From the NCBI GenBank assembly GCA_903881505.1, contig CAIRTM010000028.1, forward strand, positions 1 through 60,753: a DNA stretch of 60,753 bases, in the 5' to 3' direction. The DNA is from an uncultured delta proteobacterium (GTDB lineage: Bacteria; Desulfobacterota; WTBG01; CAIYCZ01; CAIRTM01). The position numbers and the translations under genes were made by a program. Every line of letters begins with the position of its first letter. Position 1 is the first letter of the stretch. Below are positions 1-60,753 of the stretch, piece by piece. The notes beneath the pieces were generated by a model, which was not told where the DNA came from, did not search any database, and was given only the letters and a program-made list of their open reading frames with translations.

Positions 1-855
1 CCGGCGCACAAAACTCAGCTTTTCTTCAAACGCCGCCTGAACCGCCGGGGCTTTGTCAGTCAGAATCCCCGACAGGACGACATAGCCCTTTTCAGCCGTA
101 TGTTCCACAAGCGCGTCTCTCAGATCAATCAGAATGTGCGGCAGTATATTGGCAGCAACCAATTCAAAAACGCCCGCGACCTTTCCGAGAGGGTCCGTGC
201 TGAACTCAATGCGCTCCGCCACCCGGTTGGCTTCGGCATTTTTGCGTGCGCACCGCACGGCCGTATGGTCGATATCGGTACCGACGATGCCGCGCAGCCC
301 CAGTTTGGCGGCTGCAATGGCCAGGATGCCTGAGCCGGTGCCCACGTCGAGCATGCGCGCTCCGGACGGAAGCCGCGCCGCGAGTTCGTCGATCGCGCGC
401 AGGCACATGCGCGTCGAGGGGTGCGTGCCCGTGCCGAAGGCCATGCCGGGGTCAAGCTCGACGATCACTTCGCCCGGCCGGGCATGATAGTCGCACCACG
501 AGGGCTTGATGACCAGGCGCTCAGTGACGCTGATCGGCTGAAAAAATGATTTCCACTTTTTGTTCCAGTCCTCCTCGGGCAGGCCGCTGACCCGCAGCAG
601 GGGTCTCTCGCATCCGAACAGTTCAGGGACGCGCTCAAGACGCTGCCGGATTTCCGCCAGGGCCGCTTCAGCCTGATCGCCGGTTTCAAGGTAGCCCTTC
701 AGAGTTACCCGGCCCGGATGGTCGCGGTCGGGCTCCTCGGCGATGCCGGTGCTGCCCTGTTCCATGATCCAGTCGGCAACCGCCTCGGCACAGGTTTTCT
801 CAAGGCTGACCGCCAGCTCTATCCAGCGCGGCTCCTGTTCTGCATCACTATCCAT
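1..855 (-). CDS. prmA: Ribosomal protein L11 methyltransferase (partial, C-terminus off window)
   Basis: An open frame runs uninterrupted from ATG at 855 to the window edge (285 codons), so only the last residues are missing; PrmA proteins are usually about 290-300 aa. The protein starts MDSDAEQEPRW and has the family layout: an N-terminal substrate-recognition half (about residues 1-110), then a methyltransferase core with motif I LDVGTGSGILAIAAAKLG, the acidic motif II region VGTDIDHTAV, and the ANILPHILIDL catalytic segment. The segment DPGMAFGTGTHPSTRMC before motif I is characteristic of PrmA. It uses S-adenosylmethionine to trimethylate amino groups of ribosomal protein L11 in the cytoplasm. 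The family call is secure; the missing end cannot be judged. Confidence 0.93.
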   Translation of the reverse strand, partial: MDSDAEQEPRWIELAVSLEKTCAEAVADWIMEQGSTGIAEEPDRDHPGRVTLKGYLETGDQAEAALAEIRQRLERVPELFGCERPLLRVSGLPEEDWNKKWKSFFQPISVTERLVIKPSWCDYHARPGEVIVELDPGMAFGTGTHPSTRMCLRAIDELAARLPSGARMLDVGTGSGILAIAAAKLGLRGIVGTDIDHTAVRCARKNAEANRVAERIEFSTDPLGKVAGVFELVAANILPHILIDLRDALVEHTAEKGYVVLSGILTDKAPAVQAAFEEKLSFVRR

Positions 856-1330
856 CACGTATCCTTTATAGCACGATAGTGTGCGCCGAGCGCATTACAG
901 GCAACACGATTGTGAATGGTGCGCACGGCGACCAGTAATGTTGTCATTCCGGCAAAAGCCGGAATCCAGAATATGTTTTGTAGCTTCAAAAAACTGGACA
1001 CCGGTCTTCACCGGTGTGAAGTTTTTACTGACCTTTTAAAAAACCCATCAGGGCTGCACGCACAACCAGCCGTGCCGGTTGATACAAGGCATAATTATCA
1101 AACCGCGTACCGCGCCGCAAGATGTTTCATCACGCTGGCTCTTTATTACCCGGCCGGCTCCGCCCACATCGTGCGCCGACACTGCCCTTGACACACAACC
1201 ATCACTATTTTATGGTTTGCCCATCGCAAAGCAAGCTTCTGTCATCCGGCGCGCGACGGGCTTGCGGGCTGCCTTGCGGAAATCGCAGTCGCCTGGCATG
1301 CCCCGATATTTTCATCCTCCTGTCTGCGGG
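856..1330. other. Intergenic region between prmA and the PIG-V-like gene
   Basis: No convincing gene. A plus-strand frame from 916 encodes a VIPAKAGIQ peptide, which is simply translation of the short repeat at 943-969. A hairpin ACACCGG/CCGGTGT lies near 1000-1018 and is followed by a weak T-run, which could be a terminator. No clear promoter was found for either flanking gene. Confidence 0.5.
943..969. repeat. Short dispersed palindromic repeat (ATTCCGGC/GCCGGAAT)
   Basis: The arms ATTCCGGC and GCCGGAAT (947-966) pair around an AAAA loop, flanked by GTC and CCAG. This is the widespread bacterial intergenic repeat that yields VIPAKAGIQ-like peptides when translated. Only one copy was noticed here. 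Confidence 0.6.
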
Positions 1331-2524
1331 ATGCTCCGGCGGGAGAACAGACAAGGGAAAATACAAAACGTGCTGCAGGAACTTTCTGAAAAACCGGGGA
1401 TTAAAAAAAGACTGCCCTGTTTCCTGGCAGCATTCCTGCTTGCAAAACTTATTGTCATTTCAAGCATCGGCTTCATGGAGCCCAAAGGGGCCTCAGCGCA
1501 CTGGACAGACATGCCGGATATACCGCGTCTCGTCCTGGCCCTCGGATGCCAATGGGACAGCCTACACTATACCCGGATTGCAGAGCGCGGCTATCCGAAA
1601 ACCGAAACTCACACCATGCTCTACAGCTTTCCACCGCTGTTTCCTGTTCTGATCAGGCTCCTTACGCCACTGGCCGGAAACCTGTATCTTGCCGGCATTA
1701 TTATTTCCAACCTGTTTTCTTTTGCAGCGGCTTATATTTTTTACCGGTTCGCATGCATGCTCGCCGCACCCTCGAGAGCCTTACAGGCCGCGCTTTTGTT
1801 TGCGCTGTTCCCCACCAACCTGGCGTATGGAACCGTTGCCTACAGCGAGGCGCCCTACTTGTTTTTTGCCATCGCGTCTTTGTTGTGCCAGTATAACCGC
1901 AGATACGGCCCGGCAGCTGTTTTTCTCACCCTGGCTCTCCTGACCCGTTCTGTCGGCCTTGTGCTCATACCCGTGCAGTTCTTTCTGGCTTTGTACTGCG
2001 AGCGCCGGCACGCCGAAAGCCTGCATGCGGCTGCTAAAAGACTGGTCTGGTTTTTTATGCCTGCCCTGGCAGTGCTCATGCTGTTCTTGTACTATCGGTC
2101 CCAAACGGGAAATTTCCTTGCCGTGTTTCACAGCGGAGAATATTTTGGCGACTCGCTCATGACTCCCTACCACCAGTATAAGGACATGACCAGCGGTTAT
2201 TTTGCTTTTTTAAATCCAACCCTTGACCTTACGGCGGCTGCTCTTGAACGATATGTATTTACCGTGCCGTTTTTCATTTTGAGCCTGTTTTTGTTCAGAA
2301 TTGACTGGAAGCTTGCCCTGTACGGCTGTGTTTTTATGTACATAGCCCTCAGCATGACCGGCAGCGCTGCTGCAGCATCGGCCCGTATTATGCTGGCAAG
2401 CTGGGTAACATGTATTGTTTTTACGGCGAGAATGCCCGGCTGGGCTGTATGGTCGCTTGGAATACTGTTTACTGCTGCCGGCGTGTGGGTCATGTACCGG
2501 TTTCAGACGGCCATGTTTATCTGA
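1331..2524 (+). CDS. Multi-pass membrane protein of the PIG-V mannosyltransferase type
   Basis: Roughly 400 aa of alternating hydrophobic segments (about 8-10 predicted membrane spans). The signature stretch WDSLHYTRIAERGYP followed by SFPPLFPVLIRLL, then a span ending SNLFSF and later YSEAPYLFF, matches the GT-C-fold PIG-V/GPI mannosyltransferase 2 family, which in bacteria transfers sugars from polyprenyl-phosphate donors on the outer face of the membrane. The acceptor is unknown. The longest frame begins at 1079, but the first ~80 codons have no family character. I chose ATG 1331; GTG 1370 (VLQELSEKPG) is an equally plausible start. It ends 200 bases before convergent ksgA, with a long hairpin between. 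Function is inferred from family only. Confidence 0.7.
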   Translation: MLRRENRQGKIQNVLQELSEKPGIKKRLPCFLAAFLLAKLIVISSIGFMEPKGASAHWTDMPDIPRLVLALGCQWDSLHYTRIAERGYPKTETHTMLYSFPPLFPVLIRLLTPLAGNLYLAGIIISNLFSFAAAYIFYRFACMLAAPSRALQAALLFALFPTNLAYGTVAYSEAPYLFFAIASLLCQYNRRYGPAAVFLTLALLTRSVGLVLIPVQFFLALYCERRHAESLHAAAKRLVWFFMPALAVLMLFLYYRSQTGNFLAVFHSGEYFGDSLMTPYHQYKDMTSGYFAFLNPTLDLTAAALERYVFTVPFFILSLFLFRIDWKLALYGCVFMYIALSMTGSAAAASARIMLASWVTCIVFTARMPGWAVWSLGILFTAAGVWVMYRFQTAMFI

Positions 2525-2549
2525 TTGCTGTCTGTTGTGCGCACAAACA

Positions 2550-2590
2550 GGCCGGCACGGGTGAAGCCGTTGGCTTTTCCCGTGCCGGCC
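2550..2590. terminator. Long hairpin between convergent genes
   Basis: A perfect 12-base inverted repeat (GGCCGGCACGGG at 2550-2561 with CCCGTGCCGGCC at 2579-2590) encloses a second stem, AAGCC/GGCTT around GTT. It lies between the plus-strand gene ending at 2524 and the minus-strand ksgA ending at 2728, so a bidirectional terminator is likely. No T-run follows on either side, so intrinsic termination is not assured. Confidence 0.5.
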
Positions 2591-2727
2591 CTCCTGAGCT
2601 GTCCGCTCTATCATGAATAATCCGGGGAATGCATGGGCGCTGTTTACAGGGATGAATTGTTATCTCTTCTGTTTGTATTTCCGCCTTGTCAACAGCGTTA
2701 TACCTTCCCTGTCGGTTTAGTGACGGC

Positions 2728-3558
2728 TTACAGCTCCCGGAGAAAATCCGCCAGGGTGTAAAACTCATCCAGCGTGAGTGTTTCAGCCCGGCGGTCAAGA
2801 TCGATGCCCGCCGCAAGAAGACCTGCCTGCACACCTGCAGGGTCATCGCCCAGAAAAGGCTTCAGGCAGTTTTTCAATTTTTTCCGCCGCATGGAAAACG
2901 CGGCTCGGACAATCTTCTGGAAAAACACCTCACGCGGGTCAATCCAGTTTCTGCTTTTATCCGGCGCCAGCATGATCGCGGCCGAGTCGACCTCGGGCTG
3001 CGGATAAAAGCAGGCGGCGGGGACCGTAAACAGGCTGCGCGGCGGAGCATAGGCCTGCGCGAGCACCGACAGGATGCCGTAGTCACGGCTGCCGGGCCCG
3101 GCGCACAGGCGCTCGGCGAACTCCTTCTGCACGATCAGCACCGCGCTTCTGAACAGCCGCGCGGTCTCGAAGAACTTCAGCACGATACGGGAGGTGATGT
3201 TGTAGGGGATGCTGCCTATCAGGACCGCGCCGCCGCCCGGCGGGCACAGGGCCTTGAAATCAGCCTGCAGGATATCCTGATTATACAACGAGACATGTTC
3301 ATTCGCGTACTGATCAGCCAGCATCGCGCACAAATCGCGGTCGATCTCGAAGCAGTGCGCGTGCGCACCTGACTGCGCGATAAAAAACGTGAGCGCGCCG
3401 GGCCCGGGCCCGATCTCGATCACGCAGTCCCCGGGCGCGATTCCGGCCCGGGCAACCGTTTTCTCCGCAAGAGATTCGTCGATCAAAAAATTCTGCCCGC
3501 AGGATTTGACCGGCCGGATGCCCAGACTGCGGATGATCGTTTTTGTGGGAAACTGCAT
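2728..3558 (-). CDS. ksgA: 16S rRNA dimethyladenosine transferase (KsgA/RsmA)
   Basis: 276 aa from ATG 3558, preceded by GAGAGA; an in-frame GTG at 3570 is less likely. The start QNFLIDESLAEKTV, SAM motif VIEIGPGPGALTFFIA, acidic loop FEIDRDL, the QKEFAERLCAGPGSRDYGILSVLAQ region, FYPQPEVDSAAI and a C-terminal helical domain are typical of KsgA, which dimethylates two adjacent adenines at the 3' end of 16S rRNA during 30S assembly. One oddity is visible: the catalytic motif IV, normally NLPYNI, reads SIPYNIT here, so the usual Asn is Ser (codon AGC, one base from AAC). Everything else looks intact. Divergent from the TMTC-like gene. Confidence 0.92.
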   Translation of the reverse strand: MQFPTKTIIRSLGIRPVKSCGQNFLIDESLAEKTVARAGIAPGDCVIEIGPGPGALTFFIAQSGAHAHCFEIDRDLCAMLADQYANEHVSLYNQDILQADFKALCPPGGGAVLIGSIPYNITSRIVLKFFETARLFRSAVLIVQKEFAERLCAGPGSRDYGILSVLAQAYAPPRSLFTVPAACFYPQPEVDSAAIMLAPDKSRNWIDPREVFFQKIVRAAFSMRRKKLKNCLKPFLGDDPAGVQAGLLAAGIDLDRRAETLTLDEFYTLADFLREL

Positions 3559-3632
3559 TGTCTCTCTCACCGCATATACAGTGTTGCACTGCAGCCATGC
3601 TAATACAGGCGCGTGCTAATTAAAACTATAAT

Positions 3633-3661
3633 TTGACATCAATTGCCGTTTACAATAATTG
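3633..3661 (+). promoter_or_regulatory. Possible sigma70-type promoter
   Basis: TTGACA at 3633-3638, 17-base spacer, then TAATTG at 3656-3661; an AT-rich tract surrounds it. It would drive the gene starting at 3724. The -35 box is perfect but the -10 is a poor match, so this is moderate. Confidence 0.4.
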
Positions 3662-3723
3662 TTTTGTATAGATGCGCACCGCTGGGCACCTGTATCCTGA
3701 GTGAATAAAAAGACGGCAAACGT

Positions 3724-5337
3724 ATGACGCACTCCCGCAGACCCGGTACATTTCTGCTTGCTTTTCTTCTGGCGGCGGCAACAGCCGCCGTCTACCTGCC
3801 GGTTACCGCGCATGATTTTGTATACTACGATGACGATATCTATGTTTTTGAAAACCCTGCGGTGCAGCAGGGCCTGAGCGGCGCAAGCCTTGGCTGGGCC
3901 TGCACGAGCACGCTCGGCTCCAACTGGCAACCGCTGACATGGCTCTCACACATGACCGACTGCATGCTGTTCGGGCTCAATCCCGCGGGCCATCATCTGA
4001 CAAGCCTGCTGCTGCATATCGCAAACACCCTTCTTTTGTTTCTGGCGCTTGCGCGCATGACCGGCGCCCGGTGGCAAAGCCTTTTTGTCGCGGCCCTGTT
4101 TGCGCTGCATCCGCTGCACGTCGAATCGGTCGCCTGGATTGCCGAGCGCAAGGATGTGCTCAGCACACTGTTCTGGATGCTCACCCTGTGGGCCTACGCA
4201 GTGTACGCTGAGCGGCCGGCTGCGGCCCGCTACGTTGTGGTGACCGTCTGTTTTTCCCTGGGACTGCTGGCAAAGCAGATGCTCGTGACGCTTCCCTGTG
4301 TGATGCTGCTGCTTGATGTCTGGCCCCTGCGCCGGTTTCAGCAGCGCTCAGGCATTAAAAAGCTCTCCCTGATATACGAAAAACTGCCGCTGTTTGCGCT
4401 TTCCGCGCTTATGAGCGCTGTCATATTCCTTGTACAGCAGCAGGGCCTGGCGATCAAGCCATTGCCGCTCCCTGTCCGGCTTGCCAATGTCCTCAATTCC
4501 TACATGCACTACATCGGAAAAATGTTCTGGCCGGCAGACCTGGCTGTTCCGTACCTTCACACAGGGGGTGGCGCAACAGGGCAGGCCGCATATCTTGCGC
4601 TCGCAGCGGCTTTTCTGCTGGCAATGTCCGTACCGGCTGTAATGCTCGCAAAAAAAAGCGGCTTTCTTTTTACCGGATGGTTCTGGTATCTGGGCACCCT
4701 GGTGCCTGTGGCCGGGTTTGTGCAGACCGGCTACCACGCGCAGGCCGACCGCTATACCTACATTCCGCTCACCGGTTTATTTATAATGATCGCATGGGGC
4801 GTCCCCTCGATTTTCTCCCGGTGGCACATGAAAAAATGGGCCCTGCCCCTGCTTGCCGGCGGGGTTCTGGCCGCTCTGATTCCTGTAACAGCAATGCAGC
4901 TTCGCTACTGGCGCAACACCGACACCCTGTTCAGCCATACCGTCAAGCTCATGCCCGACAACACTGTTGCCCACAATGCCCTGGGCTATTATTTTTTTAA
5001 GCAGGGGAAAACACCGGAAGCATACGGCCATTTTGTGCGGGCGGTCCGCAGCAATCCGGGCTATACAAAAGCGCAGTATAATCTCGGCTGCGTGCTGGCC
5101 GGCTTCGGAAGGCTTGACGAGGCCGCCGCCTGCTTCCGTGCCGTGCTGAGCATCTACCCCGATGACGTGAAAGCCCACACCCGGCTGGGCAGAATCCTGC
5201 TCATGCAGGGGAAAACCGGCGAATCAATCGGGCATTTTCAGCAGGCGCTTGCCGCCCAGCCCGATTACGGCGAAGCCCGCCACTTCCTGCGCAAGGCCCT
5301 CGCCGCGCAGGCCGCACAGCCCCATACACAACAATAG
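3724..5337 (+). CDS. TMTC-like membrane glycosyltransferase with C-terminal TPR repeats
   Basis: 537 aa. About ten membrane spans in residues 1-385, then a soluble tail. Between the first two spans lies YYDDDIYVFENP, the acidic catalytic loop of GT-C enzymes, followed by WQPLTWLSHM and the conserved block HPLHVESVAWIAERKDVLS, which is diagnostic of the TMTC family of O-mannosyltransferases and their bacterial relatives. The tail (about 415-525) has at least three TPR units (for example AHNALGYYFFKQGKTPEAYGHF), probably for binding protein substrates or partners. It likely glycosylates exported proteins using a lipid-linked sugar; donor and target are inferred, not seen. It is transcribed away from ksgA and stands alone. 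Confidence 0.8.
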   Translation: MTHSRRPGTFLLAFLLAAATAAVYLPVTAHDFVYYDDDIYVFENPAVQQGLSGASLGWACTSTLGSNWQPLTWLSHMTDCMLFGLNPAGHHLTSLLLHIANTLLLFLALARMTGARWQSLFVAALFALHPLHVESVAWIAERKDVLSTLFWMLTLWAYAVYAERPAAARYVVVTVCFSLGLLAKQMLVTLPCVMLLLDVWPLRRFQQRSGIKKLSLIYEKLPLFALSALMSAVIFLVQQQGLAIKPLPLPVRLANVLNSYMHYIGKMFWPADLAVPYLHTGGGATGQAAYLALAAAFLLAMSVPAVMLAKKSGFLFTGWFWYLGTLVPVAGFVQTGYHAQADRYTYIPLTGLFIMIAWGVPSIFSRWHMKKWALPLLAGGVLAALIPVTAMQLRYWRNTDTLFSHTVKLMPDNTVAHNALGYYFFKQGKTPEAYGHFVRAVRSNPGYTKAQYNLGCVLAGFGRLDEAAACFRAVLSIYPDDVKAHTRLGRILLMQGKTGESIGHFQQALAAQPDYGEARHFLRKALAAQAAQPHTQQ

Positions 5338-5438
5338 AGATCGCGTAAATAGATCGACCGGACTTCAGCGGTTTTCCGCCGCCGAATCCTTTCATCCCCG
5401 CCTTGACACCCTGATGAAGTAAGGCTATTACTACCGCA

Positions 5439-6104
5439 ATGGAATCGATGATCTATAAACACCACGCTGCGCGAAGAAGAATCATTCAGCTGTCGCTGTG
5501 GCCGGTCGTGGCGGTCGTGATAGCCTTCGGGTGGCGCTACCCAGTGCTTGGCTACAGCGTGCCCGTTGTCATGCTGATGGGCATGGTCGGCGGGTTTGTG
5601 CGCGGCAGGTACGTGTGCGGGCATTTGTGTCCGCGGGGCGCGTTCTTCGACCGCGTCATGCCCTCCTTAAGCCGCCGTCGCCCGATCCCGGCGTGGATGC
5701 GAAGCGGCATTTTCCGCTGGAGCGTGCTTGCCGCTCTCATGGCCTTCATGGTGTACCGGATAGCGCAGAACCCCGGCAGCTTCGACCACTGGGGACAGGT
5801 GTTCTGGCTCATGTGCACGGTGACGACCGCCGTGGGCGTGGTGCTTGCCGTGTTCATCCACCCGCGGGCCTGGTGCACGTTCTGCCCCATGGGCACCATG
5901 CAGAGCGCACTTGACCGGGGCCAGGCCCGCATTCTGATCGACGCTGAAAAATGCATCGAATGCCGGGCCTGCGAGATAGCCTGCCCCATGAACCTCGCTA
6001 TCATCCGCCACAAAGACTCGGGCACGGTCGCCGACCATGACTGTTTGCGCTGCTGCCAGTGCTGCAGCGTGTGCCCGAAGGACGCCCTGAGTCAGGCTGT
6101 CTGA
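5439..6104 (+). CDS. Membrane 4Fe-4S protein, NapH/CcoG-like
   Basis: 221 aa. Four predicted membrane spans with two short cysteine motifs on the loops, CGHLCPRGAFFDR (about residues 59-71) and CTFCPMGTM (about 147-155), followed by a soluble two-cluster ferredoxin tail, CIECRACEIACPM and CLRCCQCCSVCPK. This layout is that of the NapH/NosR-C/CcoG group of polyferredoxins that pass electrons across or along the cytoplasmic membrane. No oxidoreductase partner lies next to it, so the pathway is unknown. An internal ATG three codons downstream (5448) could be the true start. The gene ends 20 bases before convergent bioC. Confidence 0.8.
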   Translation: MESMIYKHHAARRRIIQLSLWPVVAVVIAFGWRYPVLGYSVPVVMLMGMVGGFVRGRYVCGHLCPRGAFFDRVMPSLSRRRPIPAWMRSGIFRWSVLAALMAFMVYRIAQNPGSFDHWGQVFWLMCTVTTAVGVVLAVFIHPRAWCTFCPMGTMQSALDRGQARILIDAEKCIECRACEIACPMNLAIIRHKDSGTVADHDCLRCCQCCSVCPKDALSQAV

Positions 6105-6124
6105 CCGGTTGCTGGAAACCTTTT

Positions 6125-6940
6125 TTAAACAGCCTGGCGCGGCCGCACGGCGCGCCCCATAATAACTTCGTAGGTCGCGGGAATGCGGCCCCCCCGGCCG
6201 TAGCGCGTCTCATACAGCTCCGCCATCCGGCGCCAGATCCGGCGCACCCCCGGCGTGCGGTTGCGGCGCGGGGAGGCATTGCGCGCGCCCATGCCCTTGA
6301 TTGCGCGCGCCAAACCGGCAACACTGTCGTACCATTCAATGATCTTCAGGGACTCTGTCGCGGCGGACGCAAACCCTGCACGACGCAGGGCCTCGTCGGC
6401 TGAGGCGCGCGTGTGGGGCACGGCAAAAGCGTCTCCCTGGTCGTAGCCGGTCTCACTGCAGGCCTGATAAAAGCATTCGCGCAGTTCCTGAAACGTGTGC
6501 GCGCCGAAAACCGCGAAAAAAAACAGGCCGCCGGGGCGCAGAACGCGCAAGGCCTCGTGCATGGCCATGTCCAGGCTGTTGAGCCACTGCAGGGTGAAGC
6601 TCGAGGCCGCAAGCTCACAGCAGCTCGCCTCAAGCGGCAGCGACTCGGCATCGGCTGCGAAAAGCCGTAGCCCTGTCGCAGCTGACTTGCCGCGTGCCCG
6701 CAGCAGCATGTTTTCCGCAAGGTCGCAGCCGCACACCTGTGCCCGCGGAAACATGGCTGCCAGCCGCGCGCTCAGGCTGCCGGTGCCGATCCCGATATCA
6801 AGAATGCGCTGCGGCTGCAGATTGCCGCAGTTTGCAAACGCAAGCAGGCCTTCAAGCAGCCGGCGCTGCAGCGCGGCATTATCATCATAGGTTGCCGCGC
6901 CGGCGTTGAATGATTTTTTTACAAATGTTTTGTCAATCAT
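6125..6940 (-). CDS. bioC: Malonyl-ACP O-methyltransferase BioC
   Basis: 271 aa. It begins DKTFVKKSFNAGAATYDDNAALQ, the typical BioC opening, followed by SAM motif I ILDIGIGTGSLSARLA, the acidic residue in VCGCDLAENML, and SSFTLQWL and LRVLRPGGLFFFAVFG. BioC methylates the free carboxyl of malonyl-ACP so fatty acid synthesis can elongate it to pimeloyl-ACP methyl ester. The start codon lies inside the end of bioH (8-base overlap), so the two are translationally coupled and the gene is last in the bioF-bioH-bioC operon. The C-terminal 60 aa are Arg-rich and less conserved. The context makes the assignment strong. Confidence 0.9.
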   Translation of the reverse strand: MIDKTFVKKSFNAGAATYDDNAALQRRLLEGLLAFANCGNLQPQRILDIGIGTGSLSARLAAMFPRAQVCGCDLAENMLLRARGKSAATGLRLFAADAESLPLEASCCELAASSFTLQWLNSLDMAMHEALRVLRPGGLFFFAVFGAHTFQELRECFYQACSETGYDQGDAFAVPHTRASADEALRRAGFASAATESLKIIEWYDSVAGLARAIKGMGARNASPRRNRTPGVRRIWRRMAELYETRYGRGGRIPATYEVIMGRAVRPRQAV

Positions 6941-7742
6941 AGGCCGCGTGCTGCTGCAGTCCTAAAAACTTCGTAATTTCTTCCACAATGCGTGCGCGGC
7001 GGCTGACAAAAGGCATGTGCCCGGTGTCCGGCAGCATGAGCAGCCGGGAACCGGGAATGCTGTCGTGCATGAAGCGCCCGGCGTCGCTCAGGCAGATGCC
7101 ATCTCGCTCTCCATGCACGATCAGGGTCGGCGCGTTTATGAGCGCGAGGTGCGGGCGCAGGTCTTCACTTTGAAGGCACGCAAGCGAGTCAAGGGCAGCC
7201 GCGCGGTCCGGGCGCTGTACAGTGTCCATGGCTGCGCGATAGGCCGGGTCTGCGCTGAAGCGGTCGTGTTCCTCGGGCGTGCACAGCAGGTCAAGAAACG
7301 TTTGCATGCCCGCGGGATAATCGCGCTGCACCTGCCTGTGCAGGCGCCTGACAACGGCAGGCGCAAGGCCGCTTTCATAGTCATCCCGGCGGACCAGGCT
7401 CGGATTGCCGCTTATGAGCACCAGTGCCGGTGCACGGCAGCAGCCCAGCTCAAACATTTTCAAAATAATTGAAACACCCATGGACCAGCCCGCGAGCACT
7501 GCATCCGGAATCCGCAGGTACTCGATAAGCGCGGCAATATCACGGGCGTGCTGTTCAAAAAAACAGATGCCCGGCATTGTGCGCGACCCGCCGTGCCCGC
7601 GCAGGTCAGGGGTGACTGTCATGCAATGCTGCGCAAGGCTGTCGCTGAACCCCTGCCAGACGCCGGCGTGCATGCCCCAGCCGTGAATCAGCACCAGCGG
7701 TCTGCCGCTGCCCTTGACGTGGTGGTGTATCAGATCAGCCAT
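6933..7742 (-). CDS. bioH: Pimeloyl-ACP methyl ester esterase, BioH-type alpha/beta hydrolase
   Basis: 269 aa from ATG 7742 (MADLIHHHVKG); the longer frame back to 7823 runs into bioF and lacks family similarity. Alpha/beta hydrolase features: oxyanion strand VLIHGWGMHAGVW, DLRGHGGS, nucleophile elbow GWSMG, an Asp in HGERDGI and a His in DTGHMPF completing the triad. BioH removes the methyl group that BioC added, releasing pimeloyl-ACP for BioF. It sits between bioF (34-base gap) and bioC (overlap), which supports BioH rather than a generic hydrolase; sequence alone would leave other esterases possible. Confidence 0.85.
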   Translation of the reverse strand: MADLIHHHVKGSGRPLVLIHGWGMHAGVWQGFSDSLAQHCMTVTPDLRGHGGSRTMPGICFFEQHARDIAALIEYLRIPDAVLAGWSMGVSIILKMFELGCCRAPALVLISGNPSLVRRDDYESGLAPAVVRRLHRQVQRDYPAGMQTFLDLLCTPEEHDRFSADPAYRAAMDTVQRPDRAAALDSLACLQSEDLRPHLALINAPTLIVHGERDGICLSDAGRFMHDSIPGSRLLMLPDTGHMPFVSRRARIVEEITKFLGLQQHAAYD

Positions 7743-7776
7743 GCAATCATTCGTCCCGCGGAAACCGAGGCGGCCT

Positions 7777-8949
7777 TCAGGCGATAAGGCCGTGCCTGCG
7801 GCCGGCTTTGGAAAGCGCCTCAACAGCCCGCTCCAGGTCCTGCCGGGTGTGAAGCGCTGTTACGGTCAGTCGCAGCCGGGCGGCATTCGTTGGTACGGTC
7901 GGCGGCCGGATGGCACGCAGAAAAATCCCCTGCTCCATGAGATCGGCGGCCATGGCAAGCGCAATGGATGTCGTGCCGGTCATGATGGGGATAATCTGGG
8001 TTTGACTGCCGCCCGGGTCAAAGCCGCGAGAGCGCAGCTCGCGGTGCATAAAAACAGTATTTGACCGCAGGCGTTCCCGCAGGCCGGCATCCTGTTCGAC
8101 AAGATCAAGCGCGGCAAGCGCCGCGGCAGCGTCCGCCGGCGGAAGTGCTGTTGTAAAAACAAAGGTGCGCGCACGGTTGACCAGATAGTCAACGAGCACC
8201 CGCGAGCCGGCGACAAAGGCGCCGAAGGAGCCGAGGGCCTTGCCCAGCGTACCCATGATGATCAGGCGGTCGGGATCTTCGAGGCCGAAATGCGCGACCG
8301 CTCCGCGGCCCTGCGGCCCCAGCACGCCGGTACCATGCGCGTCGTCAACGATCAGCGCCGCGTCATGGGTGCGCGCCAGTTCAAGCAGGCGCGGCAGGGG
8401 CGCGATGTCGCCGTCCATGCTGAACAGCGCATCGGTAACGATAATGCGCCGGCGAAAGCGCCCGGCCCGGCGCAGCCGCGATTCCAGTAAGCGTGTGTCC
8501 GCATGCGGGTACACACTCACCTTCGCGCGGCTCAGGCGGCAGCCGTCGACGATGCTGGCGTGGTTGAGCGCATCGCTGAAGATGGCATCACCCGGTCCTG
8601 CCAATGCGCTCAACAGGCCGATATTGGCCATGTAGCCGGTGGAAAAAAGCAGGGCGGCCTGCGTCTGTTTGAAATCAGCCAGGCGCTTTTCCAGATCGTC
8701 AAAAAGAGCGCAGGAGCCGCTGACCAGGCGCGCCGCGCCGCTGCCGGCGCCCCACTGCGCCGCGGCCTGGGCAGCCCGGCTGACCAGATGCGGATGATGG
8801 CTCAGGCCGAGATAATCGTTTGAGGCCATCAGCAGCAGCTCGCGGCCGTTGATGCGGATATGGGTTGCGGAGCGCGCGTCAACAGCAGGAATACGCCTGA
8901 ACAGCCCGGATTTTTTCAACGCTCGGAGTTCTTCGTCCAGATCAAACAT
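7777..8949 (-). CDS. bioF: 8-amino-7-oxononanoate synthase
   Basis: 390 aa from ATG 8949 (MFDLDEELRALKKSGLFRR), matching the usual BioF N-terminus and length. PLP-dependent alpha-oxoamine synthase features: SNDYLGLSHHP, GSGAARLVSGS, the DDAHGTGVLGPQGRG strand holding the cofactor aspartate, and the lysine in MGTLGKALGSFGAF that binds PLP. It condenses pimeloyl-ACP with alanine in biotin synthesis. It is the first gene of the bioF-bioH-bioC operon. A strong promoter ends only six bases before the ATG, so the transcript may be leaderless. bioA, bioD and bioB are not in this window. Confidence 0.93.
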   Translation of the reverse strand: MFDLDEELRALKKSGLFRRIPAVDARSATHIRINGRELLLMASNDYLGLSHHPHLVSRAAQAAAQWGAGSGAARLVSGSCALFDDLEKRLADFKQTQAALLFSTGYMANIGLLSALAGPGDAIFSDALNHASIVDGCRLSRAKVSVYPHADTRLLESRLRRAGRFRRRIIVTDALFSMDGDIAPLPRLLELARTHDAALIVDDAHGTGVLGPQGRGAVAHFGLEDPDRLIIMGTLGKALGSFGAFVAGSRVLVDYLVNRARTFVFTTALPPADAAAALAALDLVEQDAGLRERLRSNTVFMHRELRSRGFDPGGSQTQIIPIMTGTTSIALAMAADLMEQGIFLRAIRPPTVPTNAARLRLTVTALHTRQDLERAVEALSKAGRRHGLIA

Positions 8950-8955
8950 GGACAC

Positions 8956-8984
8956 AGGATAAAAAAGCCGCTGACGGATGTCAA
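8956..8984 (-). promoter_or_regulatory. Promoter of the biotin operon
   Basis: On the minus strand TTGACA (8984-8979), 17-base spacer, TATCCT (8961-8956). The bioF ATG begins at 8949, so transcription should start at or one base from the ATG. I did not see a clear BirA operator (TTGTAAACC-type) here. Confidence 0.6.
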
Positions 8985-9048
8985 CAGGCAAAAGGCAATC
9001 TCATCGTCGAACGCCCTGACGGGGCTCAAATGGCCGGCGGCGCCGTGC

Positions 9049-10989
9049 TCAGTTCGCCTCGGAGGGGCGCTCGTGCAGGCCCTGGCCCTGCAGGTCCGCA
9101 ATCACCTCGAAGCAGCTGCGGGCATATGCGGCGACGTCCGCCTGCAGGCAGTCTATGTCGATCAGCTTTATGCGCTCCCGATAGGCTTTCAGCTTTTCAA
9201 GCAGCGCCATAAGCGCGCCGGGCTCATGCCGGGTGAGGCCGGCAAAGCTGAGCGCAAGGTGTCCGCGATGCTCCGCGAGGTAGGTCTCGATTTTTTTGCG
9301 GGCTGCGGCAATGCTCAGGCTGTCGAATGCGCCCAGCAGGTCAACCACAAGCGTGTGTCCATCAAAGGGCTGCGGCCTCGAAACAATGCTGAACGCGCCC
9401 TCAGCGCTTCCGGCTTTGCGGAGTTCAGCGCGGTATTCCGTGCGCAGCAGTTTCGGCTGCGCATAGCCCAGGTGATCAAGCTTGAATTGCTGCACGGCCG
9501 CGCTTATCGGCACTATTGCGGCCAGCAGCGCGTTTTTGACTCCGCCTGTTCCGGCAAGGCTCCGTATGCGCTGCTGTAAATCGCTGAGCCACGCCGAGAC
9601 TTCAGGGCTTGGGGCCGTCCGAATCGCGGTCGGGAACAGGGGCAGCGCCATAACGCATTCGCGGCGGTACTGAGCGGCCCGAATGCGCAGCAGTTCATCG
9701 GGGGAGTCCTTGTATCGCAGGTAGCCGTTGAGCTGGCGCTCGACATAGCGCAGCACCGATGGCCCCAGGCGGCGGTATTCTTGATCATATACATCCAGAA
9801 TGAGCTTTTCCATGACGGGCTTGCTGATATTCGGATGTTTAAATGTGAGATGGAAACCGTCCCATTCCCGATAGGGCACATCAAGCAGGCGGCCTTTTGC
9901 CTGCAGCCTTTCAAAAAAAGGCGTGCTGCAGGCCGGGGTCATGATCAGAAACTGGCTCAGGCTCGGCTTGAGTGAAACGAAGTATTCAAAATCCTCCCGG
10001 ATCATGTCTTCGGTGTGAAAGTCATGCCCGAGAATGAGCGAGCACAGCGTGTTGATGCCGCGCTCGTGCAGGCTGTCGATAATTTTTTTTACATCAAGCC
10101 CCTTGAGCTTGCTGTAGTCGGCCTGCCGGGATTCAACACCGATCCAGACCGCTTCAACGCCCATGCGCACCAAGTCATCAGGGTCCCACATGGAAATGGC
10201 GCGCGCGCTGGCAAAACAGGAAATTTTAATCGGGTCCCGTGTGTCCTGCAGGACGCAGTCCAGATATTCCCGGGCGCGCTTCTTCTGTATGAGAAAATCT
10301 TCTTCAATAATTCCGATCGGCAGCCGGGTATCTCCCAGCATGCTGTGCACCCGTCGAATTTCGGCGTGCAAATCACGGCCGGTTTTCAAAAGCGGAATGT
10401 GGCGCTGCTTGTGAAAGTGCGAAGTCGCACAGAACTCGCATCCGTGCGGACAGCCCAGACCTGCCATGACCACGGCGCCCTTCATGGCCGGAATGCCCGC
10501 GATCTTGCCGAAGGTGGGATACACGACATGGCGCAGTTCGCCGTCGGACGGCTCGCCCAAAAGCCGTCGGAAAAAGGCAACGCCCTCCTCGCGGCAGATA
10601 TGGTCGCCATAGGGCTCGCATTCCGGCAGCATGGTGCCGTAACCGCCCAGCACGATTTTGCTGGCGGGCAGGATCTCCCTGACCGCGCGTGACATGGCGC
10701 GCATTTTTTCAAAGGTGGCGATGACAAAATTGATGCCCACGTAGTCATAGCCTTTTTTGAGTTCGCGCCGAAACTGGCGCATAGTCGGGTACTGCAGCAC
10801 GGTTACCGGGGCCTGCAGGTTTTCGGCGATGTATTCAAGCCCGTAGGAGATATATTTAACCCGCGGGCTGAAAATGCCCTGGGCGCGGGTTACCTGCGCG
10901 TGAAACAACTCGGTCTGGATATGTTCGGTGCAGTCGTCCGTGTTAACGCCGAACGGGCCGCATACGGTTGTGAGAAGAATTTTTTTCAT
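9049..10989 (-). CDS. B12-binding/radical SAM protein with STAS-like C-terminal domain
   Basis: 646 aa from ATG 10989 (MKKILLTTVCGPFG); the frame extends upstream to 11106 but without family character. Residues 1-150 look like a cobalamin-binding Rossmann domain (VGINFVIATFEKM, KIVLGGYGTMLPE). The radical SAM core follows with GLGCPHGCEFCATSHFHK, a CxxxCxxC cluster site, then IEEDFLIQKKRA and IGVESRQADY. The last ~100 aa (HTLVVDLLGAFDSLSIAAARKKI to ARSCFEVIADL) have the strand-helix pattern of a STAS/anti-anti-sigma domain, unusual for this class. No modified substrate can be named. It lies 99 bases upstream of bioF on the same strand, but bioF has its own promoter. Confidence 0.75.
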   Translation of the reverse strand: MKKILLTTVCGPFGVNTDDCTEHIQTELFHAQVTRAQGIFSPRVKYISYGLEYIAENLQAPVTVLQYPTMRQFRRELKKGYDYVGINFVIATFEKMRAMSRAVREILPASKIVLGGYGTMLPECEPYGDHICREEGVAFFRRLLGEPSDGELRHVVYPTFGKIAGIPAMKGAVVMAGLGCPHGCEFCATSHFHKQRHIPLLKTGRDLHAEIRRVHSMLGDTRLPIGIIEEDFLIQKKRAREYLDCVLQDTRDPIKISCFASARAISMWDPDDLVRMGVEAVWIGVESRQADYSKLKGLDVKKIIDSLHERGINTLCSLILGHDFHTEDMIREDFEYFVSLKPSLSQFLIMTPACSTPFFERLQAKGRLLDVPYREWDGFHLTFKHPNISKPVMEKLILDVYDQEYRRLGPSVLRYVERQLNGYLRYKDSPDELLRIRAAQYRRECVMALPLFPTAIRTAPSPEVSAWLSDLQQRIRSLAGTGGVKNALLAAIVPISAAVQQFKLDHLGYAQPKLLRTEYRAELRKAGSAEGAFSIVSRPQPFDGHTLVVDLLGAFDSLSIAAARKKIETYLAEHRGHLALSFAGLTRHEPGALMALLEKLKAYRERIKLIDIDCLQADVAAYARSCFEVIADLQGQGLHERPSEAN

Positions 10990-11184
10990 GTGAACCTGTT
11001 TTCGTGGTGGATCCCGTGGGCTTAACAGCAGCTCGTGTGCCAAAGGGTGGCGGGCGTTTGCGCACTGATTGCCGTGGTGGTGTATAAAAACCCCTGGACG
11101 AGACATGCAGCCTGGGGCTTCTAAACTAAGATCATTGCTGGATCGGCAGTGAAGGCGTCTGCGCGCCTGCTTATAATGGTAGTA

Positions 11185-11213
11185 TATATACAGGAGAGCG
11201 CAGCCTGTGTCAA
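11185..11213 (-). promoter_or_regulatory. Sigma70-type promoter for the radical SAM/STAS gene
   Basis: Minus strand TTGACA (11213-11208), 17-base spacer, TATATA (11190-11185). The next start codon downstream on this strand is 10989, giving a leader of about 190 bases. The leader has only weak hairpins; I see no known riboswitch in it. Confidence 0.6.
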
Positions 11214-11232
11214 GGCCCGCTCCCGTCGCCGT

Positions 11233-11712
11233 TTACAGCAGCGGCTTGATGCCGAGCTCTTTCAGGGCCGCCTTTAATCCGGTCACCTGCTGAAGCGTGC
11301 TGCCGGATTTTGCCTGCACGATTTCGGCGATCCGGTCAAGGCCGGGCACATGGAAGGCCGACACGCGCGACTGACGGCTTCACAGACACACGGCGCCCTG
11401 CGGGCCTGCGACGCACAGCGCGAGGGGCTCCTGCTCGATCAGCACCGCCCGTGCGTCGGCATACGGAATGCTGAGCGCGGGTTTGCCCGCGATCAACAGG
11501 CTGATCGCACGCTCACCGGCGGTAACTTCGGCATGCAGCGCTTTTCTGAGATTGCCGAACTTGATGATGAAAAACGGCAGTGCGTAGAGACAGAGAACGA
11601 TACAATCGATAATATAGAAAATCCGCGCGCCGCCGTGGTGGTGGGACAGGGTAATGATGCCGTTGGCGCCCATGACCAGCAAAAACAGGGTGAGCGCCAT
11701 GAGGTAATACAT
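11233..11712 (-). pseudogene. Small membrane protein (PH-like) broken by an in-frame TGA
   Basis: The frame from ATG 11712 encodes two membrane spans (LMALTLFLLVMGANGII; IIDCIVLCLYALPFFII) and a beta-rich tail, then meets TGA at 11382-11380. The same frame continues after the stop with clearly protein-like sequence, SAFHVPGLDRIAEIVQAKSG and LKAALKELGIKPLL, and ends at TAA 11235-11233. The simplest reading is a CGA (Arg) to TGA mutation in a gene of about 160 codons resembling two-span bacterial PH-domain proteins. The 5' end is also doubtful: no ribosome site precedes 11712, coding character extends upstream (FALRNPAL), and another in-frame stop (TAG) lies at 11788-11790. A selenocysteine codon is a remote alternative. 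Confidence 0.55.
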
Positions 11713-11956
11713 GAGCGCCGGGTTGCGCAGGGCGAACGTGCAGGTAACGCCGCCCCGGGCGTGCGGAGGAATGCCGGCGGAGCCCGACTAGAGCAGACCG
11801 GGGCCGCAAACCGTCAGCACAGGACCGCGAGCGGGCGCAGCCTTGATGTTTTGACGCTTTTAGGCTATGACAGTGCTGCGGGGTTTCTCGGCACCTTGCG
11901 CCGGGAGGCCTGCGGGCTCATTGCCGCACGCACACAACGAACATTCCGGGGCTGCA

Positions 11957-14884
11957 ATGAAAACACTGCGTATTTCCGGTCAATGGAGTTCATTCCTGCT
12001 GCGCATCGTGCTGCCCACGATCCTGACGATCGTGCTGTACGTGGTGGCCCTTTTTACCATCATCATCCCGGCCATCGAGCATAACAGCCTTGAGCGCAAG
12101 CGCGAAATGATCCGCGAGCTCACCAATGCGGCCTGGAACGTGCTGGCGAAATTCGAGCACGATGAGCTCACAGGAGTGCTGACCCGGGAACAGGCCCAGG
12201 CCCAGGCGATCGAACAGGTCCGCAACCTGCACTACGGCGCCCGGATGAAAGACTATTTCTGGATCAACGACATGCACCCCCGCATGGTCATCCATCCCTA
12301 CCGCAGCGACCTGAACGGCAGCGACCTGACAGGCTACAGCGACCCGGCCGGCAAAAAACTGTTCGTCGAGATGGTGGATGTGGTGCGGCAATACGGTTCA
12401 GGGTATGTAGAATACCTGTGGCAGTGGCAGGACGACGCGACCCGGATCGTGCCCAAGATATCCTACGTCAAGGGATTCGCCCCGTGGGGCTGGATCATCG
12501 GCACCGGCATTTACATCGAGGACGTCCGCCTCGAGATTGAGCGGATCACCAACAACATCATCCAGATCTCGCTCGTAATCCTCGGGATCGTCTCCGTGCT
12601 TCTGACGACCATTATTTTCAACACCCTGCATACCGAGCGCCGGCGCAGCCTTGCCGAACAGGCCCTGCGCGAAAGTGAGGAAAAATACCGCACCCTGGTG
12701 GAGTCGTCCTCCGAGGGCATGCTCATGGCCCTGGACGGGAAGTACATGTACGCCAACCAGATGATTTCAAACCTGCTGGGATATACGCAGGCCGAGTTTG
12801 CGGGCATGCAGCTCCATGAAGTGTTCAGCGACAATCCGCAGCATCCCGGCACCGCCTACACCCGCGACCTGTTTGCAGGCCGGCAGGTGGGCGAACAGTC
12901 TGAAGCCCAGATGGTTACCCGCGGCGGCGAGATCAAGGATGTTATCCTGTCCACCTCGCAGATTGAGATCGGGCCGCGCCGCGGCTTTATCATGGTTGTG
13001 ACCGATATCACCAAGCGCAAGCAGGCCGAAGACGCGCTCGAGGCCAGCGAGGCAAAGTTCCGCACCCTGGCCAACAACCTCAATGTCGGCCTGTACCGGC
13101 GCACCGCCGGCACCCGCCCGGTGTTTATTGAGGTCAACCCGGCCATGGTCAAGCTGTTCGGCTATGAATCTCGAGAAGAACTGCTCGCCTGCCCGGTGCA
13201 GAATCTCTATCAAAACCCGGAGGAGATGCGAAGACTCGGCCCGATCGCCGAAAGCGGCGCGCTTGAGCGCGAAATCGTGCGCCTGCGGCGCAAGGACGGC
13301 ACAGCGTTCAGCGGCTCCATCTGGGCCGTGGCCGTGCGCGACGAGCAGGGGGACGTGCAGTATTTCGACGGTATCGTCGAAGACGTGACCAGCCTGGTTG
13401 CGCGGGATGAGGAGCGCGAGAAATTGCTCTCAGAGATGCAGTCGGCCCTGTTCTTTTTCGGCCAGGGCCTTGACACGCTGCCGCAAAGCGATGCGGCCGT
13501 CTGCGCTCCGGGCATGAGCGTGCGGGGGGTTTCGCGGCTTTTAACCGATCACGGCAGCGACTGCGCGGTAGTGCTGCGGGATAATCTGCCCGCGGGTATA
13601 ATCACCAATCGCGACCTGTGCAGGCTGCTGGCCGATCCCGGCTGCGACCTTGAACAGCCCGTGGCACAGGTGATGTCTTCGCCGGTCATTACCGCCGGGA
13701 GAACGGCACACGTGTTTGAGGTGGCACTGCTGATGGAACAGCACGCAATTTCGCATATACCCGTGGTTGACGCTCTCGGTTGCGTCACCGGCATGGTGAC
13801 GCATGCCATGATAACCCCGCTGCAGAAATACTCCCCCGCTGTGCTGCTGCGCCGGATACAGCAGGCCGCAGACCCTGAAACTATTATCGCGCAGCGCGCA
13901 ACCCTGTCGCACATGATCACCAGCCTGATCCAGAGCGGGGCACGGCCCGACTATATCAACAACTTAAGCGCTGTGGTCGCCGACACCCTGCTCAAAAGGC
14001 TTATAGAGCTTGGCGTGCAGAAGCACGGCGGGCCCCCGGTGCGCTTCTGTTTTCTGGTATTCGGCAGCGAGGGCCGGCGCGAGCAGACCCTGCAGACCGA
14101 TCAGGACAACGCGATTGTGTTCGAAGATGTTGAGCGTGAACGTCTTGAGGGTGTGCAGCGCTATTTCCTGGACCTGGCCGAAACGGTCTGCGGCTGGCTC
14201 AACGATGCGGGCTACCGTTTCTGCGACGGCGGCAACATGGCAAAGAACCCCGAGTGGTGCCAGCCGCTCTCCGAGTGGCAGCGCTATTTTACGCGCTGGA
14301 TTTCGCAGGGCAGCGCCGAGGACCTGCTGCGCACAAAAATTTTCTTCGACTTCCGCTGCGCCTGGGGCGAGGACGAGTTCACCGCCGGACTGCACGCCCA
14401 CCTGCACGCGGTCATCGCCCAGCATCCGCGTTTTTTTCAGCTGCTGGCGCGCAATGTTCTGCAGATCAATCCGCCTATCGGCGTGTTCGGCACATTCGTT
14501 GTCGAGTCGAAGGGCCGCCACGGCAAGGCCTTCGACATCAAGGCTGCCATGCTGCCCATGGTGGATTTTGCGCGCATCTACGCACTGCAGCAGAATATCG
14601 AGACGGTCAACACGCTCGAGCGGCTCAAACAGCTGCACGAAAAAAATATCCTTTCGCTTCAAAACTACAATGAAATGACGCAGGCCTATACCTATCTGAT
14701 GCAGATACGGCTGCGGGCGCAGGCGGCAGCCGCAAGCCGGGGCCTGCCGCCGGACAACTACATCAACCCGCGCTCGCTGTCTATTATTGAACAGCGGCTC
14801 CTCAAGGAAATTTTTTCACAGATAAAAAATTTCCAGACGCGGCTCAGCTATGACTTCACCGGCCAGCGCGAAGGCCTCTCATGA
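11957..14884 (+). CDS. Membrane sensor: Cache-PAS-PAS-CBS pair-DUF294 nucleotidyltransferase
   Basis: 975 aa from ATG 11957 (MKTLRISGQWSSF); the 30 codons before it in the longest frame lack character. Order: membrane span (about 12-40), extracytoplasmic single Cache (MKDYFWINDMHPRMVIHP; FAPWGWIIGTGIYIEDV), second span (about 203-225), PAS 1 (EEKYRTLVESSSEGML), PAS 2 (EAKFRTLANNLNVGLY), two CBS motifs (about 510-640), then a GlnD/DUF294-type nucleotidyltransferase with VFGSEGRREQTLQTDQDN, which keeps the GS and DxD active-site pattern, and a DUF294 C-terminal helical domain. It probably couples an outside ligand and nucleotide binding at CBS to a nucleotidyl-transfer output; substrate unknown. 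Its stop overlaps the ATG of the phosphoesterase gene. Confidence 0.85.
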   Translation: MKTLRISGQWSSFLLRIVLPTILTIVLYVVALFTIIIPAIEHNSLERKREMIRELTNAAWNVLAKFEHDELTGVLTREQAQAQAIEQVRNLHYGARMKDYFWINDMHPRMVIHPYRSDLNGSDLTGYSDPAGKKLFVEMVDVVRQYGSGYVEYLWQWQDDATRIVPKISYVKGFAPWGWIIGTGIYIEDVRLEIERITNNIIQISLVILGIVSVLLTTIIFNTLHTERRRSLAEQALRESEEKYRTLVESSSEGMLMALDGKYMYANQMISNLLGYTQAEFAGMQLHEVFSDNPQHPGTAYTRDLFAGRQVGEQSEAQMVTRGGEIKDVILSTSQIEIGPRRGFIMVVTDITKRKQAEDALEASEAKFRTLANNLNVGLYRRTAGTRPVFIEVNPAMVKLFGYESREELLACPVQNLYQNPEEMRRLGPIAESGALEREIVRLRRKDGTAFSGSIWAVAVRDEQGDVQYFDGIVEDVTSLVARDEEREKLLSEMQSALFFFGQGLDTLPQSDAAVCAPGMSVRGVSRLLTDHGSDCAVVLRDNLPAGIITNRDLCRLLADPGCDLEQPVAQVMSSPVITAGRTAHVFEVALLMEQHAISHIPVVDALGCVTGMVTHAMITPLQKYSPAVLLRRIQQAADPETIIAQRATLSHMITSLIQSGARPDYINNLSAVVADTLLKRLIELGVQKHGGPPVRFCFLVFGSEGRREQTLQTDQDNAIVFEDVERERLEGVQRYFLDLAETVCGWLNDAGYRFCDGGNMAKNPEWCQPLSEWQRYFTRWISQGSAEDLLRTKIFFDFRCAWGEDEFTAGLHAHLHAVIAQHPRFFQLLARNVLQINPPIGVFGTFVVESKGRHGKAFDIKAAMLPMVDFARIYALQQNIETVNTLERLKQLHEKNILSLQNYNEMTQAYTYLMQIRLRAQAAAASRGLPPDNYINPRSLSIIEQRLLKEIFSQIKNFQTRLSYDFTGQREGLS

Positions 14885-15630
14885 TTCTTGTCATCGCCGA
14901 TACGCACTGCTACTACGGCATTGTCAACCGCCAGATCGAACATGCCGAAAAAACGCTCGGCATTCCGGTCGATTGCGTGCTGCACCTGGGCGACTTCGGC
15001 CTGTACCGCGAGCATCTGCACAATTTCTTCGTCAGGCAGGGTGGCAGGTTTTTACGGCCCCTTTATTTTATCGAGGGCAATCACGAGGATTTCAACGAAT
15101 TCAGTGCGCTGCTTGCGCGCTACAACAGTACCTTTTTTACACACCTGCCGCGCGCGACCGTGCAGACAGTGGGGCCGTACCGCATGCTGTGCATGGGCGG
15201 TGCGGCCTACATGGACGCGCTCAACACGCAGCCCGGCGCAGTCATCAAGGACCATCACATCGATGCCTGCCTTGCCCTGCCCCAGGATGCCGATATCATC
15301 ATCTCTCACGACTGCCCCGTTGGCATCGGCGTGCCCAACACGCCCGGCCTTGAGTACTTCGGCGCGCCGGGATTTCCACGCAGCCGAGAGCTGCTCGAGC
15401 ATTTCAAACCGCGGCTGTGGCTGTTCGGCCATCATCACAAATGGTTCAGCACCGAGGACGGCGGTACGGTCTTTCACGGCCTGCCCGGCAGCTGGAAGGG
15501 TTACTGCCTGCTGGACGATAATTACAAGGTTATCACGGTCGAGAACAGCGTGCCGTGGCAGCGCACCCGCTTTGTCGACCGGCTGCTGCACAAGCTGCGC
15601 ATCGTCCGCTCACAGGGCCCCTCCTCCTGA
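14881..15630 (+). CDS. Calcineurin-like metallophosphoesterase
   Basis: 249 aa. All metal-binding motifs are present: ADTH near the start, HLGDFG, GNHEDF, SHDCP and GHHHKW. Such enzymes hydrolyse phosphomono- or diesters with two metal ions. The start codon overlaps the stop of the sensor/nucleotidyltransferase gene (ATGA), so the two are made together. An attractive inference is that it reverses or completes the reaction of the nucleotidyltransferase, but the substrate of neither is known. No signal peptide, so it acts in the cytoplasm. Confidence 0.85.
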   Translation: MILVIADTHCYYGIVNRQIEHAEKTLGIPVDCVLHLGDFGLYREHLHNFFVRQGGRFLRPLYFIEGNHEDFNEFSALLARYNSTFFTHLPRATVQTVGPYRMLCMGGAAYMDALNTQPGAVIKDHHIDACLALPQDADIIISHDCPVGIGVPNTPGLEYFGAPGFPRSRELLEHFKPRLWLFGHHHKWFSTEDGGTVFHGLPGSWKGYCLLDDNYKVITVENSVPWQRTRFVDRLLHKLRIVRSQGPSS

Positions 15631-15750
15631 ACCGCGGTGAGTCTGAAACCCTGCCGCGCTCTCTGTTCATGCTGTTTCTTATTGCCAGACTGGACGGTAC
15701 AGGTGGTTTTTGGTAACGCGAGAGCATTTCCCCAGATATCGTAGACTGGC

Positions 15751-15780
15751 GTCATTTCAAGGAAGCGGCTGGGAAATCTT
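15751..15780. repeat. Dispersed repeat, GTCATTTC..GAAATCTT type
   Basis: GTCATTTCAAGGAAGCG followed by GGGAAATCTT; a related copy lies at 54430-54464. The surrounding 15631-15857 gap holds nothing else I can name. Confidence 0.5.
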
Positions 15781-15857
15781 AACAGCACGATGTCCCGCTT
15801 CGGTTCCGGGAAAGCCGCACATGATTTCATACAAGGCAGGGGGGGGCGCTTGAACCA

Positions 15858-16829
15858 TCAGGCGGCTTTTTTATTAAAAACAACCCCCAGTATTTTTTTC
15901 CTGTCGAGATGGTTGAGAGCATCAGCAAATTTCTGCTGTTTCACTCTGCCGTGCTCGACCACAAACAGGGTGCGGTCGACAAATTCGGAAAAAATGATTG
16001 GGTCGGCTCCGTCAGTGAGCGCGGGTCCGTCAATAATGATAAAGAGGTCTCTATGCCGGCGCTTCATGTCCTGCAGGAGCAGGCCGGCCGTGCGCGAACG
16101 CAGCAGTTCAGCGGACTTCAGCCGTACCCCGCCCAGCGGCAGCAGACGCAGCCGTTCTATGCCGGGGCATATCACCATGTCTGAGAGCGGAACAGTATCG
16201 TGCAGGCAGTCTAATATACCGGGCTGCGCATCGATTCCCAGATACCTGAGTACCGATGGGTTTTTAACATTCATATCAATGAGCAGCACCTCATGGTCTA
16301 CCTCACGGGCGAAAGTGATTGCCAGATTGATTGCGCAAAAAGACTTGCCCTCCATATTCCGGGTGCTGGTTATGAGAAAGGTGCGATGGTCGCTTCCCAG
16401 GGTTTCGTTAATAATTTTGGTTCGCAGCAGCTTGAATCGTTCGCACACGTCATAATCCGCAAACGGCGGTGCGAGAATTTTATGCTTAACCACGGCAGAT
16501 TCAGAATAGGGCAGTATGCGCGCGGCCGGCAACCCGGAACCTAAAACGATATCAGAAGCGCCGTCAGATCCGGTTACCGCATCCGTGCGTTCCTGCCGGG
16601 CTTTATGGAACGCATCGTGTATTCGTTTTGCATGGTAATATCCAGCGCTTTTTTCAAAAAAAGAAATCGTTTCATAGGCTTTATTTATCTCTATGAATTT
16701 TTCTACCGACCTTTTGTTCCCGGGATTTCTATCAGGGTGAAACTGAAGGGCCAGTTTTCTGTATGCCTTTTTAATCTCCTCATGATCGGCGGATTTACAC
16801 ACGCCCAATGTTTCATAAAAATCTGCCAT
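15858..16829 (-). CDS. J-domain fused to a BY-kinase-like (CpsD/CapB) ATPase domain
   Basis: 323 aa from ATG 16829 ([18 protein letters not shown]). Residues 3-62 are a J-domain with its HPD motif ([10 protein letters not shown]), the part of DnaJ that stimulates Hsp70 ATPase. After a linker, residues about 125-320 match bacterial tyrosine kinase/ParA-like ATPases: Walker [11 protein letters not shown], Walker A' [11 protein letters not shown] and Walker [15 protein letters not shown], then [14 protein letters not shown]. The A' motif is altered (the second Asp is Asn, and Arg is Lys), and there is no tyrosine-rich C-terminal tail, so kinase activity is doubtful. No polysaccharide export genes are adjacent. 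The solute-binding and PilZ genes lie upstream on the same strand. The fusion is rare in my experience. Confidence 0.82.
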
Positions 16830-16919
16830 TGTATGCCTCAAGCACAAAAGACTCGAAGGGGAAATGTTTGAACATCCCCCAAGAACAGAACTGGCAACAG
16901 CCACCGGTGAGCTTTCAGC

Positions 16920-17003
16920 CCCCGCCGAATGTTCCGCTCGATAAGCCCGGCGGACTTGTTGCGATGCCTGCCCAGAATATGGGCCCTGATACCCATGCCC
17001 GCG
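16920..17003 (-). pseudogene. Relic of a PilZ-domain gene 3' end
   Basis: Read on the minus strand this stretch gives [22 protein letters not shown], which aligns with GMGIEFTDILDRHHNKLAEFIEQ at the end of the intact PilZ gene (17927-18289) with one codon missing. The DNA is also clearly similar over about 80 bases. It has no start, and it lies between the solute-binding protein and the J-domain gene. The solute-binding gene is thus flanked by two imperfect direct copies of the PilZ 3' end. Confidence 0.6.
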
Positions 17004-17006
17004 GGC

Positions 17007-17858
17007 TTATTTCTCCGCCCAGTCCTTAAGCTTATATTTTACAAGGATTTTTGCGAGCTCGCCCGAAGACCGCAACTCTGCAACTCCCCGTTCAAAGATA
17101 TCCGCTTCGGTTTTACAGCCGGCGCAAAATGCCAGGTTCAGATCTGTCTGCTCTTCGGCAAGGCCGGCCTCCCGCAGCAGCATGGCCCAGCCCAGGCGGC
17201 CGGCGGTATAGAGAATGACGCTGCGATCATCGATAATCGCCTTGATCTCCCCCGTGCGGAGCTTGACCAGCAAATCGCGCAGCGGCTCTTTTCCGCCGGC
17301 CTCGACAAGCATGTTCGCGGCCGACAGCTTCTCGCGCAGTTCGCAGGCGTAGCCCTTGACGATGCCCACCCTGCCGCCAAGCTCTGCCAGCGACGCGTCG
17401 GCATTCCCGGGATTGAAACGCCAGGGGCTTTCCTTTAAGACGAACAGGTAGCTCGCGCTGCGGCCGATGATGCTGGCGGGGTACTGAAAGTTCAACCCCC
17501 CGGAAGGATCCTCCTGCTGTTCAACTTCCTCGCCTTCGCGGCGGTCAAGACCGATAACAGCGCTGATGCGGCCGTGCAGGGCATCTGCCATGGCCTGCTC
17601 GTATTCCATGATTCTATACTCGACTTCATAGCCGCTTTTCTCAAATATGGCCCGGGCCATTTCAACCACATACCCCGGCAGTGAGGCACCCGGTTCACAG
17701 TTGTAGGGGCACCATGCATCCGCACCCAGAACGATTTTCTTTTTCATCTGCTGCGCCCCGCTGCCGTCTTCGGCGCCGGCCGTCGCAGGCACCGGGGCGA
17801 TACCCGCCAGAAGAATGAGCGCAACTGCCGCCCTGAGACCGGTCATCATATTCATCAT
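17007..17858 (-). CDS. Periplasmic solute-binding protein, family 3 type
   Basis: 283 aa with a signal peptide (LRAAVALILLAGIAPVPATAGA). The mature part opens KKIVLGADAWCPYNCEPGASLPGYVVEMARAIFEKSGYEVEY, the usual start of amino-acid-type ABC binding proteins, followed by GRISAVIGLDRREGEE, VGIVKGYACELREKL and RTGEIKAIIDDRSVIL, which fit the two-lobe fold. No permease or ATPase lies beside it, so it may act as a sensor input or a stand-alone scavenging protein. GGAGG lies ten bases before the ATG. Two cysteines in WCPYNC may form a disulfide. Confidence 0.8.
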   Translation of the reverse strand: MMNMMTGLRAAVALILLAGIAPVPATAGAEDGSGAQQMKKKIVLGADAWCPYNCEPGASLPGYVVEMARAIFEKSGYEVEYRIMEYEQAMADALHGRISAVIGLDRREGEEVEQQEDPSGGLNFQYPASIIGRSASYLFVLKESPWRFNPGNADASLAELGGRVGIVKGYACELREKLSAANMLVEAGGKEPLRDLLVKLRTGEIKAIIDDRSVILYTAGRLGWAMLLREAGLAEEQTDLNLAFCAGCKTEADIFERGVAELRSSGELAKILVKYKLKDWAEK

Positions 17859-17926
17859 GGCTGCATAGCCTCCAACGAAAGAAAAATCAGGCCCTCAATA
17901 ACAAGGGGCCGTATTTAATAGTGTCC

Positions 17927-18289
17927 TTATACCTCTGCGCCGCTCTGCCCCGGGGCGCCCTCCGCCCGAATACTCTGCTCAATAAACTCGGCGAGCTTGT
18001 TGTGATGCCTGTCCAGAATATCGGTAAACTCTATGCCCATGCCGGCGGAGGTGGCATTGGAGACTGATTTGGTCCAGACAACGCGGGCATTGATGGTCAT
18101 GCGCTCGGGATCGCCGGGCAGCTTGATATCAAATGCAATCGAGGTATCAACAGGATGGGGCTCATCGGTCGAAATAAACGCCCCGGTGCCGCTCAGGTTG
18201 GTTATACAGGAAAGCGGGCTGAGGTCGGGATTGGCGTCCAGGATACGCAGGCTGGTCTGTATACGCCCTTTTTGCCTTCGTTCTTCCAT
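17927..18289 (-). CDS. PilZ-domain protein (c-di-GMP receptor)
   Basis: 120 aa from ATG 18289, preceded by a strong GGAGG seven bases upstream; the longer frame to 18334 is not needed. It consists of a single PilZ domain: the N-terminal RRQKGR stretch corresponds to RxxxR, and NLSGTGAFI to the D/NxSxxG motif, both used to bind cyclic di-GMP. It ends GMGIEFTDILDRHHNKLAEF. It probably relays c-di-GMP to an unknown partner. A clear promoter lies upstream. The solute-binding gene follows on the same strand after a 68-base gap. Confidence 0.85.
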   Translation of the reverse strand: MEERRQKGRIQTSLRILDANPDLSPLSCITNLSGTGAFISTDEPHPVDTSIAFDIKLPGDPERMTINARVVWTKSVSNATSAGMGIEFTDILDRHHNKLAEFIEQSIRAEGAPGQSGAEV

Positions 18290-18400
18290 GGAAAACCTCC
18301 GCTTTACACACTGCCGCATGCAGACGGCAGCCAAGGGTTGGTAAAGGAAAGAGTGTTCCGCTTTTGTTATAATACAACAAAACCCTCTAGTAATATGCGC

Positions 18401-18429
18401 ACTCTATTAAAAATAATGTACTGCGTCAA
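18401..18429 (-). promoter_or_regulatory. Sigma70-type promoter for the PilZ gene
   Basis: Minus strand TTGACG (18429-18424), 17-base spacer, TAGAGT (18406-18401), about 110 bases before the PilZ start at 18289. Confidence 0.5.
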
Positions 18430-18515
18430 TACCTAAATACGCCTGTATACAAATGGTTAAAGCCGCAGTTGAACACTCAAGGGGCATGGGGGTTACGCAA
18501 GGATCGGGGAAAGCC

Positions 18516-18968
18516 TCAGGGCGGGGAAACGGACTCGCCGCCGATGAGCCCTGAAATCAGGGCGACATAGGCATAATCGAGCAGCCGCTGCTTAGAGACA
18601 GGGTCTATGAGCAGCAGCCGGCTGCCAGCGCGCTGAAAGCCGGACAGGGTTTTGCGGCGCCGCACCCAGGTAAGCTCCGTGATAACGCTTACCGGTGGCT
18701 GCTGAGGGGCAATATCGATTTTCAGCAGCACCGTCTGGCCGCCGTACATTTTTACAGGCGCGTCAATTTCAAGGCCGAGACCCTGTGCGCATATATCGAC
18801 GAGCCTGCAGCGCGCGGCCGCTTCTTCGACGCTGAAAAGGCACTGCGCGGGCAGCGCAAGGGGAAAGCGCAGGAAATTACGATGTTTGTCGGGGCGGTTG
18901 ACAATGACGCCCTGCATGTGTGCGTAGTCCATGGCCGGTACCAGCGGTTTGGCTGCTGCGCCGGGCAT
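18516..18968 (-). CDS. Second PilZ-like protein
   Basis: Up to 150 aa. It carries HRNFLRFPLALPAQC, which fits the RxxxR region, and LVDICAQGLGLEIDAPV, matching the DxSxxG turn with Cys in place of Ser. The rest has the beta-barrel spacing (VLLKIDI, VITELTWVRRR, RLLLIDP). The C-terminal helix YAYVALISGLIGG resembles other PilZ proteins. The change in the second motif may weaken c-di-GMP binding. The start is uncertain: ATG 18968, 18932 or 18917 are all possible and none has a strong ribosome site. It has its own promoter, so it is likely not in one operon with the other PilZ gene. Confidence 0.7.
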   Translation of the reverse strand: MPGAAAKPLVPAMDYAHMQGVIVNRPDKHRNFLRFPLALPAQCLFSVEEAAARCRLVDICAQGLGLEIDAPVKMYGGQTVLLKIDIAPQQPPVSVITELTWVRRRKTLSGFQRAGSRLLLIDPVSKQRLLDYAYVALISGLIGGESVSPP

Positions 18969-19059
18969 GCCCGGCGGACATGATGTTTTCTAGCCGTTCT
19001 TCCTGAACAGACAGTGCATGCGAATCATCCCGTGGGAAGTATCGGACGTACCTGTATAT

Positions 19060-19087
19060 AGTATAAGGGAAAATCCGCGAAGTTCAA
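19060..19087 (-). promoter_or_regulatory. Sigma70-type promoter for the second PilZ-like gene
   Basis: Minus strand TTGAAC (19087-19082), 16-base spacer, TATACT (19065-19060), about 90 bases before the gene start. The remaining gap up to smpB (about 19088-19187) shows nothing else; no tmRNA is present. Confidence 0.5.
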
Positions 19088-19187
19088 CGCAAACCGTGGA
19101 GAAGCAGGGGGGGGCAGGTGGCCCTCATGGGCGAGTTGGACGCGGCGTACAGCGCACCGCAGGCCCGCAGGGGGCGGCAGCGGACGG

Positions 19188-19646
19188 CTACCGGCGGTTT
19201 TTCATAGTTCTCTCCGCGTCCCGCTTCTGATCGCGCTCGCGGATGCTGTCACGCTTGTCGTGCAGCTTTTTGCCCTTTACCAGCGCGATCAGCACCTTGA
19301 CCTTGCCTTTTTCATTAAAATACATCTTCAGCGGCACGAACGACTGGCCCCGCTCGCGCATCTTGCCGTAGAGTTTTTTGATCTCGGCGCGGTGCAGCAG
19401 CAGCTTGCGCCGGCGCAGCGGCTCGTGGTTGAATCGGTTGGCATGGGTATACGGGCTGATGTGGGCATTAACCAGAAAAATCTCGGTGCCGTCGATGCGG
19501 GCGTAGCTGTCCTTGAGGTTCACCGCGCCCTGGCGGCAGGACTTGACTTCGCTGCCCTGCAGTTCGATGCCGGCCTCATAAGTGTCGAGGATTTCGTACT
19601 CGTGCCGGGCTTTTTTGTTCTGGGCGATCTGTTTTGATTCAGCCAT
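19188..19646 (-). CDS. smpB: SsrA-binding protein SmpB
   Basis: 152 aa. Recognised by NKKARHEYEILDTYEAGIELQGSEVKS, LKDSYARI, NAHISPYTHANRFNHEPLRRRKLLLH and a basic C-terminal tail (KKLHDKRDSIRERDQKRDAERT). SmpB binds tmRNA and brings it to stalled ribosomes for trans-translation. The length is normal. The tmRNA gene itself is not in the flanking sequence. It is on the same strand as purC, whose end lies 87 bases upstream. Confidence 0.96.
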   Translation of the reverse strand: MAESKQIAQNKKARHEYEILDTYEAGIELQGSEVKSCRQGAVNLKDSYARIDGTEIFLVNAHISPYTHANRFNHEPLRRRKLLLHRAEIKKLYGKMRERGQSFVPLKMYFNEKGKVKVLIALVKGKKLHDKRDSIRERDQKRDAERTMKNRR

Positions 19647-19733
19647 GGCTGCCTTGTGTCCTGATGCTATGCATCCACCGCAATGACGAATGGCGCGCGC
19701 AGAGGCCGCAGATCGGTATCTTTCAACCGCCGG

Positions 19734-20627
19734 TCAGAACTTATTCCCGGTCAGACGCTCATACGCCTCGATATACTTGGCCGCTGTTTTGGCGATGATA
19801 TCGGCCGGCAGCGTCGGCGCGGGCGGCTTCTTGTCCCAGTCGAGCGTAGTGAGGTAATCGCGCACGAACTGCTTGTCGAAACTTTTCTGGCCGCGGCCGG
19901 GCGCATAGTCGTCCCGGGGCCAGAAACGCGACGAATCGGGCGTGAGCACCTCGTCAATGAGAATGATCTGCCCGCCGCAGACGCCGAACTCGAGCTTGGT
20001 GTCGGCGATGATGATGCCGCGCGCCAGGGCAATGTCGCGCGCGCGCCTGTAGATGGCAACCGTCAAATCGCGAATGCGCGTTCCCGTATCGGCCCCCACG
20101 ACGCGGCACATCTGCTCAAAGCTGATGTTCTCATCATGCACTCCGGCCTCGGCCTTGGTCGAGGGCGTAAACAGCGGCTCGGGGAAGGCCTCGGATTCGC
20201 GCAGGCCGGCCGGCAGCGCAATGCCGCAGACCGCGCCGTTTTTTTTATAATCGCTCCAGCCCGAACCGGTAATATAGCCGCGCACGATGCACTCGGCCAT
20301 GACCGGTTTGGCCTTTTTAACCAGCATGCTGCGGCCTGCGAGCACATCGCTGTAGGGCCGGCATGCGGCGGGATATTCGTTGACGTCGCAGGTTATAAGG
20401 TGATTGGGCACGATGTCGCGCAGCTGCCCGAGCCAGAACTCGGTCATGCGGGTCAGCACGCGCCCTTTCTCGGGAATGCCCTCGTTCATGACCACGTCGA
20501 AGGCTGAAAGGCGGTCGGTTGAAACCATGAGCAGGCTGTCGCCCATGTCGTAGATATCGCGCACCTTGCCCCGGTTGACAAGCTTCAGGTCATTAAAATC
20601 GGTTGTAAGGACGATAGCGGGCTGCAT
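19734..20627 (-). CDS. purC: Phosphoribosylaminoimidazole-succinocarboxamide synthase
   Basis: 297 aa from ATG 20627, with AAGGAG nine bases upstream; the longer frame to 20744 crosses the promoter. Recognised by [77 protein letters not shown] and the catalytic DTKLEFG, then [13 protein letters not shown]. It ligates aspartate to CAIR in the sixth dedicated step of purine synthesis. It is the longer SAICAR synthetase type (about 300 aa). No other purine gene is adjacent. Confidence 0.95.
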
Positions 20628-20696
20628 GGGTGTGCTCCTTTCTGGTCGGTTTCGGATGCCGGACGTCGTGGCAGCGCCGTTTTCAGGCCGCGCACC

Positions 20697-20725
20697 ACAA
20701 TAATGGAAGCGCGTAAAAATTGCAA
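20697..20725 (-). promoter_or_regulatory. Sigma70-type promoter for purC
   Basis: Minus strand TTGCAA (20725-20720), 17-base spacer, TATTGT (20702-20697), about 70 bases before purC. No obvious PurR-type operator was seen. Confidence 0.5.
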
Positions 20726-20740
20726 CAAAAAGCAGCCGCG

Positions 20741-20764
20741 GCATCCGGCCTGGCGCCCGGATGC
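20741..20764 (-). terminator. Possible terminator after the small membrane protein gene
   Basis: GCATCCGG and CCGGATGC pair around an eight-base loop; on the minus strand a T-run (TTTTTG) follows nine bases later. It lies about 90 bases beyond the stop of the gene ending at 20854 and just before the purC promoter. Confidence 0.35.
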
Positions 20765-20853
20765 CTGTGCCCCTTTTGCCTTGGACACCACCGCGTTTTT
20801 ATATTATTGTCACGTACGACTCGGCCTGCCGTGCGCGGTCAAGGCAGGCGGGA

Positions 20854-21228
20854 TTATTTCACGGGGAACGCGTAGATGCCCCAGAGGAAAGCTATGAAAT
20901 CAATAAACCAGGCGATCTCGACCGCGGTTACAAGCCGGTGATAGGCCGGGCGCGCGCCTTTGGCGCGAACGACCAGCGCGGCGGCGAACAGCAGCCATAC
21001 GCAGAAGCCGAAGGCGATCGCGAACATGATCATGCTGTTGGTGCCGCCAACATCCATCTTTAAAAATTCAACGCCTGCAAGCGGCAGCATGCTGGTAAGA
21101 AAATCAAGCGTTACGGCGCACAGCATGATCACCACCGATCGCAGCGAACCGTCCTCACGGAAGGACCGGGCGGCGCCGTACAGGAACACGCAATAGGCAA
21201 TGGTGTAGAAAATTTCATTGATGGACAT
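20854..21228 (-). CDS. Four-span membrane protein, function unknown
   Basis: 124 aa, almost entirely four hydrophobic segments (IFYTIAYCVFLYGA; VVIMLCAVTLDFLTSMLPL; SMIMFAIAFGFCVWLLFAAALVV; VTAVEIAWFIDFIAFLWGIYAF). GGAGG sits seven bases before the ATG, so the start is firm. I do not recognise the family. A HGTNSMIMFA-like stretch between spans (GGTNSMIMF) suggests a conserved small-protein family rather than noise. It is divergent from the radical SAM gene at 21298. Confidence 0.7.
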   Translation of the reverse strand: MSINEIFYTIAYCVFLYGAARSFREDGSLRSVVIMLCAVTLDFLTSMLPLAGVEFLKMDVGGTNSMIMFAIAFGFCVWLLFAAALVVRAKGARPAYHRLVTAVEIAWFIDFIAFLWGIYAFPVK

Positions 21229-21297
21229 GGCTGACCTCCTTCGACACGCGCGGGCTTTCTATGCCGCAGAGTATGCACAAAAAACGATACGAAAGCA

Positions 21298-22227
21298 ATG
21301 CCGACCCCGATTGGCATCCGTATGCACTGGACACTGAGCCTTGCCGGTTTCTTCCTCCGCTCAAACATACTGGGCTGCGGGCTGCCGCTGCTGGCGAGCT
21401 TCAAGCTCACCCATGCCTGCAACCTCGCCTGCCGCGCCTGCCCGTTTCACCGGCTGACTGGCGGCCCCGCGGCGGCCATGGACTGGGATACCGCCACAGG
21501 CTGCCTTGATGAAATCAGGCGGCGGGGCTGCCGGATCGTCATCTTTGAAGGGGGCGAGCCCCTCATGTGGCGCGACGGCAGGCGCACCATCCATGACATC
21601 ATCCGGTACGCCCGGGAGCGCTTCCTGCGTGTGGCAGTCACCACCAACGGCACCCTGGGACTGGACGTTCCCGCCCATGTCGTCTGGGTAAGCATCGACG
21701 GCCTCCCCGCAACCCACGACCGGTTGCGCAGCGGCTCGTTCGAGCGCATCCGGCGCAACCTGCTGTGCACCCGCCACCCGAAGGTACTGGCGCACCACAC
21801 GGTCAACCGCGAGAACTGCGGCGATCTCAAAGACCTGATGGCTCTTCTGGCGGGTATGCCTGCCGTGCGCGGCCTGACCCTGCAGTTCTTCTATCCTTAC
21901 GGCCGGGGCGAGGAAGACCTGGCGCTGTCGACCGGACAGCGGCGCGAAAGCATTGAAACCGCCATCGCGCTCAAGCAGCGCGGTTACCCGATCCTGAACT
22001 CAACGGCTGTGCTGCGCGCCATGATCGACAACACCTGGACATGCCCGGAACAGATCCTGATCAACGTTGATCCCGACGGCACGATCACGCAGGGCTGCTA
22101 TGCCAAAAACCGCGGCGCCGTGAGATGTGCAGCCTGCGGGTTTACGCCGGTGGCCGAGGCCGCGGCAGCCCTGCGGCTCAATCCGGGCGCGCTGCGCACG
22201 GGCTGGAAAACGTTCATCAGCACATGA
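21298..22227 (+). CDS. Radical SAM protein
   Basis: 309 aa. The cluster motif KLTHACNLACRACPF gives CxxxCxxC, followed by IVIFEGGEPLMWRDG (the GGE motif that holds SAM), TTNGTLGL and VWVSIDGLPATHDRLR, all typical of radical SAM TIM barrels. Near the C-terminus CPEQILINVDPDGTITQGCYAKNR and CAACG add cysteines that could hold an auxiliary cluster. The product is unknown. The start is not firm: no ribosome site precedes 21298, and ATG 21322 is an alternative. A glutaredoxin-like gene and a lipoprotein gene follow on the same strand. Confidence 0.8.
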   Translation: MPTPIGIRMHWTLSLAGFFLRSNILGCGLPLLASFKLTHACNLACRACPFHRLTGGPAAAMDWDTATGCLDEIRRRGCRIVIFEGGEPLMWRDGRRTIHDIIRYARERFLRVAVTTNGTLGLDVPAHVVWVSIDGLPATHDRLRSGSFERIRRNLLCTRHPKVLAHHTVNRENCGDLKDLMALLAGMPAVRGLTLQFFYPYGRGEEDLALSTGQRRESIETAIALKQRGYPILNSTAVLRAMIDNTWTCPEQILINVDPDGTITQGCYAKNRGAVRCAACGFTPVAEAAAALRLNPGALRTGWKTFIST

Positions 22228-22366
22228 GGCGCATGCCTGCGGCCGGCCGGCGTTTTCCTGTTTGAAATTGACATTTCCTGCGAAACACCATACGTTATTG
22301 CCGCATTGTGCCTGGCGGGTGCGAACGGATCGGATTCGACAACCGCGCACAACAGAGAAAAAACAC

Positions 22367-22732
22367 ATGAAAAAAATACTTTTCCTGATTGCAATGTGTG
22401 CCGCCGGCTACTATGCCTGGCAGGCTCTGTCGCGCACGAATGCCAGCGGCCTTGAACCGCTTTATGATGAGCCCTATGTCGTGGTCTACGGCAGGGACCG
22501 CTGCGTCCTGACGCAAAAATGCCTCCAAAGCCTGCGCGCTGAAGGCATCGATGCTGTATACCAAATCATCGACGAACGCGAAGCCGCCGATGAACTGCAC
22601 GAGCGCATGCAGGAGGCCGGGCTGAACACGCGCAGCTACGGACTCCCGGTTGTCGACGTCAACGGCCGCATATTCATACGGCCGGCGCTTGCTGCGATCC
22701 TGGAAGCCTACAACGATTATCAGGAGCAGTGA
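22367..22732 (+). CDS. Glutaredoxin-like thiol protein with N-terminal anchor
   Basis: 121 aa from ATG 22367 (MKKILFLIAMCAAGYYAWQ), a short signal anchor. The rest has a thioredoxin/glutaredoxin outline: VVVYGRDRCVLTQKCLQSL, where CxxxxxC replaces the usual CxxC, AVYQIIDEREAADEL, and GLPVVDVNGRIFIRP with the cis-proline position. The unusual cysteine spacing makes classic redox activity uncertain. The longer frame from 22127 overlaps the radical SAM gene and is not coding. Confidence 0.7.
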   Translation: MKKILFLIAMCAAGYYAWQALSRTNASGLEPLYDEPYVVVYGRDRCVLTQKCLQSLRAEGIDAVYQIIDEREAADELHERMQEAGLNTRSYGLPVVDVNGRIFIRPALAAILEAYNDYQEQ

Positions 22733-22856
22733 CCTGCGGCCGGGCCCGTCAAGCTCTCCGTGCGGCAACGTTTTCCGGACTGCATCGGATTCAATAATCA
22801 GACCGGCTGCATGCGCAATGCGCGGGCGCACGAGCGGCCGCGATGAAGGTACAATA

Positions 22857-24134
22857 ATGCCCTGGCCTGTTGTGCTCAACGCAACCCCTATCGGGATAAC
22901 CAGAACCAATCATCTGCTTGCGGTCTGTCTGCTGCCGCTCTTTGTGAGCTGCGCTGCGCCCGGGGCACGCGTGCATGGCACCGGCATCCTGCCCGGGACC
23001 CCTGCCCCTGCACGCTTTGCCGTTCACGGGCATGAAATCATCGACACTGCCGCGAACAAAGCGCTTTTTTTCAAGGGCATGGGCTACTCGCCTTTTATGC
23101 CGGGCGAGAGCCCGCTGCGGGGCGACCACCCGGCCAATGACGGACGCTACGCAGAGCATCTCGGCCTGATGCGGGACATGGGCGTTACCTATCTGCACGT
23201 GTTCCCGATGAAAATGCCGCCGAAATTCTTCGAGGCACTGGACGGGACGGATATGCTCTACGGACAGGATATTTTCGTCTGGGCCTATGAAGAGGACTTC
23301 CTCAATGAGGCGTTTATCGCCAAAACCATCGAGGACATCAAGGCGGCCATCGACCACACCTATGCGGTCGGCAGGCCGGACCGGCTCGTGCTGTTTTCCA
23401 TCGGCGATGAACTGCAGCCCGATTCGGTCGTGCGCACCGACAGGCGCCACCCGCAGGTGCGCAGTTTTACCGGCAGGCACATCTCGGTTGCAGACCGCAC
23501 ACCCACCGAAATCGCCCTTGCCCGGCTGATCGATGCGGCCATGGACTATGAGCTTACCCGCTACGGAAAGCGCCACCTCTACTGCCACACCAGCTGGACC
23601 CATATCGGCCCCCTTGCAAACCGGCCCGATCTTGAAGTGCCGGCCGAAAGCGCCGTCAACCCCGATCTGGGCGATCTTGTGTGCCTGAACGTCTACACCT
23701 ACGCTCGCGGCGTGCGCACCTCTGCGCCCGGCTCCGTTACCGGCACGAGCTATCAGGGCTATATTGAAGAGCTGGCGGCGCAGGCAGTAAAGCCCGTGTT
23801 TATCACCCAGGTCGGCCTGTCGACCTCGCCTTTCGAGCCCAAACCCTGGGCGCCCGGATTCGGCGGACACCGCGTTGAGGACGTGCCGCAGGCCTTTGCG
23901 GGCGTATGGCGCGACGTGCGCACCGCACAGGGCCGCGAAAAGATCTGCGGGCTTTCTTTTTTCGAACTCAATGACGAATGGTGGAAAAGCGGCGAGGATG
24001 CCGTCGATTCAACCCGCCACAACGCAGAAGACCCGGAGGAGTGGTTCGGGATTTTTGAAATCGGCCCGGACAGGCGGCTTGTGCCCAAGGGAAGAATCCC
24101 GGCTGTCATCGGGGATTTGTTCCGGCACAACTGA
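22857..24134 (+). CDS. Lipoprotein with glycoside-hydrolase-like barrel
   Basis: 425 aa from ATG 22857 with GAAGGT upstream. A signal peptide ends in a lipobox (LLPLFVSC), so the protein is lipid-anchored. The mature part has the feel of a TIM-barrel hydrolase: FFKGMGYSPFMPGE, RYAEHLGLMRDMGVTYLHVFPM, LVLFSIGDELQPDSV (an Asp-Glu pair where such enzymes often keep the acid/base), VCLNVYTYARG, VKPVFITQVGLST and FFELNDEWWKSG (a second Glu near the end). I cannot name the substrate. The N-terminal residues TPIGIT are encoded by CCCTATCGGGAT, the core of the dispersed repeat family found elsewhere in the window. Confidence 0.65.
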   Translation: MPWPVVLNATPIGITRTNHLLAVCLLPLFVSCAAPGARVHGTGILPGTPAPARFAVHGHEIIDTAANKALFFKGMGYSPFMPGESPLRGDHPANDGRYAEHLGLMRDMGVTYLHVFPMKMPPKFFEALDGTDMLYGQDIFVWAYEEDFLNEAFIAKTIEDIKAAIDHTYAVGRPDRLVLFSIGDELQPDSVVRTDRRHPQVRSFTGRHISVADRTPTEIALARLIDAAMDYELTRYGKRHLYCHTSWTHIGPLANRPDLEVPAESAVNPDLGDLVCLNVYTYARGVRTSAPGSVTGTSYQGYIEELAAQAVKPVFITQVGLSTSPFEPKPWAPGFGGHRVEDVPQAFAGVWRDVRTAQGREKICGLSFFELNDEWWKSGEDAVDSTRHNAEDPEEWFGIFEIGPDRRLVPKGRIPAVIGDLFRHN

Positions 24135-24152
24135 CACACGGGAGGCCCCCGC

Positions 24153-24449
24153 ATGCATTTTATAATCACCGGCCGGGACGGCAGCGATCCCGGAGCGCTT
24201 ACCAGAAGAATGAAGGCACGCGAAGAGCACATGCGCGGCGTTGACGAGCTGGTCCGGGAAAAACGCCTGCTCTATGCCGCTGCCATGCTTGATGAGGCGG
24301 GCAGCATGATCGGTTCGACCATGATCGTTGATTTTGCATCGCGCGAAGAACTCGACCGGTATCTGAAGAAGGAGCCGTACGTGACGGGCGATGTGTGGCA
24401 GAGCATCGAGGTGGCGCCCTGCAGGATACCGCCCGCTTTTCTGACGTAG
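24153..24449 (+). CDS. YciI-like protein
   Basis: 98 aa with GGGAGG before the ATG. The layout MHFIITGRDG, RREEH-type segment MKAREEHMRGVDELVREKRLLYAAAMLDEAG and ending VTGDVWQSIEVAPCRI matches the YCII ferredoxin-like fold, in which a His-Asp pair is conserved. Function of this family is poorly known. It follows the lipoprotein gene after 18 bases, so the two may be cotranscribed. Confidence 0.8.
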   Translation: MHFIITGRDGSDPGALTRRMKAREEHMRGVDELVREKRLLYAAAMLDEAGSMIGSTMIVDFASREELDRYLKKEPYVTGDVWQSIEVAPCRIPPAFLT

Positions 24450-24583
24450 CCCCGACGGAATACCGCGCGTCAGCACACTGCCGAAGAGGCTGGGCCGCAT
24501 TTACGGGCTTTAACGCCCCGCGCAGACATGCTAGTATGTACAGGCAGTTAAACCATCCCGGAGATTGAAAGGATGCAGCAGCC

Positions 24584-25495
24584 ATGACAGCCTGTTTTAA
24601 CTTTACAAAAAAATCCGGCCCCATTGCCAAGATCGGCGGCGTGCATGTGCCGGCCTTCATTCTTGACGCCGGCGAGCCGGTGCTGTTCGACCCGGGCGTA
24701 TCGGCCTTCGGCCCGCTGTACTTGGGGGAGCTTGCCGCCCGCTTCGGCGCGCGCGTGCGCGAAAGACTCCTGATGCTTCTGACCCATTCGCATTTCGACC
24801 ACTGCGGCGCTGCGCCGTACCTGCTGAGGGCCATTCCCGCCGCTCGCATCGGCTGCAGCCCGCATGCAGCCGACGTTTTACAGAAGGAAAAGGCCATCGA
24901 GTTGATCCGGCGCTTCAACGCCGAGTACGAAGAGCGCATGCAGGAAGAACTGCAGGGGCAGGACACCTCTTTTTCTGCCCTGCCGGTGAGCCTGCGCCTG
25001 CGCGAAGGCGGCACGGTCTCACTCGCCGGCGGAACGCTTCAGGTTTTTGAAACCCCGGGGCATACGAAAGACTGCCTGTCCTATCTATGGAGCGAGCGCG
25101 GCATACTGTTCGCGGGCGAGGCCGCGGGCGTATACACCGACGGTGAATTCCACAGCGTATTCCTGTCCGATTACACATCCTATATCGAGTCCATCCGCAA
25201 GATCATGACGATACAGCCGGAGGCACTGTGCGTGGCCCACGCGGGCGTGCTTTCAGGCTCAGCCGCGGTTGCACGGTATCTGCAGGCCTCGCTCGACGCG
25301 GCCGAAGCCTATCGCGAAAAACTTGAGCGCAGCCTTGCGCGCAACGGCGACGACGTTGAAAAGGTCGTCGAGGACATAACCCGCCAGGAGTGGGACAGCC
25401 AGAGCGACCCGGTCATCAACCGCAACCCGTTCATGACCAACCTGCGTGCTAAGCTACAGGCAATCCTGCGCCTGCGCGAACAGGAGAAAAGCTGA
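24584..25495 (+). CDS. MBL-fold metallohydrolase
   Basis: 303 aa. The metal motif THSHFDHCGAAPYLL gives HxHxDH; further ligands are in TPGHTKDCLSYLW and the Asp/Glu in LFAGEAAGVYTDG, with a final His in CVAHAGVLSG. The C-terminal 70 aa are helical. Such proteins hydrolyse thioesters, lactones or phosphodiesters; nothing nearby fixes the substrate. ATG 24584 is accepted because FNFTKKSGPIAKIGG is the natural first strand. Confidence 0.85.
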   Translation: MTACFNFTKKSGPIAKIGGVHVPAFILDAGEPVLFDPGVSAFGPLYLGELAARFGARVRERLLMLLTHSHFDHCGAAPYLLRAIPAARIGCSPHAADVLQKEKAIELIRRFNAEYEERMQEELQGQDTSFSALPVSLRLREGGTVSLAGGTLQVFETPGHTKDCLSYLWSERGILFAGEAAGVYTDGEFHSVFLSDYTSYIESIRKIMTIQPEALCVAHAGVLSGSAAVARYLQASLDAAEAYREKLERSLARNGDDVEKVVEDITRQEWDSQSDPVINRNPFMTNLRAKLQAILRLREQEKS

Positions 25496-25540
25496 GAACG
25501 GGCGTCATCGCCTGTCACCTGGGGTTTGAAAGGAGCCGCC

Positions 25541-26635
25541 ATGCACAAAGCGCACACGCCTCCGCCGATAATGCCCGCAGCGCGCAGAAAGCGCCGCAAA
25601 AAGCCCGGCACCTCCCCGGGCAGCCTGGTCTACACGGGGCACGCAGAGGCCGGCGAGGTCGCCCTTCAGCTGGTACAGTTTACCGAAAGCGCACTGCACG
25701 TCAGCAGCGCAACAGACGCAGCCGCCGTGCTCGGCAGGCTTGACGCATCCAGGGTGAACTGGATCGCTGTCCACGGGCTGCACGACACCGCCGTGATTGA
25801 AACGCTGGGAAGTCATTTCAGCATAGACCCGCTGGTCCTGGAGGACATTCTCAACACCGGGCACATGCCCAAGCTGGAGGACCATGACCGCTACCTGTTC
25901 CTGACTTTGAAGATGCTGAGCTTCAGCGAGGAGCGCACTGCCGTCGAGCAGGAGCACTTCAGCATGCTGCTGTGCGACGGCTGCCTGATAACCTTTCAGG
26001 AGAAACGCAGCGCCGTGTTCGACGTGATCCGCGAGATCCTCGGCAGCGGCACGGGCCGGTTGAGGAAACGAGGCGCCGATTACCTGTTTTACCGGCTGCT
26101 GGACACGATCGTCGACCACTATTACCTCGTGCTTGACAGAATCGAGGACAGCCTCGAGGCAATCGAGGAAGAGCTGCTCTGCGGGGACGCCACAAGCGTC
26201 TCGGAGAAGATACTTGCCGGCAAGAAGAACATGCTGGCCATGCGGCGCGCCGTTATGCCGCTGCGCGAATCAATGCGCCTGTTCAGCCAGCGCGACGTCC
26301 AGCTGATCACCGAGAGCACCTACGGGTTTTTCGATGACATTTGCGACCATCTCCTGCACCTGGAGCAGACTATCGAGCATTCCCGCGAGCTGTTCACGAA
26401 TATGATGGAGCTGCAGGTGGCGGTCAACGCCAACCGGCTCAACAACGTCATGAAGACTCTTACCATCTTCGCCTCGATCTTCATGCCGCTTACCTTCCTG
26501 GCGGGCATATACGGCATGAACTTCGATTTCATGCCGGAGCTTGGCTGGCGCTGGGGCTACCCGCTGACGCTCGGCCTCATGGCAGCCGTTGCCGTCGGCA
26601 TGCTGCTGTACATGCGCCGCCGCAAATGGCTGTAG
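25541..26635 (+). CDS. corA: CorA-family divalent cation transporter
   Basis: 364 aa from ATG 25541, with AGGAG six bases upstream. The cytoplasmic domain (HFSIDPLVLEDILNTGHMPKLEDHDRYLFLTLKML) and the long helices end in two C-terminal membrane spans containing the universal YGMNFDFMPE signature (GMN). CorA pentamers carry Mg2+ or Co2+ across the inner membrane. The N-terminus is strongly basic (PAARRKRRKKPG). The gene stands alone, and a dispersed repeat follows it. Confidence 0.94.
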   Translation: MHKAHTPPPIMPAARRKRRKKPGTSPGSLVYTGHAEAGEVALQLVQFTESALHVSSATDAAAVLGRLDASRVNWIAVHGLHDTAVIETLGSHFSIDPLVLEDILNTGHMPKLEDHDRYLFLTLKMLSFSEERTAVEQEHFSMLLCDGCLITFQEKRSAVFDVIREILGSGTGRLRKRGADYLFYRLLDTIVDHYYLVLDRIEDSLEAIEEELLCGDATSVSEKILAGKKNMLAMRRAVMPLRESMRLFSQRDVQLITESTYGFFDDICDHLLHLEQTIEHSRELFTNMMELQVAVNANRLNNVMKTLTIFASIFMPLTFLAGIYGMNFDFMPELGWRWGYPLTLGLMAAVAVGMLLYMRRRKWL

Positions 26636-26663
26636 CACGACCGCTGGAAAAAACCTCTTCTTA

Positions 26664-26734
26664 ATCCCTATCGGGATCGGGTTCGGGATCGAAAAATCAC
26701 AAAATGTCGATCGCGATACCGATAGCGATAACAA
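26664..26734. repeat. Dispersed hexamer-pattern repeat, copy 1
   Basis: CTATCGGGATCGGGTTCGGG followed by the complementary GATCGCGATACCGATAGCGA after a short AT-rich loop: an imperfect hairpin built from a degenerate ATCGGN unit. Related copies lie at 36843-36918, 41958-42034 and 43956-44044. The plus-strand frame through it gives MSIAIPIAITM, a by-product of the repeat. Confidence 0.7.
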
Positions 26735-26837
26735 TGTATATAAAGGTGTTTTCCACCCATGCGGCAAACGTAGCGTGGGTGCAGCGAAGCGAAACCCGCG
26801 GGATATATATCTTCATTATTGGTGGGGTGCACCCACA

Positions 26838-28376
26838 CTACTGCGCTTCAAGCGCAAGAATGCGGTCAAGCCTGAACACGCGCTCCTCGCCCCGCAGCAG
26901 GCAATAGGCCCGCATGCCCGCATAGGCAGTTTTGCCGAAGGCAAGTGTGCCCACGAAGCTGGGCTGCACGGTGCGGGTGCTTTTCTCGTCATTGGGCTTC
27001 ATATAGGTTATCGCCAGGCTGCCGCCGTCCCTGATGGCCTGCTCGATCATGGCGATTTTGTCCTGCATCGACAGGAGCGTCCCTGAATCCCCGGCATGGC
27101 CGCCACTGAGAAAATGCGCCACGCGCCAGTCCGTGAGCAGATGGCCGCGTCTGAGCGGACGGGTCAGCGCCAGACGGTCGAAACGGCGGCAGCGGCTCAG
27201 GGCAACGTAGGCCTGCCCGTGCGCGAACGTGCCCCGGCCCAGATCGACCACCACCCGGTCGAATGTCTTGCCCTGGCTCTTGTGAATGGTCAGGGCCCAT
27301 GCCAGCTGCAGCGGCAGCTGCGTGAAGGTGCCGGCGCTTTCGCGCTTCAGGCTGCGCGCCTCGGCGTCGAAAGAATAGCGGCACATGGACCAGGTATAGG
27401 GCTCCACGCTTACCAGCAGGCCCTCCTGCGTGCGCACCAGCACGTAGTCCTCATCGAGCTCCTCGACGTGCCCGAGCGTTCCGTTGACCCATAGTCCCTC
27501 GCTGTTATTGGCCGCGAACATTACCTGCGCCCCGGCCTTGAGCTGCAGCGCGGGCGCGACCGGGGCCGAACTCAGCTCAAACTCCGCGCTTGCCGTACCC
27601 GCGTAGGTAAACAGCTCTCCCGGCAGCTGCTCAAGGCGCCGTCCGTTGATCTGGTCGGCAGCGCGGTTGGTCGTTGTCAGGCAGATTGCGTCCGGGCAGG
27701 CATCAAGAGCCTCGGCGTCGACGCAGCGGTTGATCTGCTCGAGCTGCGCGTCCGTTATGGCGCGCGAGCGCACCGCACTCAGTAGATCGATAAAAAAATC
27801 ATCCTGCTGGCGGTAGACCTTCTCGAGCTCGACGCACTCGAAGCGGAACTGCCCGGAGCACATGACCTGCGCCGAAAAAAAATAAGGGCTCTCATAGATG
27901 TGTTCAAAGAAGGCCCGCTCATGCCGGGTCAGCACCGGCGGCAGCTGGTACAGGTCGCCGATGAACACCATCTGCACCCCGCCGAAAGGTGCGTCGCTCC
28001 TGAGAACCGCTTTCAGGAATATATCGACGGCATCGAGCAGATCGGCGCGCACCATCGAGATCTCATCGATGACGATCACGTCAAGGTGGCGGTACAGGGA
28101 GGGATCCGCGCAGGAGCGCGCAATTTTACGGGCATCCTCCGGGGCCAGGCCGGGCTTGAAACCAAAAAAGGAATGGATGGTCTGGGCCTGCACATGCAGC
28201 GCGGCGACCCCGGTCGGCGCCAGCACGGCCATGCGCTTGCCCGTTACCGCGCGCAGATGGGTGAGCAGGGTTGATTTGCCCGTTCCTGCCCGGCCGGTGA
28301 TGAACACATGGCCGCTGCCGTGCTCGACCAGGGTAAAGGCTTGGCGGAACTGCGGGTTGAATTCAATTGTTTCCAT
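26838..28376 (-). CDS. PIF1-type helicase with C-terminal WYL-like domain
   Basis: 512 aa from ATG 28376 (METIEFNPQFRQAF). Superfamily 1B helicase motifs: Walker A ITGRAGTGKSTLL, APTGVAALHV, Walker B VIVIDEISMVRADLLD, GDLYQLPPV, and near residue 370 LAWALTIHKSQGKTFDRVV followed by GQAYVALSRCR. The last ~75 aa (IEQAIRDGGSLAITYMKPNDE to ERVFRLDRILAL) look like a WYL ligand-binding domain. PIF1 helicases unwind DNA ahead of or behind replication forks; a WYL tail suggests control by a nucleic-acid or nucleotide ligand. It is convergent with corA and has no operon partner. Confidence 0.85.
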   Translation of the reverse strand: METIEFNPQFRQAFTLVEHGSGHVFITGRAGTGKSTLLTHLRAVTGKRMAVLAPTGVAALHVQAQTIHSFFGFKPGLAPEDARKIARSCADPSLYRHLDVIVIDEISMVRADLLDAVDIFLKAVLRSDAPFGGVQMVFIGDLYQLPPVLTRHERAFFEHIYESPYFFSAQVMCSGQFRFECVELEKVYRQQDDFFIDLLSAVRSRAITDAQLEQINRCVDAEALDACPDAICLTTTNRAADQINGRRLEQLPGELFTYAGTASAEFELSSAPVAPALQLKAGAQVMFAANNSEGLWVNGTLGHVEELDEDYVLVRTQEGLLVSVEPYTWSMCRYSFDAEARSLKRESAGTFTQLPLQLAWALTIHKSQGKTFDRVVVDLGRGTFAHGQAYVALSRCRRFDRLALTRPLRRGHLLTDWRVAHFLSGGHAGDSGTLLSMQDKIAMIEQAIRDGGSLAITYMKPNDEKSTRTVQPSFVGTLAFGKTAYAGMRAYCLLRGEERVFRLDRILALEAQ

Positions 28377-28397
28377 GCAGCTGCCTGCGCCCGTCAT

Positions 28398-28793
28398 ACA
28401 TTACCGTTCATCCGGAGCCTGCCGGGAATTATACTGCATCGCCTCAGGCTGTCAATGCTGCCGGACTCACCGGCCCCGGTCATGCCGGCCGCGGGCTGAC
28501 ATCCGGAGCGCGCGCCGCGGCTGAAATTGCCATGTACGAATCCGAAAGACGCAGCGAGAAACAGCCCGGGTGTTCAGGACCGCGTGCAGGCCGTTACACG
28601 CGGGGCACTGCTGCGGATCCATGACGCAGCCCGCCCGTGGGGCGTTATGCTGAAGTAAACAATGGACGGGGTTGTCCTGTCAAGGCCCGGGGCATTGTAG
28701 AAAATGCACGAGCCGTTTTTGATCCCCGAACCGGAATCAACCCGCCATTGACCGGAAGCGCAGCACATCTCACGGCTTCAGACTCATTTTCAA
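28398..28793. other. Intergenic region upstream of the envelope cluster
   Basis: About 400 bases with no convincing open frame on either strand. It separates the divergent helicase and SGNH genes. Nothing recognisable was seen before the promoter at 28794. Confidence 0.5.
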
Positions 28794-28822
28794 TTGACAC
28801 CCGGGGAGCGCGAGGCTATAGT
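28794..28822 (+). promoter_or_regulatory. Strong sigma70-type promoter of the SGNH/membrane protein operon
   Basis: TTGACA (28794-28799), 17-base spacer, TATAGT (28817-28822); about 48 bases before the ATG at 28870. Confidence 0.7.
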
Positions 28823-28869
28823 TTCAGCAATAGCGCACACCAGAATCGCTTTCCGGCCGCTGGCACACT

Positions 28870-30255
28870 ATGTGTTCCTTCAACAGTTCCAGACGCATAA
28901 GCAGGCTACGATCATTCTGCATTCTCTGCGCCATCAACGTTATTTTTCTGACAGCACTGTACAGCGGCTACTGCGCCTACCGCTCCCTGAAACTCTACAA
29001 CCACATTAAAAAACCGGTCCGCGGCCTGAGCGGCCGGGTGTATCGGGCTGACCCGATGCTCGGTTTTGCCCCCGTGCCCGGATCCCGCGGAGCGCACCTG
29101 CTGCCCCCCAAGCCGGACATTCCCATCCAGTATGACAATGACGGATTCCGGGTACCGCAGGGCAGCCCCACGCCTGAAGGCCGCACGCGCCTCCGTCCGC
29201 TGGTTCTGGCGCTCGGATGTTCGTATACCTATGGCGATGCATGCAATGCCGAAGATACTTTCGTGTGGCGCGTGGGGCGCCTTGTGCATGGTTCATCGAT
29301 AAATGCCGGGGGATGCGGTTATGCGCTGACACACATGCTGCTTCTGGCGCGTACCCTGATACCGCGCTACAAGCCCGACTATGTCCTCATCCAGTATTCG
29401 CCGTGGCTGGTACCACGCGGTCAGTCATACTTTGCTCCTTCGTATTACGGTAAAGTGACCAATCCTTTTTTCGCTGAAACCCCTACCGGCATAGGTGTTC
29501 ATCGCCCCGTGTTTATGCCGATTGTTTTTGATCTGCCCTTTGACCGCTACAAAAAATCGCCCGAAACTTTTTCCGATTTTGCGTCCTTCCTCGTGAGGGT
29601 CGGCCTGCCGCTGCATGCCTATGAAGATTTTAACATGCTCGTTTTTTTCGTTAAAAGGCGTGCCGGCCATATCCCGCTGCCGGCGCGCGATTCATCAGCC
29701 ATAATGAAGGCCGCCTACAATGAACTGGTAAACATCGCACGGGATGCCGGTGCCCGTCCCTTTATCATTGCCCTCAGCGACGGTATAAAGCCCTTGACGA
29801 TACCGGAAGAAATACATACTCTCGGCATTCCTGTCGTCAATGCCTATGCAGAACTCATGGGACGGCTGCCTGAGCCTACAACTGAATATTACGCCCGCGC
29901 CTACGTCCACTGGAACGACAGCAACCCTCCGGAAGTCATTGACGCACATCCGAACCCGTTGGCGCATGAGATCATTGCAGAGGCAATCATTGCCGCCATG
30001 CAGGACCAGGCCGGGAAACGCCGTATCCAGCCGGGTCCCCCGCCCCTGTCGCGAAACGAAAACGGATACGGCCACAGCGAATACCTTGATACATCTTCCC
30101 CGCCGCCAGCGGTGATACCGGCACCGCTACCGATAGTAACCGGCGGATTATGTTTTTCAAACAGGCCGGACAACAGCAGCTTAATCGCTCAAAAGGCTGC
30201 GCCCCCCGCTTCCTATCCATACGATATCAATTTCCAGAGAGGTTCCGATGAATAG
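28870..30255 (+). CDS. Membrane-anchored SGNH/GDSL-like protein
   Basis: 461 aa with one N-terminal membrane span (LRSFCILCAINVIFLTALYSGY). The outer domain carries SGNH blocks: LALGCSYTYGDACNAEDTFVWRV (block I with nucleophile Ser), INAGGCGYAL (block II region), YVLIQYSPWL, and at the end DAHPNPLAHEII with the Asp-x-x-His pair. Proteins of this form often add or remove acyl groups on cell-surface glycans. No ribosome site is obvious before 28870. The Pro-rich tail (PPPAVIPAPLP) is probably disordered. The stop overlaps the start of the next gene by eight bases, so the two are cotranslated. Confidence 0.7.
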   Translation: MCSFNSSRRISRLRSFCILCAINVIFLTALYSGYCAYRSLKLYNHIKKPVRGLSGRVYRADPMLGFAPVPGSRGAHLLPPKPDIPIQYDNDGFRVPQGSPTPEGRTRLRPLVLALGCSYTYGDACNAEDTFVWRVGRLVHGSSINAGGCGYALTHMLLLARTLIPRYKPDYVLIQYSPWLVPRGQSYFAPSYYGKVTNPFFAETPTGIGVHRPVFMPIVFDLPFDRYKKSPETFSDFASFLVRVGLPLHAYEDFNMLVFFVKRRAGHIPLPARDSSAIMKAAYNELVNIARDAGARPFIIALSDGIKPLTIPEEIHTLGIPVVNAYAELMGRLPEPTTEYYARAYVHWNDSNPPEVIDAHPNPLAHEIIAEAIIAAMQDQAGKRRIQPGPPPLSRNENGYGHSEYLDTSSPPPAVIPAPLPIVTGGLCFSNRPDNSSLIAQKAAPPASYPYDINFQRGSDE

Positions 30256-31792
30256 AATGCGTGAAATCGCGCTTTCACTGCTGCGCTGGACGGGCAGCAG
30301 CAGATATCTCCTGGCATCGGCGGCAGTTACCTGCCTTCTTCTTATCAAGGTAAAGAATGGATTCTGGGTGGGTGATTTCTGGCTGCACAGCGCTGTTGTC
30401 CGGGAATTCTCCTTACATCCTTTCTCTCCTGCAAATCCTTTTCTTCCGGTAAGCACGCAACATTTTTATCATGGCCCGTATCATTGGATAGTTGGCGTTT
30501 TTGCAAGGATATGTGGCCTATCATCGATCACAGCGCTTGGCTGCATGGGACTGTTAAACTTTATTATTTTTTCATACAGCCTGCATCTGTTCTGCCGCGC
30601 GTTACATACAAGCAGACATACCGCCTTCTACGCCCTTGTGTTTTCATTAGTCCTATGGGGTGAAAATCCATGGCTGTACAGCAGCTTTTTTCACCTGCAG
30701 ACAATCGGGTTCTGCTTTCCCTACCCCTCTTTTTTCTGCATCGGCCTTGCTTTACTGTCCTTTGCCCTGTTCATAGAAACAGTAAAACACAGCAAGAAAT
30801 ATTTATTTTTATGTATTATTCCGCTCTCTTCGCTCATCACACTTTCACATACAAGTACAAGTATCGTTTTATTCGCAGGGCTGGGAACCATTCTGATTTC
30901 TTGCAGCTCACTGCCGACGCTGTTGAAGAATTCGATAAAGCTCATAGTGATAATTTTTTGCACACTGGGCCTGGTATACATGTGGCCCTACTTATCCCTC
31001 TTTGCACTGTTGGCACAAAAAACAAATTTTGTTTCGAATTATATCCTTGATGACCTTACCCTTTACAGGGATGTGCTTGCCAAAATATGGCCAACACTGT
31101 TTGCGGTTCCATTCATTATTATTCGCCTGTACAAAAACCCCAAAGATACGCTGGGGTTGTTGTTTCTCTGCTTTTCGGCTGTTTATTTTTGGGGATTTCT
31201 AACAAAACAATGGAGCTATGGCCGTTCTATTGCGCAAACGATGCTTATAGCACACATTATATTCGCGGACTGGTTTGCTTCCCTAAAGACCCGCAGGGAA
31301 ATTCCTGCGGATATACGGTATGCGATTGCTTCTTTTGTGATCGTTCTTTTGTTTCTCTCTATGCGCAACCTGCCTGTATCCTTCTGGAGCCAGTATCGTA
31401 TTAAACGCCTCCCGGAATACAGCACCCTGAATTTTATTGCGGAATTAACGCGCCGGGAAGATATTATCTTGACAGACAGATACAGCGGAATTCTTGTCCC
31501 TTCCTTCGGGGGGAAAGTGGTCGGATATGATTTAATTTACAAAGGACAAGAGCCTTTTGTGCCTGACGGCATGACCCGCATTAAGGACATGGAATATTTT
31601 TTTGATGAAAACACGCCGCCTTTCGACAGGGAGGAGATTTTAAAAAAATATAACGTTGATTTTGTTTTAATAAATACGGAGATCACGCCTCTCCGCCTTT
31701 CTTTGTCCACTTTTTTAAAGGATAAAGGCAGGGTTGAATATGATAAAGATCCCTATGTATTATTTTCCATCAACAGGCCCGCAACCGAATGA
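30248..31792 (+). CDS. Multi-pass membrane protein, possible GT-C glycosyltransferase
   Basis: 514 aa with about ten hydrophobic spans up to residue 390, then a soluble tail. The first loop reads FWVGDFWLHSAVVREFSLHPFSPANP, with an Asp and His placed like catalytic GT-C loops. The tail (EDIILTDRYSGILVPSFGGKVVGY to YNVDFVLINTE) matches the tail of the convergent protein at 31827-33407, so the two are distant paralogues. Its DNA is visibly richer in A and T than its neighbours. It is coupled to the SGNH gene by overlap. A role in surface glycan building is an inference. Confidence 0.65.
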   Translation: MNRMREIALSLLRWTGSSRYLLASAAVTCLLLIKVKNGFWVGDFWLHSAVVREFSLHPFSPANPFLPVSTQHFYHGPYHWIVGVFARICGLSSITALGCMGLLNFIIFSYSLHLFCRALHTSRHTAFYALVFSLVLWGENPWLYSSFFHLQTIGFCFPYPSFFCIGLALLSFALFIETVKHSKKYLFLCIIPLSSLITLSHTSTSIVLFAGLGTILISCSSLPTLLKNSIKLIVIIFCTLGLVYMWPYLSLFALLAQKTNFVSNYILDDLTLYRDVLAKIWPTLFAVPFIIIRLYKNPKDTLGLLFLCFSAVYFWGFLTKQWSYGRSIAQTMLIAHIIFADWFASLKTRREIPADIRYAIASFVIVLLFLSMRNLPVSFWSQYRIKRLPEYSTLNFIAELTRREDIILTDRYSGILVPSFGGKVVGYDLIYKGQEPFVPDGMTRIKDMEYFFDENTPPFDREEILKKYNVDFVLINTEITPLRLSLSTFLKDKGRVEYDKDPYVLFSINRPATE

Positions 31793-31826
31793 AATACAGA
31801 GCGGGGGAAACGGGCGCATATCAGCC

Positions 31827-33407
31827 TCACTCTTCAGGAGCAGATTCCCTTGATCTTTCGCGGCCTGCGCACGGCACCGCAAACACGGCATACGACTCCG
31901 TCAGTGAAATTGGCTCGAATCCCATGGTGCGCAGGACCGGCTCCATAGCCGGCCCGATTATGCGATAATTAAGCAGGATATGCGACGGACGGTAGCGTGC
32001 CAGGATTTCCCATTTTTCTTCAATCGGCCCGTCAGGCATAAAAAAATCGTTCGAATCAGCAACACGCCTATAGTTATCCGGCACATGCGGGGGAGTATGC
32101 AGCAGCGCGACAACGCGCGCACCGGTATACACCGGGATGGACCAGCCGCTGAAAATATCAGTCAGCACGACATCTCCCGGCCTAAAAACGTCAGCCAGCC
32201 CCATCTGCGCGCTGTTGGGACTTTCATACGTGACATACGGAAATGACGGCTGCAGCGAAAAGCAGGGGCGGACGACTTCCCGCCAGGCAAGCCCCCCCTG
32301 GAGCGCAAACCCGCATGCAAGAAGAGCACCACAGATATACGTCACCGCTCTTGCGGGTACTTTCAGCAGGGGCTCAGAGCCGGGCACAGATGCAAGCGCT
32401 GCGATGCGGGCGAACAAAAGCTGCAGCAGGAACACGGCAAAAAAAACAAATCGCTCAGCAAGACTGATATGCAAAAAGTAGCCTGCTGCATACAGGCCGG
32501 AAAACACGGCGCAACCGCCCCAAAGCAGCAGGTTTTCACGTTTTCTAAGGCACACCGCAATCCCCGCAATACCAGCCAGTGCCGGACCGGTACGCAGAAC
32601 GATATCTGAATAAAGGTAGTTCCGTGTGGTCTGATAGTCACTCGCTGTCCTGGCAAGATCGCCTGATGCAACATTTACAAAATTGGGGAAAAAATCATAA
32701 TACGGCCAGACCGTCACAGCACACAGGGCGGTTACGGCCGAAAGCAGACCTGTAAAGACCAGGGATGTAATTGGCCGCTCCGCACTTTCAAGGCACAGAA
32801 ACAATGCACAGACCGCATAAAAAAACCACGTCAGGGGGTGGCAGACAAATGACAGCGCCGCAAAAATGTACTGTAGCAGCCCCGCGCGAAAATGCCGGTT
32901 TTTCAGAAAGCGAAGCTGAAAATACAGTGCGAGCAAAGCGCATGAGAAAGAAACCAGCGATGGGAAATAGGCCGCGGAAAGAATCGCTGAAAACATATAG
33001 GCATTTGCGCCGTACCAGCCAGTGCCCCACAGAAAAAAAACCGCCAGAAGCGACCAGACAGCCGAGCGCGCATCTGCAAAGTATTCACAGGCAAACAAAG
33101 AAAGCGCGATGGCAAAAAGAGCAAAAAAAATACCCGTAAAAAGCTTAACAACAATGAGCGCATCGAGCGCAAGCAGACGAGCGGCGCACGCCATCAGCAG
33201 CGCCGATGGAACATAGCGGGCAGAGTTGCCATAGAAGGTATCCAGCATGGGTTCGCCCGGGCTGAAGGGATTTTCTGCCAGCGCACGCACGACAGCTGCA
33301 TGCTCTGCCCCGTCGTCATATGGAAAATTATGATGATCGGGCATTGCCAGGCAGCAGCACGCGAGTACAAGGGCCGCAATGATTTTCAGGGGCGCGTGTG
33401 ATCTCAT
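31827..33407 (-). CDS. Multi-pass membrane protein, paralogue of the convergent gene
   Basis: 526 aa, about ten to twelve hydrophobic spans. The first loop FPYDDGAEHAAVVRALAENPFSPGEP aligns with the same loop of the protein at 30248-31792, including an acidic residue, the His-x-x-Val-Val-Arg core and NPFSPG. The soluble tail GDVVLTDIFSGWSIPVYTGARVVAL to RPSHILLNYRII also matches. The C-terminus is charged (RERSRESAPEE). The two genes converge with a 34-base gap. No enzyme activity can be assigned beyond a GT-C-like topology. Confidence 0.65.
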   Translation of the reverse strand: MRSHAPLKIIAALVLACCCLAMPDHHNFPYDDGAEHAAVVRALAENPFSPGEPMLDTFYGNSARYVPSALLMACAARLLALDALIVVKLFTGIFFALFAIALSLFACEYFADARSAVWSLLAVFFLWGTGWYGANAYMFSAILSAAYFPSLVSFSCALLALYFQLRFLKNRHFRAGLLQYIFAALSFVCHPLTWFFYAVCALFLCLESAERPITSLVFTGLLSAVTALCAVTVWPYYDFFPNFVNVASGDLARTASDYQTTRNYLYSDIVLRTGPALAGIAGIAVCLRKRENLLLWGGCAVFSGLYAAGYFLHISLAERFVFFAVFLLQLLFARIAALASVPGSEPLLKVPARAVTYICGALLACGFALQGGLAWREVVRPCFSLQPSFPYVTYESPNSAQMGLADVFRPGDVVLTDIFSGWSIPVYTGARVVALLHTPPHVPDNYRRVADSNDFFMPDGPIEEKWEILARYRPSHILLNYRIIGPAMEPVLRTMGFEPISLTESYAVFAVPCAGRERSRESAPEE

Positions 33408-33575
33408 TTCATCCTTCAGCAGCAGACAATGGAGATATCGCTCGGCACAAGCGGGATATATCGATGCCGCTCTGCACGCACACTATACAAAAACACCGGA
33501 TGGCGGTCAAGAAATGCCGCACGGTCAGTCGTGATACGGAGGGGTACGGCCGCGGGGTAAAAGGCGTAATACTCC

Positions 33576-33604
33576 TTGACATGCCGACAGGCGCTTTCTA
33601 TAAT
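33576..33604 (+). promoter_or_regulatory. Strong sigma70-type promoter of the methyltransferase gene
   Basis: TTGACA (33576-33581), 17-base spacer, TATAAT (33599-33604): a consensus match in all twelve positions. It lies 56 bases before the ATG at 33661. Confidence 0.75.
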
Positions 33605-33660
33605 CGCTCGCATTGTAAAAATCAGCACCACTAATCACGGATCTGTGCCGGAGAAAGCAC

Positions 33661-34476
33661 ATGAAACTCAAAACGCTCATAACGCTTGCCGTCATCGCAG
33701 CTGCAGTATATATCGCGATTGACTTTATCCGGCTCACACCCGGCTGGCGCATGTACGGCTGGGAAATGTTTACAAAAACCGATGATGACGTCCTTGCGCA
33801 CCCGGCTTGGAGAACCGAAGCAAATGCGCAGATGCCCGCTTCCGGTGAAGGTATTTTCCCTGATTCACCATATGTTTTTTACGAAGGATGGCATCTGTTT
33901 CACATCCATGACTGGGAAAACAACCTTAAGCATTTGCGGGGCAAGCCCGGTATTCACGGCCTTGAAATAGGCTCCTACGAGGGTTTTTCCGCGATCTGGG
34001 CGCTTCAAAATATTTTGACGCACCCCTCATCCACGATCACCTGCATCGATATCTTCGATGAGCAAAAAATCGAAGACAGATTTGACCGAAATGTCGCCGC
34101 AACCGGCACGCCTGAAAAAATCATTAAAGTCAAAGGCCCTTCTGAGCATATGATTCGCACGCTCGAAATCAACAAATTCGATTACGTATACATAGATGGA
34201 TGTCATCTTCCCAAGTGGGTGCTGAGCGATGCGGTAATGAGCTGGGAGACATTAAAACCGGGGGGCCTGATGATCTTCGATGACTACACGCATATTGATG
34301 CCCGCCCGGAACACAGCCGTTTCACGAGAATTAATTTCATTGATGACTATCTCTGGAATAAGCGCGGCCAGTACCGTGACAGCCCCAGGCCGGCTATTGA
34401 TGTATTTCTTGACATATACGCACCGTATCTTGAGGTTGTTTTCAAGAAATACCAGCTGGTGGTCAGAAAAAAATAG
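33661..34476 (+). CDS. Membrane-anchored class I SAM-dependent methyltransferase
   Basis: 271 aa; GGAGAAA precedes the ATG. An N-terminal anchor (LITLAVIAAAVYIAIDFI) is followed by a Rossmann methyltransferase: HGLEIGSYEGFSAIWALQ (motif I variant), TITCIDIFDEQ (acidic loop), FDYVYIDGCHLPKWVLSDAV and LKPGGLMIFDDYTH. It belongs with the Methyltransf_24 type, often linked to sugar or O-methylation in envelope clusters. The orientation of the anchor is unclear, and SAM use suggests a cytoplasmic domain. A consensus promoter drives it. Confidence 0.78.
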   Translation: MKLKTLITLAVIAAAVYIAIDFIRLTPGWRMYGWEMFTKTDDDVLAHPAWRTEANAQMPASGEGIFPDSPYVFYEGWHLFHIHDWENNLKHLRGKPGIHGLEIGSYEGFSAIWALQNILTHPSSTITCIDIFDEQKIEDRFDRNVAATGTPEKIIKVKGPSEHMIRTLEINKFDYVYIDGCHLPKWVLSDAVMSWETLKPGGLMIFDDYTHIDARPEHSRFTRINFIDDYLWNKRGQYRDSPRPAIDVFLDIYAPYLEVVFKKYQLVVRKK

Positions 34477-34687
34477 CCTGTTCATCGCGCAGCAGCTCCG
34501 GCGCCTGACATCAGCCGGGGCCCCAAATCCTGCTCTCGTCAATGTGCATGGTTTCGCGCTTCATCGTATGCCACGCGCGCAGCCGGGTATCATCCAGAGC
34601 CTCCCGAATCGCCAACGCACAGGGGTGAAAACTATTGTGCCAGGTTGTTTGTTGGCATTTTCCTTTTATGCTTTTTTCAGCAACGCC

Positions 34688-36223
34688 CTATGCATGCTGG
34701 CGCCGGTCGAGGCTGCGGAATTGAATCGCCTCGGACACATGGCCGGCAGAGATCGCATCCCGGACTTCCAGATCGGCGATGGTGCGCGCGACCTTCAGTA
34801 TGCGCGTGTAGGCCCGGGCCGAAAGGCCCAGCTTGTTGATGGCGCGCTCGAGCAGCGCGTGCGAATCGGGCTCGATTTTGCAGTGGGCGCGCAGCTGGCG
34901 CGTGTCCATCTGCGCGTTGCAGAATATTTTCGAACGATGAAAGCGCTCCTGCTGCAGCCGGCGCGCGCGGTTGACCCGCTCGCGGATATGCACGGACTGC
35001 TCGGCCGGCCGGCGGTCGGTCAGCTCCTGGTAGCTCAGCGGCGGCACTTCTATGTGAATGTCGATGCGGTCAAGCAGCGGCCCGGATATCTTTGCCATGT
35101 AGCGCTGGATCTGCAGCGGCGAGCAGGTGCACTCGTGCTTGGGGTCGGTCAGGTAGCCGCATGGGCAGGGATTAAGCGCTGCCACGAGCATGAAGCGCGA
35201 GGGATAGGTAAGCGAGATCAGCGCGCGTGAGATCGTCACCATGCCGTCCTCGAGCGGCTGGCGCATGACTTCGAGTGCGTTTTTTTTGAACTCCGGCAGC
35301 TCGTCCAGGAACAATACCCCGTTGTGCGACAGGCTCACCTCTCCCGGACGGGGAATGGTGCCGCCGCCGATCAGGCCGGCGTCCGATATGGTGTGATGCG
35401 GCGAGCGAAACGGCCGGTATACCACGAGGCTGCTGCCCGGCCCCAGCACGCCGGCAACGCTGTGGATCTTGGTGGTTTCAATCGCTTCGCCGAACGTCAT
35501 TTTGGGCAGCACGGTCGGAAGCCTCTTGGCCAGCATGGTCTTGCCCGAGCCCGGAGGGCCCATCATCAGCAGGTTGTGTCCGCCCGCGGCCGCGATCTCG
35601 ATCGCGCGCTTTGCATGCTCCTGCCCTTTGACATCGGCAAAATCAACCGGCAGTTCCTCGCAGGCCTCAAACAGGCGATCAACATCCACCACGGTCGGCT
35701 CGATGCGTTTTTCGTTGTTCAAAAAAGCGACCGCCTCCGACAGGGTCTCAACCGCGATCACGCGCACACCCTTGACAAGGGCCGCCTCGGTCGCGTTTTC
35801 GCGCGGAACGATCAGTCCGTGGCGGTTGCAGCGCAGGCAGCTGTCGGCGATCGGCAGGGCCCCGCGCACCGGTTTTACGCGTCCGTCAAGCGAAAGCTCG
35901 CCCAGCACAATATAGCCGTCCAGCGCGCCCGGATCGGCCAGGGTGCCGTTGGCGCTCAGGATTCCCAGCGCGATCGGCAGATCAAAGCCCGAACCCTCCT
36001 TCTTGATGTCTGCCGGAGCGAGATTGACGGTGATGCGCGCATTCGGGAATGCGTAGCCCATGTTCTTGATGGCAGACTTGACGCGGTCCTTGCTTTCCTT
36101 GACCGCGCCGTCAGGCAGGCCCACGGTGGCAAAATACGGCAGGCCCTGGACAATATCGACCTCGACCTCGATCAGGCAGGCATCGATACCCATGATGGCG
36201 CTGCTGTGGGTTCGTGCAAGCAT
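34688..36223 (-). CDS. comM: ComM/YifB family AAA+ ATPase
   Basis: 511 aa. N-terminal Lon-like half ([70 protein letters not shown]), then the Mg-chelatase-like ATPase with [48 protein letters not shown], a zinc-like loop [18 protein letters not shown], and arginine-rich C-terminus. ComM is a hexameric helicase aiding branch migration in natural transformation; the family is widespread even in species not known to be competent. Length and motif order are normal. Confidence 0.93.
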
Positions 36224-36421
36224 GTGCCCCTCCTACCGATGATGGTGATAAACTCCGCGCATGCGCAGCTGCGGCGCATGCCAAAGCATGCACATACAGC
36301 ACGCCGTCTGTTTGCCTCCGCTTTCCACGCACACGCCATTCTGGAAAGTGCTTAGTAAGTACGGTATTTATGCCGGTGTGTCAATATGTTTTTGCGGGAA
36401 TGCGGCTGCTGAACTTCGCGG

Positions 36422-36450
36422 TTGACTCAACAGGCAGCATGCGCTATACA
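36422..36450 (+). promoter_or_regulatory. Promoter of the cobalamin uptake operon
   Basis: TTGACT (36422-36427), 17-base spacer, TATACA (36445-36450). Transcription would start at about 36457, at the 5' edge of the riboswitch. Confidence 0.7.
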
Positions 36451-36454
36451 GGGA

Positions 36455-36645
36455 TGCGTTCAGGTGCTCGCAAGAGCTTCATAGGGAACCCCGTGAGAAT
36501 CGGGGACGGGCCCGCCGCTGTAATCGGGGACGAAAGCCGCAGAAAAGTCACTGTCACGCCATGAACGGACGGGAAGACGCGGCAAGTAGGCGCAGACGCA
36601 GCCAGTCTGCATATCCGAAAGTCAGAAGACCTGCCTGGACAACAC
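36455..36645 (+). ncRNA. Cobalamin (AdoCbl) riboswitch
   Basis: The conserved elements appear in order: CAGGTGC, AGGGAA with CCCCGTGAGAATCGGGGACG, CCCGCCGCTGTAATCGGGGA, GCCGCAGAAAAGTCACTGTC, GACGGGAAGACGCGGCAAGTAG and GTCAGAAGACCTGCC. The terminal ACCTG can pair with the opening CAGGT. It sits in the leader of btuB, as expected for control of B12 uptake. The expression platform is at 36685-36742. Confidence 0.95.
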
Positions 36646-36684
36646 AAGCGCGTTCGTCGCGGAACGGAGCGCGCCCATAGATCA

Positions 36685-36742
36685 CCGGGATAAAAAAGGG
36701 ACATCCCGGATCGACGTCTAAGTCGTTCCGGGATATTTTTTT
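36685..36742 (+). terminator. Riboswitch expression platform: antiterminator and intrinsic terminator
   Basis: ATCCCGGA (36703-36710) pairs with TCCGGGAT (36727-36734), with inner CGAC/GTCG pairing, and is followed by seven T residues (36736-36742): an intrinsic terminator. The same 5' arm can instead pair with CCGGGAT at 36685-36691, which would disrupt the terminator. B12 binding presumably favours the terminator. Confidence 0.85.
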
Positions 36743-36799
36743 ATGTGCAGGCTGTTGAAAAACACGCATCTGCCGCGGTGTGCTGCGCAGGGCGTACGT

Positions 36800-36827
36800 G
36801 CAGGGACACGGCATGCCGTGCCCCTGC
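36800..36827. repeat. Palindromic repeat, CACGGCATGCCGTG core (copy 1)
   Basis: GCAGGGACACGGC pairs with GCCGTGCCCCTGC. A second copy lies at 39039-39065 after btuB. Confidence 0.65.
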
Positions 36828-36842
36828 AATCTATTAAATGCG

Positions 36843-36918
36843 TCGCTATCGGTATCGCAATCGTCATTTTTTCCGTTTTTTTGATTTTCGATACCGACCC
36901 CGATAGCGATCCCGATTA
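36843..36918. repeat. Dispersed hexamer-pattern repeat, copy 2
   Basis: TCGCTATCGGTATCGCAATCG and CGATACCGACCCCGATAGCG form an imperfect hairpin around a T-rich loop. It lies between the riboswitch terminator and btuB. Confidence 0.7.
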
Positions 36919-36962
36919 AGGGTGAAAATTTTTAACACGCTGATACACAAGGAAAGATTGGT

Positions 36963-38966
36963 ATGAAATTATGCAGGATGAATGCTGTTGTTGGCCTTGT
37001 GATTCTTTTGACGGTGATTCAGGCGTTTGCGGATGAAACGGAGCCGGTCGAAATGGAAGAAGTCGTTGTGACCGGCACGCGCAATGAGCAGGAAATCAAG
37101 AACATTCCCGCTAATGTGACCGTCATCGACCAGCAGGACATCAAAAACTCGACCGCGCGGACCGTGGTCGAGCTGCTGCGCGGGCAGCAGGGCATTGTCG
37201 TTAGCGATACAAGCGGTAACGGCAAAAACGCCAGAGTTGACATGCGAGGGTTCGGCGAGAGCTCCGCGGCCAACTCGCTGATTATGATCGACGGCCGTCG
37301 GGTCAATGCGATCGACCTGAGCGGCGTGGACTGGCTGCAGATCCCCCTTGACCAGGTCGAACGCGTGGAGATCGTGCGCGGCACGGGCAGCGTGCTCTAC
37401 GGCGACAATGCCGTGGGCGGCGTGATCAATATCATCACGAAACTGCCCTCTGAAAAAATGGGCGCGCAGGCGGGCACAGCCTTCGGCAGCTACGGCCGCC
37501 AGAAACAGCAGGCGTCCGTGAGCGGCTCACAGGGACCAATCGGCGCCGCGCTTTTCGCAAGCTATGATTCCACGAACGGCTATCGCGAAAATTCTGACCT
37601 GCGCGCCAAAGATGTCGGCGGCAAGATCATCTACGATATGAGCGACGCGGTTACCTTCCGCCTGAACGGCTCCTACCACACCGATGCCTACGGCTGGCCG
37701 GGCGCGCTTACCGCGGCCCAGGTGCACGCCGACCGCAGGGACAGCGACAGTCCCAGGGATGAAGCCCAGACCAGGGACGGCTATCTCAGCCTCGGCATGG
37801 ATGCCGACTTCCAGCAGCGGGGCCGGGTTTCCTCTGAAATTTCCTACCGCAGCCGCAGCACCGCCTCACAGTTTATTGACGATTTCGGCGGAGCGTTCAA
37901 AACCGGCAGCGAGATCGACACCTGGGGCTTTACGCCGCGCTATGCGCTGGATGCGGAACTCGCCGGCCATGCCAACGCCCTGATCATCGGATCCGACCTT
38001 TACTGGACCGATCAGGACTCGTCCGCGTTTTATTTCGGCCCCTCGAGCCGCGCCGGTGTCGATCGAAATTCCGTGGGCGCCTATGTCAGCAATGAATTCT
38101 CGCTGCTGGACAATTTGATACTGTCAACCGGCGCGCGGCGCGAACGGGTGCGCTATGATCTTGAGTCGAACGACCTGACCGGATGGCTGGCGCCGCTCAA
38201 CGATGACGCGAGCGACACCGAGAATGCCTACAGCCTCGGGCTGACCTGGCTGTATTGCGGCAATTCATCGCTGTTTGCACGCGCCAACCGCAGTTTCCGC
38301 TTTCCGCTGGCAGATGAGTTTATTGTCTATGATTTTGTCAACGGCACCCAGTCCGTCAATCCCGAGCTCAAGCCCCAGACCGGCCGGCATTATGAAATCG
38401 GCGCGCGCCATTATTTTACCGACAGCGTACAGGGAAGCATTACGCTGTTTCGCGCGGAGATCAGCAATGAAATTTTCTACAACCCGATGACATTTGAAAA
38501 CGCCAATTACCCCGAAACATATCATCAGGGAATCGAGCTGGGCCTCAAGGCAGATTTTTTCGATGCGCTCACCCTCTCCGGCAATTACACCTTCCAGAAG
38601 TCCGAATTCAGGAAGGGGCCGTACAAAAACAATGATATTCCGGCAGCCCCGGAACACGCGGCTTCGCTCGGCGTGCAGGTGCGCACTATTGTGCCGGGTT
38701 TTGTATTCTCCGCGTTCTATAATTACGTGGGCAGAAGCTACCTGATCAGTGACCAGGCCAACGACCTCAGGGAACTGGATGACTACGGCACACTTGACGC
38801 AAAAGTGTCCTACACGTTCAGGGGGATCGAAGCATTCGTGAGCCTCAACAACCTGACCAATGAAAAGTATTCGGAATACGCGGTTGCCGGCGGCGGAGGT
38901 ACAACGCGCAATTTCTATCCGGCGCCCGAGTGCAACTGGTGGATGGGCATCAGCTACAAGCTGTAG
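36963..38966 (+). CDS. btuB: TonB-dependent outer-membrane receptor for cobalamin
   Basis: 667 aa with a signal peptide (AVVGLVILLTVIQAFA). The TonB box region EMEEVVVTGTRNEQ is followed by the plug domain (NVTVIDQQDI, LIMIDGRRVNAID, VERVEIVRGTGSVLYGDNAVGGVINI), then a 22-strand-type barrel with FRFPLADEFI and the last strands FVSLNNLTNEKYSEY and WWMGISYKL. It moves its ligand across the outer membrane using TonB energy. Placement directly behind a cobalamin riboswitch and before btuFCD identifies the ligand as a corrinoid; sequence alone would only say TonB-dependent receptor. Confidence 0.92.
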   Translation: MKLCRMNAVVGLVILLTVIQAFADETEPVEMEEVVVTGTRNEQEIKNIPANVTVIDQQDIKNSTARTVVELLRGQQGIVVSDTSGNGKNARVDMRGFGESSAANSLIMIDGRRVNAIDLSGVDWLQIPLDQVERVEIVRGTGSVLYGDNAVGGVINIITKLPSEKMGAQAGTAFGSYGRQKQQASVSGSQGPIGAALFASYDSTNGYRENSDLRAKDVGGKIIYDMSDAVTFRLNGSYHTDAYGWPGALTAAQVHADRRDSDSPRDEAQTRDGYLSLGMDADFQQRGRVSSEISYRSRSTASQFIDDFGGAFKTGSEIDTWGFTPRYALDAELAGHANALIIGSDLYWTDQDSSAFYFGPSSRAGVDRNSVGAYVSNEFSLLDNLILSTGARRERVRYDLESNDLTGWLAPLNDDASDTENAYSLGLTWLYCGNSSLFARANRSFRFPLADEFIVYDFVNGTQSVNPELKPQTGRHYEIGARHYFTDSVQGSITLFRAEISNEIFYNPMTFENANYPETYHQGIELGLKADFFDALTLSGNYTFQKSEFRKGPYKNNDIPAAPEHAASLGVQVRTIVPGFVFSAFYNYVGRSYLISDQANDLRELDDYGTLDAKVSYTFRGIEAFVSLNNLTNEKYSEYAVAGGGGTTRNFYPAPECNWWMGISYKL

Positions 38967-39038
38967 CAGGCTTTTTAAAAGAGACCATCTTTCCTGCAAT
39001 GGCCTGATGTTACCCGCCAGTTTTCTCTGTGATGTACG

Positions 39039-39065
39039 GTAGGGGCACGGCATGCCGTGCCCTGC
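39039..39065. repeat. Palindromic repeat, GGCACGGCATGCCGTGCC core (copy 2)
   Basis: GGGCACGGC pairs with GCCGTGCCC; it lies 72 bases after the btuB stop and could weaken read-through into btuF. The first copy is at 36800-36827. Confidence 0.65.
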
Positions 39066-39167
39066 AGATGATGCCGCAGACTTCACAAATGGCTTTGCAC
39101 GTTTCGGACGATGGCATATAGTACCATCATACTGTCAGGCATGAAACACAGCATACGGGAGCATTCG

Positions 39168-40091
39168 ATGCTGCTCAAAAACCCGCTCGCGGTAATTATG
39201 TGCATGGCGGCCCTGGTCCGGCCCGCGGCCTGCTCGGCCGCGACGTTTCAGGATGCGCTCGGCCGTGAGGTCTCGCTGGCAAAGGAGCCCGTGCGCATCG
39301 TTGCGCTCGCGCCGAACCTGACCGAGATACTCTATTACCTTGGGCTGGGAGACCGTGTCGCGGGTGTTGCGGATCACAGCAGCTATCCCCCCGAGGCGCA
39401 AGGAAAATCCCGAGTGGGGCCGTATGTAAACGTTTGCGTGGAAAAAATCATCGGCCTGTCGCCGGACCTGGTGATCGGCACGAAAGACGGCAACAGCCGC
39501 TCCGATGTCGAGCTCCTGGAGCAGGCCGGAATACCGGTGTTCATCGTCAATCCCCGCAGCGTGCAGGAGGTTATCGACACTGTCGCGTCGATCGGGCAGG
39601 TGTGCGGCATCACGGTGAAGGCAGCCACACTGGCTGCCGGACTGCAGCGCCGCTTTGAAGCGGTCCGCTCGGCAATACAGTACCGGGGGAAGTCCCTGGT
39701 GTTTCTGCAGATCAACATTGTTCCCGTTATGACGGTCAACAGGACCACGCTGCACGATGATGTGATCCGCCTGGCAGGCGGCGTGAACATGGCCTCTGAT
39801 GACCCGGTCACCTATCCGCGCATCAGCGTGGAGGAGGTGATCCGCAGGGGCCCTGACGTGATCATCATCTCGTCGATGGAGCGCGGAGCGCGCTTTGATG
39901 AGGCCCGGAAGGCCTGGATGCAGTGGCCATCGATTCCGGCGGTCAAGAACAACCGCGTGCATGTGATTGATTCAGACCTCATTGACCGGCCTTCGCCGCG
40001 TATCATCGACGGACTGGAGGCCCTGGCGCGCATGATTCATCCCGAGGTTGCATGGGATGGCGGCACGCGGCAGCCCCCGGCTGAAAAATAG
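39168..40091 (+). CDS. btuF: Cobalamin ABC transporter substrate-binding protein
   Basis: 307 aa from ATG 39168, preceded by GGGAG; earlier in-frame ATGs (39111, 39141) lack a ribosome site. Signal peptide LAVIMCMAALVRPAACSA. The mature part matches the BtuF/FecB fold: TFQDALGREVSLAKEPVRIVALAPNLTEILYYLGLGDRVAGV, PYVNVCVEKIIGLSPDLVIGT, VSIG-type linker helix, and GPDVIIISSMERG and IDRPSPRIIDGLEALARMIHP. It carries corrinoid from BtuB to BtuCD in the periplasm. btuC follows after 24 bases. Confidence 0.9.
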   Translation: MLLKNPLAVIMCMAALVRPAACSAATFQDALGREVSLAKEPVRIVALAPNLTEILYYLGLGDRVAGVADHSSYPPEAQGKSRVGPYVNVCVEKIIGLSPDLVIGTKDGNSRSDVELLEQAGIPVFIVNPRSVQEVIDTVASIGQVCGITVKAATLAAGLQRRFEAVRSAIQYRGKSLVFLQINIVPVMTVNRTTLHDDVIRLAGGVNMASDDPVTYPRISVEEVIRRGPDVIIISSMERGARFDEARKAWMQWPSIPAVKNNRVHVIDSDLIDRPSPRIIDGLEALARMIHPEVAWDGGTRQPPAEK

Positions 40092-40115
40092 CGGTTGAAC
40101 GGAAAGGTCTCTTTC

Positions 40116-41150
40116 ATGATTTCCAGGCACGCACATGCGATTGTTACACCCGGCCGGGTGGTGGTGATCTGCATGATCATGGGCGCTGTTCTGGCGCTTA
40201 CCATGACCGTTGCGCTTGTTGCCGGCACGGCGGATGTGTCCTTCAGCCATATCATCGGCATTATCACGGGCTCGCTGCCACATGATGACCCGCTGCGCCT
40301 GATTGTGCTGAAGATCCGCCTCCCGCGCATTATCCTGGCCGGAATTGCAGGGTTCTCCCTTGCCCTTGGCGGAGTTGTCTTTCAGGCCATTTTGCGAAAC
40401 CCGCTGGCCGATCCTTTTATCCTTGGTGTTTCCAGCGGCTCGGCCTTCGGCGCGGTGCTGGCGATTTTTTTCGGTCTCGGGTTCAGCTTCGGGGTGCCGG
40501 TATGCTCGTTTGCCGGAGCACTGCTGACCATCTATCTCGTGATGAGCCTGGGCGCCAAACGCATGGGCATGGAGTCTTCCACGATTTTGCTCACCGGCGT
40601 GATCATCAACGCTTTTTTCACGGCCGTGATCATGTTTTTCATCTCCGTCTCCGCTGACGAGCGCCTGCACAGCATGCTGTTCTGGCTGTACGGCGACCTT
40701 TCCCGCTCCCGGATCGGCCAGCTTGGCTTCATTGCCCCGATCGTGCTTGCGGTCTTCCTCTGGCTCTACAGCCTGTCCAAAGAACTCAACATCATTACAA
40801 CCGGCGATGATATCGCCGCGCAGCTGGGCGTGAATGTCGGGGCTGTAAAAAAAACGTGCCTGGTGCTGGTTTCGCTGCTGATGGGCCTGGTGGTTGCCTT
40901 CTCGGGCCTGATCGGTTTTGTAGGCCTGATTGTGCCGCACCTGGCGCGCATGGCATTGCGGGCCGACCATCGCATGCTGATTCCCGTGGCGTCCCTGGGC
41001 GGAGCCATATTTCTGATCGCGGCTGATACCCTGGCGCGCACGCTCGTTTCTCCGGGCGAGCTGCCTGTCGGGGTGGTTACGGCCTTCATGGGCGCACCGT
41101 TTTTCATCCTGCTGCTGAGAAAGAGGGGGGGCCAGTGGAGCCGGTCCTGA
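40116..41150 (+). CDS. btuC: Cobalamin ABC transporter permease
   Basis: 344 aa from ATG 40116, with GGAAAGG upstream; a TTG at 40095 is in frame but less likely. FecCD-type permease with about ten spans: LRLIVLKIRLPRIILAGIAGFSLALGGVVFQAILRNPLADPFILGVSSGSAFGAV is the family hallmark, followed by GDDIAAQLGVNV and FVGLIVPHLARMALRADHRMLIPVASLGGA. It forms the membrane channel of the B12 importer. Its end overlaps btuD by 16 bases. Confidence 0.93.
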   Translation: MISRHAHAIVTPGRVVVICMIMGAVLALTMTVALVAGTADVSFSHIIGIITGSLPHDDPLRLIVLKIRLPRIILAGIAGFSLALGGVVFQAILRNPLADPFILGVSSGSAFGAVLAIFFGLGFSFGVPVCSFAGALLTIYLVMSLGAKRMGMESSTILLTGVIINAFFTAVIMFFISVSADERLHSMLFWLYGDLSRSRIGQLGFIAPIVLAVFLWLYSLSKELNIITTGDDIAAQLGVNVGAVKKTCLVLVSLLMGLVVAFSGLIGFVGLIVPHLARMALRADHRMLIPVASLGGAIFLIAADTLARTLVSPGELPVGVVTAFMGAPFFILLLRKRGGQWSRS

Positions 41151-41911
41151 GCCTTCAAAATATCGGATTTTGCTACGGGCAGCAGCGCGCGCTCGCGGGT
41201 ATTGACCTGCGCCTGATGGACGGTGAGATCCTGGGTATCATCGGCCCGAACGGATCAGGCAAAAGCACGCTTTTAAACCTTATGGGCGGTTTGCTGACCC
41301 CAACGGACGGCACTGTCAGCCTGCGCGGCCGGCCCCTGAGCGAACTGAGCCGACCCGAGCTGGCCCGCGATGTGGCCATGGTTGCGCAGGAAAACTATTT
41401 CCGCTTTGCGTTCACCGCCCTGGAAGTTGTGCTGATGGGCCGCTATCCCCGCTTGAAGCGCCTGCAGTTTGAAGGCCGAAAGGACATTGACGCGGCCATG
41501 CATGCCCTTGATGTTACGCAGGCCGCGGACCTTGCCGACCGGCCGATTCATGAGCTTTCAGGCGGCGAGCGCCAGCGGGTGCTCATCGCCCGGGCGCTGG
41601 CCCAGGAGCCGCGCGTCATGCTGCTGGACGAGCCCACCTCGTTTCTCGACCTGAAGTTCAAGCGCGAAATTTTCCGGCTCATTGCCGCGCTCAGCCGGGA
41701 CACGGGCCTCACGGTCGCCCTGGTATCCCATGATATCGACCTGGCGGCCATGTACTGCAGCCGACTTGTTATGCTGAAGCAGGGAGCGGTCTACACAACA
41801 GGCCTGCCCGGGGACGTTGTTACGGCTGAACATATCGGGGCGGTGTACGAGTGTCCGGTGCTGGTGGATACAAACCCCGCAACCGGCCGGCCGCGCACGT
41901 CGCTGGTATAG
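41135..41911 (+). CDS. btuD: Cobalamin ABC transporter ATP-binding protein
   Basis: 258 aa from GTG 41135 inside the end of btuC. Walker A GPNGSGKSTLL, Q-loop AQENYFRF, ABC signature LSGGERQRVLIARALAQ, Walker B VMLLDEPTSFLD and the switch His in VALVSHDIDLA are all intact. This is the FepC/BtuD type of ATPase that powers FecCD permeases. Gene order and overlap make it the partner of btuC. Confidence 0.93.
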   Translation: MEPVLSLQNIGFCYGQQRALAGIDLRLMDGEILGIIGPNGSGKSTLLNLMGGLLTPTDGTVSLRGRPLSELSRPELARDVAMVAQENYFRFAFTALEVVLMGRYPRLKRLQFEGRKDIDAAMHALDVTQAADLADRPIHELSGGERQRVLIARALAQEPRVMLLDEPTSFLDLKFKREIFRLIAALSRDTGLTVALVSHDIDLAAMYCSRLVMLKQGAVYTTGLPGDVVTAEHIGAVYECPVLVDTNPATGRPRTSLV

Positions 41912-41957
41912 GTGCCTTCGCACCGGGAAAGGGCCGTCCAGGGTGAAACACCCATCT

Positions 41958-42034
41958 TGGTATCGGGGTCGGGGTCGAGGTCGGAATCGATGCTTTTATA
42001 AAAGACGATTCCGATAGCGATACCGATCCTGATG
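41958..42034. repeat. Dispersed hexamer-pattern repeat, copy 3
   Basis: TATCGGGGTCGGGGTCGAGG and GATTCCGATAGCGATACCGA flank a short AT-rich loop, in the gap between btuD and exbB. Confidence 0.7.
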
Positions 42035-42132
42035 AAGACTAAAAGGCGCAGAGATGCAATGCCGGTGAAACGATACCTATGGGAGAACCAAAATCAGCAC
42101 ACATTAGTTCTGCGAACCTGTAAGGAGTTGTT

Positions 42133-42765
42133 ATGATCGAGATCTTTATCAAGGGCGGGCCAGTCATGTATCCGCTGCTGCTGTGTTCAGTGATATCTTT
42201 GAGCGTTGTCCTCGAGCGGCTGTTTTTCTGGATCAGCGTTGACCGGACGCGCAGCCGGACGCTGCTCGACGAGGTGCTGGAGTTGTGCCGCCGGGGCGAC
42301 TGGGAGGCGGTGCGGCTGAAGGCCGCGGGCTCGAAAAACTACGTGATCCGGGTTTTGATCAGCGGCATCCTGCACCGGGACTATTCGCCGGGCAAGGCCA
42401 TGGAATCGGCCGCTGCCGATGAGGTGAACCGGATGGGCCGCTTCATGGGCGTGCTCGATACCATGATCACGGTTGCGCCGCTGCTGGGGATTCTGGGGAC
42501 CGTCACGGGCATCATCAACAGCTTTAACATGCTGGGAACCCAGGGGACCGAGAATCCCCAGCTTGTTACCGCGGGGATTGCCGAGGCCCTGATCACGACG
42601 GCCGCGGGCCTGATCATCGCCATTGCCACGCTTGTTCCCTTCAACATGTTCAACGCCCGGATCGAGCGGGCCGCGCGCAGAATTGAAAAGTACGCGACCA
42701 GTTTTGAAATCGTGTATGAAAAAATCGTGCTGGCGCGCCGCAGCGGCACAGGAGGTGGGCAGTGA
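42133..42765 (+). CDS. exbB: ExbB-type proton channel subunit
   Basis: 210 aa; TAAGGAG stands six bases before the ATG. Three membrane spans in MotA/TolQ/ExbB arrangement: GGPVMYPLLLCSVISLSVVLERLFF, then APLLGILGTVTGIINSFNMLG and ITTAAGLIIAIATLVPFNMFNARIE with the conserved Thr/Gly and Glu residues. With ExbD it converts proton flow into motion of TonB. It starts the exbB-exbD-tonB unit; its stop overlaps the exbD start by four bases. Confidence 0.92.
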   Translation: MIEIFIKGGPVMYPLLLCSVISLSVVLERLFFWISVDRTRSRTLLDEVLELCRRGDWEAVRLKAAGSKNYVIRVLISGILHRDYSPGKAMESAAADEVNRMGRFMGVLDTMITVAPLLGILGTVTGIINSFNMLGTQGTENPQLVTAGIAEALITTAAGLIIAIATLVPFNMFNARIERAARRIEKYATSFEIVYEKIVLARRSGTGGGQ

Positions 42766-43166
42766 AAGTCGCGCTTCCTGCCCGGCGCAAAAGCCGCATT
42801 GAAATGATCCCCCTCATGGACGTGATGTTTCTGCTGCTGGTGGTGTTCGTCTACAGCATGTTCTCCATGGCCGTGCACCGGGGCCTGCCCGTGGTCCTGC
42901 CTGCGTCGGCTGCAGCTGAGATTGAAAAGCACATGGTGCTCTCCGTCACCATGCAGCGCGACGGCTCGGTATGCCTCGACAAAGAACCGGTGCGGGTTGA
43001 CGATCTTACGCAGGCGCTGATATCCAGATCAGAGGGACAGGACAATCCCGGGGTGCTCCTGTTTGCGGACAAAGACGTATCCTACCAGGACCTGTTCCGA
43101 GTTCTGGACCGGATCAGGCGCGCCGGACTGCCACGGATTTCCCTGCAGGCAGAGGAAGCAGAGTAA
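42762..43166 (+). CDS. exbD: ExbD-type proton channel subunit
   Basis: 134 aa from GTG 42762, overlapping the exbB stop. N-terminal RRKSRIEMIPLMDVMFLLLVVFVYSMF contains the essential Asp in the single membrane span; the periplasmic part (MQRDGSVCLDKEPVRVDDL; VLLFADKDVSYQDLFRVLDRIRRAG) is standard. It completes the proton channel with ExbB. Confidence 0.92.
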   Translation: MKVALPARRKSRIEMIPLMDVMFLLLVVFVYSMFSMAVHRGLPVVLPASAAAEIEKHMVLSVTMQRDGSVCLDKEPVRVDDLTQALISRSEGQDNPGVLLFADKDVSYQDLFRVLDRIRRAGLPRISLQAEEAE

Positions 43167-43865
43167 ATGAAGCGCCTGGGAGTCGCAACCGCCTGCTCGC
43201 TCCTGCTGCACGCGGGGCTGTTCTGGATCGGCTCGGGCTGGTTCTTGAGCAGAGCCGTCACGCCACCGGTTCCCGGGCCTGTAACGGTGGTCACCATGTC
43301 CTGCAGGCAGGAACAGGAGGGCGCAGGCAGAGCGGAATCAGGGCCGCGTGCTGCTCCGGCGCCCAGCAGGCCCGGGCAGCACAGGCCGGCAGTGAAAAAG
43401 GCCTCCAAGCCGCGTTCGGCGCAGCCGCCGGAACAGAGAATAGTCCCATGGACTGAGCTTGGGAATGCGCAGGATGCCGGGCAGGAAAATGCATTTGCTG
43501 CAGCCGGTCAGCAGGGGGCCGTACGGGATTCTGACGGCAGCGGTTCGGGCATGGGAGTCGGTTCTGGTACGGGCAGCGGTTCGGGCAGGGGCAGCGAGGC
43601 GGTCCCCCTGTACAAGATAAATCCGCCGCCGCGCTATCCGGAATCAGCCAGGCGGCGCGGTGTACAGGGCACGGTCGTGCTCAGCGTGCATGTGGATGCG
43701 CGCGGTCGTGCTTCAAACCTGTGGCTGTTTACATCAAGCGGCCACAGGTCCCTTGATAATGCTGCCCTCCAGGCGGTCAAAGACTGGATTTTCGAGCCGG
43801 GCACGCAGGGTGGCCTCCCGGTCGCCATGTGGGTCAAGGTGCCGGTCAGGTTTGAATTGAAATAA
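43167..43865 (+). CDS. tonB: TonB energy-transducing protein
   Basis: 232 aa, starting directly after the exbD stop (TAAATG). N-terminal span with the SLLLHAGLFWIG type His motif; then a linker; then the TonB C-terminal domain PPPRYPESARRRGVQGTVVLSVHVDARGRAS to LDNAALQAVKDWIFEPG. The linker has a Pro-containing stretch, but its distal part is a Gly-Ser run (GSGSGMGVGSGTGSGSGRGS) rather than the usual Pro-Lys/Pro-Glu repeats. It spans the periplasm to energise BtuB. Being in the same locus, it is probably dedicated to this receptor. Confidence 0.9.
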   Translation: MKRLGVATACSLLLHAGLFWIGSGWFLSRAVTPPVPGPVTVVTMSCRQEQEGAGRAESGPRAAPAPSRPGQHRPAVKKASKPRSAQPPEQRIVPWTELGNAQDAGQENAFAAAGQQGAVRDSDGSGSGMGVGSGTGSGSGRGSEAVPLYKINPPPRYPESARRRGVQGTVVLSVHVDARGRASNLWLFTSSGHRSLDNAALQAVKDWIFEPGTQGGLPVAMWVKVPVRFELK

Positions 43866-43955
43866 ACGGACGGGTGGAAAATGTCCATCCCCCGCAGCAG
43901 AAATACTGCCGGGGACGGGCCCGCCTGCACGGGCGCTCAAAGCAATGCCCCTCTT

Positions 43956-44044
43956 CATCGGGATCGCTGTCGGGTTCGGGAGCGAAACATTGATCAAAGG
44001 CGCCAAATGACGGTCGCGATTGCGATGCCGATCCCGGAAGCGAT
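43956..44044. repeat. Dispersed hexamer-pattern repeat, copy 4
   Basis: CATCGGGATCGCTGTCGGGT and GATTGCGATGCCGATCCCGG in opposite sense, between tonB and priA. On the minus strand this copy overlaps a 19-codon frame starting at 44053 (MYYIASGIGIAIATVIWRL) that has GGAAGGG before its ATG. Confidence 0.65.
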
Positions 44045-44070
44045 GTAGTACATGGCTTTTCCCTTCCGTG

Positions 44071-46503
44071 CTACATCAGAAACAGCGGGTCAACATCGAC
44101 GATCATGCGCACATCGCGCGGGCAGGCTTTTGCCGCTGCATCCAGCAGGCGGCTGCAAAAGGAGCGCAGGGCGTTCAGGTCAGCGCTGCGAAGCAAAAGC
44201 TGGAAGCGGTAGCGGCTTTTGAGCTTTTCCCAGGGGGCCTGCGCCGGACCGAGCACGGCAACCCTGCCGCCGAAGTTCTCAGGCGCGCACAGCGCGCGCG
44301 CGCAATCTCCCAGGACGGCCGCCTGCCGTGCGACCCGCCCGCGGTCTTCACCCTCGCAGCGTATGTTGATCATGCGGCTCAGCGGCGGATAGTTGAGCTG
44401 CGTTCGAAAGCGCATTTCCTGCCCGTAAAACCCTTCAAAATCATGCTTCTGCGCGCAGCGCAGGCTGTAATGGTCAGGGTTATAGGTCTGGATGATCACC
44501 TCGCCGGCAACGCTGCCGCGCCCCGCCCGGCCGGCAACCTGCGTGAGCAGCTGGAAGGCCCTCTCGCCGGAGCGGTAATCGGGAAATCCCAGTATCTGGT
44601 CGGCGCTGACGACGCCCACGAGCGTTACCCCGGGCAGATGCAGGCCCTTGGCGATCATCTGGGTGCCGACCAGCACGTCAATGTCGCCCTGCAGGGCGCC
44701 GGTGAGAATGGAGCGCCGCGCCGCGGCCGTATCGCGGTCAAGCCGCGCAATGCGCGCACCGGGCAGCAGAACCTTCAGTTCATCTTCAAGCCGTTCGGTG
44801 CCCCAGCCCAGCGGCATCAGAAAAAAGCTGCGGCACGCGCTGCATTCCTGCGGCACGCGCATGCTGTAGTCACAGTAATGGCAGGCCAGCCGGCTGCGGT
44901 TTTTATGCTGAATCAGCGCCACGTCGCAGTTGGGGCAGCGGAAGGTATGGCCGCACTGGCGGCACAGCAGGGCTGAAGCAAAACCCCTGCGGTTGAGCAG
45001 CAGAAGGCTCTGCTGCCCGGCTGCAATCCGGTCGCGCAGCGCGCGCACCAGAACCGTTGACAGTACCGTTGAATTTTTGCGGTCGCGCGCCGGCTCTCCC
45101 TTCATGTCGACGATCACGACGGCGGGTAAACTGCGGTCTGCTGCCCGGCTGCCCAGTCGATGCAGGCTGTATTTACCATTGCGGGCATTCGTATAGGATT
45201 CAAGCGACGGGGTGGCTGAACCCAGCACGACAACACAGCCGGCCTGCTGCGCTTTAACCACGGCCAGGTCGCGGCCGTTGTAGCGCAGGCAATCGTCCTG
45301 CTTATAGGACGCGTCATGCTCTTCATCGACGATAATCAGACCGAGGTCCGCAAACGATGCGAACACGGCCGAGCGCGCGCCGATTATAATTTTAATATCG
45401 CCGCGCCGGATCGCGCGCCAGGCATCGAAGCGTTCAGGGGCGCTGAGGCTGCTGTGCAGCATGGCAGCCGGATACTTGAGGCGCGAACTGATGCGGTCGC
45501 GCAGCTGCACGGTCAGTGATATTTCGGGAACCATGAACAGGCACTGCCCGCCGCGCTCAAGCACCTGCTGCATGAGCTGCAGGTAGACTTCCGTCTTGCC
45601 GCTGCCGGTCACGCCGTGCAGCAGAAAGGCCCGGTAGCGGCGCCCGTCCAGGGCCGCGCGCATGGCTTCGGTTGCCGCGGCCTGCTCCGCGCTCAACGCA
45701 TGCACCGGCTCATGCATCACGGCTGGATGCTGCTGCGGCTGGCGGTACACCTCATGCCGCTCGCAGCGGATCAGATCCTTTGCCAGCAGGGCCTTGAGCT
45801 GAGCGCCGCAGTTTTTAAAACGAACCCGAAGGGCCGATTGGTCGGCGCATTGTGCGGCCGCAATCCAGTCATACATCTCGAGCTGGCGGCCGCGCAGCCC
45901 TTCAGCACACGCGCCCGGTGCAGGGCTGTACCGGTTTTCCATACGGGGGGCGACGGTCCGGCCGCGTTTATGAAACGACTCGATAACAAAGCCGCGCTCC
46001 GCAAGGCCGCCCACAACCCTGCGCAGCGGCGCGCAGGCGGTTTTTTTTTCAAGCTCGGCCAAACTCAGCGGCCCGGCGTCCGCAAGCGTATCCAGCACGC
46101 GCTGCTCGAGCGCTCCGGTTCCCTGCAAACCCTCGCGGCCCGTACCGCTCAGGGCGTAGCGCGCCTGGTACTGCTCATTGAGTCCCGGGGGCAGCGCGGT
46201 TTGAATGGTGAGACCCAGCGGATAGAAGTAATAGGACGAGACCCAGCCGTACAAATCAAGATCGCGCTTCCCGAACAGGGGCTCGTTGTCGGACACGGCA
46301 AGCACGCTTTTAAGCTCGCCCTCCGGCGTTGCCTGCGGCAGGCCGACGACATAGCCGGTCATCCTGCGCCGGCCCACCGGCACCAGAACACGTGATCCCA
46401 CCTCAATACGGCCGGCCAGTTCTTCCGGAACCAGGTAGGTATAGGGGGCTTGAACCGGCAGGGGCAACGCGACGTCAATACTGTAGACACGGTTGCGGGT
46501 CAT
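44071..46503 (-). CDS. priA: Primosomal replication protein N' (helicase PriA)
   Basis: 810 aa. N-terminal DNA-binding domain (VYSIDVALPLPVQAPYTYLVPEEL; GSRVLVPVGRRRMTGYVVGL), helicase motifs LLHGVTGSGKTEVYLQL, LIIVDEEHDASYKQ, LGSATPSLES, the zinc-binding block CRQCGHTFRCPNCDVAL and CHYCDYSM with CSAC, then LVGTQMIAKGLHLPGVTLVGVVSAD and QVAGRAGRG. PriA restarts stalled forks by loading DnaB. Full length, no defects seen. A long inverted repeat lies just beyond its start. Confidence 0.96.
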   Translation of the reverse strand: MTRNRVYSIDVALPLPVQAPYTYLVPEELAGRIEVGSRVLVPVGRRRMTGYVVGLPQATPEGELKSVLAVSDNEPLFGKRDLDLYGWVSSYYFYPLGLTIQTALPPGLNEQYQARYALSGTGREGLQGTGALEQRVLDTLADAGPLSLAELEKKTACAPLRRVVGGLAERGFVIESFHKRGRTVAPRMENRYSPAPGACAEGLRGRQLEMYDWIAAAQCADQSALRVRFKNCGAQLKALLAKDLIRCERHEVYRQPQQHPAVMHEPVHALSAEQAAATEAMRAALDGRRYRAFLLHGVTGSGKTEVYLQLMQQVLERGGQCLFMVPEISLTVQLRDRISSRLKYPAAMLHSSLSAPERFDAWRAIRRGDIKIIIGARSAVFASFADLGLIIVDEEHDASYKQDDCLRYNGRDLAVVKAQQAGCVVVLGSATPSLESYTNARNGKYSLHRLGSRAADRSLPAVVIVDMKGEPARDRKNSTVLSTVLVRALRDRIAAGQQSLLLLNRRGFASALLCRQCGHTFRCPNCDVALIQHKNRSRLACHYCDYSMRVPQECSACRSFFLMPLGWGTERLEDELKVLLPGARIARLDRDTAAARRSILTGALQGDIDVLVGTQMIAKGLHLPGVTLVGVVSADQILGFPDYRSGERAFQLLTQVAGRAGRGSVAGEVIIQTYNPDHYSLRCAQKHDFEGFYGQEMRFRTQLNYPPLSRMINIRCEGEDRGRVARQAAVLGDCARALCAPENFGGRVAVLGPAQAPWEKLKSRYRFQLLLRSADLNALRSFCSRLLDAAAKACPRDVRMIVDVDPLFLM

Positions 46504-46519
46504 GGACTGCCTCAGCCTG

Positions 46520-46578
46520 AAAAAAAGATGGTGCCGTAAAGACCGGAACCAGGCAACCCGGACTTCTTTACGGCACCA
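46520..46578 (-). terminator. Intrinsic terminator of the NrdD-tail gene
   Basis: A perfect 14-base stem (TGGTGCCGTAAAGA with TCTTTACGGCACCA) is followed on the minus strand by seven T residues (46526-46520). An inner CCGG/CCGG pair is possible. It lies 24 bases after the stop at 46603. Confidence 0.85.
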
Positions 46579-46602
46579 CTCTCTACATACACGATGGGGC
46601 GG

Positions 46603-46914
46603 TCAGTTAACCGCAAATTTTCTGCGATCCTTCAGTTCGCCGCGTTTACCGGGATTCCAGCTGGCTACTTTGGTGAAGTAGCCGGTGATGCGGGTTATAT
46701 TCTCAATCTCAAGGCCGCGGTTGATCGCGCCTAGCAGGCTGTCGGCGTCCATTTCCTCAACCTTGCCGTAGGTTATGGCTGTTTTTCGCTCAGGGTTATT
46801 CCGGTACCAGGCCAGATGTTCATTGCGGAAGCACAGCAACTGCTCCTCCTCGGCGTCAAAGCACTGAATGTGATTGTTCTGTTCGAGAAAAAGTTCAAGT
46901 TCCTGAGCATTCAT
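46603..46914 (-). CDS. Small protein resembling the NrdD C-terminal region
   Basis: 103 aa from ATG 46914, with GAGGAGG upstream; the frame reaches 47031 but the first 39 codons are not needed. The end, ENITRITGYFTKVASWNPGKRGELKDRRKF, closely resembles the C-terminus of anaerobic ribonucleotide reductases (the R-x-x-GYL glycyl-radical loop followed by WN-GK-xELKDR). The rest (DAEEEQLLCFRNEHLAWYRNN) does not look like NrdD. It lacks the zinc-site cysteines and the catalytic barrel, so it cannot be a reductase itself. It could be a radical-replacement subunit or an assembly factor. It has its own terminator. Confidence 0.6.
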   Translation of the reverse strand: MNAQELELFLEQNNHIQCFDAEEEQLLCFRNEHLAWYRNNPERKTAITYGKVEEMDADSLLGAINRGLEIENITRITGYFTKVASWNPGKRGELKDRRKFAVN

Positions 46915-47062
46915 ACGTTTCCTCCTCTGTTTCTGAAAAAACCATCCCTGTTCCCGCGCGCTCTGCGCGGCGCCTGAACCCAACATATAGTACGATGTGA
47001 GCAAACTATACCTGTATATCGTGCTTGTCAATCAAAAAATTAGTTTTTTTTTGCGCGCGATC

Positions 47063-47084
47063 AAAAAAACCGGAACCGCTCCGG
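47063..47084 (-). terminator. Intrinsic terminator of the transglutaminase-like gene
   Basis: On the minus strand CCGGA-GCGGT-TCCGG is followed by seven T residues (47069-47063), three bases after the stop of the gene at 47087. Confidence 0.8.
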
Positions 47085-47086
47085 CA

Positions 47087-48508
47087 TCAGGGCTTTAAAA
47101 AGCGCTCATAGCGTGGATTATCCCGGAGAAGCTGCATGTATTCAGCGCCTTTTGCGCGATTGCCCTGCTTCTGATAGCTGCGCGCCAGCAGAAAACGCAC
47201 CTGGTCCTGGCGGGACTTATAGGAACGGTCAAGATAGCGCTGCAGGGTCAATGCGGCCTTTTCATAGTCCCCGCGGTCATACTCGAGCAGGCCCAGGAAA
47301 AACGTAAAATCGGCGCGCTGCTCAGGATCATCGGCATAGGAGAGCGCGCGCCGGTAATTGAGGCTGGCCTGCTCATATTCGGCCCTCAGGTGCATGCGGC
47401 GGCCTTCGCGATACTGTGGCGCCTGCGGCAGTCCGTACGCAAAAAGCTGCACAAGCGGCAGCAGCCACACGCTGCAGGAGTAGTCGCGGCCCGGCAGCTT
47501 GAATTCCATAAGTTCCGGGCTGTAGCTGAAGTTCTCGCGGCCTTCAGCCCGGCAGAAAAGGTGCCCGAAGGCAGTGTGCGCGCGCGTAAGATCAACATAC
47601 AGCAGGGGCCGCACCGCGCAGGTTTCGGCAAGCACCGACTGTACGGTTTTCATTTTCGGCAGCAGCGCCAGGGGATGGTAGGGGATGCGGAACGCCGCCT
47701 TTTGCAGGGACGCAACCATGGCGGAATCGTACTGCGAATGCAGTTTTTTAATGCGCTTCGGCTTGTCAAGCGCCTGTGCGATGCCGATCGGCTCGCCGGT
47801 TGACGCATCCTTCCAGACAAGCCCGTGCACCGGATCGACGAACACCGAGCCGTCTTCCAGAAAAACAAGCACCAGCACACGCGTTATGCCGGAGCCTTCG
47901 GAAGGCGGCAGATACGCGAGCGCGGCTGCCAGGCCCTGCTGCTGCGCCAGCGCGGCCAGGGCCCAGCATATCTGGAAATCAAGGCCGTGGGCCTGCTCGA
48001 TGATGTCAAGCGGGTACAGGGGACGGGAAGCCGCTCTCTTTGCCTGCCGGGGGCTGCTCAGGGCAACGTGCTCGAACGCCCAGTCGTTCAGGCGCTGCAC
48101 TTTTTCAAGCGCAGAACCCGCGCCCCCGCAGACAGCATCGGAAATACGCTTTAACAGCAGCGTATCGAATATATAAGCCAGCTCGTAGAGCTCGCACTGG
48201 TTGGGCTGGGCCGCATCCTTGAAAAAAGCCTCGAGCGCCTTGGTCGATATTTTGCTGCTTTCAGCCAGCAGATCGGCATTCAGCCGCAGGAATGCATCGC
48301 GGTTGGCACCGTCCGGCCGGCACAGTTCAGGCTGTGCCGTGCAGGCCTGCTGCGCAAGGGCCTCAAGCGCCTCTGAGCCGGGCAGAAAATCATCATCGCT
48401 CAGAACCGCCCTGCACAGGCCGGCCCGGGAAACGCTGGCTGCGGTCTCGGCCGCGGCAGCGCTGCATACACACGCAAGCAGCACAACGATCACAAGGGTT
48501 TGTCGCAT
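47087..48508 (-). CDS. Exported transglutaminase-like protein with TPR tail
   Basis: 473 aa from ATG 48508, with GAGGGAG nearby. Signal peptide LVIVVLLACVCSAAAA. The middle has a transglutaminase-like outline: LNDWAFEHVALSS, then AHGLDFQICWALAALAQQQGLAAALAYL with the Cys position, and VLVFLEDGSVFVDPVHGLVW with an Asp-Pro-x-His. The Cys, His and Asp are in the usual order, though the spacing is compressed. The C-terminus has TPR units (QASLNYRRALSYADDPEQRADFTFFLGLLEYDRGDYEKAALTL). The substrate is unknown; it probably acts in the periplasm. Confidence 0.65.
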   Translation of the reverse strand: MRQTLVIVVLLACVCSAAAAETAASVSRAGLCRAVLSDDDFLPGSEALEALAQQACTAQPELCRPDGANRDAFLRLNADLLAESSKISTKALEAFFKDAAQPNQCELYELAYIFDTLLLKRISDAVCGGAGSALEKVQRLNDWAFEHVALSSPRQAKRAASRPLYPLDIIEQAHGLDFQICWALAALAQQQGLAAALAYLPPSEGSGITRVLVLVFLEDGSVFVDPVHGLVWKDASTGEPIGIAQALDKPKRIKKLHSQYDSAMVASLQKAAFRIPYHPLALLPKMKTVQSVLAETCAVRPLLYVDLTRAHTAFGHLFCRAEGRENFSYSPELMEFKLPGRDYSCSVWLLPLVQLFAYGLPQAPQYREGRRMHLRAEYEQASLNYRRALSYADDPEQRADFTFFLGLLEYDRGDYEKAALTLQRYLDRSYKSRQDQVRFLLARSYQKQGNRAKGAEYMQLLRDNPRYERFLKP

Positions 48509-48752
48509 GGCTTCTCCCTCACGTTTTAGGCGGGAAACGCTCCCGCGCCGCACACATGGCCGGCTGCATGCCGGCTAACGCCCTGCGCGCAACTATAGCG
48601 GCTTGCCGCGGGCGTTGTCAAGCAGGCTCCCGCGGCCTTCGCAAGCGGAATTTTCCGCATGGCAATCGCCCGTTGCGTATGCTATCGTCGCAGAAGAGCC
48701 GCGCCGCTCAAATGCAGCGGCCGGGCGACAGCTCATTATCCGGCACGGTCTT

Positions 48753-49916
48753 ATGACGCACGCCACATCCCATGCACTCTCGTGCGCGTTCGAACAGATA
48801 CTGGCCCGGCACTGCGGATGCGAAGAGCCTCTTTCTGAAGCCGTTCCTGCGCGCCTCGCGGACGGGGTTAAAAAAATCGCCGATATCTACACCGGCGGAG
48901 GCGAGCCCTGCACTGCTTTCAAAGACCCGGCTCTGCGCACGGCCTACGCCGCCTACTACCTGCCCTGCAATGCGATCAAGCTGTTTCCCATACTGGCAGA
49001 GCTTGAGCGCTGCCGCCCCCTGCTTGGCAGAGGCGGCCGTCTGCGTGTGCTTGATTTGGGATGCGGCCCCGGAACCCTGATCGTCGGGCTGCTTGACTTC
49101 TGCCTGCAGCAGTGCCGGCAGGCCCCCCTTGCGTTCGACATAACGGCCATTGACCGCGACAGCGGCAATTGCCGCAGCGCGCGCGAGCTGATCCAGTCCT
49201 ATTGCGCCGCTGCTCCGGGGGCGCCGTCCGTGGCATCACTGCACATTCTGACAGGGGATGTGCACGGGCTTGCTATGCCCGGCTCTGCAGCCGGCTTTGA
49301 CCTCATCCTGGCCGGCAATCTTATTAATGAGCTGGAAGCCGGCAGGATTGCCGATTGTGCCCGGCGCATAGCAGCGCTGCTCAAACCGGACGGCATGCTT
49401 GTCCTGCTTGAGCCGGGCACGCTGCCGTCATTCAAAAGCCTGCTGCTGTTCCGAGACGAACTCCCGAGGCATGCGATGCGCCTGCTGGCGCCCTGTATGC
49501 AGCCGGGCACCTGCCCGCTGCGGCACAGCCCGGATGCCTGGTGCCATGAAAAGCTTTTCTGGTCTCCGCCCGGGCTGGTGCGTCTGATTGATGAGCGCAC
49601 GGGTTTCAGCAAGCATAAGGGCGTCAAGTTTTCATACCTTGTCGCCTCACGCAACGCCCCCCCCGCAGGCGCCGGCGCGGGCGCAGACCACTGGCGTGTC
49701 GTCAGTTATGTTATCCGCAACAAGGGGGAAGAACGCCTGTATGTGTGCAACGGCCGTGAGCGGCGCCTGCTGCGCCGCCTTGTGCGGATCAGGTCGCAGG
49801 CAAGCGCTGATTTTTCAGATGCCGGCCGCGGAGACACGGTCATTGTATCAGGCGCCGAGCCGCGCACAGATTTTTTTGACATCGGTTCTGACGCGGTTTT
49901 TCGCAAAATCAGCTGA
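48753..49916 (+). CDS. Rsm22-family methyltransferase-like ribosome assembly protein
   Basis: 387 aa from ATG 48753 (MTHATSHALSCAFEQIL). SAM motif LRVLDLGCGPGTLIVGLLD, then FDLILAGNLINEL and LKPDGMLVLLEPG. After it comes a cysteine/His group, MQPGTCPLRHSPDAWCHEKLFW, and GVKFSYLV, as in Rsm22/METTL17 proteins that bind an iron-sulfur cluster and help small-subunit assembly. Bacterial members are poorly studied. The leading 50 codons of the longer frame (from 48603) have no support. No ribosome site is evident. Confidence 0.8.
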   Translation: MTHATSHALSCAFEQILARHCGCEEPLSEAVPARLADGVKKIADIYTGGGEPCTAFKDPALRTAYAAYYLPCNAIKLFPILAELERCRPLLGRGGRLRVLDLGCGPGTLIVGLLDFCLQQCRQAPLAFDITAIDRDSGNCRSARELIQSYCAAAPGAPSVASLHILTGDVHGLAMPGSAAGFDLILAGNLINELEAGRIADCARRIAALLKPDGMLVLLEPGTLPSFKSLLLFRDELPRHAMRLLAPCMQPGTCPLRHSPDAWCHEKLFWSPPGLVRLIDERTGFSKHKGVKFSYLVASRNAPPAGAGAGADHWRVVSYVIRNKGEERLYVCNGRERRLLRRLVRIRSQASADFSDAGRGDTVIVSGAEPRTDFFDIGSDAVFRKIS

Positions 49917-50002
49917 GCCGCCATCCCGGGCACTCCGGCAGTATCACTGAACGCCGCAGGCTGGCAAAAAAATTCCCGCGCTTCTTTTTTATTCCCGGGG
50001 TA

Positions 50003-50032
50003 TTGACTTTGCGTTTTCCCCGACTATATATA
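50003..50032 (+). promoter_or_regulatory. Promoter of the structured RNA
   Basis: TTGACT (50003-50008), then TATATA (50027-50032) with an 18-base spacer; a second TATA reading overlaps. Predicted start about 50040. Confidence 0.55.
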
Positions 50033-50039
50033 AAAGTGA

Positions 50040-50220
50040 GAGCGCAAAAAAAACTTGTTTCTGGAGTGTGCGAACAACCGCCAAACTTAGCAAAATCTAT
50101 CATTAAGAAAAGAGGTCCATTGGTCGGCAAGACCCGCAGTTGGACCAGATCTGCACAGACAGATCAGTAGCAAAAAACAGAGTTTTTTGCAAAGTGGCGG
50201 CCCGGCATTCCGGATGTTAT
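50040..50220 (+). ncRNA. ssrS: Structured RNA, probably 6S RNA
   Basis: About 180 bases without coding frame. The two ends pair: CTGGAGTG (50061-50068) with CATTCCGG (50206-50213), and CCGCCA (50078-50083) with TGGCGG (50195-50200), leaving an internal loop TGCGAACAA. This is the closing-stem plan of 6S RNA; the 3' strand GTGGCGGCCCGGCATTCC resembles the E. coli 3' end. Inside are strong stems: GGTCC/GGACC, ATCTG/CAGAT and GCAAAAAAC/GTTTTTTGC. 6S RNA binds sigma70 polymerase and copies an open promoter. A promoter and terminator frame it. A leader element for bpt is the alternative. Confidence 0.55.
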
Positions 50221-50264
50221 AAAAAGACCCTCTTGGACACACAGAGATCCTTGAGGGCCTTTTT
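50221..50264 (+). terminator. Intrinsic terminator of the structured RNA
   Basis: AAAAAGACCCTC pairs with GAGGGCCTTTTT (one mismatch) around a 20-base loop; the T-run ends the hairpin. Leaves bpt 60 bases further on. Confidence 0.75.
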
Positions 50265-50324
50265 ATTTTCCGATGCGTATATACAGCCCGGTAATACGGC
50301 CTTTTTAAAATCCAGAAACGCGCT

Positions 50325-51014
50325 ATGCAGCCCCGCCCAGCAATCGCCATATGCCGAACCGACAACGGGTCCTGCCCCTACCTTCCGGACGGCCAATGGG
50401 TAACGGACGTGTTTTACGCCGGCCGCATCACGGGCCGCACCTATGAAAGCCTGCTTGAGAAGGGCTGGCGACGCAGCGGCTGCTGCTTTTACTGTAACGT
50501 CTGTCCGGGTTGCGGCCAATGCATCCCGCTCAGGGTAGATATAAACCGTTTTTATCCCAACCGGTCGCAAAAGCGCGCGCTCAGGCGAAATGGCACTATA
50601 ACGGTTGAGCGCACTCCGGCCGTTTTCGATGCGCAGGACTATGAGCTCTACCGACACTACTGCCTCACCCGCTACAATCAGAGCCCGACCGGGGAGGAGT
50701 ATCAGCGCTTTCTGGTCCAGTCACCCCTTGAAACGGAAATCATGCGTTACCGCGACGGCGACAGCCTGATCGCGGCGGCCTGGATCGACCTGCTGCCGGA
50801 TGCCATTTCAAGTGTCTATTGCGCCTACGACCCGGCCTGCGCGCGGTGCTCGCCGGGTACCCTGTCGATCCTGCGCCAGATCGACCTGTGCCGGGAACTG
50901 CACAAGTCCTGGCTGTATCTTGGCTTTTACGTGCCCGCAAGCCGGCGCATGAGCTACAAAAAAAACTTCCGCCCCCACCAGATTCTCATCGATCGCCAGT
51001 GGCACGACTGCTGA
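50325..51014 (+). CDS. bpt: Aspartate/glutamate leucyltransferase (arginyl/leucyl-transferase family)
   Basis: 229 aa. The opening CRTDNGSCPYLPDGQWVTDVFYAGRI, then YESLLEKGWRRSGCCFYCNVCPGCGQCIPLRVDINRFYPNRSQKR, and FYVPASRRMSYKKNFRPHQIL at the end mark the ATE/Bpt family (usual length 230-250 aa). It moves leucine from tRNA to N-terminal Asp or Glu, marking proteins for the ClpS/ClpAP N-end rule pathway. No clpS or aat is nearby. The cysteine-rich N-terminal block is complete. Confidence 0.9.
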   Translation: MQPRPAIAICRTDNGSCPYLPDGQWVTDVFYAGRITGRTYESLLEKGWRRSGCCFYCNVCPGCGQCIPLRVDINRFYPNRSQKRALRRNGTITVERTPAVFDAQDYELYRHYCLTRYNQSPTGEEYQRFLVQSPLETEIMRYRDGDSLIAAAWIDLLPDAISSVYCAYDPACARCSPGTLSILRQIDLCRELHKSWLYLGFYVPASRRMSYKKNFRPHQILIDRQWHDC

Positions 51015-51123
51015 AGCAGGCCGTCCCGGCGCGCGCACAGCTTGTGCACTTAGCTGTTGACATCGGTGCGCATTGAGCGTAAAAATGGTGAAAAACTAAT
51101 CTGTTCAGCACGGGCCGAGCCTT

Positions 51124-52110
51124 ATGAATACCGCCGCCAGCGACCATGAAATCCAGAAAGTAATGATCCGGCAGTACGCCCCCCACGATATCATCGTTGA
51201 GGAGGGGTCCTCCAACGAGCGCTTTTACGTGATCATGCAGGGCAGCGTCGAAATCCTGCAGACGGACAAGGGAATACGCGTGCTCAAGGACGGCGATGTT
51301 TTCGGCATTGAAAACTACTACCTGCAGATACCCTATACCACGACGGCAATCGCGCGCTCCATGTCACGGATTGCCTCCTATCATATCAGCATGATCCATG
51401 AAATCATTTACAATCATCCGCAGCTTGCCCATCAGATCCTGACCTCGGTAGTGCGCCAGCTGGAGCAGACCACCAAGCTGGCCGTCAAGCATATGCCGGC
51501 GGTCAAAACCATCGACTTCAAACAGCTGCTTTTTGAAAACGATGAAAACGAGCTGGAGGACATCTTCTCGGCAATCGCTGAAGCCTGCGCCGAGGAGACC
51601 GGCATACAGGCCGCCCCGCCTCCTGAGCTCAAGATCGAGTTCAAGGACTTCCACGACGAGGTGCTCTCATACTTCATCGAGGAATCAAGCGAGCTCATCA
51701 AGGACGTGCAGGGGATCGGCGACATGCTCAAGCTGGTCGGCATTCCCAACGATCGCGAGTTTCAAAAGCTGCAGGAGTTCGTCCAGAAGCTGCACCGCCT
51801 GATCGGCGGAACGTCATCCATGGGATTTGACTCTTTTTCGCGCCTGTCGCGCAAGACATCGCTCTTGTCGGCCGAATGCGCCAAGTGCCACGACATCACG
51901 ATCCGCTCCCTGATCAGCAACATGAACCTGGTCGTCTCCGTGCTTGAGACCTGCTTTGCCAGCGTCGAGGCCATCAAGAGCGTTGAAAACAGCATCCCTT
52001 CCATCGAGCAGTATCTGGATATGTGCCTGCTGTCCATCGGCATCGCCAATCCCGACATCAAGGACCAGATGCAGATCGACCAGATTTTTACCGACCTCAA
52101 ACGGCACTGA
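51124..52110 (+). CDS. Cyclic-nucleotide-binding domain fused to an HPt-like domain
   Basis: 328 aa. Residues about 10-125 form a CNB domain (IIVEEGSSNERFYVIMQGSVEILQ, VLKDGDVFGIENYYL). The ligand pocket motif (normally FGE...RxA) reads FGIENYYLQIPYTTTAIAR, so Glu is shifted and binding is uncertain. Residues about 185-320 are helical, with FVQKLHRLIGGTSSMGFDSFSRLSRKTSLL, resembling the phosphoacceptor helix of HPt domains (HxLKG), with Ile in place of Lys. It may join second-messenger and phosphorelay signals; partners are not in the window. An intrinsic terminator follows. Confidence 0.7.
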   Translation: MNTAASDHEIQKVMIRQYAPHDIIVEEGSSNERFYVIMQGSVEILQTDKGIRVLKDGDVFGIENYYLQIPYTTTAIARSMSRIASYHISMIHEIIYNHPQLAHQILTSVVRQLEQTTKLAVKHMPAVKTIDFKQLLFENDENELEDIFSAIAEACAEETGIQAAPPPELKIEFKDFHDEVLSYFIEESSELIKDVQGIGDMLKLVGIPNDREFQKLQEFVQKLHRLIGGTSSMGFDSFSRLSRKTSLLSAECAKCHDITIRSLISNMNLVVSVLETCFASVEAIKSVENSIPSIEQYLDMCLLSIGIANPDIKDQMQIDQIFTDLKRH

Positions 52111-52143
52111 ACCGGTCCGGCACCTTTGCCTCATCCACCACAG

Positions 52144-52167
52144 AAAACCGCCTGCGGCGGTTTTTTT
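52144..52167 (+). terminator. Intrinsic terminator after the CNB/HPt gene
   Basis: CCGCC-TGC-GGCGG stem flanked by A's and followed by seven T residues (52161-52167), 34 bases after the stop. Confidence 0.9.
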
Positions 52168-52237
52168 GTTATCTGCCAATCACCTGTCCGGCCTTATAAA
52201 GGTAGAACATATTCCTTTTTATTGTAGCCATTTCAAA

Positions 52238-52325
52238 CCGTTCGTGGTGAGCTTGTCGAACCATGAACGGGCTTGCACGGGCCGTGCGGGCCGTTCCTCC
52301 CTTCGACAGGCTCAGGGCGAACGGT
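52238..52325. repeat. Palindromic CCGTTCG..CGAACGG element, copy 1
   Basis: The arms CCGTTCGTGGTGAGCTTGTC and GACAGGCTCAGGGCGAACGG face each other. Within the 52111-52459 gap, nothing else beyond this and the terminator was seen. Copy 2 is at 60286-60372. This is a common dispersed element in many genomes. Confidence 0.7.
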
Positions 52326-52459
52326 CCGTGTTGTCCGGCTATAGCATTTTTAAAGATACTCTAGAAGGCTGATCCCGATAGCTGACTTTTAAGGGAGCCT
52401 GGCACCTCGCAGCAGTGTTTCTGCCGGATAAGCGGGCCGATTCACCGGTTGCAGTGCCC

Positions 52460-53977
52460 CTACTGCCGCGGCAGGACTTTTTGATGCCGGACTTCATAGC
52501 GGTAATGGCTTCCGGCGGGCTCGTCGTCTGCATGTTCTTCGCGTGCCTGGTGGTCACCTATAAGGGCCCTCAGGTCGGCAATAAACTGCTTCATCTCTTC
52601 AGATTTGGCGTTGAGCTCCTGGGCCGACGAGGCGTACTCCTCCGCATTGGCCGAATTCTGCTGTGTAACCGAATCGATCTGCATGATCGCCTTGCTGACC
52701 TGATCGATGCCCTGCGCCTGCTCCTCGGAGGACGCGGCTATTTCACTCACCAGCAGGGCAACCTTTGAGCTCATTGCTGCAACCTCGCCGAACGATTTAT
52801 CCGCACTGTCCATCCTGCTCCGGCCGTTATTGATCTGGGCAACCGTAGCCTCTATGAGCCCAGCGGTGTTTTTTGCCGCCTCCGCTGCCTGCCTGGCAAG
52901 GTTGCGGACCTCGTCGGCAACAACGGCAAAACCCGCTCCCGCCGCGCCCGCGCGCGCAGCTTCCACGGCCGCGTTCAGCGCCAGCATGTTTGTCTTGAAT
53001 GCGATTTCATCGATTGTTTTGATGATTCTTGACGTCTCATTGCTCGATTGCGATATGTCGGCCATGTGCCGGGTCATTGTGCTGATGGCTGTACTGGCCT
53101 CGTCTATGGCCAGGCCGGCCTTTTTCATAAGGTTGTCGGCCTCACGGGCATTGCCGGCATTGGACTGGGTCATCGACGCCATCTGCTCCAGCGACGATGA
53201 CGTTTCTTCCAGGGATGCGGCCTGCTCCGAGGCTCCCTGGGCCAGCGCATGGCTTGAGTCGGAAAACTGCCGGGCTGCCACCGCGATCTGGCGGCCGATC
53301 AGGGCAAGCCCGCGGGCCGCATTCGTGACAGGGCGAGACACGGACCGGTTCAGCATAAACAGCGCCAGCACGACGGCTGCTATGAATATGCAAATTACGA
53401 CCAGGGAGACGTTGCGCGCGCTGCGGAAATCCATGATCGCGTCATCAAGATAAAAACCGCTGCCGACAATCCAGCCCCAGGGTTTGAACATTTTTACATA
53501 GGTGAATTTTTTGACCTCCCTGTCGGTGCCGGGCTTCCGGAAAAAAAACGCAACAGACCCCTCGCCCTGGCGGGCGCACAGGGCCGCCATGTCCGCGAAT
53601 GCCTGTTTGCCTGTGCGGTCCCGGTAGGAGCCGATATCCCGGCCTTCAAGCTCGGGCTGTGAGGGCTCCAGGACCATGGCAAGCTTGCTGTCGTGGATCC
53701 AGAAGCTCTCATTATGTTTGAAGCGCAGGTCCCTGAGGGCGCGCACGGCTGCCGCGCGCGCCTCCTCAGCGCTCAGTTTTCCCTGCGCGACCTGTCTTTC
53801 GTGTTGTTCCAGCACCACGATGGCGGTGCTGATGGAGCGCTTGAGCCCCTCCATTTTTTCCGCAACCAGGGACTGCTGGACGACGATGGTGATAAGTATC
53901 AGGGAAAAAAGGAAAAAAACCACAAACCCCGCGGTGAAAATTTTTACTTTTTTAGAAAGGCTCCACTGTTTCTGCAT
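52460..53977 (-). CDS. Methyl-accepting chemotaxis protein with Cache sensor
   Basis: 505 aa from ATG 53977, with GGAGG upstream. N-terminal span ([20 protein letters not shown]), an extracytoplasmic Cache domain ([36 protein letters not shown]), second span ([17 protein letters not shown]), a short linker (no clear HAMP), then the signalling coiled coil with the hairpin [40 protein letters not shown]. It sends signals to CheA. The end [10 protein letters not shown] is not a CheR pentapeptide. The Cache type is the same as in the sensor at 11957. Confidence 0.92.
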
Positions 53978-54429
53978 AGCATTCCTCCATGAGCGGGGCG
54001 TTGCATGGAACGAGGTACTATTCATTGCTATATTAATAGCATATCCAGAACAACTCAAGCGCGAGCGTGCCCTTTGTTCTTACAACAACGCCCGCAGGGT
54101 TGGCTGCTCTCCGGGGCCGGCAGTGCGGGCACCACCAGGGGCGGCTTGCACCCACGCTCCAGGTACAGGGAGAATATCAGCACCGAAGGTCCATCAAATT
54201 TTATCAGTCCGGCAACACTTTGCCGACAATAGCAGGCCAAATCCAGCCTGTCAATCGGTATACTCAGCCGTGTAGTAGCGCGCAAAAATTTCAGATGCGC
54301 TCTAAAGCAGGGTATCATGCCCGCGATCCGGCAGATTTTTTTGTGTTTTATGGTTCTGTGTTTTAAAAACCCGTTAGCAACGATGGGGGTGAAGACCCCA
54401 AGGCCAAAAGCCGCAAGCACTAAAGCCTG

Positions 54430-54480
54430 TCATTTCGAAGAAGCGAAGCGACTGAGAAATCTTACGGCGCTGTCAGCGCC
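54430..54480. repeat. Dispersed GTCATTTC..GAAATCTT repeat with palindrome
   Basis: GTCATTTCGAAGAAGCGAAG, then GAGAAATCTTA and a GGCGCTG-T-CAGCGCC hairpin. Related to the copy at 15751-15780. Confidence 0.55.
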
Positions 54481-54570
54481 GCTTGAAGGGTCAGGTTTCC
54501 GCACATCTGGAGTTTGGACCTTGGACTCCAGACTTTAGACTTTGGACTTCGAAGTTTATTAAATATCACT

Positions 54571-54599
54571 TTGACAAGCCCCCGCTTTTTTGCGATAAA
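54571..54599 (+). promoter_or_regulatory. Possible promoter of the AT-rich island
   Basis: TTGACA (54571-54576), 17-base spacer, GATAAA (54594-54599); about 160 bases before the first island gene. Confidence 0.4.
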
Positions 54600-54760
54600 C
54601 CATCCAAATTGTGCTCGTTGTGCAGGTTGATGAAATTTCAAGAATAAACAGGCATGTTAAATATGGGGAACAAAGGGCGTTGACCACTTATTTCCACCAC
54701 ATTGAACCTAATTAATCGCGTTTAGGTCTTGATAAATTTCTTTTCGTATGGGAATGCCTT

Positions 54761-55723
54761 ATGAACTGCTTCATAGCGAGTGCGTTCGATTACGACGACA
54801 TCGACGCAATCTATGATAAAGCCATTCGTCCCGTCCTTAAGGAATTCAAAATACGGCCAGTAAGGGTCGACCGCGACGAGCACAATGATGATATTGATGA
54901 TCGTATTTTTCAACTAATCGACCAATCTCAATTGTGCCTTGCAGACCTCACACATGCTCGGCCCTCCGTTTACTACGAGGCTGGCTATGCTTTTGGCAAA
55001 GGTAAACCAGTTATCTACATTGTGCGTCACGACCACTTTAGACCAAGGGGAAACGATCCGGCTGGCAACCTCCGAGTTCATTTCGACCTACAGATGAAAA
55101 ACATTATCCCTTGGACTGAACCTAATGATACGTTCAAGCAAAAGCTTCGGTCTCGGGTAAGGCTTGTAACAAAACCCTTGTTACAAAAGATACAAATCGC
55201 GGATGAGAAAGAAAAATTTACAAAAACTTTTAATACACTGTCTCTATTCCAACAAATGGACGCTATTCAAGCTGCGGCATTAAATATTATTCAAGGCTGT
55301 GGCTACTCAGATAACCGCATAAAAGAGAAGCGTGCAGCGTACCACTATGACTATAATTTACTTCTAGAAAAAACCTGTGGAAGCACATACCGACAAATCC
55401 ATCTTTTCGTAAGGGACGGAATAACAAAGGCTGAAATGCTGCAACTTTATTTCTCGTTTCGGATTGCCCCAATAAAAAAAGACTATAATTTAGCGAAGCG
55501 TATCGAAACAGCATGTATCTTTATTTCACTCCGGCCAGCACGCATGACGACATTAAGAGGCCTTCTTGCGAACTGGAGCCCCCAAGGAGAAAGAGTGTTC
55601 ACTTGTAATGATCACAGTGGGGCAGTTCCTATAAATGCACGCATTATCGTTATCGATGGTGTCCAATCCGTTAATCAATTCTCAAAAAAGCTGCAGCAAG
55701 AACTTAAGGCATGGGGGGAGTAA
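54761..55723 (+). CDS. Nucleoside-deoxyribosyltransferase-fold protein, possible defence effector
   Basis: 320 aa. Residues 1-100 show the NDT/TIR-like layout: CFIASAFDYDDIDAIYDKAIRPVL, then DDRIFQLIDQSQLCLADLTHARPSVYYEAGYAFGKGKPVIYI, where the Glu of YYEAGYAFG is in the active-site position. Such domains cleave nucleoside or NAD glycosidic bonds. The rest (150-320) is a domain I do not recognise, with strands near YRQIHLFVRDG and ARIIVIDGV. GC content and codon use are lower than in the neighbours, suggesting transfer. The next island gene follows after 118 bases. Confidence 0.65.
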   Translation: MNCFIASAFDYDDIDAIYDKAIRPVLKEFKIRPVRVDRDEHNDDIDDRIFQLIDQSQLCLADLTHARPSVYYEAGYAFGKGKPVIYIVRHDHFRPRGNDPAGNLRVHFDLQMKNIIPWTEPNDTFKQKLRSRVRLVTKPLLQKIQIADEKEKFTKTFNTLSLFQQMDAIQAAALNIIQGCGYSDNRIKEKRAAYHYDYNLLLEKTCGSTYRQIHLFVRDGITKAEMLQLYFSFRIAPIKKDYNLAKRIETACIFISLRPARMTTLRGLLANWSPQGERVFTCNDHSGAVPINARIIVIDGVQSVNQFSKKLQQELKAWGE

Positions 55724-55841
55724 AAAGGCTACTTAGATAGCGTTTTTGAGTGGACGGAATTCAATAATGCATCTTGGGAAACAACATACCTTTTGATACT
55801 TTGACATATAATCAATACCATATTTTCCATTGAGGGTAGCC

Positions 55842-57413
55842 ATGGCAAAGTGCGTGAGATGTGGAAAGCGATTCTTATTTCAGAAGCTGGATCAGCTTAA
55901 TAACTGTAAAGAATGTGCGCGAGTAATAAGTCTCGAGCGGGAAGCCTCAGCGGCGTCAGAAAAGCTGGGCGGTTTGTTAGGAGAAGTCCGACAGACAGAG
56001 GCGAAGCTTACCACCCTGCAAGAAAATCACGACGAAATCTACAATGATATGGTCAAAAGCGCAAAGGCGGAGGCCCTCTCCGCTATCGAAGACCAAATCG
56101 CCCAGCGGCAAGAAAAGCTCAATCAAGTCACCAATCTAATGGAATCCACACGAACCAGCCTCGAAGCCGCGATTGGCGAAAGGAAGGATGAAGAAAAAAA
56201 GCTCGAAAGTGCCGCGAATCGATTGGTCAAGATGCAAACTACATTAAAAAGCTTGCGGGCTGCCTTAAAGAGGTACTACGAAACAGAAGCAGAAGAAACA
56301 CTTCCTAACGACGAAACGATCATACAGATCGGCGAACTCCTCGAACCAACCGTCAAACTACATTTCCACTCGATGGACATTCGCGAGTTGAAGAAACGAC
56401 TCAGCCAGAACGCAGCCGTTATTCGCGAAACACTTACCAGATACCAAGATCGCTATACGACGAAAGCCAACTTGGCAATTTATCAGCTAATGGTTATTGG
56501 CCTTGAGGCTGAAATACAAAATGTCCTTAATAACCTCAGCTACGACAAACTTAGCAAGTCGTTGGAAGCGGTTACAAAAATTACGGACAAGTACGAAGCA
56601 ATCGCATCCTCAGGCAATCAGAGCATTGCACCTACCGTCAAGAAGTTTATCGGCGAAATTCATCACCTTTATGATGAAGCCGTTCGAATCGAGTACGAAT
56701 ACTATGTTAAAAAACAAAGAATCAAAGAGGAACAGCGTGCGCTACGAGAACAGATGCGAGAGGAAGCAGCAGAGAGAAAACGGCTGGAAGAAGAAAGACG
56801 ACGGGTTCAAGCTGAAGAGTCGAAATATTTGTCAGAGTTGGAAAACTTACGGGCGCAGTTAGCAAGCGCAGCGGACGAACTAAAACGGCAGCAGATTAAT
56901 GACCGAATAGTTGAAGTGAAGGGGCAACTCGACCAAGTGGAAGAAAAAAAGGAAGGCATACTAAGGCTGCAGCACGGAAAGGCCGGTTACGTTTATGTCA
57001 TCAGCAACCTTGGTTCCTTTGGCGAAAACGTTTTCAAAATCGGCATGACACGACGTTTGGAGCCTCTTGATCGAATATACGAACTTGGCGACGCCTCTGT
57101 GCCGTTTAAGTTCGATGTTCATTGCATGATCTTTTCTGATAATGCACCCGAACTTGAATCAAATTTGCACAAAAAGCTCCACCCAAAAAGGCTCAATAAG
57201 TTCAACCTTAGGCGAGAATATTTCTTTTCATCAGTGGACGAATTAGAAAAGTTTGTGTACGAGCTTGAGCCTTCTGCGGAATTCACTTGTACCATGCTGG
57301 CCGAAGAATATCGACAGGGCTTGGAGATGAATTCACTACCAGACTCGGTGCTTGATGAGGTTGAGTTTGATGACTACCAAGAGCAGGAAGAAGATGATGA
57401 GCTTAGCGCCTGA
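55842..57413 (+). CDS. Zinc-ribbon, coiled-coil, GIY-YIG (T5orf172/MUG113-like) protein
   Basis: 523 aa from ATG 55842 (MAKCVRCGKRFLF), with GAGGGT before it; a TTG four codons earlier is less likely. N-terminal CVRCGK and CKEC form a zinc ribbon. Residues 30-400 are long coiled coils around a DUF4041-like helical core, including EEQRALREQMREEAAERKRL. The C-terminal 100 aa (AGYVYVISNLGSFGENVFKIGMTRRLEPLDRIYELG to LHKKLHPKRLNKFNLRREYFFSS) are a T5orf172-type GIY-YIG nuclease domain, with its own YVYVISN, KIGMTRR and Glu positions. It ends acidic. AT-richer than the chromosome. Confidence 0.75.
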   Translation: MAKCVRCGKRFLFQKLDQLNNCKECARVISLEREASAASEKLGGLLGEVRQTEAKLTTLQENHDEIYNDMVKSAKAEALSAIEDQIAQRQEKLNQVTNLMESTRTSLEAAIGERKDEEKKLESAANRLVKMQTTLKSLRAALKRYYETEAEETLPNDETIIQIGELLEPTVKLHFHSMDIRELKKRLSQNAAVIRETLTRYQDRYTTKANLAIYQLMVIGLEAEIQNVLNNLSYDKLSKSLEAVTKITDKYEAIASSGNQSIAPTVKKFIGEIHHLYDEAVRIEYEYYVKKQRIKEEQRALREQMREEAAERKRLEEERRRVQAEESKYLSELENLRAQLASAADELKRQQINDRIVEVKGQLDQVEEKKEGILRLQHGKAGYVYVISNLGSFGENVFKIGMTRRLEPLDRIYELGDASVPFKFDVHCMIFSDNAPELESNLHKKLHPKRLNKFNLRREYFFSSVDELEKFVYELEPSAEFTCTMLAEEYRQGLEMNSLPDSVLDEVEFDDYQEQEEDDELSA

Positions 57414-57578
57414 TTAAATAAGGTTAGCTTTTGGATGTCCAAAGAGGGGGGCGGCCATGAAAGTATGAATACCCTCCTGTATTGACGGTGCCCCCGGCTA
57501 TGATTGTGGATGGTGTACATCAGGGGCACTTCCCTGTTTCCTTCCCTTAAGGGCTAAAGCGGAATCAACTCTCATTAA

Positions 57579-57677
57579 CTAGAAAAATTCTCTGAGCTTT
57601 TCCAGCAGGCCTTCAGCTGAAGAGAAGATAAAATCGCAGGAGCAGTCGATCATCAGGTTGACCTGCGCGCAGGGAGC
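57579..57677 (-). pseudogene. Decayed 3' fragment of a nucleoside 2-deoxyribosyltransferase gene
   Basis: On the minus strand it reads AQVNLMIDCSCDFIFSSAEG then LLEKLREFF and a stop, matching AQVNLMIDCSCDCIFASVEG at the end of the intact gene (58237-58686). The DNA similarity covers about 95 bases and stops abruptly near 57677. No start or front half is present. The 57414-57578 gap before it holds nothing recognised. Confidence 0.8.
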
Positions 57678-57685
57678 GCTAAGAT

Positions 57686-58165
57686 ATGGACATGACCGTA
57701 TGGAAATCACAGAGCAATGCAGGCAAGCAACTGCTGCTGGCGTGTGCATGCGCGGCAGTCGGGCTCGTGCTCATGATCGGCTTTCGCGGTTTTGCGGCTA
57801 TCAACAGCAATGAGGGGGCCGGGTTTCTTTTGGGGGCGCTCCTGCTGCTGATCGGCGTTCCCGGTCTTATCCTGACCGGCAGGCAGACGGTTCTCGTCGA
57901 TCCGCGCGCGCGCCGCATCACCGTTGAGGACTCTAACCGGTTCCGCACCACGACGCGGCACATACCGTTCGGCGACATCGAGGGCGTCAGCATAGGGTTT
58001 CTCGGAAAGAAGTCGAACTTTGTCTCGTACTACTATCTGGTGCTCAAGCTCAGGAGCGGCGGGGAGTATTCGTTGTTCGCACCGGGCCGCTTTTTTGAAG
58101 GAGCATCGAACAGGGCAACTGTGGCGGGCTGGAAGCGGCGGCTGGAAACCTATCTCGGCGGGTAA
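57686..58165 (+). CDS. Small membrane protein with PH-like tail
   Basis: 159 aa. Two spans (LLLACACAAVGLVLMIGF; GFLLGALLLLIGVPGLIL) and a soluble tail of beta strands, TVLVDPRARRITVEDSNRF and RHIPFGDIEGVSIGFLG, then a helix SNRATVAGWKRRLETYL, similar to bacterial PH-domain membrane proteins. GGAG lies in the leader. It occupies the place where the front half of the decayed deoxyribosyltransferase copy should be, facing the intact copy. Function unknown. Confidence 0.65.
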   Translation: MDMTVWKSQSNAGKQLLLACACAAVGLVLMIGFRGFAAINSNEGAGFLLGALLLLIGVPGLILTGRQTVLVDPRARRITVEDSNRFRTTTRHIPFGDIEGVSIGFLGKKSNFVSYYYLVLKLRSGGEYSLFAPGRFFEGASNRATVAGWKRRLETYLGG

Positions 58166-58236
58166 CGGGGAACAAAACAGGGAACGTTGTTGAATAAGTT
58201 GAATTGCGATGAAAAAACGGCGGCGGTTCTTATTAA

Positions 58237-58686
58237 TCAGAAAACTCCCTTGAGCTTTTCCATCAGCCCCTCAACTGAGGCGAAGATGCAATCGCAGGAG
58301 CAGTCGATCATCAAATTGACCTGCGCGCCGGGAACATCGCCTGCTTTTCTGAAGTCGGTGCGTATGCCATAGATGGGTTGGCCGTTTTTGCGTATGGAGT
58401 AAAAACAGCCGATCTCCCAGGCCGTGCCGTCGTCCACCAAAGGCCCATCCAGAAGAGCGACCAAAATATCGGCCTCGCGGAGGTGCTTTTCGCAGAGCGC
58501 GAAGATTTCACGCTTCGCATTCTCCCCCCATTTTTTAATGTCTTCCTGCGAAACCAGATCACCTGGCCAGACCACATCAACAGCCCTGCCCAGGCCCTTC
58601 GCACAAGCCTCTATCTCTGATTTAAGGTTTCTCAGCCAGTTCTGCTCGGCCCGGGTAAACAGCGGTCCGGCAAGATAGAGTTTCAT
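58237..58686 (-). CDS. Nucleoside 2-deoxyribosyltransferase
   Basis: 149 aa, with GGAGG nine bases before the ATG. MKLYLAGPLFTRAEQNWLRNL, then CEKHLREADILVALLDGPLVDDGTAWEIGCFYSIRKNGQPIYGIRTD with the catalytic Glu of WEIG, and NLMIDCSC near the end identify the family. It exchanges bases between deoxyribonucleosides in nucleotide salvage. A truncated copy of its 3' end lies at 57579-57677. Base composition of the gene is closer to the chromosome than to the island at 54.6-57.4 kb. Confidence 0.88.
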   Translation of the reverse strand: MKLYLAGPLFTRAEQNWLRNLKSEIEACAKGLGRAVDVVWPGDLVSQEDIKKWGENAKREIFALCEKHLREADILVALLDGPLVDDGTAWEIGCFYSIRKNGQPIYGIRTDFRKAGDVPGAQVNLMIDCSCDCIFASVEGLMEKLKGVF

Positions 58687-58937
58687 GTATCGATACCTCC
58701 TTTTACCTATGGGTTGCTGAGACCCTCAGAAATCAGCCTTTAGATGGACAGACTATAGAGCAGGGGCGGTTGCGTGTCAACGCAATCCGGGGACCGCTCC
58801 TGATCTCCGGCCCCAGGATGACCCGGGAAAGAAAAATTGCCCTCTTCTGAATTCCATAGTAAGGTAGAGCAATACTAAACAATTTGAAAATCGAGGGAAA
58901 CTTCCCTGTTTCACTACTCTATGAACAGGAGCGCTGA

Positions 58938-59396
58938 ATGAAAAAAATCCACTGCATCATGATGCTGTTATTGACGCCATCCGTGCTTGCCGCGTGCGCA
59001 TCGGCCAATATCCAGAAAGCGCCGCTGCCAAAGGCTGACAACTCATCGAATATCATAATATTCAGGCCGGAACTCACACCGGCCGAATACGCTGCAATGA
59101 TCGTTGCTCTTGATGATACTGAGATTGCCGTATTGGAAAACGGGCAGTACGTATCTGTAGACGTCGAACCTGGCGAGCATACCGTATCGGTTCGAGGAAA
59201 AATAGGATTCAGGTCAAAAGTTACGGTAGAAGCGAAGCCTTTTGGTGACGTATACCTGGAAGCGGCCGGAAGGTGGTATAATTCGCTTATTCTTTGGGAG
59301 TTGGGATTTATTACGCCTGTTTTCTACATCACGCCTGCCAAGAAATTTGACCGGACAGGCTATAGGGCAGTACAGGTCACGTACAGCTACAACTGA
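58938..59396 (+). CDS. Lipoprotein of the DUF2846 type
   Basis: 152 aa. Signal peptide with a lipobox (LLTPSVLAACAS). The mature part NIIIFRPELTPAEYAAMIVALDDTEIAVLENGQYVSVDVEPGEHTVSV has the small beta domain of DUF2846 proteins, a carrier/accessory fold of unknown role. ATG 58938 follows AGGAGCGCTGA. The gap 58687-58937 before it shows no other signal. Confidence 0.75.
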   Translation: MKKIHCIMMLLLTPSVLAACASANIQKAPLPKADNSSNIIIFRPELTPAEYAAMIVALDDTEIAVLENGQYVSVDVEPGEHTVSVRGKIGFRSKVTVEAKPFGDVYLEAAGRWYNSLILWELGFITPVFYITPAKKFDRTGYRAVQVTYSYN

Positions 59397-59625
59397 TATA
59401 ACAATGCGCTTACCCCCGGAATTTCTTTTTAATGAAAAAGGCAACAGCAGGCAAGGCGGGTGAAACGCACCATCATCTATTGAAAAACAGCCGGATGGTT
59501 ACGCTGTGCTGCACCGGCCCGCACATCTCCAGCCCCCTGCCCGGCTTTTCTCGGCCTCACCCATAGAGCTGCTGCCGCCTGTCATCTGGCCGTGCGCAAG
59601 CCCGCCGTGACAGTGCAACAGCCCC

Positions 59626-60231
59626 TTACACAGTCAGGCAGGCCATGACCGCTTCGGCCATGAGCCGGTAGCCCGCTTCGCTCGGGTGCACGCGGTCATA
59701 GAGGACCAGGCTGTCGTGCGGGGTGCCTGAGGCAATGGCATCTTGCCAGCGCTCATCAACCAATGCAACGGTGCACTTCTTCTCCCGCGCAATGTCTTTC
59801 AGACAGGCGTAAAACGGAGCGACCACATCAGTCTCATCCGCGTCTTCGGGCAGTGTTGAGGTGAGCAGCAAAACCTCGGCGCTGCTTTCCTGGCGGATTC
59901 GTTCAATGATGGCTTCGATGGCGCGCCGGTACTCGGCCACGCTGCAGCCGCAAAAAGCATCGTTGAGCGCGAACTGCACAAGCACGAGATCGGGTTTGTA
60001 GCTGAGCGCGTCCTGCTGCAGGCGGTAGAGGCCGCCGGGCGCGGTGTCGCCGGGTATGCCGCTATTGATAAGCGTGAGATCGGCCCTGGGATAGCGCGCT
60101 ATCATCATGTCGCGCAAAAACTCGACATATCCCCGCGCAACCATCCAGCCGCTGGTGAGCGAATCACCCAGCGCGACAATGGTCACGGCTGCGCCGGACT
60201 TTAATTTTGCTATGGTTGTTTCAGAACGCAT
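59626..60231 (-). CDS. SGNH/GDSL-family esterase
   Basis: 201 aa from ATG 60231 (MRSETTIAKLKSGAAV). The frame runs back to 60312, but MVRQAHHEREF there is translation of the dispersed repeat at 60286-60372. Blocks: VALGDSLTSGW (nucleophile Ser), NSGIPGDTAPGG, LVLVQFALNDAF and DRVHPSEAGY with the Asp/His pair. TesA-like thioesterase/lysophospholipase type enzymes have this form. No signal peptide, so it is probably cytoplasmic. The gap 59397-59625 holds nothing recognised. Confidence 0.85.
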   Translation of the reverse strand: MRSETTIAKLKSGAAVTIVALGDSLTSGWMVARGYVEFLRDMMIARYPRADLTLINSGIPGDTAPGGLYRLQQDALSYKPDLVLVQFALNDAFCGCSVAEYRRAIEAIIERIRQESSAEVLLLTSTLPEDADETDVVAPFYACLKDIAREKKCTVALVDERWQDAIASGTPHDSLVLYDRVHPSEAGYRLMAEAVMACLTV

Positions 60232-60285
60232 GGGCAGACGGATAGAGCATTTTTCTTTTTTCTGCAGCCTTTTAAAAATAAACTC

Positions 60286-60372
60286 CCGTTCGTGGTGAGC
60301 CTGTCGAACCATGAACGGGCTGAGGTGCTATACCTGACCCGTTCTGCCCTTCGACAGGCTCAGGGCGAACGG
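60286..60372. repeat. Palindromic CCGTTCG..CGAACGG element, copy 2
   Basis: CCGTTCGTGGTGAGCCTGTC and GACAGGCTCAGGGCGAACGG in inverted sense, next to the start of the GDSL gene. Copy 1 is at 52238-52325. Confidence 0.7.
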
Positions 60373-60398
60373 ACAGTGTGGTGGGTATAAAAAACGCT

Positions 60399-60753
60399 CT
60401 ACCCTGCCAAAGCTTTGCCGAGCATGAACGCTTCTTTCAGCAGGGCCTTCTTCTTCAACACATCGCCGGGCGCAAGGCCCGTGCCGTAGACCGCGCCAAC
60501 CAGCACAGCCTCCACGTAGGCAAACGCATCCTGAAAGGTTCGCAGGGCATTCACCGCTCCGGAGCGGAACGGGTCCGCATCGCCATAGGTCAGGGCCACG
60601 GCAATGCGCTTGCCGCGCAAGGCATAGCCAGCCGGGCCGCCCAGGGCATAGCAGCGATCCATGAAGAGCTTCATCTGCGCCGAGACGGTAAACCAGTAGA
60701 CCGGGCTTGCGTAGATGAGGCCGTCGGCCGCCACAACCTTCGCGTAGAGCTTC
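60399..60753 (-). CDS. Flavodoxin-like NAD(P)H-dependent FMN reductase (partial, N-terminus off window)
   Basis: The frame stays open to the window edge (codons at the edge read KLYAKVVAADGLIYASPVYW). ASPVYWFTVSAQMKLFMDRCYAL is the flavin-binding hallmark of the NADPH-dependent FMN reductase/iron-sulfur flavoprotein family, followed by GKRIAVALTYGDADPF. The C-terminus is complete at LGKALAG. The first ~60-80 residues are missing. It lies downstream of the repeat and on the same strand as the esterase gene. Confidence 0.85.
   Translation of the reverse strand, partial: KLYAKVVAADGLIYASPVYWFTVSAQMKLFMDRCYALGGPAGYALRGKRIAVALTYGDADPFRSGAVNALRTFQDAFAYVEAVLVGAVYGTGLAPGDVLKKKALLKEAFMLGKALAG

Follow-up and report, generated by a model that had tools for sequence, protein, structure and literature searches.

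The locus raises the question of whether two touching genes, one for a transmembrane sensor with a nucleotidyltransferase output (gene A) and one for a metallophosphoesterase (gene B), encode the writer and the eraser of a nucleotidyl mark, and of what would carry such a mark. The window, i.e. the whole stretch of DNA that was analysed, has 60,753 nucleotides and belongs to an uncultured delta proteobacterium.

Domain organization and linkage of the two genes

The two genes feature the following elements, numbered by their positions in the window.

11957–14884, + strand: gene A, putative writer, a transmembrane sensor with nucleotidyltransferase output of 975 residues (open reading frame, Pfam, hydropathy)
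11984–12085, + strand: first hydrophobic (membrane) segment, residues 10–43 (hydropathy only)
12092–12550, + strand: sCache_2 domain, residues 46–198 (Pfam), with pocket residues Y100, W102, H113, F136, Y153, W155 and K167
12545–12634, + strand: second hydrophobic (membrane) segment, residues 197–226 (hydropathy only)
12668–13039, + strand: PAS domain 1, residues 238–361 (Pfam)
13127–13390, + strand: PAS domain 2, residues 391–478 (Pfam)
13487–13840, + strand: CBS pair, about residues 511–628 (Pfam)
13904–14314, + strand: DUF294 nucleotidyltransferase domain, residues 650–786 (Pfam, E 1.5e-45)
14063–14107, + strand: GS-x10-DxD motif (G703, S704, D715, D717), invariant in 17/17 rows
14426–14857, + strand: DUF294_C helical domain, residues 824–967 (Pfam, E 7.6e-45)
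14881–14884, + strand: ATGA, where the stop codon of gene A (TGA) and the start codon of gene B (ATG) overlap, 4 bases in all
14881–15630, + strand: gene B, putative eraser, a Dbr1-like metallophosphoesterase of 249 residues (Pfam Metallophos, E 2.3e-12)

The long open reading frame that terminates at 14884 has an alternative in-frame ATG upstream, at 11867, both in the window and in its nearest relative (L008). Position 11957 is the likely start, with a predicted product of 975 residues, because 975–978 residues is also the length of the four relatives that have two PAS domains. The Pfam order sCache_2, PAS, PAS, CBS, CBS, DUF294, DUF294_C, together with the GS and DxD motif, bears out the first-pass annotation, which had placed one Cache, two PAS, two CBS and a DUF294-type nucleotidyltransferase in a single chain. 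Its label “DUF294-type” fits the matched DUF294 domain but understates the carboxyl-terminal half, where DUF294_C is a second matched domain. Gene A scores 154.9 bits against PF03445 (curated cut-off 21) and 152.7 bits against PF10335 (cut-off 22.5). Hydropathy predicts that two membrane segments flank the Cache domain. The spacing from membrane segment to CBS is 146 residues in the shorter relatives (10/17 rows) versus about 270 residues, which leaves those relatives room for one PAS domain. The gating by adenine nucleotides proposed at first pass would act through the CBS domains, and these diverge in some members of the family: the proteins of L018 and L023 have no match to the CBS domains of the window and that of L016 has one weak match only. 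Within DUF294_C, residues D860, K862 and D870 are invariant in the 17 aligned rows. The third catalytic carboxylate of the nucleotidyltransferase superfamily was not located in gene A, and Pfam lists in this chain no RNA-binding domain and, at E up to 0.1, no second nucleotidyltransferase or HD domain. Promoter and terminator scans of positions 11600–15900 gave matches at chance level only.

A scan of named genomes found an A-type gene directly upstream of every intact B, in 17 of 17 loci from several phyla; gene A lacks the amino-terminal part of the Cache domain in L011 and is broken between two frames in L018. The stop codon of A and the start codon of B share 1 or 4 bases in 11/16 loci when L018 is excluded, and in 12/17 with the window counted. 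The arrangement is not a chance one, given this constant upstream position and the stop/start overlaps. Both the overlap of the two genes in the window and their linkage elsewhere, raised at first pass, are thus confirmed. Loss of the DxD residues in close homologs, named there as a possible refutation, was not seen: GS and DxD are kept in 17/17 rows, and both enzymes keep their catalytic residues unchanged across all aligned A-B pairs (17 rows that include the window and leave out L018). Cache-DUF294 proteins also exist without B (L087, L088 and L093, with no B anywhere in their genomes), so the writer does not always depend on B as its eraser.

Sensor, nucleotidyltransferase and phosphoesterase

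In the sCache_2 pocket all seven residues that contact propionate in the C2/C3-carboxylate receptor PscD (PMC5062169) are identical in the window. They are identical in 16/17 rows, those with a full Cache domain, and the two contact positions readable in the shortened Cache domain of L011 both match. The best reading of gene A, from its sequence, is a predicted transmembrane receptor for C2/C3 carboxylates. The seven pocket residues are likewise those of the sensor domain in the Cache chemoreceptors PscD and McpP (PMC5062169), but their output is chemotaxis signalling while that of gene A is predicted nucleotidyl transfer.

The predicted model of the nucleotidyltransferase shares with GlnE/GlnD the fold of a nucleotidyltransferase plus helical substrate-binding domain. 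It is closest to the amino-terminal half of GlnE (1v4a; Z 26.5, 310 residues, 3.0 Å), with Z 25.1 for the carboxyl-terminal half of GlnE and Z 23.5 for the AMPylase DrrA, and the 50 structural matches listed include no cyclase or CD-NTase. A profile comparison of gene A with GlnE of E. coli falls short of significance (probability 0.5%, E 0.12), though the catalytic motifs do align; PF08335 scored 19.1 in one search (cut-off 21) and 21.4, just above the cut-off, in another. Protein AMPylation or deAMPylation is the activity of GlnE and of SidM (DrrA) according to PMC12663964, and DUF294_C was earlier grouped with GlnD/GlnE and DrrA (PMC3710099). The likeness to GlnE extends to the logic of reversible nucleotidylation. 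GlnE, however, carries both activities in two nucleotidyltransferase halves (PMC12663964), whereas gene A has one such half joined to a transmembrane sensor, with the hydrolase encoded separately, and its sequence similarity to GlnE is not significant. A writer with a separate hydrolytic eraser of protein AMP is found in the SelO/RNase Z and SidM/SidD pairs, which differ in their eraser folds (metallo-hydrolase RNase Z, phosphatase-fold SidD) and, for SelO, in a pseudokinase as writer; the nuclease RNase Z has proven deAMPylase activity (PMC12663964). The resemblance of the nucleotidyltransferase fold to GlnE and DrrA favours a protein target over a small nucleotide signal. The make/break pair gated by an external ligand that was proposed at first pass stands as the best reading, with the ligand narrowed to a C2/C3 carboxylate, while the small nucleotide signal offered with it is less favoured. 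The SelO/RNase Z and SidM/SidD enzymes are not known to have a Cache receptor domain.

Gene B has the metal ligands of calcineurin-like metallophosphoesterases (DxH, GD, GNH, H and GHxH), and its residues D7, H9, D38, N67, H68, H143, H184 and H186 are invariant in 17/17 aligned rows; the glycine that precedes H184 is replaced by alanine in four rows. At E up to 0.1 the gene B profile matches nothing in the PDB but the RNA lariat debranching enzyme Dbr1 (catalytic domain, E 6.1e-11), which is also the best fold neighbour of gene B (Z 19.3), though 2yvt (Z 18.0) and GpdQ (Z 17.5) are nearly as close. The single sequence gives a weak match to MPPED2 (E 0.23). Dbr1 differs in having cysteine as first metal ligand (5uki), where gene B has the aspartate of classical phosphoesterases, and in its DBR1 carboxyl-terminal domain, which Pfam does not list in gene B; the host of gene B is a bacterium. 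Judged by its sequence, gene B is Dbr1-like, not Dbr1. The other PDB folds near gene B (2yvt, GpdQ, Rv0805 and purple acid phosphatases) may offer clues to its substrate. Plasmids of Rhodococcus and Tsukamurella carry distant relatives of B (26–29% identity, seven records) with no DUF294 neighbour in the two records read. These relatives were set aside as another family, and L026 and L027 (25–26% identity to B) were likewise set aside as another family.

The wider DUF294 family and its exonuclease partners

A DUF294 match at E 1e-10 or better is present in 64/198 sampled Desulfobacterota genomes, and one at E 0.001 in 105/198, where the weak ones may be relatives of GlnD/GlnE. DUF294 domains are present in other phyla too, and degenerate copies occur elsewhere. 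The Cache/PAS receptor with gene B is a variant of this already widespread, uncharacterised kind. Open-licence papers yielded no literature on Cache-DUF294 proteins with a phosphoesterase (the term DUF294 also catches longer DUF numbers), and those read report no biochemical activity of DUF294 domains.

An RNase_T (DEDDh) exonuclease occupies the position of B for 18/43 non-Cache DUF294 genes, and an Acs-like gene lies near 14 of the 43 (8/18 with RNase_T and 6/25 without, in the stretch read); these counts are not frequencies because they were made per gene on 40 non-random stretches, mostly high-scoring matches, six of which hold two or three DUF294 genes. The acs gene is present in 2/8 plasmid loci read, which were hand-picked from 25 listed of 61. 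Pairs of a CBS-DUF294 protein and an RNase_T exonuclease are described in P. putida (PP_0354/PP_0353) and P. fluorescens (Pflu5625). As described in PMC9927547 and PMC5715377, they resemble genes A and B in the nucleotidyltransferase with CBS domains (so described for Pflu5625), the partner gene for phosphodiester cleavage and the linkage to actP/yjcH or acs, a neighbourhood also seen here. Pflu5625 differs in being described with a cAMP-binding domain and in its exonuclease partner, while gene A stands apart from these pairs as a membrane receptor with Cache and PAS domains and a Dbr1-like phosphoesterase partner. In P. putida, loss of pp_0353 (exonuclease) slows growth on pyruvate and loss of pp_0354 (CBS protein) does not; loss of actP-I slows it likewise, and the pp_0353 and pp_0354 mutants have no growth defect on 20 mM acetate (PMC9927547). 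The P. fluorescens pflu5625 mutant has no phenotype (PMC5715377). The pyruvate phenotypes are those expected of a writer that switches the transporter off and an eraser that restores it; the normal growth on acetate and the silent pflu5625 mutant speak against the proposed switch.

A proposed carboxylate-gated switch and its alternatives

It is plausible, if tentatively so, that gene A encodes a C2/C3-carboxylate receptor with reversible nucleotidylation as output, that gene B is the eraser and that a symporter is the likeliest target. The outer sCache_2 domain would bind a C2/C3 monocarboxylate, possibly acetate, propionate, pyruvate or glycolate, and the signal would cross the membrane and reach the GlnE-like nucleotidyltransferase via the PAS/CBS modules. 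The nucleotidyltransferase would then put a 5'-nucleotide, most likely AMP, on a protein hydroxyl, and the gene B product would cleave the phosphodiester and reset the target. Cleavage by Dbr1-type as well as RNase_T-type enzymes gives a nucleotide that carries the 5'-phosphate and, opposite it, a free hydroxyl, which is the chemistry needed for taking an NMP off a hydroxyl. The likeliest target would be a monocarboxylate symporter of the ActP/YjcH type, whose gene lies next to the pair in most relatives, both target and direction of the effect being presumptive; acetyl-CoA synthetase would be the second candidate.

An ActP/MctC-like symporter adjoins the A-B pair in 12/17 loci, with a small DUF485-type gene and in several arrangements. 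It is missing beside the pair in the other 5/17, of which some have short flanks, and also in the window, where the six neighbouring ORFs scanned (for a methyltransferase, an alpha/beta hydrolase, a B12-binding radical SAM protein, a matchless small ORF, a DnaJ protein and a solute-binding protein) include no acetate gene. The genome of the window has one such symporter, on another contig, 72% identical to that of L009. Its neighbour was rejected as an Acs because it is a long-chain-type acyl-CoA ligase. In P. aeruginosa, PA3232–PA3235, which include ActP (PA3234), are up about 16-fold on propionate, which speaks for the proposed switch; PA3233–PA3235 are down 2-fold after propionate addition, which speaks against it (PMC9765439).

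The same writer and eraser could instead act on a soluble enzyme of carboxylate utilization, acetyl-CoA synthetase or some other, with the symporter merely a co-regulated neighbour. The Acs-like genes near non-Cache DUF294 genes and in plasmid loci speak for this unlikely variant; against it, the 17 loci with B hold no Acs-like gene within flanks of at most 6 kb a side, compared with the 12 that hold the symporter. That the nucleotidyltransferase extends RNA 3' ends while RNA is trimmed or processed by the partner enzyme, be it phosphoesterase or exonuclease, with carboxylate use controlled through RNA, is distinctly unlikely. The partners are indeed RNase_T exonucleases or a Dbr1-like enzyme, and mRNA degradation by pp_0353 is suggested by the authors of PMC9927547, but the fold neighbours of the nucleotidyltransferase are protein AMPylases and gene A has no RNA-binding domain listed by Pfam. 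Moreover, Dbr1-like enzymes are not known to be 3' exonucleases. A might also make and B break a diffusible nucleotide signal, as cyclic nucleotides or other diesters are substrates of some metallophosphoesterases and the structural neighbours of gene B include Rv0805 and GpdQ; this is improbable in view of the lack of a cyclase or CD-NTase among the nucleotidyltransferase matches listed and of a gene B profile that finds only Dbr1. It is very improbable that the enzymes are not opposed, B being a phosphatase or nuclease of the usual kind that is expressed along with the sensor, or the nucleotidyltransferase domain being a non-catalytic scaffold: the A genes without B and the degenerate DUF294 copies would fit, but the linkage is strict and one-way, the stop/start contact is tight and both active sites are fully conserved.

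Taken further, the reading with a symporter as target may, though this is doubtful, extend to the whole family: there would be a class of transmembrane receptors with protein nucleotidylation as output, in which the carboxylate outside the cell directly sets the NMP state of a monocarboxylate symporter, and one writer family would have taken up two erasers unrelated to each other, a DEDDh exonuclease in the soluble form and a Dbr1-like phosphoesterase in the receptor form. The large, uncharacterised DUF294 family would then supply the writers for a reversible control of acetate uptake that is widespread. For DUF294, the variant described here points to a probable ligand, to a putative eraser of its own and to a gene that may encode the target. 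If the proposed mechanism is true, protein nucleotidylation would join the known outputs of transmembrane receptors, and the uptake of acetate and pyruvate would be under post-translational control.

Organization and recurrence of the gene pair

The gene pair was delimited by ORF and Pfam analysis, with hydropathy in addition for gene A.

11957-14884, + strand: gene A, putative writer (membrane sensor with a nucleotidyltransferase)
14881-15630, + strand: gene B, putative eraser (metallophosphoesterase)

The gene A product features, in this order, a membrane segment, an sCache_2 domain, a further membrane segment, two PAS, two CBS, DUF294 and DUF294_C. Gene B overlaps gene A by 4 bases (ATGA) and codes for a calcineurin-like phosphoesterase of 249 residues with a complete set of metal-binding motifs. 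The ORFs, Pfam domains and overlap bear out the first-pass annotation of a multidomain sensor chain overlapping a phosphoesterase gene. Elsewhere in the window, a second sCache_2 protein is encoded at 52460-54058 (- strand; methyl-accepting chemotaxis protein), one ORF (15858-16904, - strand) fuses a DnaJ domain to a ParA/MinD-type nucleotide-binding stretch whose ParA/MinD match is below cut-off, and two neighbouring PilZ-domain ORFs (17927-18334 and 18516-18968, both - strand) adjoin a solute-binding protein gene.

Named bacterial and archaeal genomes were scanned once with a B profile, which yielded 20 loci. B is intact in 17 of them (L008-L024), and an A-type gene lies directly upstream in 17/17, linkage in relatives having been set beforehand as a test. 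Their record titles name Deltaproteobacteria, Desulfobacteraceae, Desulforapulum, Thermodesulfobacteriota, Spirochaetae, Riflebacteria, Planctomycetota, CSSED10-310, UBP16 and unplaced bacteria. The A-type frame of L011 misses the amino-terminal part of the Cache domain, and that of L018 is broken over two frames (3751-6723, 5663-6004), one continuing into B, which may be either a sequencing error or a true frame change. According to ORF coordinates at the 16 loci other than L018, stop and start overlap in 11, by 4 bases in five and by 1 base in six; the spacing is 0-22 bases in four and the start is uncertain in L024. The only B remnant found without a partner A-type gene is a fragment divided between two frames (L025, 5965-6446, G004:C229). 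L026 and L027 are distant phosphoesterases and were not counted among the loci with intact B. B is rare in the window's phylum (5/395 genomes, all from the window's own family; four intact, one broken). The family members G003, G005 and G008 have neither B nor A, showing CBS-type matches only; in genome G007, A is truncated by the contig end and B was not found.

Residues D7, H9, D38, N67, H68, H143, H184 and H186 of B are invariant in an alignment of 17 rows (the window and 16 loci, L018 excluded), as are G703, S704, D715 and D717 of A and D860, K862 and D870 of its carboxyl-terminal domain; the DxD pair singled out in the first-pass annotation (D715, D717) is thus kept in every aligned homologue. 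Conservation in A is lowest in the CBS region, and no match to the window's CBS was obtained in L018 and L023.

Probable ligand class and neighbouring genes

The solved structures closest to the Cache domain of A are 4k08 (E 2e-36), crystallised with acetate, and 5g4y (E 3e-34), which is PscD and binds glycolate, acetate, propionate and pyruvate through a pocket with seven named ligand-touching residues (PMC5062169). All seven PscD residues stand unchanged in the window and wherever else the aligned Cache domain is complete (16/17 rows), and the two pocket columns left in L011 match. The full set of seven recurs in three Cache-DUF294 proteins that lack B, in one located at a contig end (L106) and in two Cache histidine kinases encoded close to Cache-DUF294 genes; a further Cache protein adjoining L093 keeps 6/7. 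What we infer with the best support about the pair is that the ligand of A would be a C2/C3 carboxylate, with the caution, voiced in PMC5062169, that a common pocket does not fix the exact specificity.

Clustering of the neighbours of the 17 loci reveals two further recurrent genes found together in 12/17: a sodium:solute symporter (626-669 aa) and a protein of 83-134 aa. Two of the 12 symporters were tested and score best with the MctC and ActP models, all below curated cut-offs. DUF485 was matched by both small proteins scanned out of the 12, in one case above the cut-off and in the other below it. The symporter gene lies upstream (e.g. L016) or downstream (L015) on the same strand, or is convergent (L010), and was not seen in L008, L012, L014, L019 and L022 (5/17, some with short flanks). 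A single match to the pair-linked symporter, 72% identical, occurs in the window's genome (G000), on another contig and adjoined by a DUF485 gene. Symporters of L009-L024 and G000:C47:84213-86078 carry about 150 extra variable residues relative to ActP models, between two conserved stretches.

A near-identical Cache domain is found on a histidine kinase, with a sigma-54 response regulator, beside Cache-DUF294 genes (L106 2827-5639, L009 6870-9549). In L009 one strand carries, in succession, the symporter, A, B, the Cache kinase and the sigma-54 regulator; the window's genome codes for a Cache kinase that shares 68% identity with the L106 one. Kinase and regulator may constitute a transcriptional branch for the same ligand.

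Fold and family of the two enzymes

The AlphaFold model of the CBS-DUF294-DUF294_C part of A (pLDDT 86) resembles E. coli GlnE in both its halves (Z 26.5 at 3.0 A across 310 residues for one, Z 25.1 for the other) as well as DrrA (Z 23.5); all further matches among those listed are CBS proteins. DUF294_C was already grouped with GlnD/GlnE and DrrA (PMC3710099). Comparison of the A and GlnE sequences is not significant, with the GS-DxD and FDIK stretch aligned. A corresponds to a single GlnE-type half and lacks the removing half of GlnE. Because gene A is the sole match to PF08335 (GlnD/GlnE helical domain) in the whole G000 genome (97% complete), GlnD and GlnE may be absent from it. The B profile retrieves five PDB sequences at E <=0.1, all Dbr1, and Dbr1 is also the best fold match of the B model (pLDDT 88; Z 19.3 at 3.0 A across 209 residues), closely followed by other phosphoesterases. 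Dbr1 has Cys where B has Asp, and its carboxyl-terminal domain is absent from B.

DUF294 matches occur in 105/198 genomes of the phylum at E 0.001 and in 64/198 at E 1e-10; the weaker matches may stem from relatives of GlnD/GlnE. Neighbourhoods were counted in 40 DUF294 stretches, with Pfam checks on examples. Among 43 non-Cache DUF294 genes, an RNase_T exonuclease lies at most 500 bases downstream in 18 cases; the stretch holds an SSF symporter in 18 and an Acs-like gene in 14. B accompanies 16 of the 21 Cache-type genes (17 loci included) and is truly absent from three; of the remaining two Cache-type genes, one is frame-broken and the other lies at a contig end. One gene without B (L093) adjoins a SatP/YaaH-type transporter. 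B and exonuclease co-occur at none of these 43 and 21 genes. Outside the phylum the nucleotidyltransferase matches 61 plasmid records; eight were examined, with a DUF4212 and symporter pair immediately upstream in six, an annotated exonuclease nearby in six and acs in two.

In an unrooted 63-row tree the 17 B-linked rows form one clade (98/97) within the Cache-type group, and the Cache-type rows without B fall outside it. The most parsimonious account would be a single gain of B by a Cache-type writer. No G[SG]...DxDN pattern was detected in six tree rows, each sharing its stretch with another DUF294 gene; they are possibly non-catalytic regulatory copies.

DUF294 copies with no G[SG]...DxDN pattern detected
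L072 8465-10402
L075 8359-10332
L077 8287-10209
L081 8725-10671
L089 2864-4789
L092 14246-16231

Proposed mechanism

The lone GlnE-type half, the hydrolase coded by an overlapping gene and the exonuclease replacing it in sister systems suggest that B and the exonuclease would cleave the same bond type, a 5'-nucleotide on a hydroxyl. The symporter as the target of nucleotidylation is a guess. In P. putida the CBS protein pp_0354 is presumably a DUF294 protein, judging from its described neighbourhood and the description of the P. fluorescens CBS-DUF294 protein Pflu5625 rather than from its sequence. Growth of P. putida on pyruvate is reported to be impaired by loss of the exonuclease (pp_0353) or actP-I, not of the CBS protein, and on 20 mM acetate neither pp_0353 nor pp_0354 mattered (PMC9927547). 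The pyruvate genetics fits a writer/eraser mechanism; the authors of that study offer mRNA decay as an alternative. A nuclease can remove AMP, RNase Z being an established deAMPylase (PMC12663964), and nucleotidylation by the DUF294 family was predicted by Aravind and Koonin 1999, as cited in PMC5715377.

The first-pass reading of a ligand-gated make/break pair for a nucleotidyl modification or signal is supported in part: its ligand class is sharpened by the PscD pocket, and the chances that A writes what B erases are roughly even. The A/B unit is a new version of a hitherto uncharacterised kind of system.
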